This document shows positions 1 to 64,000 of a stretch of DNA of 64,000 nucleotides, piece after piece (position 1 is the first letter of the stretch; each line of letters begins with the position of its first letter). Under the pieces are notes generated by a model. That model was given only the letters and a program-made list of their open reading frames with translations, ran no database searches and had not been told where the DNA came from. Position numbers and translations under genes: made by a program. Source of the stretch: Lepas anatifera. Its lineage: Eukaryota; Arthropoda; Thecostraca; Lepadidae. Where the stretch lies: positions 992,001 through 1,056,000 of the forward strand of contig JAOTON010001814.1 of the NCBI GenBank assembly GCA_034440635.1, written 5' to 3'.

Positions 1-160
1 GCTTCTCACCCCTACCCTCCCCAGGATGTAAAAATCGGCGCCCACCGATAGGAGTTGGCGCCCACCTCGTAGTTTTTTTTCAAAAGTGGCACCCCCGCCC
101 TGGTCTGGATGGCACCAGCCCGGAAAGGTGCCCCCGATCGGCCATTCTGGATCCGTCTAT
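1..160. mobile_element. Edge fragment of a hAT-like MITE (right end)
   Basis: G/C-rich sequence with GGCGCCCACC repeated twice, ending in CTGGATCCGTCTATG near 146-160. That end resembles the inverted terminus CTGGATCCGCCACTG of the MITE family seen complete at 60397-60789. The left part lies outside the window, so no target duplication can be checked. It could also be an unrelated G-rich repeat. Confidence 0.35.
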
Positions 161-870
161 GATTCAGGGGCGCAGATGGTCGATAGGAGGGGCACCTGCC
201 CCTTTAATTGACCTCCGATCTGTATGGTGATGGGAAAAATGTCTGCCTGACTGCGGCAAAAATTGGTAAAGATCAAATAATTTCAATCAAATATTTAACT
301 TTTGTCCCTAAACACACGTAAAATAACGATCGTTGTTTATATACCGTGAGAAAAGAACATTAGAGAACAAACTTTTCCCGAACAAGTTCCCCGAACGCGA
401 GCTCTCGCGACCTAGGGCCTTGAACGCGGCCATACTGCTCTCAGAATACTGTCCGATGATTGGTTCTTTGGTATGACGTAGATAGTGACGTCAAGCTGGC
501 AAGTCCTGAATAAATCACCAACCTCAAAATTCGTTCCTGCATATGGAAGCCTTTGAAAAATCCCTCCAGGAAAATCTAGAGACCGAAAAGACGGGATCCA
601 GAGGCTTGGGTGTATTGAAAAAAATCGACCTTGGGGGTCGGTTTTTTCAAAAAGACGCCCAAGATCTTGGGATATTTCCAAAATATATATCCATTAATTT
701 AAATTTATCAATCGAATTTAATGCCGGGAAAAGCTCAAAATCAAGAATTTAGAGTCCTGGCTTACAATTCTGGATGAACATATTCATTTAAATTCTATAG
801 TTCCACCAAAATGAATGTCGGTTTTTTGGCTTTGGAAATGTTAAAAAATTACCAAAAGACACCCAAGGTT
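161..870. other. No gene recognised; short hairpin at about 617-646
   Basis: AT-rich sequence without a convincing ORF. A stem near 617-646 pairs ATCGACC with GGTCGGT, flanked by A and T runs. A related motif (TCGGTTTTTT followed later by AAAAGACNCCCAAG) recurs near 816-867, so it looks like a short repeat and not a terminator. Confidence 0.3.
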
Positions 871-879
871 GATTTCAAT

Positions 880-3030
880 TTATTCACGTTGTGAAAACGG
901 CTAATATCACCGCGAGCCATGAAGATCAGCCACAAAAATACGTATCTGATTCTTTGACAGTCCCTCACTGCCTTGAATTGACGAAATTGGTCGGGAAGAT
1001 GTCTTGCGCATCATAAATAAACTTGACTGTTCCAAGGCAAGTGGGCCAGACAACCTTCCAGTAAAAATTTTGAAAATGACAGGGGCATTAATAGCAGAGC
1101 CATAAGCAAAATTTTTTAACAAGTCTCATCAACCTCGGAAAATTTCCTAAGCCATGGAAACTTGCGACCGTCAAACCAATTTTCAAAGGTAAGGGCTCTC
1201 CCTCTGAGGTTAAGAATTATAGACCGATTAGCCTTCTTCCTTGCGTGTCGAAAATGTTCGAAAAACTTGTGTTCTCACGCATATATCAACATATAATGCT
1301 GCATTCTCTTCTAACACCAAAGCAGAGTGGCTATCGCCCAGGACATAACACACAGATTCAAATCACCTACCTGGTTGACAAACTTTACAAGTCACTAAAT
1401 GAAGGTGCAGATTTCACTGTAGTATACCCAGACATCTCGAGATATTTTGAGAAAATCTGGCATGATGGTTTATTAGCTAAATGTAGCATTGAATTTGGGA
1501 TAGACGGGACACTTTTGCAGTGGCTCAAGTGGTACTTGAGTGGAAGAACCCAAATCGTGCAGATAGGTGAAAGTAGTTCATCACCCAAGGCATTGAAGGC
1601 AGGTGTTCCTCAGGGGTCAGTCCTAGGGCCCCTTTTGGAAGTCATGTACTTGAATGGTCTAATTGGCCAGACAGAAAGTGATATTATGTTCTTTGCTGAT
1701 GACAGCTCCCTTCATGCCAGCCACACTCCACATAATGTTACTGAAGTGCAGGGTAAGCTTCAAAAAGACCTAGACTCAATTTTGGCTTATGACCATAAGT
1801 GGGTTATCACCTTCAATGCATCTAAGACCACACAACAAACGTGTTCTCACAAAAGCAGAGTAAGCGCACCTTTGCTCAATTTCAACAGCATTCAAATCCC
1901 CCAAAAAACAATCACATAAACACCTAGGACTGACACTTTCAACTGATCTGAGGTTCAAGTCGCATGTCAGCGAAGTTCTCCTGAAATTCAACAAAGCGCT
2001 AAGCCCCCTGTATCCTATAGCAGACTTACTCCCCAGACAAACACTATTAAGTATCTACAAAACTTATGTACAGCCATATCTAGACTACTGTGACACAGTA
2101 TATGACGGTCATCTGACAGAGAACGACAAGGGTCGTCTTGAAAAAGCCCAGACCAGAGCTGCCAGATTAATAACAGGAGTGCCGCGAAGGACGTCGAGAA
2201 CAAAACTGCTAGAAGAGCTTGGGTGGTATACACTGGAAAAACGACGGGAGACAAATGGCATTCTTCTCTTCCACCGTATTATGTTTGATGACAGAGTGCC
2301 CCAGTATATTAAAGACTTAATACCGAATCCCAGACATCTTGATACTTCCACAGTCCTTAGAAATACGCTTAACAACTATCTTTCATATCCAGAATCCAGC
2401 ACTGTACTCTTTTGTTCCCCGAGTCACAAGCGTGTGGAATAGTCTTCCGCAAAAGCTGCGGCAAACAAACAACATTTTACACTTCAAAAAAACAGATATT
2501 AACAACTCGCGTCCCTGTAACTCCGAAATCTTATTTTTCCTTTGGTACGAGACTGGGCAACAGACTCCACACACAGATTAGGCTTGAATCGTCGACACTG
2601 AATGGTCAAAGACATGCCCTTGGCAGGCCTGACTCCCCAGCCTGTGACTGTTGTCATCCAAGAGAGGACATTAAACACTTGTTCCTAGCTTGCCCTCATT
2701 ACGACGGGCTCAGAGCTGAGCTATTTCTCGAACTCTCCGGTATTCTCCACATAAATTTCAATGACCTGCCTATTACCACACAGATCAGCACCATAGTTCT
2801 CGGACCTGCAGACAAATTTGCAAGATCACCGCAACAGTTGTACAAAAGTTCCTAGCAAAAACCAACAGACTTTAGATTCGTTCCAATTCATGGTAGGGCA
2901 AAAATCATCAAAATCCTAGCTGCCTCCAGATTCACTCGGGGAAGCAACAATACCAGGAAGGATTTACTGAGGGTGGAGTTGGCGAGGGAGCGTGGCGCCG
3001 TGGCTAGACGGGAGATATAGATGATATAAT
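880..3030 (+). pseudogene. Broken non-LTR retrotransposon (CR1/Jockey-like LINE), reverse transcriptase and C-terminal part
   Basis: The ORF2-type polyprotein of a LINE copies element RNA into DNA at the nicked target. Here RT homology starts near 985 with the KASGPDNLPVK-type block and an NYRPISLLPC block near 1210. A 224-residue open frame at 1245-1919 holds the palm motifs: YPDIS (retained Asp, about residue 63), AGVPQGSVLGPL (119-130) and FADD (150-153). Beyond a stop, the thumb/connection region continues in other frames to about 2500. A C-terminal segment at 2520-2855 has a Cys/His cluster (ACDCC...H...C..H) of the kind found at the end of many CR1/Jockey-group ORF2 proteins. The apurinic endonuclease domain is missing, so the copy is 5'-truncated, as is usual for LINEs. 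Several frameshifts and stops make it dead. Clade assignment is uncertain. Confidence 0.85.
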
Positions 3031-3099
3031 GTGGTTAGGGAAAAATATTTTAGAAATATTAAAGTTAGTTATTCATGTGTTTATGATTTGTGTTTTTTG

Positions 3100-3165
3100 T
3101 AAAACAATTTCCAAACATGCTTGTGCGTGTGTGGGTGTATGTGTGTGTGCTGTGCACGAGTGTTA
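3100..3165. repeat. GT-rich low-complexity tract
   Basis: Short alternating GT/TG stretch (about 3118-3165) just after the LINE. A related 35-40 bp segment containing TATGTTATGTTATG plus a GAGAAGT motif occurs twice, at about 3297-3335 and 3759-3797, as a direct repeat about 460 bp apart. No gene is seen between them. Confidence 0.45.
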
Positions 3166-3845
3166 GAAATCCAGCGTCATTATAGATAACTAGTTTTATA
3201 CTAGAGCTCGAGAGGGGCCTGGAATTAAGTACCGTTGGCACTTTTGCCTCAATCGAGCCAAACATTTGTTTTATTTCACTGCGATGTAATAATGAAATAT
3301 ATGTTATGTTATGTTATATCCGGAGAAGTCTTCATAGTGCAGTCTCTACAACCCCCTCCAGCGATGCGTCCAGGGCGATCGCACTTCAGCCTGGACATGT
3401 TCAAATTGTTTCCAGAAACATGATGTCTACACGAAAATTGACATCTGACAACCACCACTCGTTACGGTACAATTATACATTTTAAGCGGTTTACCTACAG
3501 TGGCGGCACATGGCGCAAGGTACACACTCGTGTATCCTTCCCTCTCAGCGTCCTCGACGGCAGTCCTATGGCCCTCAGGCCTCCTCAGACCACTGATGGT
3601 CTCGCGTGTGACCTGTACGCAGTAGTTCAACACCATGGCAGCGCGCAGACCGGCCACTACAACACCTTCTGCTGGAACCAGCCAGCGGCGCGCTGGCACC
3701 ATATCAGTGATGCCTCTGTAAAAGAAGTGTTAGGCGCGAAAGTGAGGGAGGCATCTGCGTATATGTTATGTTATGCCGCCAGAGAAGTTTCTTGAGTGTA
3801 ATTTTATGAAAGTCTATGCATGCAATCGCGTGAATGTGTCAAGTT

Positions 3846-4006
3846 CAGTGGCGGATACAACGGGGCGGGAGGCAAGAGGGACACCAGTCCCCCCCCGAAA
3901 CGTCTAATTGTCCAGACTTGATGCATAGCCGGAGACGGTTCCGAGGCAGTGGTGGGGAGGCTCGAGCCCCCTTGCCCCCCATAATGTTGTCCTGGATCCG
4001 CCGCTG
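3846..4006. mobile_element. hAT-like MITE M1
   Basis: A 161-bp non-coding element with inverted ends CAGTGGCGGATACAACG and CCTGGATCCGCCGCTG. Flanking 8-mers are GTCAAGTT (3838-3845) and GTCGTGTT (4007-4014), matching at 6 of 8 positions, as expected for an aged hAT-type 8-bp target duplication. Same family as 8173-8327 and 60397-60789. Confidence 0.6.
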
Positions 4007-4014
4007 GTCGTGTT

Positions 4015-4849
4015 TCTATTTGAAAGTCCGTCTTGCTTTATTGAAACATTGAAATAATGACTGCATGTCGTCAAAATACACAAACTTGGGCTCATGCAAT
4101 TGTGCTCGCCATTTAAGGTCCTAAGTTATGGACTACCCAATGCTATGGACTAACTACGGGACTATCCTTATATCGGTGAATAGCACGTCCCACAAGCTCT
4201 TCCGACCATGAATGAATGGAGAAGCATCGGCATCAGCTAGCCGCCCACTTCATCACCACCCTGCTCATCAACCTCAAAACGTATCCGGTGACATTATGGT
4301 TCTGGGTGGAGACGATACCCCGGCGAGCTCCTCCCTCAGCCCTCTGGCAAACTAGCTCAATGCCCGGCGAAGCGAGATCAGCAAGTATAAACGGCACCAG
4401 CTCACCAGATTGCGCTCCATGGGGGACGGATGGCAGCTGGGATGAGTGAGCACCGCAGTGGGACGGAGGCGTCGGCAGAGCGGGCCGCCTATCGATTGGA
4501 CGAGGTCGCCGCCGCCGCCGGCGCCTGAACACACGGCACCGCCTGAGGCACATGGATAGCGCTGGCCACGCCGAAATGGCGCAGTCACCGCTGGCCAATG
4601 TGAAATATCGCACGACCAGCGGGCGGCTGGACACCGGCTCGCTGTTGGTGTGATGCGAACGGCGGTGTACGGTTTATCGCAGTGGTTTTAGCGAGGATGA
4701 ACTCGAGAATCGTGGTACTGAGCTAGAGAGAAGCGGACTGTGCTTGACAGGGAAGTAACGTACGAAATTCATTCAGCTGAGCTAGATTTTCGCCATCATG
4801 TATTTCTACAAGACTTGTCTCCGAAACCCCAGTCTGTGAACAATGTTGA
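4015..4849. other. No gene recognised; G/C-rich stretch
   Basis: Contains a CpG-rich part (about 4320-4640) with a GCCGCCGCCGCCGG run. Overlapping small ORFs exist on both strands (for example 4233-4634 minus, 133 residues), but they show only Arg/Pro-rich composition expected of G/C-rich DNA and no recognisable motif. Confidence 0.3.
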
Positions 4850-5934
4850 TCAACCGGGGTGGGGGGTACTGGGAGGCCATCGTTGGCCCCCCAAAGGTTT
4901 TTTTCGGAATAACAGAAAAAAGTCGAGGCTCGGCACCGCGGTTGAGCGCTCAACCTCTCACCCCATCATTTTCCCAACATCTCTAAAATTTTTAACCCGG
5001 GCCACACATGGTCAGGTCACCAGGCGAGGTCAGCCAAGGTCACCTCACTTCAACATGAGCTCTACCATAGCTACATTTCTAAACCCATCGATTTGAAACT
5101 TTCTACACTTGATAAACCTTCAGGGTCTACAAAATTTATATCCAGGATTTTTAGATTTCGTGACCTGGGGTCAGGTCACGAGGTGACCTCTCCCATTGAA
5201 AAAGTATGAGTAAAAGTTGTCTTACGATCTAAAAGTCACAAAAATACTTGCAAATGATCTTATTGCTCAGAAAAGCTTTCTTGGCCACTCTCACGGATTC
5301 TAAGGGCGATATTTGCCTTTTGAACTATTTGACGTCATCAGGAGTCACCAGGGGTAAAAAAGTATTTTTACAATACGTTTGATCTAATGAAGCCAGAGCG
5401 TTGAATTAAACGTCAGCATGCATGTTTCGTCACTGGCTTTCATTTTATTTACGGCAAGGTCACTTTCTGAACTTTCGTAACCTCAGGTCACTTTCTGACC
5501 TTTCGTATCCTCAAGTCACCTCCTGACCTTTCGTGACCTCAGGTCATGTCAGGCCACGAGGTGCCCTTTAGAGGTCAAACCGCTGGCGGGAGGTCATTAT
5601 GTTCCATATAGTGGAGAAAGCCCTGGCATTTTTCCATAAAATGTACTTTTACCAGATATCAATATCTTCAATAGCATGAGAGCTATGCCCAGGTTTCTTA
5701 AGAATTGCATATTTGAGTAGAAATAGCCTATAGTGACCTAACTTGACCTCTGGAGCTCAAACCATTGATCTGAGCGCTGAAACATGCGAAATAAAATCAT
5801 TCTGAATTCACACGAGTTTTCTAATGCACTCTGCAGATTTGCGCGAACCCACCTATTTTCGGAGTTAGACGGGGGCCATCGATGACCCCCGGTGGGGCGA
5901 CGGTGGCGCCGGTCCCCCGATGGGGCGGGGTTAA
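4850..5934. mobile_element. Non-autonomous inverted-repeat element, family D (GGTCA-rich)
   Basis: About 1.1 kb bounded by similar inverted G-rich ends: TCAACCGGGGTGGGG with GGCCATCGTTGGCCCC at the left, and GGGGGCCATCGATGACCCC with GGGGCGGGGTTAA at the right. The right end finishes in TTAA (5931-5934), the left in TCAA, suggesting a TTAA target with one mutated copy. The interior is full of GGTCA/TGACC motifs (5010-5045, 5160-5200, 5455-5580), as in families A-C. No coding capacity is visible. Confidence 0.5.
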
Positions 5935-7787
5935 TATATACGGGACATTTTTCAAGAAATTCACTCCACATCCTGTGAACGGTAACTGACCGAACACGCC
6001 ATAATCATTCTGTTTTCGGTGTTCGACCTGAAGAGGGGTGATGGGTGGTCGCTGTGGCCCTATCTTCCCCCTCCTGTCTCGAAATTCGCTCCTAACTGAC
6101 GCTCAGCTTTGCACCAAAAGGCAGCGTGCCTTTCAGCACGAGAGCCTCCAACTAAGCCTAGTTTTTATGGCCTTAGGTTATGATTTCATCTTGAAACCTA
6201 AGTGACCCAAAGTATCTCAAAACTGTTTTTTCACACATCACACACATAATATACATATATTTCACACTTCTCTCGACCATATTCAAATCACTTTTTACCG
6301 GAAGCAGCAGAACACGTTGGTAAACGGTACCACACGGTACAACGGAATGCTATAGAGCTAGAAAGGTTAACAAGCATCAAGTAAGGCAAAAAAGGATAGA
6401 AAATTGCACAAAAGGCAACCGAGAGTCTCGGACGGTCAGCTGAGGCCACTGCATAATTGTCACCCAATCCTCGTCCGCGGAAGTGCTGCACAAAGCAAAT
6501 AAACATCTGCTCAGCTCGCTTTTAGTAAATGACGTCATGGCTTGATGACTTGACTGACCTGGACCGAATCTTTTTCAAAAGACTTACAATGAATACCCCA
6601 TAGACTGTGGATAACCATGCCAGTCGCACCGCACACGCCTAGTGGTCATATCGGAAAAAACCTTTATGGGTTGCATCGACCCCCTGCAAGGGCGAGGATA
6701 AACATGCATTCATCATAAACCAAGGTACTGGATAGATATAAGAAACACGTCAAGCTTGCTGATAACATTTACGCAGTACCTTGTGGTAAAATAAAGATAT
6801 GTTTCACACAATGCAACGCATAATTATATAACTTGAGGGAACTGATTCCTATAGCATTAAATCCTTCCAGCTTCCTGCCTTTCCAAAGGCGTTTTTTTCT
6901 AGTACTGGATTCCCCATTTGTTTTGCATGTACAGCAGGAAAAGATTGGTTGATGAAGTTTTCACTGCAAATGCTGCTATTCTTACACCAACTGATACTCC
7001 AATCTATCTCACAGCCTTTGCCTGCGCTGCTCTTGCTGTGGAATTATTCCAGATATCGACCTGTGGACTCGGTCGCTCCCATCTGGACATTTTCTGGCTG
7101 AAATGAGCCGGTGTACGGAAATGAGGCCGATTTTACAGTACTCACTGGAGATCGCTGTGGAGAGCAGGCGCGGACCCAGCAGGCTTTATCGGTGACACTT
7201 CATCAGTTAGTAACATACGCACGAGAGGACGAAACGTGCTAGTGGTGTAGTGGAAGGAATGCCATCCTGGAACGAGAGTGGACAGCAACATTTCAGGGGA
7301 GCTCTGGGGCGAAGAGGGGGCACACGGATGCGCGACTGGGAGGGAGGCAGCGGGTCTGCCTATTTGTCGCCTGGATCTGCCTGAGCCGGAGAGCGGCGGT
7401 GACGGTATATGGGAGCGCGCCCGGTCCCCCGGGAGCATTCTTTCCACAGACAGTTAGATCGTGGAGAAATGGCTGCTTTCGTTGAAGCCCAGTAGAGCAC
7501 ACAAATTGTATGGCTGTTTTACAATGTATGGTTGTAAATAGGCCACTCTGGAAATCAGCCTTGCGTTTGGAATGTTTGTGCTGATCGATGTTCACCCACG
7601 CGTGAGCGCGCATTAGCTTGAGTGTCTTCGTGTGTGAAGGTGCACGCGTGCATGGGCAGGCTATAGGAACATGTTCAAAGACTTTGCTTCCTTCGCAAAT
7701 GAAGACACCAGTGGCTCGACCAATGGTTTGTTACGTCAAAGTCAGCTCATGAGCCCGAAATTCCATAATGTTTGGAGCACTGTTCCA

Positions 7788-7790
<3 letters not shown>
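5935..7790. other. No gene recognised
   Basis: Mixed-composition sequence. A small G/C-rich patch lies at 7140-7450 with overlapping ORFs on the minus strand (101 and 106 residues) that show no motif. Nothing else can be supported. Confidence 0.3.

Positions 7791-7792
<2 letters not shown>

Positions 7793-7851
<59 letters not shown>
7793..7851. repeat. (TA)n microsatellite
   Basis: Uninterrupted TA dinucleotides for almost 60 bp. The Tyr/Ile ORF across it is an artefact of the repeat. Confidence 0.95.
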
Positions 7852-7854
<3 letters not shown>

Positions 7855-8172
7855 GGTGGAGTGAAAAAATCAAAATCATTTGGATCGTTCCTTAACATTG
7901 TTTTTCTATTCCGCTAGGCCTTATGAAACTCAGAAATGAAAGAATTTTGGAAATCTGACCACGGGCACATGAGCAATATTGAACATTTATACATGGATGT
8001 TTGAGAAACTTTGGCGTTGCAGTCTCCATTGGAAATCTTTGGTGCTAGCGTAGGGTGGTTTACGGGCTGGTTGTTAGACCAGATTACGTGCGTTTTGAAG
8101 CGTGGAAATCACCCTTAACACATGCAAGAGGTAAAAATAGATCCCAGCTAGTGGATAGGTATATTTCAGCTG

Positions 8173-8327
8173 CCGTGGCGGATGCAAGAAGGGGCCAGGG
8201 GCTCAAACCTCCTCCCCGAAATATCTGAGTGCCTATAGTAGATGCATAGCTGAAGCTGTCCGAGGTACTGACGGGGGTGGCCCGAGCCCCTAGCCGCCCC
8301 CCAAATATGGTCCTGGATCTTCCACTT
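8173..8327. mobile_element. hAT-like MITE M2
   Basis: A 155-bp element with ends CCGTGGCGGATGCAAG and CCTGGATCTTCCACTT. Flanking 8-mers TTCAGCTG (8165-8172) and TTCTGTTG (8328-8335) match at 6 of 8 positions. It shares internal sequence with M1, including GATGCATAGC followed by CCGAGG and CCCGAGCCCC, so the two are copies of one element. Confidence 0.6.
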
Positions 8328-8335
8328 TTCTGTTG

Positions 8336-9440
8336 TGTATTAGACATGTGCAAGACTCATCGACGAATCTTTTTTAAGGCGAGTGCCAATGACAACTGTA
8401 GTTGCCTGAGGCTAAGTTACCGGAAGCTGGCATGAGTTGCCACGGTATACCACCGGAGCAACGACCACTATCCCAGAAGATTTGGCAGCTTAAGTTTCCA
8501 CCGGGTGCTCACAGCTTTCATGTTTAGTGCACACATTAACGAAGATATCCGCAAGTTGGAGAAATGAGAAAGGTAAAGCCTGGTGCCGAGACAAGTTACC
8601 GCTCGCGACACATTAGTCACAACATTTTCGCTGGTTTGGTTAAAGGGATTGTGACACACCCAAACACTGGGAAAAGACGGGGGAGGCAATATTAAGTGAT
8701 CTTGCGAGACAGTTTGTAAAACATACCAGGTCGTCGGAAATGCAAATCGACATCTGTGTGTTTCTTTTCTGTATCTCCACGGAAGGTACTACTTGTGTGC
8801 CGTCGCTCTAAAAAAGCGAAAACAGAAGTATTTCTTCGACTTCCTAAGCATCTGTATTTAAAACCGAAAATGCAAGAAATAGGAGTAGACGACTCAGGCG
8901 AGAACTATGGGACAGATATCTGATTGGTCCATCGGTCGAGCTTCCCGTTTCAGAGCTTCCAACATTGAGGGATGTCTTGCGGAAAGGTTGACTAATGAAA
9001 GAGAGATCATGAACTTGCAGAGGTAGCTTATACTAGGTCTGTCGAGCACTGAAAAAGGTGTTTACACTAGGTCTGTAGAGCAAAAAAATATTCGCTCCCA
9101 TCCCCCCCCCAGGAAAAGAGGCAGACATGGGTTTGCCCCCCCCAAAACTCGGGTCTGCGTCCGCCCTTGATTGCAGGGAGTATTAACGTGGATGTTTAAG
9201 CGATCCTCTCCTCCGGGCCCCAGGAGCCTGGATGGAGCCCCAATGAAGCCAAAGTAGCCACCCGGCGTCCAGCTGGTGCTGACTTTAAAAAATATATATT
9301 TATGTGCATTCATTTAGCTGAAGCTAAGGGGGCGTCTATACATTACGTCACGCCATGGGGTGGGGGAGTAAGCCATAGTGTTACAAAGCGTTACAGAATG
9401 AGGGGGGGTCTACAAAGCGTCTGACTTCATCGTTACGCAA
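8336..9440. other. No gene recognised; MITE-like fragments
   Basis: No supported gene. A partial G-rich MITE-like piece at about 9064-9175 ends in TCTGCGTCCGCCCTTG, a variant of the GGCGGATCC terminus. The motif ACTAGGTCTGT.GAGCA occurs twice (about 9033 and 9066). A segment at 9328-9430 with GGGGGCGTCTATACATTACG resembles the end of a further MITE, but I could not find its partner. Confidence 0.35.
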
Positions 9441-9467
9441 CGCCTGCAGTTTTGGGAATTGGAATTG

Positions 9468-9720
9468 TGACGTCGAAACAGCGACACATGACATCGAAAC
9501 GGCGAGACGTGACGTCCGAGCGGCGAAACATGACGTCGAAACGGCGAGACACGACGTCGAAAAGGCGAGAGATGACGTCGAAACGGCGAGACATGATGTC
9601 GAAAAGGCGAGAGATGACGTCAAAACAGCGAGAGATGACGTCGAAACGGCGAGAGACGACGTCGGAACAGCGAGAGATGACGTCGAAAGGGCGAGACGTG
9701 ACGTCGAAACGGTGAGACGC
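9468..9720. repeat. 21-bp minisatellite
   Basis: About 12 copies of a 21-bp unit close to GACGTCGAAACGGCGAGAYAT. Because 21 is a multiple of three, the array stays open on both strands: plus frame repeats of M-T-S-K-R-R-(D/E), minus frame repeats of S-x-L-A-V-S-T. The 87- and 163-residue ORFs follow from the repeat, and I find no evidence of a real protein. Confidence 0.9.
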
Positions 9721-10649
9721 GGGAACGCCACTTCACACTTTCCACCAGAAAAATATAATTTGAGCCACCTTGCAAAATATTTCAAAAGTTTGACGGGATC
9801 ACATTTTTCAGAACGGAATGGGACGTAACTATTGACAGTCCTACAAGGGCCATCTGGGCCTGGGCTCCTCACATTTAACCCACAAATAGTTGCTTTTGCC
9901 CAAATATTCCTAAGAGTACGACGTTTTCCCGTCGGCGCTTCCCAGAGACAATTATCTGGGACTACCTCTAGGCGGGACTGACTTCAGTGGGCGGAATGGT
10001 TACCAATATAAGATGCAATTTTGTGCTCACCTCCAGCCCTGTTTGTGGTCAGTCCGGCGCGCGTCCTCAAAGGCTTGGCCTAAAGTACATGTCTGTTGTG
10101 AGGCAGTGTCCACAAACACCCTAGATGCCGGCGACTTTCGAGAATACTGACCACGTCCGCGCCAAGGGAACGGGCAGGCTTGGAACAACATGATACAAAG
10201 GGGGATGTTAGGTGACCACTGACCAGACGACGAGGAGCGGGGCGGCAGAGACAGCAAAGCTTCACAAAAATTATATGAGTAAAGGTACTTAGGAGGCAGG
10301 TACCTGCAGTATGCCCCTCCTCTCGATAAACGAAATGCCCCCTCTCAGTCCTGTATCCACTTTTATTTTACTTGGGAGAAGCTTGCTCCATTCAGACAAA
10401 AACTCCTCGGATTGGGGTTCCTCGTAACCTAGCTCCATCAACTGAACGTAGGGGAAAATATTTTGGTACTAAATGTAGGGCGGCTCTACTGCAAGAACAA
10501 GTAAAGAGGATCAAAAGACATTAAAACAACTTACCGCCTTAGAGTTTAAAATTCCAGTGTAGTTTGTCTCATGTCTTTCTGAAATCTTCAGAGCCAGAGC
10601 CGTACATACCTATCCCAGCTTTATTCTCGTGATATGTCACACCCGGTAC
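9721..10649. other. No gene recognised
   Basis: Unremarkable sequence. A short G/C-rich part (10030-10260) gives small minus-strand ORFs without motifs. AGTCCTGTATCCACTTTT near 10350 resembles a degenerate GGATCC-type MITE end. Confidence 0.25.
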
Positions 10650-11165
10650 TTGATACGCGCATCGACGGGGTCTGAGCCACCTTTGCTTTGACAGGGGGGC
10701 GGATACCCGCCCCTCTAAGGTCTCAAGAACCACGCTAGATAGCAAAAAACGGTAAACAACGTTGGGTAGCCCATCTACGTCTCTATCGAAACTATTTGAA
10801 CCTTTTTTGTCAGGTCTCATTTAGGGCCACTAGAGATCAAGGCATGTCATCGTAGGAATCACATGTGAATGAAGGTTTTCAGTTATAACATTTTAACAAG
10901 TAAACATAGAGCAAAACAATTTAGACAATCGGAATCCTCACAGCAAGCTAAATCGAATGATATAATATGGCTTTGCTAGGTTAAATCAAGTCAAATATGT
11001 CATTTGAACTGACCTGAGGTCAGGTCAAGGCCAGATGAGGTAAAAATGCATATCATTAGAATTGCAAAGACAAGTCAAATCTAATGCAGTTAAAATAAAC
11101 ACTCTATCGCTATTCATTACTAAATTATTCCGTTAAAACAATTTTTCTCACGTATTTCCAATAAG
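10650..11165. mobile_element. TTAA-family A element, truncated copy A1
   Basis: Begins with TACGCGCATCGACGGGG, a G/C-rich subterminal block and GCGGATACCCGCCCC. It then follows the A4 copy (49640 onward) closely through the CGAATGATATAA segment and the TGACCTGAGGTCAGGTCA core. Homology stops near 11165, so the second end is missing. No coding potential. Confidence 0.7.
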
Positions 11166-11339
11166 TTATCGGAAGGCCTGCCGCAGATAGGGTGTTCTAA
11201 ATTGTGCTATTTTGACCTTTAATGACCTCTATATTACTCTGAGATAAAACGTTATGGGAAGAGTTTCTAAATCGGTTCAATGGTCTATTAAACCATTCTT
11301 GCGCTTTTTCGCTACCCCGCTCAGGAGCCAAATTGCCGT

Positions 11340-11690
11340 CCGGTAGCTCAGTTGGTAGAGCGTTGGGCTCCGGCTCGCTGCTTAGAAACATGCAGTGGCA
11401 TTGCATGTCCAGGCTTGGGATCGGTTCCCCTGAGACGCTCCGGCGCTCAATAGTTTATCCGACGAAGTTCGGCCGGTAGCTGACTGGTGAGAGGGTGACC
11501 TGAGCGGGGCGGCCGTCCCCGTGCTTTGTGGATCGTTCAACTTTGGCTTCTAAATTGACCCTTCATTGCGGGCGTTGGTCATTCAGGTGGTGGGGTTGGG
11601 GTTTCTGTGACAAGTCCCTTGATTTTAGTGAGACTCCGACTCCGACAGCCATACTGGGAACGACTTGTAAAACATTATAAAAAATATTAG
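11340..11690 (+). mobile_element. tRNA-derived SINE, family 1 (copy a)
   Basis: The head GGTAGCTCAGTTGGTAGAGC is a tRNA D-arm/A-box, followed by GGCTCCGGCTCGC and a degenerate B-box near 11418. The body (GGTGAGAGGGTGACCTGAGC, CTTTGGCTTCTAAATTGACC) is shared with copies at 31070-31420 and 57165-57409. The tail is A-rich. It depends on a LINE for movement, carries an internal RNA polymerase III promoter and has no ORF. Confidence 0.85.
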
Positions 11691-11791
11691 AAGGCAGGGA
11701 GGGGGTGTAAGCACTAGCCCAGCTTGTCAAAATTGGTTCCGATGTCGCTTTGATTTTCAGCCTTAGTGATGAAGTTAACTCTGATTTCTTT

Positions 11792-12288
11792 ATTTGTATT
11801 GTAATAATTTAATATTGCAACAGAATCGTAGTTTGCGTTTTGGCAGAACAGGAATACGATCTTCAAGTGTTGAAAAATTTCCAGTTGAAAAGTGAAACCC
11901 ATCTATATACAGAAGTTGGTAGTTTATTGTAATGTTTTATCGAACAGCACATCACACTGCGTGGCACCGCACTTCCCGCAGCAGTCTCAGAGTCATCCGG
12001 ACCGGCCTCGACTCACGTCTGCGGCATTTATTTCTGAAGAACAATGCCGCAGACGTGGTCTGAGGGGCCGGTCCGGATGCCTCTGAGACTGCTGCATGTG
12101 AAGCGTGGTGCCACGCATACGTGTGATGTGCTGTTTGATAAAACATTACAATAAACTTCCAACTTATGTATATAGATAGCTTTCACTTTTTAGCTTGGAA
12201 ATTGTTCAACACATAAAGATCTTATTCCTGTTCTGCCAAAACGCAAACTACGAATCTGCTGCAATATCAAATTATTACAATACAAATT
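11792..12288. repeat. 0.5-kb inverted repeat (hairpin with 14-nt loop)
   Basis: Left arm 11792-12028 and right arm 12043-12288 are reverse complements with roughly 85-90% identity by eye, separated by 14 nt. Paired landmarks include GTAGTTTGCGTTTTGGCAGA, CAGCACATCACAC, GCAGCAGTCTCAGAG and ACGTCTGCGGCATT at the tip. Transcription would give a duplex of about 240 bp. It may be a foldback MITE or an inverted duplication. No ORF of note. Confidence 0.9.
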
Positions 12289-12289
12289 C

Positions 12290-12347
12290 AGCGGGAGGCA
12301 AGGGTTGATGGGGGGGCAAGTGCCCTGTTACCTCCTGGATCCGCCTA
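12290..12347. mobile_element. hAT-like MITE fragment (right end)
   Basis: GCGGGAGGCAAGGG then CTCCTGGATCCGCCTATG matches the interior and right end of M1. The left end is cut by the adjacent hairpin repeat. Confidence 0.5.
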
Positions 12348-12572
12348 TGTATCGAGGCTTTTGACTGAGTAAAGGCCTAGCTCCCTGGGAACTTTGTTCG
12401 TTTCCCCGCAGCTGCCGGAGTTCCAGTTTCGTAGACGTTTTTTGTCGCACTAATTATTTTTAGTAGCCAAAGTCTGTTGCAATACCTGGTTAGGGAACTG
12501 GCGGGTTTTTCCACCCCTGCGTGCATGGGAGGAATAATAACATGGTTCCCAAGGTTTTAAAGTTAAAGAAAA

Positions 12573-12778
12573 GGGCCGGGATGGCCTAGTGGCTTTGTTG
12601 CCAGTCTACGGATCGGATAGCATGGATTAACGTGGGTTCAATCCCCACGGCGGGAAACCGCCTTCCGTGTCCGATCTGACCGGTGGAGAGGATCCTCAAA
12701 CACCCACGCCAATGCTCGCTGTAATTGGGCAAGTGTGCCTGTTGGGAGTGGCCCTAATAAAAAATAAATGAAATGTCT
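12573..12778 (+). mobile_element. tRNA-derived SINE, family 3
   Basis: Starts with a tRNA-like head: GGGATGGCCTAGTGGC (A-box) and GTGGGTTCAATCCCCAC (B-box and T-arm stem). A unique body follows and an A-rich AATAAAAAATAAATGAAA tail. Only one copy is in the window, so the boundaries are approximate. Confidence 0.75.
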
Positions 12779-13824
12779 GTGTCTAAAAATATCAGTTAGC
12801 CCGGGCGACTCATTTGGGGTCAATGTTTAAGCTGACAGCCAGGCCTGCTTTTATTTACATTTCTCATCAGAGTTTAGATTCTGAATTCCTGGGCACCTCA
12901 GACTATCAGGCAAGTTTCGTTCCAGTAATCAGAGCAAATCACAATTCAGTTTTCATTCCCGCCTTGGTGGTCGGTGACATTCACTAACTTTTCAGCCGCG
13001 GGTTAATGAGATTCAATCAGCACCTGATGACGAGAGAGAGAGAAGAGAGAGAGAACTGTCCATGCCATTCTATTTTCAATATCGATCAAGAAAATTACCC
13101 ACAGCATAGCGAAGCTAGGAAAATATTATTCAAGATGATCGTTTTAGGGATAAAGAGCTGCATTGCCTTTCTCAAATAGACGACGTCGTATGAGTGAAAC
13201 CATCATCTGTCAGTTCCATTCGCCTAAGAACGTTCGGAGTTTTAGGGGGCCAATGAGTATCTTAAAGTTATTTCTCTTCATTCAACGCAAAGGGGTTGAT
13301 GGTTAGAAATCCGAGCATTGTGAATGGTGGTGGACTTTTGACCTTTGCCCTCGTCCCCTTTCCACGCATCTGTTAGTTATTCCGCAAAACAGCTCCAATG
13401 AAGGGAGTCAGTTATTTGAGGCTTTTATTCTCCCAGGAGGTGAGAAGACTCGACGTCAGGTAGCATTCTGCAGCGTGCCGTTAAGCCCTAACAACTAGAA
13501 AATATCGACGATGAAAATGTAATCGACTCCCTTAACAATAATTTTTCCTCCCATCTCAATGGAGACAACGCATTCTGGAGAGAAGCACACAAATATATTC
13601 CCCAAGTTATGTTAAATTGTGCTGTGGTCGGATTGGATCAAACCCGCTTAGAGGATATTGGAAAGTGGGCATGGCCTGCCCACACGTCTGATTCTGTTAC
13701 TGAGGCCCACTTTTGTTAGCCCCTCCACCCGAGGCCACCAAGGCGCGTTGCCTCGGAATTGTTACTGGGGGTCACGGACGCCGACCTGGTGATGGCCGGG
13801 AGGGGGTAGGTGAAGTGTCAATTG
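12779..13824. other. No gene recognised
   Basis: Contains a short (GA)n tract at 13031-13053. No ORF, repeat end or motif that I can support. Confidence 0.25.
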
Positions 13825-14122
13825 CTTAGCTGCAGGGTTGGCATTTTTGCCAGTTGAGAGGGGTTGCTGCCGCCAGCCGGTTTTTACCGGTTTAAACCGG
13901 CAAAAAGTGGCAGAAAGTGGCAAAAACTCGGGGAGGCCAAATTCGTCATTATTTATGGAAACTGAACTCAAAGCGTTTTCCAAAAGTTGTTACCAACACC
14001 ATGCCGATAATTACACTGTATTTATGGTATTATGATCATCTTATTTATCATTATATATTTTCTAGTCTTAGTCTTAAGCCCTAGTGCAGCAAACGCCGAT
14101 AGGATCACATGCTACCCACATT

Positions 14123-14968
14123 TTAACACGCGCATTGACGGGGGCGGGTACCCGCCGCCCCTCGGGTTTTTCGGAGACAGGAGAAAAACGGCGGCGCGTA
14201 GCGCCGCCGTACTTGGTATACCTTTTCCTTCATCATTTTTACAACTTCTGTGAAAATTTTAAGGTTAAGTCATTTCAGGTCAGGTCACCAGTACAGGTCA
14301 AGTGACCTGACCTCAAAAAAGTTTAAGATAGCATAAGTCGGAGCAGGGTAAACTTATCCGATTGAAACTCATATCACATAATGGCCCTACCGAGTCCTCT
14401 AAAAAATGTTCCGGTATTTTTGATATCGATGACCTAAGGTCAGGTACGAGGCATGACCTCTCCATTGAAAATACATGGGAAAAATGGTTTTCATAAAATA
14501 ACTCAGTAACGGATGGTGATAGAGCGTTTATTGCAGCTCCATTAGACTCACCTGGGCTTTGCGGTTCTAATGATATGCATTTTATATAATTTGACCCTGA
14601 CCTGACCTCAGGTCAGGTCAAATTCTTGATTTGACCTAGCAAGGTCAAATTATATATCATTCGATTCGGCTTGCTGAGAGGATTCATATAGTTTAAGTCG
14701 TTTTGCTCTATCTTTACTTGTTCAGATGTAAGGGCCAAAAAACTTAATTTACATGTTATCCCTATGATGGCATGTTTTGACCTCTCGTGACCTTAAATGT
14801 GACCTGACCAAAAAGTGGTTTACATGTTTTCGATGGAGAAGTGGATGGGCAACCCAACGCCGTTTACCGTTTTTCGCTACCTACCATGGTTCTCGAGATC
14901 TTAGGGGGCGGGTACCCGCCCCCCGTCAAAGCGAAGGTGGCTCAGACACCCGTCAATGCGCGTGTTAA
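14123..14968. mobile_element. TTAA-family A element, copy A2
   Basis: Complete 846-bp element from TTAACACGCGCATTGACGG to CCGTCAATGCGCGTGTTAA. Subterminal palindromes GGGCGGGTACCCGCC (left) and GGGGCGGGTACCCGCCCC (right) flank a core with TGACCTGACCTCAGGTCAGG (about 14597). It lies in the opposite orientation to A4 and sits inside hAT-like element H1. Non-coding. Confidence 0.85.
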
Positions 14969-16096
14969 TCAGTTCGATTGGTTAATTCTCGATAATATTA
15001 TCAGCTGAATCAAACAGGGGCTAATTCTGATGTCTGGTGGTAGTCTAGATGAAATAAGATGGTTTTCCTGACTAGAAAGTCAAGCCGCTCGAGCTCAGTA
15101 AGAATCCAGCCCATGCGTTGGGGTCTCCGATGCAGTTCCCCATCGGAGGCAAGACAAGCACCTTTTAGGTGCACGACATATTACGGCGAAGACCTTTATT
15201 ATTTTACGTGTCGTATTTGGTGAAAATTTTGAGTCTTCTTCAACGCCGAGCAGTGTCGAACATTAGAAAGGGTACAAGCTGGGAATTCCCAAGCCCTTCT
15301 GAGTGACTGATGTACTGGATCTTTTACGGCGAAGGACATTATTTCAGCCTGAATACATGGAAACTGCATTATTAGCAGTACTTTTGAGCTTCTGTAACTT
15401 ATATTTATCAAGTAAAAATCAGCATTGACAGACCTGTTCTGGTTAAAACATTCACCTTTTTCAAACATGTTGTCTCCTCGAGCTACTTTGTTCGTCTCTT
15501 CTGATCATAAACTCTCAAACCTAGGTAGTAGTACCCCCAGTGGTCGGTTATACCATACATTTATCTCTTGGCAGGCGCACACCAGGATTTTTGTTTGGAG
15601 GGCGATAGGCTGATGGAGGGGGAGGGGCGCATGTCACGCGTAGGATTTCTTTCACTGGTGAGGAGACGGCAGTTTCGGAACAGGGGCGGCTTGAATCACA
15701 TACTGGGCGAATGCTTCAACGCAGGGGCGGCACGCTAGGAGCAGGGACGGAAAGGTGAGAGTAAAACTGATACTAAAAGCCAGATCAGGCTCATTTCTCC
15801 CCTCCATGGGTGCCTGCGTCTGCCTCTCCCCCTTGGATGGGCTACTATCTCTTCGAAAAAATATATGAAATAAATTATATAAAATAAAATTAGGTTAAAT
15901 GGACCAACCTGTTGTTTAATAATACCCGTACGATTTCTTGCGATTAGAGAACAAATATTTATATTGACATGCCTACACTTCTGATGTGGCATTTCACTTG
16001 TGGCTTCATCTAAAATGTATGTACCGGTTCCTAACCAACAAAGAATCAACGGCACTTCATCCATTGTAAAAACCCTTCATATCAGGAAGGTGAGGT

Positions 16097-16295
16097 CACT
16101 TGGGGATCCAGGCGGTCCGTTTGGGGGCGAGGGCAAACTGATCGGCAAAAAGCCGATGAACAAAAAATGTCACACAGCCAAAATGGAAGCTGACTGCTTC
16201 CAAGATTTCGTGCTGCCGGCCGTGGGGGAGCAAAAACACTATTTTTTCGACTTTATAAGGCTGGCCTCTCTTCCCTCCCCCTGGATCTGCCAATG
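16097..16295. mobile_element. hAT-like MITE M3
   Basis: Ends CACTTGGGGATCCAGG and CCTGGATCTGCCAATG match the GGCGGATCCAG family. The flanking 8-mers (GGTGAGGT, GATTGGTT) share only four positions, so the target duplication is not convincing. Confidence 0.45.
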
Positions 16296-16556
16296 GATTG
16301 GTTCCAGCCATAAAAGACCATTCAGTTTGAACAAATTATTGAAGTTGTGTGATGAAATGGAAGAAAAGAGTGCCGGAGCCTCCCAATACACAGTAATATA
16401 CGTTTTCACCCCAGAAGATGTCCTTACATTCATATCCAACGCGAATATCAGTTAATATTTAGTATTTCATAGTTTTTGCCCCTTTTGCCACCGGGTTTAT
16501 GCCAGCCTTTAGGTTTAAACCACTTTCTGCCGGCTACTGCCAACCCTGCTTAGCTG

Positions 16557-17623
16557 TTTAAAAAGGACGCTTCTGAGGTACTGTAACAGAATTATAATTA
16601 GTAAAATTAACATGAGATCACGCCGCTGGTAAGAGGGAGAAAAGGCAAACATTTAAATTGAGCCTCTAGATGTTTTTGGGACCTCTCCCTAGCTACCCAG
16701 GTCACGTAGCCAGGGTAACCGAGGCGCCCACTCCCCGATTCTCCAAACTTTCGATACCCATAACCTCTGACCGATCCGCCTCCTGCACTTGCAAACATCA
16801 TCGATTCCGACTTCAGCGCAGGAAAGAGTACTGTTTGTGGCGATAACAGCAGCAAAACTTGCGCTCTGAAAGGGTGTGCTATTTCTGTCTTTGAAGAAAA
16901 TATTCAACCCAGTAGAGGCTCTAACTTTGTAGCTGCAGGGCAAAGGAAGTGTACAAAACCACGTGATAATTCATAACGAATGGGATCTTTGTTTTTGCTA
17001 CACGTGATATTGTTTTTTGTCTGTAATACGCCGTTTGCAGCTGCTTAATTATTCTAGCCTACGAAAAGCAGATAACGTTAGTAGGGTAGGAAGTTCTAAC
17101 CACTGATTTGACGAAAATAAAAGGATGCAGCTATTGCACGAATCCATGAAAACATTTCCAGCTTCTGGTCCTGGCCATCGGAAATTTGCTTGCACTCAAA
17201 GTCATGCATTAGCGTTTTCCCAATTGAACCCTGCTGCTTTTATTTTGAAGGGCGAAAGGAACTGTATCAGTATTAGAGGTTTTCAAGCTGAAAATTGGAT
17301 TGGTTTGAGAAATTATGATGCATTTAGATGCAACACGTTGACCAAATTTTCATTTGTATTGTCCTTTGTCACATATGGTATACTATTTCTTAGATTTTAT
17401 TGTAGTTCGTGGAATTTGAAATTGCAACTACGTACTCTAGTTATTATTGCTTAAATTTTGACTAGGCTCATGCATAGCAATGTTTCATTTAGAAAAATAA
17501 CCTAGCATCCTTCTTTAGCAGAAACCAAATCAATATCATCCCAATATAATCCCTGCAAATCAGTTTAGGCCATGAGTTTAAGCTTGGAACTTTTCCGATA
17601 GTAGGTATAAAGGTTCAATTTGC
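16557..17623. other. No gene recognised
   Basis: AT-rich from 16960 onward. The 109-residue plus-strand ORF at 17125-17454 has a hydrophobic stretch near its end but no motif I know and no supporting context. Confidence 0.25.
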
Positions 17624-17744
17624 CTGTGTTTGGTGTAACCTTAGGCCTTTTAGGTGCCTTTTAATTCTATGTACCTAGTTAAACATGCAAGGCTCCCTTC
17701 AGAAATCATTGCAACCAGGTGTGGCAGGTGTATCTGGCAGTGAC
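17624..17744 (+). repeat. 121-bp dispersed repeat, copy 1
   Basis: Identical to 18337-18457 except for two bases. Begins CTGTGTTTGGTGTAACC and ends CTGGCAGTGAC. It has no evident inverted ends and no ORF. The near-identity implies recent movement or conversion. Confidence 0.85.
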
Positions 17745-18336
17745 TGTCTGGAAGAATTTTGAAAAAGCAATCCATAGTGGCTGGCTAGTTGTGAACCATT
17801 GTTTGAATGACAGTCAAAGGATTATTCATCCATTAACACGCGCCCCTCAGGGGGGGTGAAAATTGCCCCCTCCTTGTTTTCCCCAGATAACTAAAAACGA
17901 AGAGACGCGGAACAACGAAACTTATAGTACCTTATCCCTGATCAATTTTATGCATCTGACCAATTTTTTGGTCAGGTCATGGCAGGTCAAGGAGCTATCC
18001 AAGGTCAAGCGAACCGACCTCAAAACCAAAGATAAAGTGGCTGGCAGAAGGACATACCAACATTGTTTGAAGTGGCGCCTAAGGAACATCAGCCAACCGG
18101 TCAGTTTGAAACCTTCACAATATGATGAGGTCATTAGGGCCTACAAATCTGCTATCTCAGAATTTGTATATTGTTGACCTAAGGTGGTGTCGATTTTTTG
18201 GTCACCCCATTATAAGTCTATGGTGAAAATAGAAAGGGCTCGTTTTCATTAAATGCTGGATAGATAAAGCTAAAAATCATCAAACCGTCTATTCTTACCA
18301 TGATCTTGACCATAAAGTTGAGTTTTGATCACCTGA

Positions 18337-18457
18337 CTGTGTTTGGTGTAACCTTAGGCCTTTTAGGTGCCTTTTAATTCTATGTACCTAGTTAAACATG
18401 CAAGGCTCCCTTTAGAAATCATTGCAACCAGGTGTGGCAGGTCTATCTGGCAGTGAC
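18337..18457 (+). repeat. 121-bp dispersed repeat, copy 2, inside B1
   Basis: Same 121-bp sequence as 17624-17744, same orientation, two differences. In B2 the corresponding position holds a TGACC/GGTCA-rich segment instead, so in B1 this sequence interrupts or replaces part of the element. Confidence 0.85.
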
Positions 18458-18779
18458 ATACAGTGATTGGTTTTGCCAATAACTTCTCACCGAATTGATA
18501 AAAAGCTCTTAGTTTGCTTGCATTGTGCTAATATTGTCACGGGGAGTCGATATTGATATGCAACATGACCATACCAGGTCAGCTTGTGACCCTGACCTAG
18601 CTCGATGTAAAGTCATTTTCACAATCTGACCTTGCAGGGTCATATTTTACATCATTTGATTCGCTGCGATGAGAGGAATCCAATGATGCAGAAATATTTT
18701 TTCCAGCTCCACTGAGTAAAAATCTAGAGAGGAAACGTACACTCCCCTGTTGTAAGCCTATGGAACCTTCTTTGACCTA

Positions 18780-18964
18780 GGGGATGAGGTGGCTTAGTGG
18801 ATAACACCCTTGTCTTCTAAGCCACCGGTCCCGGGTTCAAGTTCCGGCAGAGCCTCTGAATAAGTCGATCTGATCCCCAAAATTCCCTTCCAACAGGGTG
18901 AGAGTTGGCGACGCCGTATGACCCTGGCAGTTGGTGCGTCGTTAAACCCCAACAATTATTATTA
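18780..18964 (+). mobile_element. tRNA-Arg-like SINE, family 2 (copy a)
   Basis: The head GGGATGAGGTGGCTTAGTGG carries an A-box, the loop CTTCTAA reads as an Arg (TCT) anticodon, and GGTTCAAGTTCC is the B-box. The body (GGTGAGAGTTGGCGACGCCG) ends in CGTTAAACCCCAACA and an (ATT)n tail. It is flanked by a perfect 12-bp duplication, TTCTTTGACCTA (18768-18779 and 18965-18976), inside element B1. The other B copies keep the uninterrupted TTCTTTGACCT site. Confidence 0.9.
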
Positions 18965-19399
18965 TTCTTTGACCTATGCTGAACTCAATATTGACCTGAC
19001 ATAAAAATACTTCGTATAATTTTTATTTGTCTTGTCAAGAGCTTTTGAAAGCCGTCCGTAGTTTTTCTTTAGCTTTTCTGGGAAATAAGCTACGGAGGAG
19101 GGGCTAAATACGCCCCGGTGGGGCACGTCACGCCAGGGACCCCAGTGGGGCGCATGTTTATTACTGTTTTTCATTTTTTAAAGGGAGATACGCGAAAAAA
19201 ATTTCTGGTTTCTTGTTACTTGAATTTTTTATTACGAAACTGTCAATTTCTTTGTATCTTCGGCAAAACTTTTGGAGGCCACTTAACTATTATTGAAGTA
19301 TATTAACGGTACCAGTAAAAGGCTGGAACCTGCTCTTTATCTCTTAGTTTTCAAAAGCTATTTTAAGTGTTGAAGGTAATTTTTGTAATATAAATATTT

Positions 19400-21033
19400 G
19401 TTCTCCTATCCATCTCGCTCACCCCACTGTTTGGAAAATTATTGGAACGCTGTATATGTAACGCACTTCTAACCCATGTTCATCCTGTTCTGGCTCCAAA
19501 TCAACACGGCTTTGTTCCACGTAAGTCCTGCGACACAAATTTAGCATCTCTTTTGAAAACAGCGTGGGACTCCATTAATTCAAAAATACAAACTGACTTC
19601 ACATAGGATTACACGATTCCACAAATTACACTGCGGCATTCCAGAGTGTCAATCATAAATTGCTCATTAATGAGCTGAAACATTCGTTCCAAATTTCCGG
19701 CACTGCTCTCGATTGGCTTTCTTCTTATTTAGGCAATAGAAAACAGCGTGTAATTGTAAATGGAAAATTTTCAGATTGGGCTCCAGTACGCTCTGGGACG
19801 CCTGAAGGCGGAATTTTGTCACCTTTGCTGTTTGCCCTGTTTGTTAACGATCTACCGTCCAAAATCAAGACGAATTGTCTCCTCTTTGCCCATGATATTA
19901 AGCTCTTCCACCAAATTTCCTCTTTAGCGGACGCTGAACTTCTCCAGGCTGATCTCAACACTCTAACTGTGAATGGTCACATCTTTGGAAACTTCAACTT
20001 AACCCAGTTAAGTGCAAATCATTAACTATAACACTGAAACGCAATCCAGTTCTAGCCACCTATAAAATTCAAAACAATGCCCTTGAAAAAGTAAACTCAA
20101 TACGAGATCTTGGAGTGTGGTTAGACTCAAAATTAACGTTTCAGGACCACATTGATGAAACCGTCAGTAAGGCAAAAGGGCCACTTGGCCTGCTGATAAG
20201 TTCCCTCCAGACAGGCCATCCAGTGGGAGGAACGAGATCGAGGTAAAAATTTAAACCGGACCCAATCTTGGCAGCTTATTTTGGCAATCTTCGCTCATTT
20301 TTAGAATATCGTTGCATTATTTGGGGAGGGGCTGCCAAGACACATCTAGACAGAATCGAAAGAATACAACACAAATTTCTTATTTGGCTTTCAAACATTT
20401 CTTTCAACCACTCGCAGTCCCTTGACTACTCTGATCTTTTGGAACATTTCAAAATTTGCAGTCTCGCTTCTCGCCGTCTGCAATACGATATCATGTTTAT
20501 CCAGAAGATCATAACAGCCAGGACTGACTCTGCCCTACTGCTCGGGAGTTTGCTGCGTGTACCACCTCGACATACCCGAGCTATGATCAGCACCTTATTT
20601 CATGTTCTGCATGCCCGGATAAATACGGTGCAGCGTGGACTGTTTTGTCGAGCGCCCAGCAATTTCAATGCACTCATGACTGCGCGCCCTCACGCCGATC
20701 CGTTCAGGTGCAGTCACGCACAAATTAGGGGCCATGTAAGGTCTTTTATTAGAGCGACTCCTATCCCAAGAGATATTGGTAGGCTGTGAATTATTATTAT
20801 TTGGAGAGGATGTAACTTAGCTTATTTATGATGGTGCTGGTTTTGTAATATATTTTTACCATGTATTATGCCTGATGTCTCTTCATTAGAGTTATATTTT
20901 ATCGTGTCATTGTTGTATGTACATCACCTTTTATTGTATTGTAATGTGAGTGTTTTACCATCTGGACTTGAGCTGTCCCTGGGGCTTGCCCTGTTGCGCA
21001 TCAACTCTTAATAAACAATAAACAATAAACAAT
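19400..21033 (+). pseudogene. Broken non-LTR retrotransposon, second LINE family
   Basis: RT homology begins near 19420 (HGFVPRKSC-type block near 19505). It continues in the 121-residue frame 19660-20025 with the SGTPEGGILSPLLFALFVND block. The catalytic box reads FAHD instead of the usual F/YADD, so the polymerase site is mutated. After stops, the thumb region resumes near 20050, and a 173-residue frame at 20268-20789 holds the C-terminal domain (EYRCIIWGG, RIERIQHKFL). The 3' end is a clear LINE tail of AATAAAC repeats at 21009-21033. 5'-truncated with at least four breaks. It differs from the 0.9-3 kb LINE in sequence and tail. Confidence 0.85.
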
Positions 21034-21363
21034 TTGTATTGGAATTAATTTTACATAGGCCATACAAACTACGAAATGAATCAGTTTGCCCTAAAAATAG
21101 AGCATAAAAGAATTGTTCAAGTCTTCAATCGTTTCGTACCACAGGTCTTAAGTCACTCTCTACAAAATTCCCAAGATGACGGAGCTTTTGCGTCAGATAC
21201 GTCACGTGACCCAGGTATGAGCATTCCTCAGCCATTTAAAGGGAGTGTCCCACTTTTATAATGGGTTTTGAACTGGGATAGCAGTTTTGTAGAGCGTTTT
21301 GAGAAACCAATATTGACATATTTAATTTCACCCAAAGCTCTCGATATAAAATTTCCGCCAGCT

Positions 21364-21909
21364 TTAACCCTTTAGCGGGCAAATCTCTCGCACGGGACTG
21401 TTCTCACCCGGTTGCTCAAATGAAGGCAGTCAGGACTTGAATAAAACTAGATGCTTGGTTTCGCTTCCAGCCAATAGTAACATCTTTTTTATTTCTAGAT
21501 TGACCAATCAGCGTTCATATCTCAATTGTTTGCGGGAATATGATTACATCGCATCAGTCATTCCCTGGCGACGGGCAAAACATGGAGGGTACGGCCGCGT
21601 GCTCTCATTATACATATTTGACTACGAGGACACCAAGACAAGCTTGTGGCTGCCACTTTAAGAGAAGACACTGGAACAATTGCTGTTGATGTTGATATAT
21701 AAAAAGACTTCCAACGTAATAAATATTAAATAAAAAATTATGATTAACAGAAATAATAATCATATTATATGGTTACAGAATTCAAGAGTGAAATAAAACA
21801 TTTCATGTGCATCGCAAAAAAGCATAAGCTTCACTTTGCTGAATTTATTTCACGCCCATACCAATAAAAGCTTTGGGTGCCCGACGGGCACTGCCCGTTG
21901 TAGGGTTAA
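21364..21909. mobile_element. piggyBac-like MITE
   Basis: A 546-bp element with TTAA at both ends followed by inverted CCCTTTAGCGGGCA and TGCCCGTTGTAGGG. TTAA targets with CCCTTT-type ends are characteristic of piggyBac elements. No transposase is encoded. The small ORF at 21437-21661 has no known motif. Confidence 0.7.
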
Positions 21910-22139
21910 AGTTCAAAGTAAAGGGGCTTATTGGCTTATTTTAAACCCTGAAAGAATACCTTCCATATGGCAGCAGTAATCTGATTGGTCGTAAGCCCTG
22001 AGCCTCACCCACTCGCTGAAAATACCATGCTATCGAGTGAACCAGCATGCAACTGCCTGTGGACCGAAAGCCTCGGGCACGTTAGCGTCCAGTCAATGTG
22101 CATTTGGGCCAAATTGCGCCCAATGGCTGTACCACACAT

Positions 22140-22316
22140 CACAGTGGATAGCACCCTTGTCTTCTAAGCCAGTGGTCCCGGGTTCAAGTCCCGGCGGAGC
22201 CTCTGAATAAGTCAATCTGATCCCCAAAATCCCTTCCAACAGGGTGAGAGTTGGCGACGCCGTAGGGCCCTGGCAGTTGGTGCGTCGTTAAACCCCAACA
22301 ATTATTATTATTACAT
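22140..22316 (+). mobile_element. tRNA-Arg-like SINE, family 2 (copy b, 5'-truncated)
   Basis: Starts inside the A-box region (AGTGGATAGCACCCTTG). It then matches copy a through the B-box GGTTCAAGTCCC, the GGCGACGCCGTA body and the (ATT)n tail. Confidence 0.9.
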
Positions 22317-23333
22317 AGATCCTCCCCGGACTTGTCGGAGCATGTATCAATTGTTTTTGTCGAAATCGAACTCTGAAATGGTTTATTTACATCATAAACG
22401 TGCATTATCGTTAGACACTCAATAAACACGGCTGCCGCAACGACATCTGACGTTAAGTTTTTGCACCAGCACTTCTTGTACTGCACACAAATTGTGTCAT
22501 GCGGAAACGCTGTGAATGGACTTCGACAGCAAGTCTATGATCAAGATTTAAGATTTCACTGATTATTAAAACTGTCATGTTGATGACGTCACTTATTGTT
22601 AGAAAAGAGGAGATATTTTTGTTTTTAGCCTATGGATGTGGGGAAAAGGCTGTTTTCTGATTTTCAGACCTTTCTTGTCCTTAAATTGTTCATTGTAGAA
22701 TTTCGACAAGTGGTCCATTCCCTTTAATCGATTGTGAGAATTATCGATAAGTAGTCTAGAAATGTTGTCTTCGAGAGCAATTTTAAGGCATTTGGAGGCC
22801 AAATTCGCAAAAATGAGAATATAAATTCTGAAACAACTTTTGTGAGCTTTTGATCTAGCCCCAATAATTTGTCTGCGTATCTCCCTTTAATGTTATTATC
22901 TATGTATTTTTATAATTTATTTGATTATTTTAAAAATGAGCCGAAGTTTGAGTTGTTAAATTGAGTCGGGAGTTTAGTCGGAGTTGAGTTGACTGGATTG
23001 AAGCTTGAGTCGGAGTTGAGTCAACTCCGACCACTATTGTCTGTGAGCTGAGTCGGCGTTGAGTCAACTGCTCTCAGCACTTGAGTTGAGCTGAGTCGAC
23101 TCAACAAAATTCTGAAACGCACAACTCTTGTCAGCGTATGGCATCGACAGTAGAGCTCAGCCACCTAGAGTCGACACTAGAGGAGCAAACTCGCATTTTC
23201 GATGTAATCGTCCAGGCGCGCTCTAGCGTTCGTGACAGTGCCAGTCTTTCCAGCCCACGGTGGAAAGACTGGCTCAGATTCGACGCTAGTTGGTACAGTG
23301 AATCTTAGTCAACTGCAAGACTGCAACGCCTTT
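22317..23333. other. No gene; degenerate GAGTTGAGTC repeat and a 13-bp hairpin
   Basis: Imperfect repeats of GAGTCGGAGTTGAGTCAACT occupy about 22960-23108. A perfect 13-bp stem GCCAGTCTTTCCA / TGGAAAGACTGGC with an 8-nt loop lies at 23240-23273. Nothing coding is seen. Confidence 0.5.
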
Positions 23334-23654
23334 CCCGTTGCCAGGGGTCAAAAAAGTTGCTGGCGTGTCACCATTTGAAATTCCACATCACGAATGTGTC
23401 ACCAAACTAAAAATGCTACCAAAACCCTTATTTCTTTGAGTTGTTACACCGTTTTTCATTGTTTTTGTGTATTATGCTCCCAGTATAAACCAGAGCTGAA
23501 AGTTCTGATATATTTATCTAACGTTTGAAGCCGAAGGAAGTGTATGTGAGCAATCAGCAGGGACGGATCCAGGAATTACCAAAGGGGGCCTTGACAGGGG
23601 GTCAGGAATAGCTTTGGGGGCTGAACCATGCAAGGAATATATTTTCATTAAAAA

Positions 23655-23672
23655 CGTGTGTATATATATCTA

Positions 23673-23750
<78 letters not shown>
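23655..23750. repeat. (TA)n microsatellite
   Basis: Mostly TA dinucleotides, with ACATATA interruptions at both ends, within the left part of element M4. Confidence 0.95.
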
Positions 23751-24649
23751 CAATATTTCGAAGAGCAAAAAAACATTACTTCCGTTTTGGGAGGCAGACA
23801 ACTTTATGAACTCTGGTGGGTCACAAAGCTATGCACCGGCGCTAAATACGCTGAGGTGCGCTCAACATTGGGTTGGATCTCCACAAATACAGGGATTGAC
23901 CGAATGTCCGCTAGGATCAGTGATCAGGACCATCCCGAATCGCATCAAATATTCTGTGGCCTGTTTGAATAAAGAGTTACCTTTTGCTCCCAAGCAAAGA
24001 CGGAGGTTGCAGCCACAGAGGGCCGATACCAAAGGGGTAACCGCAAGCAAGGCAGAGGCCGACTGTAGTCAGGCCTAGGTAGACCATGGGGGAGGAGGGC
24101 ATGAATGTTAGAAGTAGGGGACTGGCTTCGGCCACAACATGTCTGAGATTATCGTGAGGGACCTGGTCGCAAACACATAGGTCGCAAGTGGACCACAGGG
24201 GTCCAGAAGCACTTCAGGGGGTCGGATAGTAACAGGAGGTCCGGGTGAACCGCAAAGGGCCCGGCTGGACCCACTGAGGGCCCGGGTAGATAACAGGGGA
24301 ATTATCTGCATCTGCGGAGAATAGGGCCCGGCTTTGGCAGCAGTGGGCTGGGGGTAATTCGGAGGAGCCCGGTCGCTCACTCAGATGTTCCAATTGGACT
24401 AAAGGGCGCCCGGAAGCATGTCAGGCTGCCCGGATAGCCACAGGAGGCCCAGCTCAACCGCTGGGGGCCCGGCTTCTACCACAGGGAGCCCTAGTGGAAA
24501 ACAGGGAAATTATCTGCAACTGCTGAGAATAGGGGCCCGACTTCGGGCAGCAGTGGGCCTGGGATAATTGTGAGGGCCCCGGTCGCAGACTCAGTGGTTC
24601 CGAGTGAACCAAAGGAGGCCCAGAAGCTTTTCAGGGGCGCAGTGTAGAG

Positions 24650-24875
24650 ACCAGTGTAGCTCAGGGGTAAGGTGCCTGCCTTCTGAAGGGTCTCGAGTTC
24701 AGATCCCGGGACTCGCTGGGCACAGGGTTGGCTCTCACGCTTAACCATAGCCTTGTCCTTGCAATGACTGCCAACCGCCTTGTGCGGCACGGTGGGACAT
24801 AGAGAAACAGTCATCAATTCCCGGAATTTTTCCGCATATGCGGGGAATTGGGCAGTAGCTTCTGATGTTGGCAAA
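24650..24875 (+). mobile_element. tRNA-derived SINE, family 4
   Basis: tRNA-like head: GTGTAGCTCAGGGGTAAGGT (A-box), CTGCCTTCTGAAGG (anticodon-arm-like) and GAGTTCAGATCCCGG (B-box). The body is unique in the window. The 3' limit is uncertain. Confidence 0.65.
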
Positions 24876-25951
24876 GGCCAGGAGCCGAAAAGTAAAAAAA
24901 GGAAACACTAGGGGAGTCTCCGAGGTCAAAAGCTGGAGACCCGGAAACCAGCATTAGGGAGGGGGGGTTGCAACAGCAACCCTCGGATATCCAAAACGAC
25001 AACCATTCGGAGCCCTGAGATCGATTTCAGAGGCCCCGAAATACATTAAAATGGGCCCCTAGACCTGAATTCGGGTGACATTTGGAACAGGGGCAACATC
25101 ATACTTGGGTGAGGATTCTTACGCAGTTGGCTTTCAGACAATTATCAATTTTCCGCCGTGCACCATACTAGAACATTTATGCAGTGTTAGAGATCCATGG
25201 AATTTTTGTGCATTTTCGTAAATACTAAGTAAATACGCTTCCCTTATAGATTTGTTTATTTTTCCTTGATAATTCTGCAACACTTTCCACTGAACAATTT
25301 TCGAATCAAAGAATATTTTTATCAATCCTTAACATTGTTGGAAGTTTTCCACGATTTCAAAGTAGTCCCATCTTACGTTACGAATTTTTGCACATTTTAT
25401 ACCCAAAAACCTAGTGGAAACGTAGAGGGCTTCGACTGGTTCGCCCTGCGTGTTTTGATGACGATGCCACCGCTCTGTTCTGTACGCATCTTTGCGTATG
25501 TATTCTGGAGTGGTAAATTTACCCATATGGCCGGAGCTTCCAAATTTTACGCTGTGGTTTCTCGGCGTAAATCAACTTTTATTTTCCCTGATTTCGAAGC
25601 CTGCGGGGCCTAGCTAAAGCCGCAGGGCTCACCCTGTGGTGGCCCAGCGGCTGCGGCGGGAGGCGTTTCTTTCCAGTGCTTAAGGTCAGCCCAAGGGGGT
25701 GGGGCCGATCGCTCCCCCCTTTGGATACGCCCCTGGAAATCAGGACCACACATAGGATAAATTTTGCATTTTATCGTTCATGCACGAAAGTCAAGGCAGG
25801 GGTGACGCAGCTACACAGCTGACCGAAAGATCCTAGGGTAAGCGGAAGCTAAAGCTGCGGACAGTGGCTAATGGCTACAACCGCGAAGTGACAGAGTTCG
25901 CAGCTGCAGCATGGCTCCCCGCGGCCACTGTCGACACCATCGATAGGGAGC

Positions 25952-25971
25952 TTATTGTTTATTGTTTATTG
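25952..25971 (-). repeat. Retroelement-like tail, (CAATAAA)n on the minus strand
   Basis: TTATTGTTTATTGTTTATTG is the reverse complement of the AATAAAC tail seen on the LINE at 21009-21033. The adjoining 25972-26190 would be the 3' end of a minus-strand insertion, but it does not match that LINE's 3' end, so the source element is unknown. Confidence 0.45.
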
Positions 25972-26826
25972 TGACATCATCCAACCATTCCACAGATTGG
26001 GCTATTCTATGGTTCGCGTGTGGCTGCGCGCTGTGGCTCGCACGATCCCAGCATGCCCGCAGCCAACTCCGACGGACCCCTCATGGCGGAGGCAGGTGGC
26101 GCGACCAGGATTTGGCTTGGAGCCTAACCTTCAGAATGGACCCTTTATAGCTCAATGCCTCCCTCCATACCCAGCTCTTAATGAGTAAATATTTCTTCCA
26201 ATAAGCACAGTGAACTTCACCCAGGATTTTCCTTTTAAGGATTGGAAAAGGTGCACTTTATAAATATTTAAAAATAATTGTGATATCTGGATATCTTATG
26301 AACATGTCATGGAAGGAAGGGACGAGAAAAGCTCACCGCTTTGGACGGACGGGATCAGATGAGGAAAGACTTGCTGGTGGAGAATCATCTTCAGAGTTCG
26401 CAGTTGGCGGCTCTCACCACTCACCACACGCACTTGTGCCTGCTGAGCAGCGAAATATTCCAATGTCACTTCAGTGATTATTCTTAGAAAATTATAGATA
26501 AAGAATCTCGCAGCGAGAGGGTAGCAGTTAAGTGTAACCGCTGAATATTTGCCGTGAAGAAAGATATTATCACGCATTAATATGATTGTGATATTTTACA
26601 GGTCATACAGTCACGACATTATAAAACAAACAAATTCGCACACTTGATGTTCATAAACATCTCTCAGATCCCCCCCAGCTTGCTCTCGCGCAGCAGTTTC
26701 GGGAGACACAACGAGAGCATTGCTCGGGATCGGTGTTCAGGGGTCCATGGGACTGATTCACGGTGGCTTCTGAGCGCGATGCTCGAACTGACCTTGCTCA
26801 CTGAACGAGCACTTCACTTGCTTTGA

Positions 26827-27640
26827 GCTGACCTTGTTCCTGAAAGCGTAGGCATTGGTCTCGGGGCTCCCAAACTTGACCTCCTGGGACCCCGGGAATC
26901 AGTCTCGGAGGCCCCCGAACATCGGTCTCGGACTCCACGAGCATCGCTTTGGGGGCCCCAAACATCTGCCTCGCTGCCCCGAGAATCGCTCCGGGACCCC
27001 CAAAACCTGGTCTCGCCCCTCCTTCCCCCCAGAGCGATGCTCGGAACCGATATTCGGGGACCCCGAGACAGATTGTCGAGGGATTCCAAGACCAAGCTCA
27101 GAGAGACCCAGTGATGCTCGGGAGCCTCCAAGAATTATGTTAAGTGTGGGGGTGTCCAGGAGACCGATGATCACGGTCTCCGAGTCAAGATCAATACTCG
27201 GGGGCCTCAGACAGATGTTCGATGCCCCTAAAATGTATACCTTTATCAATCCCAGGAAATCCACCTCAGTGAGCATCATATTCTCAACACAGGCACATCT
27301 ACCCGAGCACTTTTTCCGAGACCCTCCGATCTTGGTCCCGAGCAGTGGTCTCGGGGCCCCCAAGGGTGATATTCGGGAGCTCCCAAGACCGATATTCGGG
27401 TCTCCCAAGACCAATGTCCCTGGCCCCCGGGAGTGATGTTCGAGACCAATGTTTAGGGGCTCCCGAGACTGATTCCCGAGGGCCAAAAGATCGGGGGCCC
27501 CGAGAAGGATGCTCGGAGCCCCAAGAATGTTCGGGAACCCAAAAGACAGATGCGCAGAGGTCCCGAGAGCGATTCTCTGGGGCCTTCCAAGACTGATTAT
27601 CGGGGTCCCCGAGACCAAGCTGGAGAGGGGGAGCACCAAA
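26827..27640. repeat. Degenerate GGGGCCCC/CGAGACC tandem array
   Basis: Dozens of imperfect units of about 20-30 bp built on TCGGGG-CCCCGAGACC with ATGCTCGG/GAGCAT. Each unit is itself near-palindromic. This keeps frames open on both strands (193 residues plus, 284 residues minus), so I do not call a gene. The array sits inside H2. Confidence 0.8.
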
Positions 27641-27749
27641 ACCCATATTCCTGCTTTACAGTGAACAGTAAGCCCAAGAGGAGTCCACGGACCCCCTAGG
27701 CTACGCCATTGCCCCAGTCCCACCTGTATCAAACCAAAGCAGGCCCCAA

Positions 27750-29860
27750 GCAACCATGTTCTCTAGTTGTCGCCATCGTAAAGGAAAGGGATTATGTAAC
27801 TGAATTGACAGCATTTTGTATCCTCTTTCTCAAAACTTACTCCATACTTTAAGAGCTTTTAAAGTCAGTTTTAAAATTGCAGTGGCATAAAAATAGAGCA
27901 AGAAGTCCCAAAACATCTCAGCGTACAAAGAGTGCCAAATGAGGACCAGCACAATAGGCAGCAGGCCAAACATAATTTTTCGCTAAAATAATAGTTCTAC
28001 ATGTGAAAGATTGTGCGATAGCATATTGAGGGATAACATTGTACCTGACCATTCCCAAAATGTGCAAGAGTTTAAGAGTGCAAAAAATATGCAAAATCAT
28101 GTATACAGTTTTGCATCCTGCACAATACACCTCAATTGAGCCAGATAAGTGGGTGAGCTTACTTTCCATCCAATCATGAATATTCCCTTCATATTTCTAT
28201 CTAGACAGCTTTCTTAAAGCTGTCATAAAAAATTTGCCTGTATTTGATAAAGTTTAAGTGACTTCCCCAATCCCCTCTCCCACAGTCCCAAATGCTTTAA
28301 GCCCATTCTAAACCTATACACCTGCTGCTTCAGCAAAAACTAATAACACCTACAATGTTTCACAGACAAGGCAGGAGCAACATTAAGAGGATTTGTTGCA
28401 TGATTGTAAAGGTAGGCTTAATGAAAATATTTTTGTCATTTATCAGCCAGTTACACTGACTCTGTTTTAACTTATAATCTGATGAATGCACTACAGTTCC
28501 AAGCAATCCTGTCTGTGTATGACACAGGCAGAAAGAACATGGCTTGTCTAGAAAAAATCTTGTTATGGCAGCTCTTTGATTTGTCAAACATTTTTAGGTC
28601 CCTACAGTTGGGCAGCCAAGATCAATTTTCTCTTTCAAGATGCTTAAAATAATATAAATACTCATATCAAGATACATTTTGCAGGTTGTTGATCATTGAA
28701 CACAGCAAAACTTGCAACAGTTACCATTATGTTGGCTTTAAACATTTCATTCAATAGTTTATTCACATTTATGAAGCATTTTGAATCATTGCTAGAGAAA
28801 AGCACATCATGCTAATCATTGCTTAATCTCCAAAAACGCTTCTTCAAACCAGACTTCTATCACTTTTTATTCACTAGCATTATCAAGCCAAGGGACATTG
28901 GGGAGGCAAATGTTTTTTTTTAACTGAAGCAGTGGCTTCAGTTTATTCAGTGGCTTTCAGTTTATAGCAGTGGCTTTCAGTCCTTCTTTTCCTATATGGA
29001 GTAATACACATTTGCTGTTTACCTGCAAATGAAAAGCCACAATAAATCACATATGCTGTCCTCAAATGCCCACAACCACCAACATACTTCACCTATCCAC
29101 CATGTTAAAATATACATCTGGTGGTTTATCCCTGCTTGCCCCAGCACCACAAGTTCTGCCCCCAAGTATGTCTATGCCCTGCAGTTTCTTTTGCTGACCC
29201 CAATCTGAAAAAAAATTGGCAGACTGCTGAAATTTTACACTCATGGCACAAATATTTCCATGTACATACATACTTTCACCATGGAAATACCTCAAAAATC
29301 ATTATTGTCACATTTAAATGATTTTATATTTGTGACGCTTGCATGAGTTCGTGGTGGCGCTCACCATCCAGTGTGCTAGTGGTGCCCCACAGACAGAAAA
29401 AAACTATCTCAAGATGGTAGGTCTGAATCCATATATGAACATCAATGCTTCACATGATTTATCATACATGCATGAGCTAAGCAGGTACTAAAACTGCTCA
29501 CTATGCCCAACAACCACCCTGATAAGATGTTGAAACCTGACACAATCTGCTTACCTACTGTTCTTCCCCCACAGACTGCCCCACACTGGTCTTGACCCCC
29601 ATCCCTACTAGTCATAGCCACCCCCAAAAGCTACCTCCTAAACAACTCAAACTACAAGTTCTTACTCTTGTCATTGTGCCAGTCCACAACTTTTTGCGGA
29701 CTAGAAGTGGGATGTTTTTCAGTTATTAAATCTAGATATTGATGCCCAACACACTCCAAAGATAAAACAAAAATATTTTTGCTTCAAGTAGGCACTGCAT
29801 GAGGCACGCCTGGAGGTCTCTGTGAGTTAATACTGGCACAGCACTACAAGCCCTATATAA
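27750..29860. other. AT-rich island without recognised repeats or genes
   Basis: Compositionally unlike its surroundings: AT-rich, CpG-poor, and without GGTCA or G-run motifs. A short duplicated phrase CAGTGGCTTTCAGTTTAT occurs near 28930-28985. No ORF longer than about 90 residues. It may be the original body of H2 or captured host sequence. Confidence 0.4.
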
Positions 29861-30080
29861 AGTCTACGGGAGACCCAAATTCAGGGGGTCCGAGGGTTGA
29901 TCCAAGGGGGCCAAAGGGGCTGTTACCCCCAACAAAGCCCAAAATAGTGTCTTTTGCCTACCAAAAGATCCAAATTTAGGCCCTTTTAAAATACTATATT
30001 TTCGGGATTTCTTGATGGAGCCCCCTCCAAACATTGATTTCGTTCCTCCAAAAGTTGCTCCTGGTTCCGCCAATGAGGGG
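29861..30080. mobile_element. Possible GGATCC-type MITE remnant
   Basis: G-rich left part (CAGGGGGTCCGAGGG, CCAAGGGGGCCAAAGGGG) and right end CTCCTGGTTCCGCCAATG recall the M1/M3 family. Ends and target duplication are not clear. Confidence 0.3.
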
Positions 30081-31069
30081 TCCGACCCCCAAGGATTTCC
30101 ACGCACGGGCTTAGAGAGATAGGTATCTAGGTACCCAGTTACAAGTGCCCACTTGAGTCCCCGACTCGGCATACCAGTAAGCACAGCGGCAAAGTCTACC
30201 TTCACTGCAGAAGTTACATATATTAGGTTTAAGCAGTATTTCTATATCATACTTAGTACCAACATACCTGACTGATCAACACCTATACTCTCACCACCTT
30301 GCCACCACATGCGGAAGAAAGATAGCAACCGATATTTCCTTCCTCTTCCTTGCCTTTCCGCTCTATTTATTTTTCCAGCGCCTACCTAATTTATAAATAA
30401 ATATCTACAGCGCGCCTAATGCGGCGGCTGGCGCAGTGCGCTGAAGGCCGAGCCGCTCAGCTGATTATAGCAGTGATGTGTTCGACCACGGAAGGAGAAG
30501 TGAATACGGCTGGTGACATAGCCTGGGGGCAATGGTGACAATGGCACTTTATCACCATTCGTGTCACCAGCCCATGCTGAGAGATAGGCGAGGGCCCGAA
30601 CTTTTTCGAGCCTAGGATCGAATATGGTTCGAATAATTCACCGCATTTACCAAATATGGTTAGTCGAACAAAGCTTATGGCGCAGACGGTTAAAATGGGC
30701 CAACCAAATAGGAACCGTGCCAACCAGGTCAATCCAGATTTTGCAGTGTATGAGAATTAGAGGTGCCACTTTTGTGAATCGACTTGTGACTTTTGTCACC
30801 CGGTGGAACTCCAGCTGTCACCATTTAGAATGGCAAAATGGCAACTTTTTCGACCCCTGCCCGTTGCTCCCGGTCTTCAGTCCATTTCTGCTGTGTCTCT
30901 CCAAAATGGAAGACACCGAGCTCCACCTGAGCTCTGGCACTGTCTTTGGTCCGCTTCAGCATTGATTCCAGTGATTGTTCACTGTTTATTCATGCAGCAG
31001 GGTCGTTTACATCAAACACCTCTTCCACGACCGTTGTAGCTGAAATCCGACATAAAAACATTTGCCTCC

Positions 31070-31420
31070 CCGGTAGCTCCGTTGTAGAGTGTTGGGCTCC
31101 GGCTCGCTACTTAGTAATATGTGAGTAGCATGCCCTTGTCCAGGCTTGGGGTCGGTCCCCTGGGACGCTCCAGCGCTCATTGCTTACCCGACGTAGGTCG
31201 GCTGGCAACTGACTGGTGAGAGGGTAACCTGAGCGGGGGGTCGTCCCCGTGCTTTGTGGGACGTTAAACTTTGGCTTCTAAATTGACCCTTCAGCGCGGG
31301 AGTTGCTCATTCGGATGGTGGGGTAGGGGTCTCCGGGACAGGTCCATTGTTGACATTTATGAGGCTCCGACTCCAATCACCGAGTTTGCAACAACTTGGA
31401 CAGAATTTATAGAAAAAACA
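31070..31420 (+). mobile_element. tRNA-derived SINE, family 1 (copy b)
   Basis: CCGGTAGCTCCGTTGTAGAG (A-box with small deletions), GGGCTCCGGCTCGC, then the body GGTGAGAGGGTAACCTGAGC and CTTTGGCTTCTAAATTGACC as in copy a. Ends in an A-rich stretch. Confidence 0.85.
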
Positions 31421-32737
31421 TAAGCCTCGTCAAAAATCTAAGAACAAGTTTCTACGTCCCGTTTGTTCGGCCATGCTAGCAAAATGATATCGACTGGCGA
31501 TACTAGAATAACATAGCTAACTGCCAAGTGTCCCTAGGAGATACCCTGAACCGGCTCCCGGCCTGGAAGGGCATGGAAGTCGTTGTAAGGTGCCTACAGC
31601 ACTCCGCCTATAGTCGCCTGCACGAGAAGCTTTCGTTCTGCACGGGGGCATTTCATTTTCCGAGTTTGAACTTTGCACATATATAATAGTAAAATACAAA
31701 TTTTAAATTTTTTCTTCAAATACAAATAACAAAAATACAAATGATAAATTTCAAATACACAAAATACATATAGTCATTACATACATATTTGTATGTAATG
31801 AGATGTGAGACACAAAATGCATACTTAACAAGCCCGATAACATTTTGTTTTGTGCGAATGAGAATAACCCAATCACTCGCATATTTAAAGCTCTCCCACC
31901 CACCCACTCATTCGCAGACGCATGGCAGCATGCGCGTGCACACACAGTCCCGAAACAAGGCTTATTGAAACCAGGAGTCCACCGCTGGAAATAAAGACAA
32001 GTACCAAGTTAAATCAATGGATACGGTTCATACCCCCACCCATTGAATGACATTTTCACGGATTTGGTTAGTGTGCATTTGGTTCCTTAAATACCATGAC
32101 ACAGCCTTAGACTAGTTCAAAATAAAGAATCTGTAAATTGCGGCACGTGATCATACTGCAATCCAGGCAAAATGATTTAACTAACGGCTCTGTTTTCCCG
32201 TGGCAGCATGAGATGGAAGCCACTGGCTGGATGGGCGGCACTGGAGCCCTCCAGCTCCGACAGGAGCTGACCGGCAAGTTTGCACAGGCTAGTGCTATTT
32301 GCGCTCCCCCTATCACTTCCAAGATGAACTTGGACCAAAGTTAGGCGATGAGACTGGAGTTTGGTCTGTGATAAATTAGTCTCGAGGGCGCTATAAGGCG
32401 CCGGCATGATGTGTTGGCGGAAAATATAGCACTTCGTTCCCAGCGACACGGGTTTCGCCTTATAACAAGTAAAATGATCCGCAGTAGGCAATTGCTATGA
32501 CTTGTTGCAATGAGTGGTGATCTTCGTTGCTAATTTGCTGAAATAAAATGAATTTTGTTCAGGCAAAGGGATAAAAAAGTGTGAGTGAAACTCTTGAAAC
32601 ATAAATACAATTACTTCACATGTGTGAAGAGCAGGTGTTCTTCTAAACTTCTAATTATTGCCCTAAACACAAATTTGATAAATAACAGTTTAAAGAGGAG
32701 TTCGGAATAGTGGCTGCAGTCATCCGTGAAATAACAC
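31421..32737. other. No gene recognised; 11-bp perfect hairpin at 31774-31799
   Basis: AT-rich. CATTACATACA and TGTATGTAATG pair around a 4-nt loop. The overlapping ORFs at 32107-32491 lack motifs. Confidence 0.35.
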
Positions 32738-33539
32738 TTGAACACGCACATTGACGTGGTGGGGTGGATACACGTCGCCTCGTTTTATGGCGATAGAATA
32801 AAAATTGTGGCACGTAGCCCCGCCGTACCTGCCTATCATTTTCTTTGATAATTTTTACAATTTTAAGCCAAAATTTTAAAGTTGATTCGCCTCAGGTCAG
32901 GTCAGCAGTGTAGGTCAAGTGACCTTACCTAAAAAATTAATATAGCATAGGTCAGAACAGGGTGATCCTATCCGCTTGAAACTCATCACATAATGGGCCC
33001 ACCGATTTCTGCAAAAAAAAATTCATATCGATGATCTAAGGTCAGGTACGAGCCATAACCTCACCATTGGAAATACATGGATACAATGGTTTAAACTAAA
33101 TAACTTGGTAATGGATGGCGGTAGAGCATTTATTTTAACGTTATTAGGTTTCTCTATTCTTGCAGCTCTAAATATATGCATTTTGACCCATTTAAACCTG
33201 ATTTGACCCAGCAGGTAATATGATGTCATTCGATTTGGCTTGCTGCGAGGATTTTAATGGTTTATATTGCTTTGCTCTATCTTTACTTGTTCTTCATATG
33301 CATTGACTGAAAACCTTCACTAACAGGTAATTCCTATGGTGGCATGCCTTCACCTCTGGTGACGTCAAATGTGACCTAACGAAAAAATGGTTCTAATGTT
33401 CCTATAGAGTTTGAATGGGCTATTCTACGCCGTTTACCGCTTTTCGCTATCTAGCGTGGTTCTCGAGATCCTCGGGGTGGGATACCCGCCCCCCCGCCAA
33501 AGCGAAGGCGGCTCAGACCTCCGTCAATGCGTGTGTTAA
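32738..33539. mobile_element. TTAA-family A element, copy A3
   Basis: About 802 bp from TTGAACACGCACATTGACG (TTAA mutated) to CCGTCAATGCGTGTGTTAA. The right side carries AAAGCGAAGGCGGCTCAGAC and GGATACCCGCCCC. The middle follows A2 in the same orientation with eroded GGTCA motifs. Non-coding. Confidence 0.8.
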
Positions 33540-33764
33540 GATAGGAATAGCAAGTAGCATCACCGCCTGGGGGACGATCAGGTCGGGTTTTCGGTTTGTT
33601 TGCAAATTATTCTAAACCGATTCAAATGAGATACACGGCGTTTTGCAGACCTCTAGGGAGGTGAATTTGACAACTTATGTCCACAGATTGACATCCGGTC
33701 AGGTCAACGAGTTGTGACGTCATTTATGAAAGGTGATTCTGTCCTTCTAAAACGACACTGAAAA

Positions 33765-34050
33765 CACACTGAAAACAATTTGAAAGAACGTCGACAAAAA
33801 GTAATTTTGGGGAAACTTTCCCTTGGATTAAACCATTCATGGCTATACCAGGCTGAGTATTGCGTGATGTTCGAAGAACCTGTATTTTTTTACACGGGGA
33901 CAAGGAAAAGCCGTTCTGTTTGGGGACACCTCAACAGGGTTTTCGAGCCTGATCAAATTAAAATCTAGCAGGAAATTCTTCTGGCCTTGAAGTGATCAGG
34001 TGGTACCACGTGGCAGTCGTTCGCAGCGCCTCTAACGGAACACCACGGGA
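33765..34050 (+). repeat. Diverged copy of the loop of palindromic element FB
   Basis: Reverse-complement match to about 43770-44085. Shared phrases are GAAAGAACGTC, GGGAAACTTTCCCTTGG, CCAGGCTGAGTATTGCGTGA, GGTTTTCGAGCCTG and GCGCCTCTAACGGAAC. The palindrome arms are not present here. Confidence 0.75.
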
Positions 34051-34054
34051 AACA

Positions 34055-34206
34055 ATTTCGAAGAAGGTTGGGTCTCTTTGAGACCATGTAGTGGTAGAAT
34101 ATTATTCTACCATTTTTCAGAATCCCCAGGGTTCTTACCAGTTGAGGTTCTTTGAAACCATGCAGCGGTAGAAGATTATGCTACCATTTTTCTGAATGCC
34201 AAGGGT
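34055..34206. repeat. Two tandem copies of a unit of about 75 bp
   Basis: Each unit runs from a GGTTCTTTGA(G/A)ACCATG phrase through ACCATTTTTC(A/T)GAAT to GGGTTCTTACC. The copies are moderately diverged. Confidence 0.7.
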
Positions 34207-34209
34207 TCT

Positions 34210-35170
34210 TACCTTTTCCTTGTGTGTGTGTGTTGGGGTTTAGGGCGCTCCAGCGACTAGGCTATGTCGCGCCCATCGTTATAGTGGCTTCTCAGATGCT
34301 AAAAATCAGTTCAGTGTTCTAAGCTCTCTAATACAGCCATCTAGAGTTTACATACCACTACTTTGTCTAGCTCTACTTGGGTTATAGATGACGTCAAAGC
34401 CCACCTCGGTCAAATATGTTACAACGCGTTTGAAATCGACTGCTGCCCGGTCACCAAGAATGTCTGGCATGGATAGTCCGGGGATATTCTTCAGAAAGTT
34501 TGACATTCTTACGGGAAGAACCAAGACCGGTCCTAAGCCTTCAAAATGAATAACGTTCTGAAAGTTTCGGTTTTTCGAAGACTTCTATACGGTTCTTTGT
34601 TAGAATCCTCGCAGGTTTATGGTTTTGCTACATAATTGATTTCACTTGTTACGAGAACCTGCACCAGTCTCGTGCCCAAAAGATTATGAACATTCTGAGG
34701 TTTTTGGTTGATTCTTATACTACTTTACAGCTTCTTTCTAGAACTCAAACCGCTTTATGGCTTTACTGAGAACTTCTAAGAAGGGTGAGGGTCAGAAGGA
34801 AATAATTTCTTCGTTCTTTTTCATGCAATATGGTTCCAAAAAAACTGGTTGGCTCTTCCTTTCTATTACAGAATCCATGGAAATTTCCACAAAAAAGAGT
34901 ATGCTTCAAATTATCTTGCTTAGCGTGTTCTTCATGCGATGGGTAACGCAATCCCACCGACTTTCAGGTACCACCATCCTGTAAAACGTAAACTCTAAAA
35001 ACAAATTTCAAGACTACATTTATTGCAATTTAAGCACACGACAAACGGAACGGCCTTGACTGTTCCTCAAATAACAGAAAGAAACTTGAAACAATCTGAT
35101 TGAAGGTGATTCTGATTCCACTTATGGTGGAAGCACCACAACATGTTGAATTATCAATATAATTGGAACG
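34210..35170. other. No gene recognised
   Basis: Scattered GGTTCTT-type phrases (34370-34700) echo the tandem units to the left. Small ORFs at 34757-34984 (both strands) have no motif. Confidence 0.25.
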
Positions 35171-35173
35171 ATC

Positions 35174-35252
35174 GGCGTTCCGAGGGGAGACGCCTACCTG
35201 GCATTCCTAGGGGAGACACCTACCTGGCGTTCCGAGGGGAGACGCCTACCTG
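35174..35252. repeat. Three copies of a 26-bp repeat
   Basis: Unit close to GGCGTTCCGAGGGGAGACGC plus CTACCT, starting at 35174, 35200 and 35226. Confidence 0.9.
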
Positions 35253-35295
35253 GCGGACTATTACATGCCCAGGAAATTCAGTTGTTTTTTTCACT

Positions 35296-35745
35296 TCACG
35301 GGACACGTGTCCCTCCACCGCTCCCAGCACGTACTGCGAGAATTGTAGAACTCTTTTTCTGGAGGCTCCGCGCGAACGCACATGGGTGTTTTGCGAACAC
35401 GCTGTGGGCTGCGGCCCACAGCAGGATCCACTCTCCCGGGTCCTCTGGCGTTGGGCACAACTTCTTGTTCTCCTCGAGTATCCATCCTCCGTTCAGTGCA
35501 ACACTCGAGGTGCCTTCCAGCTGCTCCAAGGGGCAGGTTAGGGTCTCCAGGAGCGCGCTCAGAACAGCATCCCCTGGATACTGGACAAGGCCATCAAACT
35601 CTACCAGTGCTGAGTAAGGGCAACCATTATTATTATCGAGGTTGAGCGATGCATCAACCACAAAAGTCATCCGGTTTCGCACTATCAACCCCTCCCTTTG
35701 CAATGGCTTTTGAATATCAGCTTGTAATAATCCCAGAGAACCCAC
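35296..35745 (-). CDS. Uncharacterised 149-residue ORF, possible exon or element fragment
   Basis: Not recognised. The minus-strand frame opens with M-G-S-L-G-L and includes a low-hydrophobicity segment (MTFVVDASLN) and an acidic middle with several Pro. Amino-acid use looks more protein-like than most ORFs here. Against this, plus-strand ORFs overlap it, there is no neighbouring coding sequence, and no start context or splice site can be verified. It could be part of an unrecognised transposon gene, a captured exon or chance. Confidence 0.2.
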   Translation of the reverse strand: MGSLGLLQADIQKPLQREGLIVRNRMTFVVDASLNLDNNNGCPYSALVEFDGLVQYPGDAVLSALLETLTCPLEQLEGTSSVALNGGWILEENKKLCPTPEDPGEWILLWAAAHSVFAKHPCAFARSLQKKSSTILAVRAGSGGGTRVP

Positions 35746-35812
35746 CGGGCTTTGAATCCCGGAACTGTGACTCAGGAACTATGTAGGTGCACTACCATTA
35801 CGACGTGCACCC

Positions 35813-35961
35813 ATGGGCGCCAAAAGTGGGGGGACGTCCCCCAAATTTTTGACTCCATCGTCAGTAATGCTTTCGGGTACCGAATATGCTCCAAATTTGC
35901 CTCCCCCGGTCACCACCAGCCTGTCCGTCCCCCGTGTAAGAATTCTGTGGCGGCGTCCCTG
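35813..35961. mobile_element. MULE-like MITE
   Basis: A 149-bp G-rich element starting ATGGGCGCCAAAAGTGGGG and ending GGCGGCGTCCCTG. Flanked by CGTGCACCC (35804-35812) and CGTGAACCC (35962-35970), an 8-of-9 match. Nine-bp duplications are typical of Mutator-like elements. Related to 59532-59768. Confidence 0.45.
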
Positions 35962-37413
35962 CGTGAACCCCAAATGCTGAGATGGGGAGAGAGGGGGGCG
36001 GTATAGAGGAATGTGTATCCATACATATGTTCGGAATACACACGGGTTGAAAAAACTAGCACATGATGAGGTAAAAGAAAAAAACGCAGATGATGAAATT
36101 TAAAAAAGGCACAGGATTCCCATGCCGACAGTTCCAGCAGACTAGGGGCCGCACATAGTCAAGAGCCTGAGAGCAATAGGGCTAACGCTCATCGCTAGCA
36201 ATTTTCTAGCCACTGAACTTTGAGAGGATTCCATGTCCCTGAATCCTGGGGTATTACAGGGAAAGATAAAAGGGTACAGAAGAGAAATGCATGCACGAAT
36301 CCTCCGTGCATCCAAAAATGAGCACCTCTCCGCCGGCCTTTACAAATACAAGTAGTTTTAACGTTACAGCCTCTCGTTAAAAAACAATGTTTGCTCCTAT
36401 CAAAGATTACTGGATAATCAGCATTCAATACCTACTAGAGGTGGGATTTTCTAGGCCCGGGGCAAAAGCCTGGTCCAGGCCCGCGGGCTTGGACCGGGCC
36501 TGAAGGCCTGATTTAAGCCAATGCCGGGCTGATAACGGGCTTTACCCATGCTCATTCCGGGCTTCAACTGAACTGGGACTTCAAAGTCAATTTTCTGTAG
36601 GTTAAATAAGGCCTTTTCAGCATAGACCTAGTTTTTTTACACCGAAACATAATCTTATTCATGCACCAGCAGCTTTTTTCAAATGCATTTACAATTAACT
36701 TTCAGACATGGACTTTTTCACATACATCAGGAATGTAAAATCATGAAGCTCTACCTTTCTATCTGTTACTCATGCCACTCATGCCAGGGTCAAATGCAAG
36801 TCTCTTAAACCTGTATCGATATTCATAATCAAATATTGAATAATGTTACAGTTCCACACACCCATGCTCTACTGTCATATGATGAATCTCCTGATGGTAA
36901 TATGGGTAAACAAAATATAATTGTGATACCCTATTTGTTACTTCCATATTGTCAGTAAGCCATTTCAAAGGAAGTCATTTAACCAATGTGCTGCTAACAT
37001 TAAATTGATACTAACACCTAGCTCGAGCTAGGACATTGTTTCCAGAAGCTTTCTGCTTCAGGTAAAAAAACCTGTAATCTATGGAGCCATTCCCATGTCC
37101 TCTACGAAAAATGGTCAAGTAAATATGTCAGGTACAAACTATCTGATGGAAGCCCATTATTGTCAAATTGGCCTGCTAAATCCAGATTCAAGAACAAGTT
37201 TGGATAACTTTGACACTTCCACAGCTTCATCTTGCTCTTTCATTGCCCAAAAGATGCCGAATCCACTCAGAAAAATACTAATATAAGCAAGGGAATAGGC
37301 ACAACGAAAACATGTTTTTGATCGAAGTTATCAGTCAGTTGTGGTGAGATACTGGGGAGAGCAGTCAGCCTTAGAAAGAACCTTTGAAATTGCACCAAAA
37401 CATGAATATACTT

Positions 37414-37595
37414 TGTTTCATTCTCTATTGTTGGATTATATGTTATTCATTATTCTCTAATTCATAGAAGGTGTAAACTCTTTAATTCTATTCCAAAGTC
37501 TGTATTCTCACACCTCGTGCACTAGGCAGACAATTTAGTTATGTTCGACACGTGCCGAACAAACTCTACTGTTTCTCATGTAGAAACACGTCACA
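37414..37595 (-). repeat. 3' LTR of the gypsy element
   Basis: 182 bp, minus-strand TGTGACGTG...AACA. It matches the 5' LTR except for two substitutions near the end and absence of a 7-bp duplication found in the 5' copy. Confidence 0.9.
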
Positions 37596-37610
37596 TCCTC
37601 CGTTTTCTGG
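37596..37610 (-). other. Polypurine tract
   Basis: Minus-strand CCAGAAAACGGAGGA ends exactly at the TG start of the 3' LTR, the place where plus-strand DNA synthesis is primed. Confidence 0.75.
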
Positions 37611-37625
37611 AAACTAGCATCACAC

Positions 37626-37966
37626 TTATGAGAGGCGGGATCGGCCGCGCAGCAAATATGGCGAGCGCTGGGTTGGAGCTATCACCCGCTGTGGAGGTGT
37701 GACCGTTTCAGGGGTTACCAGATGTCGGCACAGTGGGAAGTACATACTTTCCTCCGCTGTTGAGTTCTGTTGGGGAGCTGCTTGTGATTCTATTCTTCGT
37801 TCTATAGGGGCAGTACCTGCAGACGTGAATCTTGAGCCACTGTATCGCAGGTGACGTCTGTTCCTGCGATATACTCTGCCATCTTCTGTTTTCACCAGAT
37901 ATGAGCGATTTCCTATGCACTTGATAACGACAGCTGACGTCCACTGTTTTGTCGCAGGTGCTGGCA

Positions 37967-37967
<1 letters not shown>
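37626..37967 (-). pseudogene. pol: gypsy pol: C-terminal integrase region
   Basis: A 113-residue continuation in the same frame as the integrase ORF, separated from it only by a TAG stop at the end of the (TA)n tract. The block WTSAVVIKCIGNRSYLVKT and YRRNRRHLR is the small DNA-binding C-terminal module of gypsy integrases. Ends with R-G-R-S-R-L-S just before the polypurine tract. Confidence 0.8.
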
Positions 37968-38035
<68 letters not shown>

Positions 38036-39512
38036 CTTCTTCTAGTGCCGGCATGTCTCTAGCACCCCTATTATAATACTTCGCTTGTTTTTCTTTGCGT
38101 TCACTGAGGTACCTGGCGATATTACGAGGCACTTCAGGTCTGAGGAGTCGGTCAGAAGTAGGCAGTCTTGTCTTTGTGCGACGTCCTAATAGACACTGTG
38201 CCGGAGAGCTACCTATCCCCTCAGTCGGTGTATTTCTGTAGTCAAGGAGTGCCAGATAGACGTCGTGGCCGCCTGCCTGGGCCTTAAGCATCAAATTCTT
38301 GATGATTTTCACAGCACTTTCTGCTTTGCCATTCGATTGAGCGTAATGAGGTGAGCTGGTGATGTGTTCGAATTCGTACAGCTTCGCAAATCGGTAGAAC
38401 TCAGCCGAACAGAACGGAGGACCATTATCTGTCAGCATTTTATCCACCAGCCCGTGTCTTGCCATTTGTGCTTTCAGACAACGTATCACTTCACCCGACT
38501 GCTTGTTTGTCAGGCGATCACATTCAATGAAGTCGGAGTATGTGTCTACTGTCACCAGGTATGAGAGGCCTTGAAACTCCATGATATCACAGGCTATGAT
38601 CTGCCATGGTCGCTGGGGAATTTCACGGTACTTCAGTGTTTCCTTTTGCTGCCGCCTGCCATATTCGAGACATATCTTGCAGTTTTTTATTTCGTTTTCT
38701 AGTTCCTGTGTCATTCCCGGCCAGAAAACCACCTCCCGGGCTCGTCTGAGACAGCCCTGCAGTCCGATGTGCGAGGCATGTACTCGCTGTTTTATCCTGT
38801 TTCTCGCGCCTCTTGGTATCAGGATTCTTTCTTCTTTGAAAATCATTCCTTCTCTCACAGAGAGGTGATCTTTGAACGGATGGTATGACTTCAGATTGTC
38901 CGGAATCAGATGCTTTCTATCTGGCCAGCCATTCTTAATCACGCTTTGCAGTTCTTGCATGGTCTTGTCCTGTGCTGTTGCCTCTTTAATTATTTGTATG
39001 GTGTTCTTCGATACTGGAAGCTGGTCCAAAACCTGTATGTTTCTTACTTCTATTTCATCTGATGACGCGTCTTCTTCCATGCAGTACACGTGTCCTTCTG
39101 GCTTTCTTTGTTCGGTATCTTCTTCATGAGCACGGCTAAGAGTATCAGCCAGATACATTTCTTGGCCTCTCTTGTAAATGGCTTCGAAATCATGCTTCTG
39201 CAGACTCATCATCATCCTCTGGAGTCTTTTGGGTGCGCTTATCAGTGGTTTTCTTAGAATAACTTCTAATGGTTTGTGGTCTGTTTCGACTGTTACCTTC
39301 CTGCCGAGCGTATACCTTTCAAATTTATTGAGCCCGTATACAATTGCCAACATCTCTTTTTCGATTTTTGCGTAGTTTTTTTCGCTCTCTGTGAGTGCTC
39401 GCGAAGCGTATGCAACTGGTTGATCATTTGGCATTAGACAGGCGCCCAGGCCGTGGCAGGATGAGTCTACCTGAACGACGACATCAGTGTTAACATCGTA
39501 GAATCTCAGCAC
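37968..39512 (-). pseudogene. pol: gypsy pol: RNase H and integrase
   Basis: A 514-residue open frame. RNase H occupies about residues 1-125: QVDSSCHG (14-21), EKEMLAIVYG (51-60), TDHKPL (77-82), LADTLSRA (121-128). Integrase follows. Its zinc module has H245, H248, C278 and C281. The catalytic core has D309 (ACDIMEF), D362 (TDNGPPF) and E398 (NGKAES), with the usual 35-residue D-to-E spacing, so the catalytic triad is intact. The frame starts after a one-base shift relative to the RT frame. The methionine at 39512 is not a natural start. It ends in the TA-encoded Tyr-Ile tail and a stop. Confidence 0.9.
37969..38030. repeat. (TA)n microsatellite inside integrase
   Basis: About 62 bp of pure TA between the integrase core and its C-terminal module. 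On the minus strand it encodes Tyr-Ile repeats and then TAG. Confidence 0.95.
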
Positions 39513-41094
39513 TGGGCCAGAACTTCTTAATTATCATTTTTATTTCTGACGGTGCTTTTCCGTGAACACCTTCTTCGTATAAAAACACGTTTCCTTTTTT
39601 CAGGAGTTCTCTGAGAGGAGCACTGACCTCTGTCAGTTTTGGTGCGAATCTCTGTAGGTAGTTGACCAGGCCCATAATTCGCTGAACCGACTTCTGATCC
39701 GTAGGGGCTGGCATATTTTCTACTGCCTTGACTTTGTCCGGATCGGCTCTTAATCCTTTCTCGCTAAATAAATGTCCCATGTACTTGACCTCCGTTTGTC
39801 TTAGCTTCATTTTTTCATAGTTGAGCTTCAGTCCTACCTGCCGACACCTGTTCAGAAACTCAGTCAGCTTCCTGTCGTGGTCCTTGACAGCCACATCATG
39901 TGTCTCGCCGACACCGAAAATCAGCATGTCGTCAGCTATTGCTCGGACACCATCCAGACCTTCAATGGCCAAGTTGAGTCTCCTCTGGAACTCCTCTGAT
40001 GCCAGTCGTAGCCCAAACGGCATCCGAAGCCATCGATATCTCTCCCACGGACTTGAAAATGTCGTCAAGTAACTACTTTCTTCGTCCATTTGGACATGCC
40101 AGTAACCACTTTTGGCATCACATACGGTAAATACCTTAGCCTTCGCTAACTCTGGTATCAAATCTTCTATAGTTGGCAGAGCGTAATGGTTTCTTTTTAT
40201 TGCACGGTTCAAAGGTTGTGGATCGATGCAAATTCTTATCCCCTTCGTAGGTTTCTTCACAGTAACCATTCCTGATATCCACTCAGTTGGTTCCGATACC
40301 GGAGCGATAATTCCTTCTTGCTCGAGGCGCTCCAGTTCGGTCTTAACTTCTTCTTTCATTGCTTCTGGGATCGAGCGGGGAGCCGTTTTAACGGGCTCAG
40401 CATTTGCATCAAGCGTTATGTGTAGTACGCCCGGTAGCTTGCCTACTCCACTTAACACGTCGGAGTATCGACGCCGTAGTCCCTCAGCCGATCTGTTGGC
40501 CGCAGTATCGCAGTTTCCTGCTATCTCTGGCACTTCTTTTTCCCCGGGGCTTGAGACGCACGCGATGCTTTCAGTCTTGACTTCAATCAGTTCCATATCC
40601 TGGAGAGTCTTCAGACCTATGAGAGGACTGAAGTCTTCACGCACAACTGGGAATTCGATTTTGTAGCATGCACAAGTCTTTGGATTCATTACATCAACAT
40701 GTGCTTTTCCCAAAACTTTGGTTTTGGACTTGTTAAACATCACCAGTGTGGTATTGCACGGGTTTAGTTTAGCTAGCCTTGGGTCATTGAACGCCTTCTT
40801 ATAAATGTGTTGTGGTACTATGTTCACCGTGGTACCCGTATCCAACTGAAAGCGCTGAAGAAAACTATTTCCAAGAAGCAGATGTGCGAACAGCTTTCGT
40901 GTGCTGGCGTCCTCTGCCACTGCACTCACTTCTCGTATTATACGGTTATCACTGTTTTGATTCATCTGCTCTGCTTCCACTCTCTCACCTTGTACAGGTT
41001 GTCCAGGGTCTACCATCCGAATTTCTGCATTTTGCGGCGAAATGATTTTTTTCGGCCGCATACCTGGCATGTAGCTCCCCATGCTGGGCAACAT
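39490..41094 (-). pseudogene. pol: gypsy pol: protease and reverse transcriptase
   Basis: A 534-residue frame. The aspartic protease active site is LDTGTT (residues 84-89) after the FLQRF strand. RT: GIIAPV (261-266), VCDAKSGYWHVQM (324-336), MPFGL (358-362), and the catalytic box IADDML (386-391), with both Asp residues present. The thumb follows (KYMGHLFSEKGL). The frame is lost near 39515-39535, just before RNase H, by what reads as one extra base. The apparent start at 41094 is probably not used. Entry from gag would require a -1 shift. Confidence 0.9.
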
Positions 41095-41819
41095 TCCTTC
41101 CTGAATTCATGCGATCGTCCGCAAAACTTGCAGTTTCGGTGATTGCCAACGGTTCTTCTTGTATCCATCCGATCTCGGCTATTAGAGGAACCGGTGCCTG
41201 CACTACGGTTGTCCTTGGGTCGATGCTCTTTGTAAATCTTGTGCACTTCATTGCTTGTCTGGTTTTCAAACGCCATAATTTGTTTACTCGTTGCCTCGTG
41301 GGCTTTGACCACTTGTATTGCTTCTGTTAGTGTCAAATCCTTTTCTTGTAGTAGTCTTTTCCTCACGGCAGCACTTGGAACTCCCAAAACAATTCTATCC
41401 CTTATGAGACTTTCCTCAAGGTTTGCGTAATTGCACGTTTTGGCGAACTTGCGAAGTTCAGCTACATAGCGGTCAATGGTTTCGCCGCTTTCTTGGTCTC
41501 TGATATTAAACTGATACCTTTCAAATGTTTCATTGGTTCTTCCGACACAGAACTCTTCAAACTTGTTGAGTACGACCATGATTTGCTTTTGGTCGTCTTC
41601 ATCTGGACATATTCCGTCTAAAACATTCAGAGCCTCCGGTCCCAGACAAGTGAGTAGGGTTGCAACCTGTATACTTTCTGGTCTTTCATTCAATCCAGTG
41701 GCTATGGAAAAATTATTCCACTGTCTTTTCCATGTTTTCCAATTTGTAGTCAGACACAGATTCAGTAAGTAAGAGGGGAGGGGAATGGGGAATCCGAACA
41801 TTCCTGTTCCCTGAGCCAT
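41010..41819 (-). CDS. gag: gypsy gag (capsid/nucleocapsid)
   Basis: About 269 residues from the methionine of MAQGTGMFGF. An upstream in-frame methionine at 41861 is less likely. The capsid-like part contains WKRQWNNFSIATGL and a DRYVAELRKFAKTC-type helix region. The nucleocapsid has a first CCHC-like knuckle (CKFCGRSHEFRKEC). The second begins CQVCGRKK, then changes frame at a run of seven A (about 41045-41053), and its remaining His and Cys (NHFAAKC) lie in another frame. So either the A run gained a base, or slippage there is part of expression. Gag forms the particle that packages element RNA. Confidence 0.85.
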   Translation of the reverse strand: MAQGTGMFGFPIPLPSYLLNLCLTTNWKTWKRQWNNFSIATGLNERPESIQVATLLTCLGPEALNVLDGICPDEDDQKQIMVVLNKFEEFCVGRTNETFERYQFNIRDQESGETIDRYVAELRKFAKTCNYANLEESLIRDRIVLGVPSAAVRKRLLQEKDLTLTEAIQVVKAHEATSKQIMAFENQTSNEVHKIYKEHRPKDNRSAGTGSSNSRDRMDTRRTVGNHRNCKFCGRSHEFRKECCPAWGATCQVCGRKKSFRRKMQKFGW

Positions 41820-41910
41820 TCTTTTTTGTCTTCTATTCACAATGATTAGTAAAAATAACAATCAAGAATGATATACGGAAGTAATGCTTTAATTGAGTGC
41901 AAGAATTACG

Positions 41911-41926
41911 TTCACTTCTGACACCA
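41911..41926 (-). other. Primer-binding site
   Basis: Minus-strand TGGTGTCAGAAGTGAA begins immediately after the 5' LTR end (AACA). This is the position and TGG start expected for tRNA priming. I do not assign the tRNA. Confidence 0.7.
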
Positions 41927-42115
41927 TGTTGCGTTCTCTATTGTTGGATTATATGTTATTCATTATTCTCTAATTCATAGAAGGTGTAAACTCTTTAATT
42001 CTATTCCAAAGTCTGTATTCTCACACCTCGTGCACTAGGCAGACAATTTAGTTATGTTCGACACGTGCCGAACAAACTCTACTGTTTCTCATGTAGAAAC
42101 ACGTCACTCGTCACA
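41927..42115 (-). repeat. 5' LTR of the gypsy element
   Basis: 189 bp. It contains the promoter and RNA start of the element. Differs from the 3' LTR by two substitutions and a tandem duplication of TCGTCAC near its outer edge (42100-42114). Confidence 0.9.
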
Positions 42116-44707
42116 TACTTGACATTATTTGTTGCATTTTCCTTGTGGAGATACTTCCTTGGTCTCTATGAAATAAAACTTCTTCTATTATAGGCTTTGA
42201 ATATAACAGCACTTCCCTCCCACCACACCCAAAAATGCACAGAAACATAGAAACACAGAACACAAAGATAGAATACCCAAATTACGGACTTAAGATACGC
42301 CAAATTCCGTGGCCTTGAGCAGCTTGTAAAGCTTTGCAAAGCCAGAAAAGCGTCATATATGAAACAAGTGCGCAGAAAGGTGGCCTATTCTCAGGAACAA
42401 AACAAATGCACCACACACTTAGTGCTTATTTTAGATCTGTGAAGTTTTTCAAATATATTTTTAACATTTTTTAAAATACTTTTATTGAAATAAACTAACT
42501 TTCCCTGTCAAATCTTTGTGAAAAATATTTTCATTTATGAGTGCTGTAATGTAGACAAGTACGGCGCTTCAGATACCTACTGAGCGCAAGCCCATGAAAT
42601 AATAAAAACAAACAGAAATAGTGTACTACAGGGTGGTGTGGATGGACTGGAGTTGTTTTTTTTGCGTACGTTTTACTTTTTGGTGAATATTAGTGCAATC
42701 TTTTTCTTCCATGTTTGGTGCGAGCCCTGTGGAGAACTAGTGGTTCTGTATGGCGTGTGGTTTGATAATTATATATGGCTGGTGGGCCTAGTTGGCCTGT
42801 TGGCTTACCTACGTTGCAGACCGGACTGACCTAAGCAGAACAATCTTTTGACTATCTACCAAGCTGTCTAGTGACTAAACTAAAAGGAAATGCTCAAAAC
42901 ATGTATCAATTGAGGGATAATGTGAAGGATTTGTGGTTCATTCACAGCCATTCTGCCATGATATTCTGTAAAGTTTTAGTTGCTGAAAACTTGTCACTGC
43001 TCTCTCCTCTCTTCAAAATAATTGGAACTCAATTACTAGGCCCGTGCCAGCACATCATGATTTATAAAAGTGCAATGATGAAGGAAATATGTGATGAGTG
43101 GGCTTATTTCATCCTGATTCTTATAGCTTGCCATGTGCATACCTAGAATGCCCTGTGTTTTTATAAGGTGATGCTGGTCATTACCTGAAGTCAGCTGGCA
43201 TCATAAGCAAGCCATGTTTAATGCTGTGTGTTTTTTCAGTATCATTTTCTGCCGAATTATTAAGATAGCTGAGGCTACTGATGCTGCTTGCACCTTTTTA
43301 ATATGGTTTTGGGGAAACCAAAACTTTTCCAGGATAAATTGGCTTAAAACATATATTTGAAACAGCTTTAACGTAAATAAATATTGCATATAGTTTAAGG
43401 TTGTTCCATGATACCGGGCCTTACCGGGCTTGATAAGCCATTTCGTCCACAACCCGGACTTGTGACGGGCCTCTAAAATCAGCAGCTGACCGGGCCTGGG
43501 CCTGCAAAATTGCCCGAAACTCCCACCTCTAATAGCTAACCTTGTATTCACCATTTACAGTGGAACCGGCCCGAGCGCAGCTCCTTCCGTTAGTTACAAA
43601 CATCAACTGGAGTCAAAATGACAATGGCGGATGACACTCAAACAGTTAAACCCCACCGCAAATTTTTAAAATGTCATAAGGGTTACGAAATCCTTAGGGA
43701 GTGAGGCACGTGACACTCTTTTCGCACGCCGGTGACGAATTCTAACGTTAGACCACATTCGGGTTTTAGTTTTCCCGCGTTCCGTTAGAGGCGCTGCGAA
43801 CGACCTGATGCCTGATCACCTGGCCACCTGATGCTGCCTGATCACTCCAACTTCAAGGCCAGAAGAATGTCCTGCGGGCTCTGCTAGAATGTATTTCAAC
43901 AGGCTCGAAAACCCGTTGAAGGTGTTACCAAACAGAACAACTTCCCATTGGCCCCGTGTAACAACTACAGGTTCTCCGAAGATCACGCAATACTCAGCCT
44001 GGTATAGCCACGACTGGTTTAGACCAAGGGAAAGTTTCCCGAGAGAACTGTTTTGTTGACGTTCTTTCAAATTGTTTTCAGTTCGGGAAAATTAAAACCC
44101 GTGTGTGGTCTACCGTCAGAATTTCATCACCATGGTATGTGAAGGGAAAATCACGTGCCTCACGCACTGAGGTTTACGTACCCTCCGTGACAATTAAAAA
44201 AAACACGGTAGGTAGGGTTTAACTGTTGGCGCGCCACCCACCATTGCCATTTTGACTCCAGTTGGTGTTTTGATCTCACGGGAGGAGCTGCGCTCAGGCC
44301 GGTTGGACTGTGGATGGTTAGTACAATGGAAGGTATTGAATGATGATTATCCAGTAGTCTTGGATAGGAGGAAACTTTGCTGTTTAACAAGAGTCTGTAA
44401 CATTTTTTTCAGTTACAGCCGTTTGTAATTGTAAAGAGCTGTGGGGGGTGCTCATGTTCGAGTCCGGAGAGTTCATGCTTGCATTTCTCTTTTGCACCCC
44501 TTCATCTTTTCCTGCAATAGTCCAGGATTTGGGAACATGGAATCCTCTCAAAATTCAGTGGATATGGAAAATTGTGAACGCTAAACGTTAAGCCTATTCC
44601 TTCAGGCTCCTGGCTATCCCTCTATACCGCCCAGTCAGAGTTCGACCCCTTGAGATCTCAACATCTATTGGATTAGTTTTGAAAATGTTAAGTGCTATCG
44701 AATTGTC

Positions 44708-44790
44708 CAGGGACGGATCCAAGGGGGAGCGAAAGGAGCGGCCGCCCTTTTAAGCCCAAGATGCGCCCTTCTGAGCGTAGGGGCGCCGTT
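44708..44790. mobile_element. GGATCC-type MITE end
   Basis: CAGGGACGGATCCAAGGGGG matches the left end of M4. The partner end is not identifiable. The sequence runs directly into the arm fragment of element Y. Confidence 0.4.
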
Positions 44791-45450
44791 CTCAATGTGA
44801 AAAGAAAGTACATTTTCCTCTCTAAAATGAACCAAAAACTCGAATCTGACACTAGGCCACTGGTAAAAGAAAGTTGTGACATGACCTTGACCGAGGGTCA
44901 CCTCCTAAATTTCCTGGTACAACTATATTTCAAAACTATTTTTTCTTGAAATGAACATTGCGCATCTCTCCTCTGCAAAATATACGTTTAAACACCATTC
45001 TCAATATCTGCTGAGGTTTTTAACCCGCACATTGGAGAGGGGTCCTGTAGTGAAGCCCCAAAGAAGGGGGGTCGTGAAGTGTCTCTCCCGAGATCCCCTG
45101 CAGTGAAGCCCCAAAGGAGGGGGTCGCAAAGTGTCTCTCCCGAGATCCCCTGCAGAGAAGCCCCAAAGGAGGGGGTCGTGAAGTGTCTCTCCCGAGATCC
45201 CCTGCAGTGAAGCCCCAAAGGAGGGGGTCGTGAAGTGTCTCCCCCGAGATCCCGCAAACCAGGAGTGTGAGAAAAACGTGGGTTTGGGAGTTTATGAGAG
45301 CTATGACGATCTACATCATAGCTAACTTTCACTGACCTAGTCAAATATTTTTCGAGATCATACCAGGTCATAAATTCAAACCTTGCTTCTGCTGGGCACC
45401 CATTGAGAAATGCCTTGATTATGCAGACAAAATTAGCGAATACACTGACT
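44790..45450 (+). repeat. Partial arm of the 58-62 kb transposon Y
   Basis: Aligns with about 58610-59095: an AAATGARCC...TCGAATCTGA phrase, the TGACCTTGACC segment, TTTTTAACCCGCAC (TTAACACGC in the other copies) and the AGTGTGAGAAAAACG region. It is interrupted by a 52-bp tandem repeat. Outer arm and gene are absent. Confidence 0.7.
45044..45258. repeat. Four copies of a 52-bp tandem repeat
   Basis: Unit begins GAAGCCCCAAAGGAGGGGGT and contains GTGTCTCTCCCGAGATCCC. Starts lie at 45052, 45105, 45157 and 45209. Expansion of part of the arm's G-rich block. It causes a 181-residue minus-strand ORF that I do not regard as a gene. Confidence 0.9.
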
Positions 45451-45559
45451 TTTTTATCCCACTGCCCATTTAAGAGGTAGGCAGGAGAGCCCTTCCATAC
45501 CCATGCGGCCCGGCTACTTGGATTCCATAACAATATATTGGGAAATATTAGTATCTATG

Positions 45560-46145
45560 TTATTGGACCGTTCCACTGCCCGGAGGGATAACCAGAAGAA
45601 ATTGTTCCTATAATAGATATTCCATCCATTAGTACGTATAAAATAAGCAAGAAAAAATGGAAAAATTTGCTGTTACGGTAAAACTGCCACGCCCTGAATT
45701 CGAAGCGGCATAACCCGTGGCACGTTCCAGGACAAATTGACCAGGCACCGCCTGGATTTTACATACCATAGTCTCAGATTTCGTTCGAACTTCGTACACA
45801 GAGTTATCATTGGTGTAGAATTAAGATTTCAGAATACTTCATTTCTAAAAATACGGGTTTTGGAGTTACAGCCTGCTGAAAATAGGGAGAATCCATGTTT
45901 TTGGAAAAACATGATGGAATACAATCATCATTATTTTCAATGAAGTCCTTCGTTATTGATGTTCATTAAAATATGATAGTATTGAACATTCTATTATTCA
46001 ATTTCAGAATTTAGTTTTCAAAAATAATGATTTAAAAGTTATTCGAAATTTGCATTGAATTTTTAATCAATTTTTTTTGTAAGTGTGGCCAGAGATTCAT
46101 CTTAAAATTATCTACACAAAATTTGTCTCTGTGCTTTTTCTTTCG
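45560..46145. repeat. Repeat PQ: unoccupied copy of the target of transposon Y
   Basis: The left half (45560-45850) is the reverse complement of 62512-62770. The right half (45850-46145) is the reverse complement of about 58098-58381. Here the halves are contiguous across TTCTAAAAATACGGG. In the 58-62 kb locus they are separated by 4.1 kb. Shared phrases include GGAGGGATAACCAGAAGAAA, GTACGTATAAAATAAGCAAG and AAGATGAATC (as its complement). PQ is itself a dispersed repeat of unknown class. Confidence 0.85.
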
Positions 46146-46442
46146 CGTGCAGTGGAGGGGGTCCTTAAGTGCCCCCACCTATTTTTGCGAGGCGGCCAGA
46201 GAGGATCTTTCGCCGCCGGAAAACGCTACTGGGCCACAATTGCTAAAAAATTATGTGCGCGTCGATTGGTTAAAACATTTTGAAAATCGGTCAATAATTT
46301 ATTGACTAATAGCCTCTTGAGACCCGAGCCCAAAGTATTTGATGGAAGTGCAAACCCTTTTTTATTTTTGGGTTTTTGGATGCAAGGAACTCAATAATGA
46401 ACAAAAATTTAAATTCAAAATTTTATGAATATAATTTATTGG

Positions 46443-48271
46443 ATGTATAGAAGTCTATACACCAGGACCCAATGCCTATAAATAGTGCACTAATGATAAA
46501 TTTTTTCTCGGGATGCGCTGCGTGAAACATGATGCATTTTCACTATCTCATAATGAACGTTGAATTTGCTTTCCCTTTTAACTAATATTTTAATCATTAT
46601 TATGACGTAGGCATAACACAATTTGGTACCTTTGCTGGTTGAGTCTACTAATACGGATCGTCACCTTAAGCCACTGTTAGTAAAGTCCTAATTCCTAAAT
46701 TAAATACCACCGAGCATTAAAGCACGTTCTCGTTAGGGATCAGTCAAGGACTATCGTTAGACCCAAGCATGTATGTACCATATCCAGATTCCCAATAGAG
46801 GTACATCGTGTGCGCTCCATGACCTTTATGCCTCGTGGATCTTGGTAAAAAAGATCGTTTCAGTAATGAATTAGAGAAGCACTCCAAACGTCTTGGACTT
46901 GACGAGAGCCAGCTTGTTATAGGACGGTCATCGGCATCTTTGGTACGATTCCTTACCAGGGATAATTTCGTGCATGTACTGTGTGCTAGCATTTTTGATA
47001 TGCTTTCGACGACATTGCAACCTTTGGTCGCTTTGTGGGAGGCTCGTCAGCTGGTGCCTCTGAAACTTTCTCAGTGTATTCTCGCCTGGCCTCACAGTTC
47101 ATATTATTGCCTTCAGCCACGAGCTGATCGGCGAGCTGGATTTTAATTCCAGGTACCTGGTCTCCTCGAAGTCCTCGTGAGACTTGTACTCCAGCCAGGA
47201 GTTACCGTGTTTAAGATATTAAACCTGCTACTCCCAAGCAAGAACAGATGTTGTAGCCACAGAGGGCCGAGACCAAAGGAGTCCCGCAAGCAAGGCAGGG
47301 GCCTGACTATATCCACAAGTATGTCTGAGATTATCGTAAGGGTCCCGGTCCCCGACACAAAGATCGCAAGTGAGCCACATGGGCCCCCGGAAGCATTTCA
47401 GGAGGCCCGGATGGCCACAGGAGGCCTGGGTGAGCCGCAGGGGGCCCGACTTGGGTCACAGAGGGTCCGAGTGGGATACAGGGAAATTATCTGCAACTGC
47501 TGAAAACAGGGGCCCGACTTCGTCATCAGTGGGCTTGGGATAATTCTGAGGGGCCCGGTCGCAGACTCAGCGGTTTTAAGTGGACTGCAAGTGGCCCGGA
47601 AGAATATCAGGGTGTCCAGATGTCCAAAGTAGGCCCGGGTGAACCGCAGGGAGTCCAGTTGCAGTCACAGGGGGCCCGGGTGGAATACCGGGGACCTAAA
47701 ACTGCCGAGGACAGGGGGCCCAGCTTGGACAGCAGTGGGCCCTGAGACGATTTTTAGGGGTCCGGTCGCGGGGTTCGTGGGACCTCAGAGGTAGGGACCC
47801 CGAGAACAACTCTGGGGGCCACTGATATTAATTTCGGGGGCCCCGGTTACATAATGAGAGGCCCCCTAGACCTACCTTCGCGTGGTATTTGGAAGACAAC
47901 TTGCGGGACCGGGGTATAGCTGCAGCTACCGCTCCCCCTCCCGCGGGGGCCCGGCGGCTCCGGCGGGAGGCGTTTTATCAGTGCTTAAGGTAGGCCCAAG
48001 GGGGGCTATTACCCCATCCCCCCTCCTCGGATCTGCCCCTCGCTTTAGTACCAGAATGACAAGCATCGCCTGTTCCAATTCATATCTTCTAGTTTTATAA
48101 AATTAAAAACAAAGGAAACCACGAGGAAAACATATTTACGTAACATGTGCTCCTCATCAATGATGTATCATTACATTAAAGGAGTATGATATGCCTGGGA
48201 TGCCCTCCAAATGGTTAAGTATAATGACACTTTTGTTGTCATTGAGTCCTGGCGTATAGAATTCTATACAT
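46443..48271. mobile_element. 1.8-kb element with 32-bp inverted ends
   Basis: Left end 46443-46474 and right end 48240-48271 are inverted with about 28 of 32 matches. Each begins with the near-palindrome TGTATAGAAGTCTATACA (left) or its variant with AATT (right). A target duplication is not evident. The interior includes a 47230-48040 array related to M4 and an ORF at 46835-47146 (103 residues) that I do not recognise. Confidence 0.6.
47230..48041 (+). repeat. GGCCCGG-rich array related to the interior of M4
   Basis: Follows M4 from CTCCCAAGCAA through GTCTGAGATTATCGT, GGGAAATTATCTGCAACTGC and AGGCCCCCTAGACCT to GCGGGAGGCGTTT and a GGATCTGCCCCT end. It lacks M4's left end and nested SINE. 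Confidence 0.75.
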
Positions 48272-48719
48272 AACATTTTCGAAGGAGATTGTTCGGCAAC
48301 AAAAAATGTTAAAGACAGCAGAAGACACCGGATAAAAACTGAGATATTTCCAATAATTTAAGCTTGCTGTTCATATACTTATCAAAACTAGATTCTGTCA
48401 GTAACATTTTTAAACTACATACCTTCTTCGGAGCAACCGCGAAACCGTCCGGCGCTCACGCCTATCGTCGAACAAAGGGAATTTTAACTCACTTGCCCTT
48501 GGGTTTAGTTTATGATTTTAACACCAGAAGAAAGCTAGAATGTCCAGCTTTCTTACGTATACATAATTTATATAAAAGGCTACGACATCGGTAGGAGGTG
48601 GTAGAGCTATTCAAACCTGCGTATAGATACCTATATGTGGGGACTTAGGAGGATAGGCTTTCAAAGTCAGAGGTATATTTTGAGACCATCGCAATCGCGC
48701 GGTCGCACCAGTTCGCCTC
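48272..48719. other. No gene recognised
   Basis: AT-rich sequence with a 76-residue ORF (48364-48594) without motifs. Confidence 0.25.
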
Positions 48720-49381
48720 CACTGTAGACCGAGTCGTGAGGTCACAACGTCATATAATCAGGTTAAATGTCAAGGTCAACCCACGTGAAGGTCAAGGTCA
48801 AGGTCAATTGTCACAGGTCAAGGTCGTTTATCTCAGTATTCCGGTCAGATGGCATTATTCAATATGCCGTATGTTATGCTATGACTTCATAGTTAAGGCT
48901 ACTCAAGGTCAAAGTAAAGGTTAAAGGTCAAAGGCAAAGTCAAATGTCTTTTTCAAGGTCAAACCTTCACTTCCCGCCTTAAGGCTGCTGTAGTGCAAGT
49001 TATATTGTAGATTTTTGGGAATAGGTCATATTGTTATGACACATGACACCTGGACCTCAAAATTTCAGAGCACATTGTGTGGGACTCTCTCTATAACTGC
49101 CGTCCGCTTTTGTTGTATTCCGGCTTTTTATGCATAACCACGGCATTTCCCAATACGTCTCTAGCGCGGCTCAGATTTGATCTTTATGACCTCGTTTGAC
49201 CTTAAAGATATTGACCTGGGTCTATGAAACTTTACCATAAGGTACATCGCCATCACCTCCACACAACCCCCAACGGGCGTTTTGCTAACCCTCTTGATTT
49301 CCGATATCTCAGGGGAGGGGGCACTTTAGGACCCCTTCCACTGCGCGTTGACGTCAGACCCCTCTCCACTGCGCGTGTTAA
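48720..49381. mobile_element. TTAA-family C element end, copy C1
   Basis: The right end CACTGCGCGTGTTAAC with two CACTGCGCGTTGACG-type repeats, then inward CCCTCTTGATTTCCGATATC, matches (inverted) the arm segment of element Y beginning at 58838. The inner part is a dense run of AGGTCA-type hexamers (48770-48960). The opposite end is not found. Confidence 0.55.
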
Positions 49382-49639
49382 CAACACACTTGACAAAAAT
49401 ACAAGAATTTACCCGTGAGTACCCATATATCCTAGCCAACATTCTTACGAATACATAGGGCGTCAGAGATCACTTCAGGACAGCAAAATGCAAAAAAGGG
49501 GCCAATGTGCGCGTAGATCGCTGGAAGTTCCACTTGTTTCAGCAGGGTTCAGGCTGTCAGCTCCATCCTTTCAACTCAACTTCTGCTCTACTAAACTCAA
49601 CAGAATTAGTACACATGATGCATGGCCAATTGATAGGAC
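49382..49639. other. No gene recognised
   Basis: Short spacer between C1 and A4 with no repeat end or ORF of note. Confidence 0.25.
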
Positions 49640-50482
49640 TTAACACGCGCATTGACGGGGGTCTGAGCCACCTTCGCATTGACGGGGGCGAGTACCCGCC
49701 CCCCAAGATCTCGAGAACCACGATAGGTAGCGAAAAACGGTAAAGAGCGTTGGGCTGCTCATCCACTTCTCCATCGAAAACACTTGAACCATTTTTTTGT
49801 TAGGTCACATGCAGGGTCACGAGAGTTCAGAACATGACGTCATAGGGAGAACATGTAAATTCAGTTTTTCGGCCATTACATCTGAACAAGTAAATATAGA
49901 GTAAAACGACTTAAACTATAAGAATCCTCTTAGCAAGCCGAATCTAATGATATATAATTTGACCTTGCTAGGTCAAATCAAGGATTTGACCTGACCTGAG
50001 GTCAGGTCAGGGTCAAATTATATAAAATTCATATCATTGGAACCGCAAAGCCCAGGCAAGTCTAATGCATCTAAAATAAATGCTCTATCGCCATCCGTTA
50101 CTGAGTTATTCCGTAAAAACAATTTTTCCAATGTATTTCCAAAGGAGAGGTCATGCCTCGTACCTGACCTTAGGTCATCGATATCAGAAATACCGGAACA
50201 TATTTTAGAGAACTCGGTGGGGCCATTATGTGATATGAGTTTCAATCGGATAAGTTCACCCTGCTCCGACTTATGCTATCTTAAACTTTTTTTAGGTCGG
50301 GTCACTTGACCTGTACTGGTGACCTGACCTGAGATGACCTAACCTTAAAATTTTCACAGTAGTTGTAAAAATGATGAGGGAAAAGGTATGCCAAGTACGG
50401 CGGCGCCACGCGCCGCCGTTTTTCTGCTATCTCCAAAAAACCAGAGGGGGCGGGTACCCGCCCCCGTCAATGCGCGTGTTAA
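49640..50482. mobile_element. TTAA-family A element, copy A4 (best preserved)
   Basis: 843 bp from TTAACACGCGCATTGACGG to CCGTCAATGCGCGTGTTAA. The left end has a second CGCATTGACGGGGGC block before GAGTACCCGCCCCCC. The right end has GGGGGCGGGTACCCGCCCCC. The centre (49986-50015) is an inverted pair of TGACCTGACCT / AGGTCAGGTCA around a single G, flanked by TTTGACC and GGGTCAAA. Non-coding. The TTAA target fits piggyBac- or Kolobok-type mobilisation. Confidence 0.85.
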
Positions 50483-51249
50483 ACTTGAGCTCTATCCACA
50501 CCCCGCAACTTCGATCTGCCTGCGTGGAAAACGATTGTGCGCTGGTGAATTCCATGGAGCGCTGCTGGACATGGCTACTACTATTACAACTACTAATGAA
50601 CACAACCATTGCTGCATTCTAAAACAATCAAATAGCAATCAAATAGCCCCATACAATCGTGCTGTTCAATGCAATGCCGCTCACTCTGAGAATAAACTCT
50701 TCCCTTGCAAAAGAAGGTCAAGCAAGCATCTTTGTGCTGCTAAATAAGGAGCAAAGACATACTCCGCATGTAAAGCACCAGCATTATCAATTCGCTCATT
50801 TCTACTCGAAGAATGATTCACGCATCAACTCCAACACTACTATCGTCAACGGCTTCCACTATCCCCATATAAAGTAAATCTAACTCCAAGAAAAAAGACA
50901 GCTTCCATTCTCCTCTACATTTCCAGTACCCCCTCCCACCCACCCAATTCTGTCGCGTTCCCCCTCCCGCTGTCACGCGATGCCTCCTCGTCTCTTTCTG
51001 TTCTCCTGCGGGCGCTAGTCCCCCAATCCCCCCCACCCTCTCGCCGCCACGCGATGCCTCCTCGGCTCTTTCTGGTCTCCCGCCGGTGCTAGAGTGCTTC
51101 ATGAATTGAATGTCTAATCAGATAGCTGATCAAATGCAACCCATGAATCTGATTAGATTGAGATTAGTAGAGAATTTGGGTAGTTTTGTTCTGGATATTA
51201 ATTTTTGTTTTTTGTGTAAATTTAGTCACCTTTTTGCGGATATACACTG
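50483..51249. other. No gene; 72-bp direct duplication at about 50975-51091
   Basis: CACGCGATGCCTCCTCG...GCGCTAG-type block occurs twice (50975-51019 and 51047-51091). The 94-residue minus-strand ORF across it is Gly/Arg-rich and motif-free. Confidence 0.4.
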
Positions 51250-51372
51250 AATTTGGATTGACTTTCGTGGCGTGCGGACGGATATCGACTGTATTTATAT
51301 TGATTCTCGTAGCGTGCGGATGGATTCGACTGAATTTGGATCGATTACCGTGGCGTGCGGACGGATTGGGCC
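51250..51372. repeat. Three imperfect copies of a unit of about 45 bp
   Basis: Units contain TTGGATTGACTTTCGTGGCG followed by TGCGGACGGAT, with diverged spacers. Confidence 0.65.
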
Positions 51373-51554
51373 GGATTTGTCGGGTAAATTTCGGATATGC
51401 ATCTAATTGGATCTGCGTTTTCTTGGCCATGACGTACACTACTGTTCACAGCCACCGGCGGGCCTCGTCGTCCTTCTCCGGAGACCACAGGCCAGACGCA
51501 CGCCGACCGACTAATGAGGGCGCCGCAGTCACCGATCGTCGCTGTCGACGGTCA

Positions 51555-52985
51555 GGGGCGCGCACAGGGAAGATGCTGTCGACGGTCAGGGGTGCATGCA
51601 GGGAAGATTCTGCCGACGGTCAGGGGTGCATACAGGGAAGATGCTGTCGACGGTCAGGGGTGCACACGGGGAAGATGCTGTCGACGGTCAGGGTCAGATA
51701 CAAGAGTGAATATGCTGCTGATAGTCAGGGGCGGATACAGGAGTGAATATGCTGCTGATAGTCAGGGGCGGACACAGGAGTGAATATGCTGCTGACAGTC
51801 AGGGACGGATACAGGAGTGAATATGCTGCTGATAGTCAGGGACGGATACAGGAGTGAATATGCTGCTGATAGTCAGGGGCGGATACAGGAGTGAATATGC
51901 TGCTGACAGTCAGGGACGGATACAGGAGTGAATATGCTGCTGACGGTCAGGGTCACGTACAGGGAAGATGCTTATTCACTCCTGTTTCCGCCTCTGCCCG
52001 TCGACAGCATATTTACTCTTGTACCTGACCCTGACCGCCGACAGCATATTCACTCCTCTTTCCGCTGATGGTCAGGGTCAGATACAGGGAAGATGCTGCT
52101 GATGGTCAGGGTCAGATACAGGGAAGATGCTGCTGATGGTCAGGGTCAGATACAGGGAGGATGCTGCTGACGGGCAGGGTCAGATACAAGGAAGATGCTG
52201 CTGACGGTCAGGGTCAGATACAGGAAAGATGCTGCTGATGGTCAGGGTCAGATACAGGGAAGATGCTGCTGATGGTCAGGGTCAGATACAGGGAAGATGC
52301 TGCTGATGGTCAGGGTCAGATACAGGGAAGATGCTGCTGACGGGCAGGGTCAGATACAAGGAAGATGCTGCTGACGGTCAGGGTCAGATACAGGGAAGAT
52401 GCTGCTGATGGTCAGGGTCAGATACAGGGAAGATGCTGCTGATGGTCAGGGTCAGATACAGGGAAGATGCTGCTGATGGCCAGGGTCAGATACAGGGAAG
52501 ATGCTGCTGATGGTCAGGGTCAGATACAGGGAAGATGCTGCTGATGGTCAGGGTCAGATACAAGGAAGATGCTGCTGACGGTCAGGGTCAGATACAGGAG
52601 AAGATGCTGCTGACTGTCAGGGTCAGATACAGGGAAGATGCTGCTGATGGTCAGGGTCAGATACAGGGAAGATGCTGCTGATGGTCAGGGTCAGATACCA
52701 GGAAGATGCTGCTGACGGTCAGGGTCAGATACAGGGAAGATGCTGCTGATGGTCAGGGTGAGATACAAGGAAGATGCTGCTGACGGTCAGGGTCAGATAC
52801 AGGGAAGATGCTGCTGATGGTCAGGGTCAGATACAGGGAAGATGTTGCTGATGGTCAGGGTCAGATACAAGGAAGATGCTGCTGACGGTCAGGGTCAGAT
52901 ACAGGGAAGATGTTGCTGATGGTCAGGGTCAGATACAGGGAAGATGCTGCTGATGGTCAGGGTCAGATACAGCGAAGATGCTGTC
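51555..52985. repeat. 1.4-kb minisatellite, 34/37-bp units, with an inverted island
   Basis: About 40 units. Segment 1 (51555-51690): 34-bp units with CTGTCGACGGTCAGGGGTGC. Segment 2 (51690-51970): 37-bp units with TGATAGTCAGGGGCGGATAC and AGGAGTGAATATG. Segment 3 (51971-52064): two to three 37-bp units in inverted orientation. Segment 4 (52065-52985): 34-bp units with GATGGTCAGGGTCAGATACA and GGGAAGATGCTGCT. Neither 34 nor 37 is a multiple of three, so coding is unlikely. Sharp subfamily blocks show local amplification. Confidence 0.95.
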
Positions 52986-53493
52986 GACCATTCGCCGGAT
53001 ACAGGCCGACTCTGGCATTACTTCTGAACAATGGAAAAATATATATATATGCATATGTATAGTGTACATGGCCTGTAATTTTCAGCTGCGTCACGCAGCG
53101 GCAGTGGTGGTGGCCACATATTATACAAGGAAATTATTACATTCCTGGTCCATGGACGGAGTTTAGGTAAGCGCAAACAGCTATAACTTTTTTACAGTGT
53201 AGTTACAGTGTTTACTATTCGGGAAGTTCAAGCTTTATGAGGGGGAAAAATTAACTCAAAAGATTGACATTATTTCAGCAAAATTAGAGGCTGTTCATAA
53301 ATGATGTCACCTTTTGTAGGAGTTTCTAGACTCACTTCTACTCTCGTTTTGCGACTTTATTCAGGCATTCTGGTCTCACTTTAAGTTCTAGACAGTCCCA
53401 ATGGGTAGAGATCCTGGGGGCTTGGGGGTCCGGACCCACTGGATTTTGGGCCTCCCACAGACTTTTAATAGAGCTTTTATTGCCGTGCCAGCG

Positions 53494-54479
53494 TTAACAC
53501 GCGCCCCGCTGGTGGGGTGGGGCGATATTCGTCCCCCTCCTGGTTTTCCCCAGAAAACGCAAAAACAAAGAAACGCAGAACAACAAAACTTACAGTACCT
53601 TATCTCTGATCAACTTTACACATCAGACCAAATATTTTAGGTCAGGTCAAGTCAGGTCAAGGAGGTATTCAAGATCAAGTAATCCAACCTCAAAACCCAA
53701 AATCACGAGTTTGAAGCAGTGCCTAAGGAACCATCTGTCAACCGATCAGTTTCAAACTTTTACCATATGATGAGGTCATTAGGGTCTACAAATCTGCTAT
53801 CTCGGAATTTTGATACTGTTGCCCTAAGGTGGAGTCAATATTTTGGTCACCCCATCATAAGTCTATGGTGAAAAATAGAAAGGGCTCTTTTTCAGTAAAA
53901 GCTGGATAGATAAAGCTGAAAATTATAAAACCGCATATTCACGCCACAATCTGTACCTTAAAGTTGAGTTTTTGACAATGACCTCTCAAAGGTCATGTCA
54001 GGTCACAGGGACATACAGTGATTACTTTGCCAACAACTTCTGACTGAATTGAAATAAATCTCCCCGATTGAAATGCAGCATGACCATACCTTCACCATCC
54101 CTTGACTATGCCTTGACTATACCTTAATGTGACCTTGACCTAGCTCGATGTGAGGTCGTTTTGAAAAATTTGACCTAGCAAGGTCATATCATCATTCGAT
54201 TCACCAAAATGAGAGGAATCCAATGATACATAAATAGTTGTTGTGTACACCGCCCTGTTGTCAGCCTATGGAACCTTCTTTGACCTTTACTGACCTCAAT
54301 ATTGACCTGACATAAAAACACTTTGTATAATTTCTCTTCTTCCTTTCAAGAGCTTTCAAACACCGTCCGTAATTTTCCTTTAGCATTTCTGGCAAATGAG
54401 ATACGAAGAGGGGCGAAAGCCCCCCCAGCGTGACGCGTCATGCCAGTGAACCAGCGGGGCGCCTGTTAAGCCACTCAAA
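53494..54479. mobile_element. TTAA-family B element, copy B2
   Basis: 986 bp, TTAACACGCGCCCCGCTGG to CCAGCGGGGCGCCTGTTAA. Carries GGTTTTCCCCAG near the left end, GGTCAGGTCAAGTCAGGTCA inside, and GACCTAGCAAGGTC. Same orientation as B1. Non-coding. Confidence 0.85.
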
Positions 54480-54593
54480 ACCCCATGGATCGAGAAGAGA
54501 TCTCCAGCCCTGGCCATGGTATGTCAATTTTCGGCCGGACACCCCCCGCCCGTGACTTAATTTATTAACAGCCCCGTATAGGTTTAACACGTG

Positions 54594-55601
54594 TCCCCGC
54601 TGGGGTCCCTTGCATGACGCGCCCCGCTGGGGGGCGTTTTTCGCCCCCACCGTATTTCGTTCCCCACGAAAGCTAAAAGAAATTTACGGGCGGCGTTCGA
54701 AAGCTCTTGACAAGACGAAGATAATTTATAGGTAGAACTTTTATGTCAGGTCAATATTGAGGTCAGTATAGATCAAAGAATGCTCCATAGGCTTACAACA
54801 GAGCAGTGTACGTTTCCCTCTCTCGATAGGCTCTCAGGGGAGCTAGAGCAAATCGTTATGCATCATTGGATTCCTCTCATCGCGGCAAATCGAATGATGT
54901 ATAATATGACCTTGCTAGGTCAAATAGGCAAAATGACCTGACCTCGACATAGGTCAGGGTCACAGAGTGACCTGGTATAGTCATGTTGCATATTAATCGA
55001 CTCCCCGTGACAATATAAACACCATGTAAGCAAAATGGGAGCTTTATCTCAATTCAGTAAGAAGTTATTGGCAAAACAATCACTCTCTGCTCCCGTGACC
55101 TGATGTGACCTTTGAGAGGGCAGATGCTCAAAAACTCAAGGTTATGGTCAAGATAGTGGTAAGAATATACAGTTTGAGGATTTTCAGCCTTATCTATCCA
55201 GCATTTCTTGAAAACGAGCCCTTTCTATTTTTCACCATAGACTTATAATGGGGTTACCAAAAAATTGACCCCAGCTTAGGTCACCAATATCGACATTACG
55301 AGATAGCAGATTTGTAGACCCTAATGACCCTATCATATTTTGGAAGTTTCAAACTGATCAGTTTGCTCATGTTCTCTGGGCGCTGCTTCAAACTCGTAAT
55401 TTTAGGTTTTGAGGTTGGGTCACTTGACCCTGAATAGCTGCTTGACCTGGCATGAGGTTAACTCAAAAATTTGGTCAGATGTGTGAAATTTGTCAGGTAT
55501 AAGGTACCGTAAGTATCATTGTTCTGCGTCTCTTCGTTTTTGAGCTATCTGGGAAAAACCAGGAGGGGGCAAATTTCGACCCCCAGCGGGGCGCGTGTTA
55601 A
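54594..55601. mobile_element. TTAA-family B element, copy B3 (inverted)
   Basis: 1,008 bp, TTAACACGTGTCCCCGCTGG to CCAGCGGGGCGCGTGTTAA. Opposite orientation to B2 and only 114 bp away, so the pair forms a 2-kb inverted repeat. The left end has a second GCGCCCCGCTGGGG block, as in B4. Confidence 0.85.
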
Positions 55602-56540
55602 GTAAAATTATTTATTTATGCGTATTTAGCCAGATTAAGCTATTTAGTCGTCAAATGCAAAGGAAAACTAACTTAATTGGTTGAAATGAATTAATCGCAA
55701 TCCGATATGGGCTCAAAAGAACACAGATCTTGTTAAGACTAATACGCTCTCCAATCCTCAGAAGTCCCGGCACAGACCCAGTTGATCCTGGCACAGGTCC
55801 GGCCGGAACCAGCATCCAGTCCCGGCGCCGGGACGCCGGGACCAAAAATAGAACCTCTGGTGCTGACCCCGTCGGGTGTTCTCCTCAAAAGACACCTACT
55901 AGCAAGCCAGTAAATTTAAATCCGGAAAATGTCATAATTGCTCTAGAGGAATCAGACAGCAGCCGGAGGCAGCTACTGGAGACCTGCTCGCTGCAAAAAC
56001 ACAATCATCATCGACTGACTCACTGGGCGCTCCAACAGTTTCAGCCGAAGACAATGTTTCCCATGTATTGCCGCTGCTGGACGAGACCGCCGTCAGAACA
56101 GATAGACTTTTGGTTGAATTGATCCTTTGAAGCTGGTTTATTGTTCGCTGTGTGTTTTCAATTTTTAATTACCGTTTCCGAAACATAACAGGTGTTGTCA
56201 TTAATTGGTAATTGGTGTTATTTGGTAACACGTAATTGGTGTTTGCCATTTTATTTCAGACCCGAAGTGGCAAACGTCAAGGAATGAACGTCCGTCCATA
56301 TGAACCAAAGTAGGTCACTTCCATGCCCCAATAGAAATTAGAACTGTATTTTGGTACATTGATTCAGCCTCTTCTGTTGGTTATAAAAGTGAACCGAACC
56401 AAATGCCACTAAATATAATACACTTCTGTCATAACGCAGCCCTTTAGCATTGAATTCTCTTCCACCCAGGGCCCGAAAAATATTGATTCCACCTGGCTTC
56501 AAAACACATATTTTATGATGTGCTGCGTTGTTTATGTTAC
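55602..56540. other. No gene recognised
   Basis: Includes an ORF at 55730-56122 (plus, 130 residues) beginning in a Pro/Gly/Thr-rich stretch. It overlaps CCGGCGCCGGGACGCCGG palindromic sequence and shows no motif. Confidence 0.25.
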
Positions 56541-57780
56541 TTAACACGCGCCCCGCTGGGGTCCCTTGCATGACGCGCCCCGCTGGGGTGGGGTTCGCCC
56601 CCTCCGATCTCGTTCCCCACGAAAGCTAAAGGAAAATTACGGGCGGCGTTCGAAAGCTCTTGACAAGGCGAATACATTTTATACGAATAATTTTTATGTA
56701 AGGTCAATATTGAGGTCAACATAGGTCAAAGAAGGCTACATAGGCTTACAACAGAGCAGTGTACGTTTCCCTCTCTAGATCTGACCTCAGGGGAGCTAGA
56801 ACAAATCTTTATGCATCATTAGATTCCGCTCATCGCGGCAAATCGAATGATGTATAATATGACCTTACCAGGTCAAATAGTGAAAATAACCTGACCTCGA
56901 GCTAGGTCAGGGTCACAGATTGAGCTGGTATGGTCATGTTGCGTATAAATCGACTCCCCGTGACAATATAAGCACAATGCAAGCAAAATGGGAGCTTTAT
57001 CTCAATTCAGTGAGAAGTCATGGGCAAAACAATCACTTTCTGCTCCCGTGACCTGATATGACCTTTGAGAGGTCAGATGCTCGAAAACTTGTCAGATGTT
57101 CGAAAGTCATGATCCTAGTACGGCTAGACGGAGTTGGAGGGTTTTCAGCTTTAGTCATCAAGGGACTTGTCACGGAGACCCCGACCCCACACCCGAACGA
57201 GCAACCCTCATGGGGTCATTTAGAAGCCAAGTTTAACGTCCAAGCCAGGACGGCCGCCCCGCTCAGGTCACCCTCTTCAGTCAGTTGCCGCCGACCTGTA
57301 CGTCGGGTAAACTATTAGCGCCGCGTCTCGGAACCGATCCCAGCCTGACATGCACTGCCACTGCATGCTCTGAAGGCGAGCCCAACGCTCTACCAACTGA
57401 GCTCATCCGTTTTTTCACCATAGACATATAGGTGACCAAAAAATTGACCCCACCTTAGGTCAACAATATCGAAATTCGGAGATAGCACATTTGTAGACCC
57501 TAATGACCTTATTATATTGTGGAAGTTTCAAACTGATCAGCATGTTGATGTTCCCTGGGCGCCGCTTCAAACTCGTGATTTTAGGTTTTGATGTCGGTTC
57601 ACTTGACCCTGAATAGCTCCTTGACCTGACATGACCTTAACTCAAAAAATTGATGAGATGTGTAAAATCAATCAGGGATAAGGTACGGTAAGTTTCGTTC
57701 TTCTGCGTTGCTTCGTTTTTGAGCTATCTGGGGAAAACCAGGAGGGGGAGAATTTCGCCCGCCAGCGAAGCGCGTGTTAA
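56541..57780. mobile_element. TTAA-family B element, copy B4, interrupted by a SINE
   Basis: TTAACACGCGCCCCGCTGG to CCAGCGAAGCGCGTGTTAA, same orientation as B3. Total 1,240 bp. Removing the SINE at 57165-57409 gives about 995 bp, the normal family length. Confidence 0.85.
57165..57409 (-). mobile_element. tRNA-derived SINE, family 1 (copy c), inside B4
   Basis: On the minus strand it starts GATGAGCTCAGTTGGTAGAG, then CGTTGGGCTCGCC, and continues through the family body to the GACAAGTCCCTT segment. It lacks the last part seen in copy a. Confidence 0.85.
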
Positions 57781-58097
57781 TCTTAATGAAACTTTACTGA
57801 AGCCGAAGACAAGAGATGAAAGAAAAAGAAAGACAAGACAATCGTCAATGGTACTCCCTAATACTAGGAAAATGACCACAATAATGCACTGTAGATGCAT
57901 GCTTTCCCCAGCAATAAACTGCTAACCCATAGTCTCCGCTGAGCACCACACGCGTGCGTGTCGTCGGTTGGCCGAAGTGCCAGTCGGCTACCGGTGGGGC
58001 GCGCCGGGCGGCCGATTTTCGCGCACATGGCGTCACTCTTTGGCTGATTATACATATATAAATTCAAGAACGCAAAATTTAATTGATGCTTTTAGAA
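57781..58097. other. No gene recognised
   Basis: Spacer between B4 and the PQ repeat. A G/C-rich patch (57930-58030) gives small minus-strand ORFs only. Confidence 0.25.
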
Positions 58098-58381
58098 TGC
58101 AAAAGCGCAGAGAAACATTTTTGTAGATAAGTTTAAGATGAATCTTTGGCCACACGTACAAAAATTGTTTTAAAAATTGAAAGCAAATTTCCAAAAACTT
58201 TTAGATCATTATTTTTAAAAAAGCAAATACTGAAAACTGGATTGTTAAGGAACTATCACATTTCAAATGATCATCAATAACGAAGGACTACATAGAACAT
58301 AATGATTGTACCCCATCATGTTTTGCCAAAAACAAGGATTTTCCCGACTTTCAGCAGGCTGTAACCCCAAAACCCGTATTT
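58098..58381. repeat. Repeat PQ, right half, left of transposon Y
   Basis: Reverse complement of 45850-46145, ending exactly where Y begins (CCCGTATTT, then GGGCAATT). Confidence 0.85.
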
Positions 58382-59105
58382 GGGCAATTTCAGCATCAAT
58401 CGACCAGGCAAACAGCAAATATACACAGTACCTCTTCGATTTTCTTCAAAATAATTATATAGGGTTCTCATGGGCCCTAAAGACGAATCTGAAAGTTTTA
58501 GCTCGATCAGAGTCAAACTTAAGTTATTGCCTCAGGCATTTTTTGGAAATCTGCTTACAGTGCAATTTTTTAGGTGACCATAAAACCCACAGAGACTAAT
58601 GAACTGTACATTAAAGATGCATTTTCCTGTCTGAAATGAGCCGAAGAATTCGAATCTGAAGTTTGTTTGACCCTAGGTCACTTATGAAAAAAGTTGTGAT
58701 TTGACCTTGACCTAAGGTCACATTCAAAATTTGCTGGTACACCTTTTGTTCAAAATGGAGCATTCCAAATTAAAGATTGAACTTTCTCCTTCCATAAAAA
58801 TAGGTTAAAATATCCGTTTTTATATCTACTAGTGTTTTTAACACGCTTAGTGGAGGGTAGCCTGGCGCTAACACGTAATGAAGGGGTCCCGAAATGCCTC
58901 CCCTGAGATTTCACCAATTAAGAGGGTTAGGAAAACGAGTGTTGCGGGTTTTGTGAGGGCTGTAGAATATGTTTTTTTTGCTAGATTTTATGAACTTATA
59001 CCAGTATCCTCAACGTCAAATGAGGTCATAGAGGTCAAATGTAGCCCGTACCTGACGCTTAGCGAAATGCCGTGATTGTGCGAAACAAAGTCGCGAATAC
59101 ACTTT
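58382..59105 (+). repeat. Left inverted arm of Y
   Basis: Shares with the right arm GGGTTCTCATGGGCC, TTGCCTCAGGCATTTTTTG, AATCTGCTTACAGTGCA, TTTTTAACACGC (58835-58846), CGAAATGCCTCCCCTGAGAT and AAGTCGCGAA near its inner end. Contains several TGACCTTGACC-type motifs. Confidence 0.85.
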
Positions 59106-59531
59106 GAGCGGGCAAATTTCATAAAGAGAAGATATAAATTGTTCCCTGGAATATTTAGGTCGAGGTCAGTCAAGGTAATTGACCAATGACACCACAATGC
59201 GAGATATTTCCATAATGGATGCACATACGTTGAAGCTTGCAAAGAAGCAACCATTAGGCAATCAATGAGTTTGACCTTGACCCACAGTCTTTGGCATTTT
59301 ACCTGGAACTTAGCATTCAGTAACCTCAGCTGTAACATCAAAATATCATACACGTATTGCCATGGAACGTCATCTGACCGTAAGTTCTGGAATCAACAAT
59401 TGTGATAATGTTTATATGACCTTGGTCTGTGACCTATGATCTAGTGAAGTGATCTTAACATACAACCCTGATGATACTACGTTTTCATTGCAGAGCTAGC
59501 TCTGCAATGCATTTGAACTGGTGTGACCGCA

Positions 59532-59768
59532 CATGGGCGTCGGAAAAGGGGGGCCAGGGGGCCTGGCCCCTCCCCCCCACTTTTTGGTCCAAAATTTCCG
59601 TATCTCAGTCAAAATGGGAGAAAACCTGAAATTTGCATAAACAGCCGCTGCAGAAGGCAACAAGGAGCCCAAATTTGAACAGTTTTTGGTCCTATCGTGG
59701 AAAGGTTTTTGTCAGCATCAGGTTGGAGTTTGACTCCCCCCCCAACTTTTTTCCGGTGGCGATGCTTA
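59532..59768. mobile_element. MULE-like MITE inside Y
   Basis: A 237-bp G/C-tract-rich element with ends CATGGGCGTCGGAAAAGG and CTTTTTTCCGGTGGCGATG. Flanked by a perfect 10-bp duplication TGTGACCGCA (59522-59531 and 59769-59778). Duplications of 9-11 bp are typical of Mutator-like elements. Confidence 0.6.
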
Positions 59769-60363
59769 TGTGACCGCAGATTATGGCTATTTAGGAATAT
59801 ATGTCTGATTTTGTAAGCCTATAGGTCAGTCAGTGCATGAACATAGAGGACAGATTTTCCAAGCTATTTCCAAAATTAACTCGCTCATCGATGTCGTTTT
59901 TCTGCCATGAAGGGTTTCCGGCCACCTCGGGCAATTATGCTTAAGCGCTATCCGACTGCGTGTTAATGCTCATCACAGTGTTTTAAAGGATGACAATGAC
60001 TCGTCGCTGAGACTTCGACAGCATACTGGACAATGGACATGTAGTGGGACAAAATGGTGTTACAATAGGAACAGTGCTAGAAGTCTGGTGAAAGCCAAAT
60101 AAAGTAAATCGGTAAGTTTTTTTTTGCATCGGACCAAAGCAAACATTTCCCACTTGCGAGTTAGAACTATAGCAATGCTCTCTCTCCTTGACGATATCTT
60201 TGCGCGATTTTACTCTCCTTGAAGTTAAAGGAAGCAAGCATTTGTCAGCACGTGCAAAACATATATATGTATGTACATACAGTACATCAGACGCCGGTTT
60301 GCAGCAATGCACCGAAATACGGGAGCTGGTGCCTCCATGAGCTGTCTTTGTGCTGAGCTGACC
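59769..60363. other. Interior of Y without a recognised gene
   Basis: Ordinary composition. GCGTGTTAA at 59958-59966 echoes family A-C ends but may be coincidental. No ORF of note apart from a 109-residue minus-strand frame without motifs. Confidence 0.3.
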
Positions 60364-61700
60364 TTACGCTGTCGCATTAGGTACCTCTGTTCCGTCCAGT
60401 GGCGGATCCAGGGAGAAACAAAAACAATATGCCCCCCCGAAATGGAAAACTAGGGGCAAAACTATGTTTCCCCCTCCTCCAAGCGGTCGACCTCCTTTAT
60501 GCCCCGACTCCTTTTTAATTTATAAGCAGGATGTCGGTGCTTCAACTCTCAACATCCAACAAAACCAGTTAAGTTCAGTGTAAATATTGGATCTTGGATA
60601 GAAAGAAGTATCTTGAGCCCATACTTTTTCACCCCATGACGTTTTTTGCCTTTTGGTTCAAATATCCTAAATCCTACTCTCAAGTCATATTATTGTAGCA
60701 CAATTTTTCACTGCGTGACGTTTTTTCTCTTTTTTTCCTTTTCGACTTTGGTTTGCTCCTCCCAAACCGACCGGCTAGATCTGCCACTGGTTCCGTCGAT
60801 GTCTTCAGAGAGCTCTCGCACCTGCATGATGTTCAGGTTTATGGGTGTGAAACGATGAAACCGTTGGGTGCCCTTGGTCTTCAACGCCGAGCTGTACCGC
60901 TGTATCAGTCGTTTTGACATTTCAAAGACCTCTCTACTGACAAACTCGAAATTGATTGTGGTGTCGAAGTATTGCGTCAGAAAAGAGAACGTCAATAAAG
61001 GATCCAGGATCTGATCCTTTTCTTCTCTCCTTAAGCTTACCTGGCCTGTTCTTCTTCGAACTTTGCCTCCAACTCCGTCACAGGCGTTCTTCCCGTGGCT
61101 GGTAGCAAAGAAGTGCCATTCACATGGTATTTGAAAGTCTATCTGGATGATAGCAAGCATTGATAAAGTGAAAATTGTTTTTGTATTGGCCACCGCACCC
61201 GTCTGATACGTAATGTATTTTCTTCAAACTTGGCATGTGGGTGCGTAGCTAAGGTACGAGTTAGTGCTGCAAGGTATGAACCATGACGTTAGAGTGCTTT
61301 AAGTCGTCACTTAAAAAAAACTACTGCACCGGACTCCATCCTCAGTCCAGTATGGAACAAAAGGGTGTGCAGTCACCTGCTTTGCATACCAGTGAGCAGC
61401 ATTTTGCGCAGTACATGTATAATTTTCTGATAAGTCATCGATGACTACGGCTTTCCCCTTTGGTGCCTTTTCCTTCCAGTTTGCTATATAATGATCTTGA
61501 GCCTTAGAGATGTAGTGGTGACTGGTTAGGTTACATACCTTCTCACTCAGGGAATCAACAAATCGCTCTATATTATCCACGCAATCCGAAAGCGTTGATT
61601 CTCTCTCTGATTTTGACCATTCTTTAAACGTAATATCTTCAGAAGCCATTTGCACGGAGTCAAAAGAGTATAAATACTCCCTAACCTCCTCCTCTCCAGA
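60364..61700 (-). pseudogene. Broken gene of transposon Y: multicopy uncharacterised protein, candidate transposase
   Basis: The minus strand holds two open pieces (61311-61655 and 60708-61193) joined by a stretch in another frame. In order they show VVIDDLSENY (about 61430), an HWYAKQVTAHP block, FLSDDLKHS (about 61300), VSDGCGGQYKNN (about 61175-61210) and EWHFFATSHGKNACDG (about 61090-61140). I recognise this set from memory as a family of uncharacterised, highly multiplied proteins in many invertebrates. The spaced Asp motifs are suggestive of an RNase H-like fold, which is inference. A run of eight T (about 61310-61318) marks the first frameshift, and a second lies near 61150. A hAT-like MITE interrupts the 3' end. 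Across that site the frame would run about eight codons to a stop at 60364-60366. Position between the arms makes it the likely mobilising protein, although some families of this kind may be passengers. Confidence 0.65.
60397..60789. mobile_element. hAT-like MITE M7 with perfect 8-bp target duplication
   Basis: A 393-bp element with ends CAGTGGCGGATCCAGG and CGGCTAGATCTGCCACTG. GTTCCGTC flanks both sides (60389-60396 and 60790-60797). It interrupts the Y pseudogene and is the best-defined member of the GGCGGATCCAG family. Confidence 0.85.
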
Positions 61701-61787
61701 GCTCCGTTGACGTGAGGTTATCCACTGTCACCGTACTGTTATATGTTTCAATACCACTGTTTCAATACATCACTATTATATGTTTCA

Positions 61788-62507
61788 AACGTTTCGCGAC
61801 TTTTTCCGTATAATCACGGCACTTCGCTTAAGGTGTCCGGTATGACGTAAATTTGACATTTATGGCCTGATTTCACCTTAAAGATATAGATATAAGTTCA
61901 CACAATTGAGCTCAAATAAAACAGTTAACAGGCCCCACAAATCCCGGAACATGCCTTTTCCCAACCCTCTTAATTGGCGAGATCTCAGGGGAGGCATTTC
62001 GGGACCCCCTTCATTACGTGTTGACGCCAGAACGCCCTCCACTGTGCGTGTTAAAAACACAAGTAGATATAAAAAACGGATGTTCTAACCTATTTTATTG
62101 GACGGAAAAAGTTTAATCTTCAATTTAAGACATTCAATTTTGAAAAAAAAGTTGTACCAGCGAAATTGGGATATGACCTTAGGTCAAGGTCAAACCATAA
62201 ATTTTTCACAAGTGACCTAGGGCCAAACGGACTTCAGATTCGACTTTTTCGGCTCATTTTAAATAAGGAAATGTACCTTTAATGCATAATTCATTCATCA
62301 TCTTTTGAGGGTTTTGTGCTTACCCAAAAAATGCACTGTAAGCAGATTTTCAAAAAATGCCTGAGGCAATAATTTCTAAAGTTTTACTCCGATCGAGCTA
62401 AGACTCTCAGATTCGGCTTTGAGGCCCATGAGAACCCTATATGCCCATTTTAAAGTAAATCGAAAAGGTACCGTGTAGGCCTTGGTCAATTGGTGCTGGA
62501 ATTGCCC
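61788..62507 (-). repeat. Right inverted arm of Y
   Basis: Reverse-complement partner of 58382-59105. TTAACACGC lies 453 bp from the outer end, against 456 bp in the left arm, so the arms are collinear. Confidence 0.85.
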
Positions 62508-62511
62508 ATTT

Positions 62512-62770
62512 GTAGAAATGAAATATTCTGAAATATTAATTCTACACCACTGATAACTTTGTGTACGAAGTTGGAACGAAATCTGAGACTATGGTATGTA
62601 AAATCCAAGTGGTGCCTGGTCGATTTGTCCTGGAACATGCCACGGGTTATACCGCTTCGAATCCAGGGCGGGGCAGTTTTACCGTAACAATATTTTTTTC
62701 AATTTTCTTCTTGCTTATTTTATACGTACGATTGAAGTATCTATACTAAGGACAATTTCTTCTGGTTATC
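62512..62770. repeat. Repeat PQ, left half, right of transposon Y
   Basis: Reverse complement of 45560-45850. It starts immediately after the ATTT duplication and ends near GGTTATCCCTCCGCCC. Confidence 0.85.
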
Positions 62771-64000
62771 CCTCCGCCCAGGGAGGTGAGGGAAGGGGAA
62801 TATGAACCCCTAAGATTTTTCCAAATGACCGGGGTACCAAACTGGGACCGGCTTTGGTCTCCAGCTCCCTCCGATGGTTCCTCATCCGTCGGACTTTCCT
62901 CCATTGGAGCCCAGTTCCCCTCTGTTTTCTGACCGCCGGGAGACGCTGTTCGCCGTTCGAAAATGTATTTTTATGTAACTCTGACCCCAAACAATTGGGA
63001 CAGTTCATAATCGACTCTGATTCTGAGTTGTCCTCATCAAGTCAGGTTGTTGCACACTGCTTGGGACCTAAACCTTACGATTGTATATAATGTTTGGGCC
63101 TTTGGCAAATTTGTGACCGTGAGATGGCACATATGTGTCCTGATCACGCTGAAATCACGTACAATACAATTACGACGCGCTTTTGCGCTAACGCTTAGAA
63201 GCGGAAGTTCAAAGAAGCGCGTTTTGATATATTTTAACGTTTTGCAGTGAAGTGACATGACTGAAGTCTTGAAACATAAATAACTAAGTTATCTTTGCAG
63301 CCCAGTATAATCCAACAAGTTTGGGCCAGTCCGAGCACGCAAGCTCGGCAAGACTTCTTACGATGCGCTCAAATTCTTCTCCATATTTGATGTCACTTCA
63401 GGTCACTGACGTTGAATGACCTTGGAAAATCAAAGTACGTATTGTGCCAGTCAAGGGTCATATCTGTGTTCGACAACTGATGCTAAAAGCACATCCAAAC
63501 ATACATATCACCCCCATAAAAGTTATTTAGGGCCAGTTATTTTTTACCTTTCGTATGGTTTTTTTACCTTGGGAGACCTTGAGATAACAAGTGCGGCTTA
63601 GCACCCTGGTAGGTGACTATTGGTAGCCTCAATTATTTTCTTACATGGAATTCACTACACCAGGCCATGATCATGAAGGCCACGATCTTGATTGATTCCG
63701 GAGGGATAAGATATTACAAAATCACAAATGTAAGTGCTAGATAATTCGCTCAACGTATGAGACCCAAACGCATATTATTTTCTCATTATGCGACCGAGCA
63801 CATTGACATGATGTTGTCGGGGTCACTTGAGATCACCTAATGTCACCGATCTGTTGCACATGCTCAAAAGACCATGTGAAATCAAGCCAAGTGCATTGAA
63901 AGCTGGAACCTATGTAAGGACCCGGTTCGTGCCAACTTGTGACTCCCAGGTTAAGCGCAGCAAGAAAGACAGCTCAGATCCCGTGCAAGCTTTCGGAATG
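62771..64000. other. No gene recognised
   Basis: Mixed composition with occasional GGTCA motifs (63395-63425, 63820-63850). Overlapping ORFs at 62766-63090 and 63037-63258 lack motifs. Confidence 0.25.

What the first reader, a model, noticed from the sequence alone, without database searches (positions are those of the whole stretch)
58382..62507. A 4.1-kb transposon with ~720-bp inverted arms and an empty site in the same window
Seen directly: two collinear inverted arms starting GGGCAATTYCAGCAYCAATY, a flanking ATTT duplication, and outer flanks that are contiguous at 45560-46145. This establishes a discrete insertion without any database. Known: 4-bp duplications are found in few DNA-transposon groups (for example Sola, some Academ/Ginger). 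Inference: with arms this long and a single interior gene of an uncharacterised family, it may be an under-described lineage.
Basis: partly seen in the sequence, partly recalled or inferred. Interest (0 to 1): 0.85.

Follow-up and report, generated by a model that had tools for sequence, protein, structure and literature searches.

The report
Deletion-derived Sola-like DNA transposon family
This is a real cut-and-paste DNA transposon copy, a defective member of a recently amplified family whose complete partner element sits elsewhere in the same genome; it looks like a member of the known Sola group rather than a new kind of mobile element.

Summary
58382-62507 is a discrete 4,126-bp insertion with ~720-bp inverted arms, an ATTT duplication and an uninterrupted paralogous site at 45.85 kb. 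All 20 further copies fetched start at the same base. Fifteen with both ends, the window copy and two longer partners have exactly 4-bp duplications (18 of 18; 17 independent sites: A first 13, T last 13, no TTAA). The interior gene is a broken transposase remnant, without its N-terminal part and split by a hAT-like insert, yet eight copies are 98.9-99.8% identical: the family spread while defective. A 5,272-bp partner with the same ends has an intact transposase frame (521 aa from the chosen Met). In the genome, 58 of 83 scored transposase matches lack a stop in the matched stretch. AlphaFold2 models put three conserved aspartates in an RNase H/integrase-like core. Four-bp duplications, DDD transposase and long arms are published Sola features; Sola2 is the likeliest home. 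No Sola reference sequence was held, so sequence membership is untested. This branch lacks a C-terminal extension present in 117 of 154 longer relatives.

The parts
58378..58381 (.). left target-site duplication ATTT
   Evidence: read directly; programmatic check
58382..59110 (+). left terminal inverted repeat (about 720 bp), begins GGGCAATT
59532..59768 (.). 237-bp nested insert absent from the 5.27-kb partner C491, flanked by TGTGACCGCA (59522-59531 and 59769-59778)
   Evidence: gap in the alignment to C491, whose two aligned pieces overlap by 10 bp; repeat read
60364..60388 (-). last codons of the transposase remnant (EVPNATA, stop), cut off by the hAT-like insert
   Evidence: partner ends ...DGTEVPTATA
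60397..60789 (.). 393-bp nested hAT-like miniature element (CAGTGGCGGATC...GATCTGCCACTG) with 8-bp duplication GTTCCGTC at 60389-60396 and 60790-60797; at least one of its two end motifs found at this place in all 16 family copies (both in 13), neither in the two partners
   Evidence: the hAT label is recalled, from ends and duplication length
60790..61136 (-). transposase remnant, C-terminal part (third conserved Asp in HGKNACDGVGG); upper end approximate
61137..61320 (-). transposase remnant, middle part in another frame with two in-frame stops (YVSDGCGGQYKN, second conserved Asp); ends approximate
   Evidence: frame 2
61320..61702 (-). transposase remnant, upstream part (VVIDDLSENYTC, first conserved Asp); the N-terminal part of the protein is missing; ends approximate
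   Evidence: limit of alignment to C491; compared with P0240
61780..62507 (-). right terminal inverted repeat
62508..62511 (.). right target-site duplication ATTT
45560..46145 (-). paralogous uninterrupted copy of the host repeat (empty site; ATTT once at 45849-45852)

Best explanation
The element is a non-autonomous copy of a cut-and-paste DNA transposon of the Sola type (most likely Sola2). A relative of the 5.27-kb element lost about 2 kb holding the N-terminal part of its transposase gene and took two nested inserts, one of them a hAT-like miniature element. The 4.1-kb product kept both ends and has been multiplied in trans by transposase from intact 5.27-kb relatives. The transposase is inferred to bind the long arms, to cut at GGGCAATT...AATTGCCC with an RNase H-fold DDD active site, and to join the ends to target DNA with a 4-bp stagger, preferring A at the first and T at the last position. 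Shown: ends, 4-bp duplications, many copies, near-identical copies of a defective unit, and an intact partner with matching ends. Inferred: the fold and catalytic residues (prediction), trans-mobilisation, the stagger mechanism and Sola membership.
Confidence: 0.8

Rival explanations
1. An undescribed transposon superfamily: DDD transposase, GRGGCATTCC-type ends and 4-bp A..T target, sharing only general features with Sola.
For: No above-threshold Pfam match in the proteins scanned and no NCBIfam match in the three scanned; no PDB sequence match; the listed hits that carry a name are called hypothetical, unnamed, uncharacterized or Cc8L18.2-like; strict AWWT at only 2 of 17 sites.
Against: The general Sola features that could be tested are met (4-bp TSD, DDD, TIR and element length). 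A 2015 survey lists Sola2 as found only in animals (PMC4438587, passage; amoebozoan Sola2 were reported in PMC3627910), and apart from one bacterial MAG the named organisms among the listed hits are animals.
Confidence: 0.13
2. Ginger, Kolobok or piggyBac element.
For: 4-bp duplications are known for Ginger1 and the animal Ginger2 elements (PMC2836005, passages) and for Kolobok and piggyBac (PMC9587614, passages).
Against: Ends are GGGCA, not TGTNR (Ginger). No TTAA in 17 sites and no CCGG/CCGT/ACGG. No integrase (rve) Pfam match in the proteins scanned.
Confidence: 0.02
3. Not an insertion: two independent rearrangements or a deletion at the 45.8-kb site produced the appearance.
For: Only one paralogous site was examined, at 89% identity.
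Against: Same ends and 4-bp duplications at unrelated loci across the genome.
Confidence: 0.01
4. The 4.1-kb family is moved by a different, more distant relative rather than by the 5.27-kb partner.
For: Several other families with intact frames of about 526-568 codons are present, though the ends seen differ (such as GRGGCATTCCACGACAAATCGAC). Partner arms are only about 85-86% identical to the window arms.
Against: The partner shares the terminal 22 bases GGGCAATTCCAGCACCAATCGA exactly with the eight young copies.
Confidence: 0.04

Closest known systems
Sola superfamily, especially Sola2 (Bao et al. 2009 recalled, not held; features from PMC10741241 and PMC3627910 passages)
   Same: 4-bp duplications, DDD transposase, arms within 11-1124 bp, element length within 2-9 kb, A and T favoured at the target edges
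   Different: No sequence comparison possible; target core not restricted to A/T; arms far longer than the 12-21 bp reported for the amoeba Sola2 elements. Whether Sola2 proteins carry the C-terminal extension that this branch lacks is not known here
Ginger1/Ginger2 (PMC2836005, passages)
   Same: 4-bp duplications, RNase H-fold transposase
   Different: TGTNR ends, CCGG/CCGT or RTATAY targets, Gypsy-integrase-like protein; ends and integrase domain not found here
Kolobok and piggyBac (PMC9587614, passages)
   Same: 4-bp duplication; Kolobok ends in 5'-RR as here
   Different: TTAA-specific target; 0 of 17 here
Ac/Ds-type autonomous/non-autonomous pairs (recalled)
   Same: internally deleted copies moved in trans by an intact relative
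   Different: another transposase superfamily

Membership tests
Sola | 4-bp target-site duplication | tested here: met
   18 of 18 complete copies, exactly 4 bp
Sola | DDD transposase with RNase H fold | tested here: met
Sola | terminal inverted repeats 11-1124 bp, element mostly 2-9 kb | tested here: met
   about 720 bp / 4.1 kb here, 581 bp / 5.27 kb partner; range from PMC10741241
Sola | significant sequence similarity to Sola transposases | not testable with these tools
   no Sola sequence, Repbase or Dfam held; Bao 2009 and Yuan and Wessler 2011 not held
Sola2 | AT-rich AWWT target | tested here: inconclusive
   A first 13/17, T last 13/17, both 10/17; strict AWWT only ATTT and ATAT, 2/17; pattern from PMC3627910
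Ginger | TGTNR termini | tested here: not met
   GGGCA in 20 of 20 fetched copies and the window; rule from PMC2836005
Ginger | Gypsy-integrase-like transposase (rve) | tested here: not met
   no rve match in the Pfam scans of P0001, P0002, the 63 members of A1 or P0240
Kolobok | TTAA target duplication | tested here: not met
   0 of 17 sites; rule from PMC9587614
piggyBac | TTAA target duplication | tested here: not met
   0 of 17 sites; rule from PMC9587614
Academ | transposase sequence and domain set of Academ | not tested
   no reference sequence held

The most novel reading that the evidence does not exclude
The transposase family (GRGGCATTCC-type ends, 4-bp A..T target, DDD core, N-terminal helical and CxCxxH/Cys-rich regions, no Pfam model found) is a superfamily of its own, widespread in animals and missed by domain databases. 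The window's branch is a clade that lost the roughly 100-residue C-terminal extension and has several families with recent copies in one genome.
Probability: 0.12. Interest if true: 0.65.

Novelty: new member of a known kind. Interest (0 to 1): 0.35.

Why it matters
It is a well-resolved autonomous/non-autonomous pair from a transposon group for which no biochemical study appeared in the listings. The genome carries very similar intact copies of several such families, which makes the transposase testable. The protein family has no above-threshold Pfam match among the members scanned, which may be why listed relatives are named 'uncharacterized' or 'hypothetical'; a domain model would help annotation.

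Tried and rejected
Ginger, Kolobok and piggyBac: rejected on ends or targets.

Viral or prokaryotic origin: the search for related loci with A1 matched pattern stretches (13 viral, 132 prokaryotic), none a relative by tblastn. P0161 is named from a Sedimenticola MAG; contamination is my inference.

No Rfam family reached its threshold in the window.

Foldseek on its own was weak (no PDB match at E <= 0.001; two BFVD matches at E <= 0.001 with TM-scores 0.07-0.21). It is not used as support. IstA, TnsB, Argonaute and RNase H rows also appear and show only a common fold.

Pfam: nine families at E <= 0.01, each in one of the 63 members of A1, including HTH_23 in P0062 (2.4e-5, 24.5 bits against a cut-off of 24.6). 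The one family seen in two separately scanned proteins is DUF6495 (P0001 E 0.0047, P0062 E 0.057), far below its cut-off. The other weak rows are taken as chance.

The name 'Cc8L18.2-like' of P0304 was followed up without result (0 papers). Cotesia Sola2-derived MITEs are reported in PMC7822920 (passage); no sequence link to this family was made.

Copy number: searches for a fuller count did not complete. The only figures are 40 scored of 912 first-look candidates (the window itself included) and 83 scored of 3,162, both lower bounds.

The organism was not identified.

Literature: the listings showed no paper recognisable as describing this family by sequence; supplements could not be read. 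Papers named here were seen as passages only. Repbase and Dfam were not available.

The tree used all 20 proteins with a tail of 95-110 residues and 50 randomly chosen of the 117 with 180 or more; the rest of the 154 with at least 380 residues before the core motif were left out.

One search failed to open its files and was redone.

Full report
OBSERVATION. The two arms, the ATTT duplication and the uninterrupted paralogous site are all in the sequence at the stated coordinates. The arms align end to end (83.9% of ungapped columns, score 703 against 2.5 +/- 1.8 for 20 shuffles). The host repeat at 45560-46145 (minus strand) runs through the insertion point with ATTT once. That repeat itself carries a motif resembling the family's terminus (45717+ and 62643-; 6-7 mismatches to two family ends, none in three shuffles at up to 8 mismatches), so the element may have landed in an old relative. 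This last point is inference.

RECURRENCE. A search of the window's own genome (1.04 Gb, 2,126 contigs) with the outer 219 bp gave 912 first-look candidates; the 40 scored, the window among them, matched at 92-100%, all from base 1. Twenty others were fetched. All 20 start at the same base and 15 have both ends within 6.7-6.8 kb. The other five (L019, L020, L022, L023, L026) are interrupted or rearranged, with no intact right end in the stretch. L010 and L011 share their flanks and count as one site. Window, 15 copies and two partners: 18 of 18 have exactly 4-bp duplications, not 5 or 6. Over 17 independent sites A is first in 13, T last in 13, both in 10, and TTAA never occurs.

THE 4.1-KB FAMILY IS DEFECTIVE BUT YOUNG. 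Eight copies (L009-L016) are 98.9-99.8% identical over about 4,080 bp; the window copy is 96.6-96.9% identical to them. In the window, the remnant transposase on the minus strand (about 61702 to 60364) is broken by two frame changes and two in-frame stops, lacks its N-terminal part and is split by a 393-bp hAT-like insert with 8-bp duplications (the hAT label rests on ends and duplication length, recalled). At least one of the insert's two end motifs lies at the same place in all 16 copies, both in 13 of 16; neither is in the two partners. The unit was therefore copied after it lost coding capacity. Some older copies keep longer frames (L018: 354 codons).

PARTNER. Searching the genome with a homologous protein (P0003) gave 83 scored matches of 3,162 candidates, 58 without an in-frame stop in the matched stretch, some of these partial. 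Two loci, C491 and C34, are 89% identical to the window in the transposase region and about 85-86% in the arms. Completed with small fetches, each is 5,272 bp, begins GGGCAATTCCAGCACCAATCGACC with the matching complement at the other end, has 580-581-bp arms at 92% and a TSD (TAAT, AGTT), and holds a 595-codon open frame. In C491 this gives a 521-aa protein from the Met I chose (P0240); Met codons upstream are possible starts. Nine further matches cover query residues 1-507 or 2-507 with a frame of 564 to 642 codons and no stop; they were not read. Compared with C491 the window copy lacks about 2 kb (C491 2475-4499), with an 11-bp overlap at the join, and has two inserts.

CLASSIFICATION. Sola is described as encoding a DDD transposase, with 4-bp duplications, 11-1124-bp arms and mostly 2-9 kb length (PMC10741241, passages). 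Sola2 targets in amoebae are AWWT (PMC3627910, passages). The first set is met; the target pattern is met at its edges only (strict AWWT 2 of 17). Ginger and Kolobok are excluded by ends and targets. Sequence homology to Sola could not be tested, so I file it as Sola-like, most likely Sola2, not as a proven member.

VERDICT. A sound observation, and an ordinary but unusually well-documented DNA transposon: a non-autonomous, recently amplified deletion derivative with an intact partner, in a transposase family for which no Pfam model was found among the members scanned. Interest is moderate.

Noticed in passing
44805-45095 and 49114-49388: Two stretches about 70% identical to the arms of the element, in opposite orientation about 4 kb apart: probably an older relative, with the empty-site repeat between them.
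   Followed up: partly
45717 (+) and 62643 (-): The host repeat contains GTGGCAYGTTCCAGGACAAATYGACCAGGC, resembling the family's terminus; shared homology continues about 130 bp beyond it.
   Followed up: partly
L029-L056: Five other groups of related transposons in the same genome, copies about 98-99.8% identical within groups, 24 of 28 without an in-frame stop in the match, ends GRGGCATTCCAC or GGTGCATTCCAC.
   Followed up: partly
59522-59778: 237-bp nested insert with a 10-bp flanking repeat TGTGACCGCA, absent from the partner element C491.
   Followed up: partly
L017, element copy: Long GA-rich repeat expansion inside the transposase remnant of one copy, giving a run of alternating Arg-Glu in a 399-codon frame.
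   Followed up: no
37968-41861 (-): LTR-retrotransposon-like gag/pol frames (frames; label from reading, not tested).
   Followed up: no
1095-2855 (+): Non-LTR retrotransposon-like reverse transcriptase frames (label from reading, not tested).
   Followed up: no
52064-52983: 27 copies of a 34-bp tandem repeat, 94% matches, with another 34-bp array at 51541-51693.
   Followed up: no
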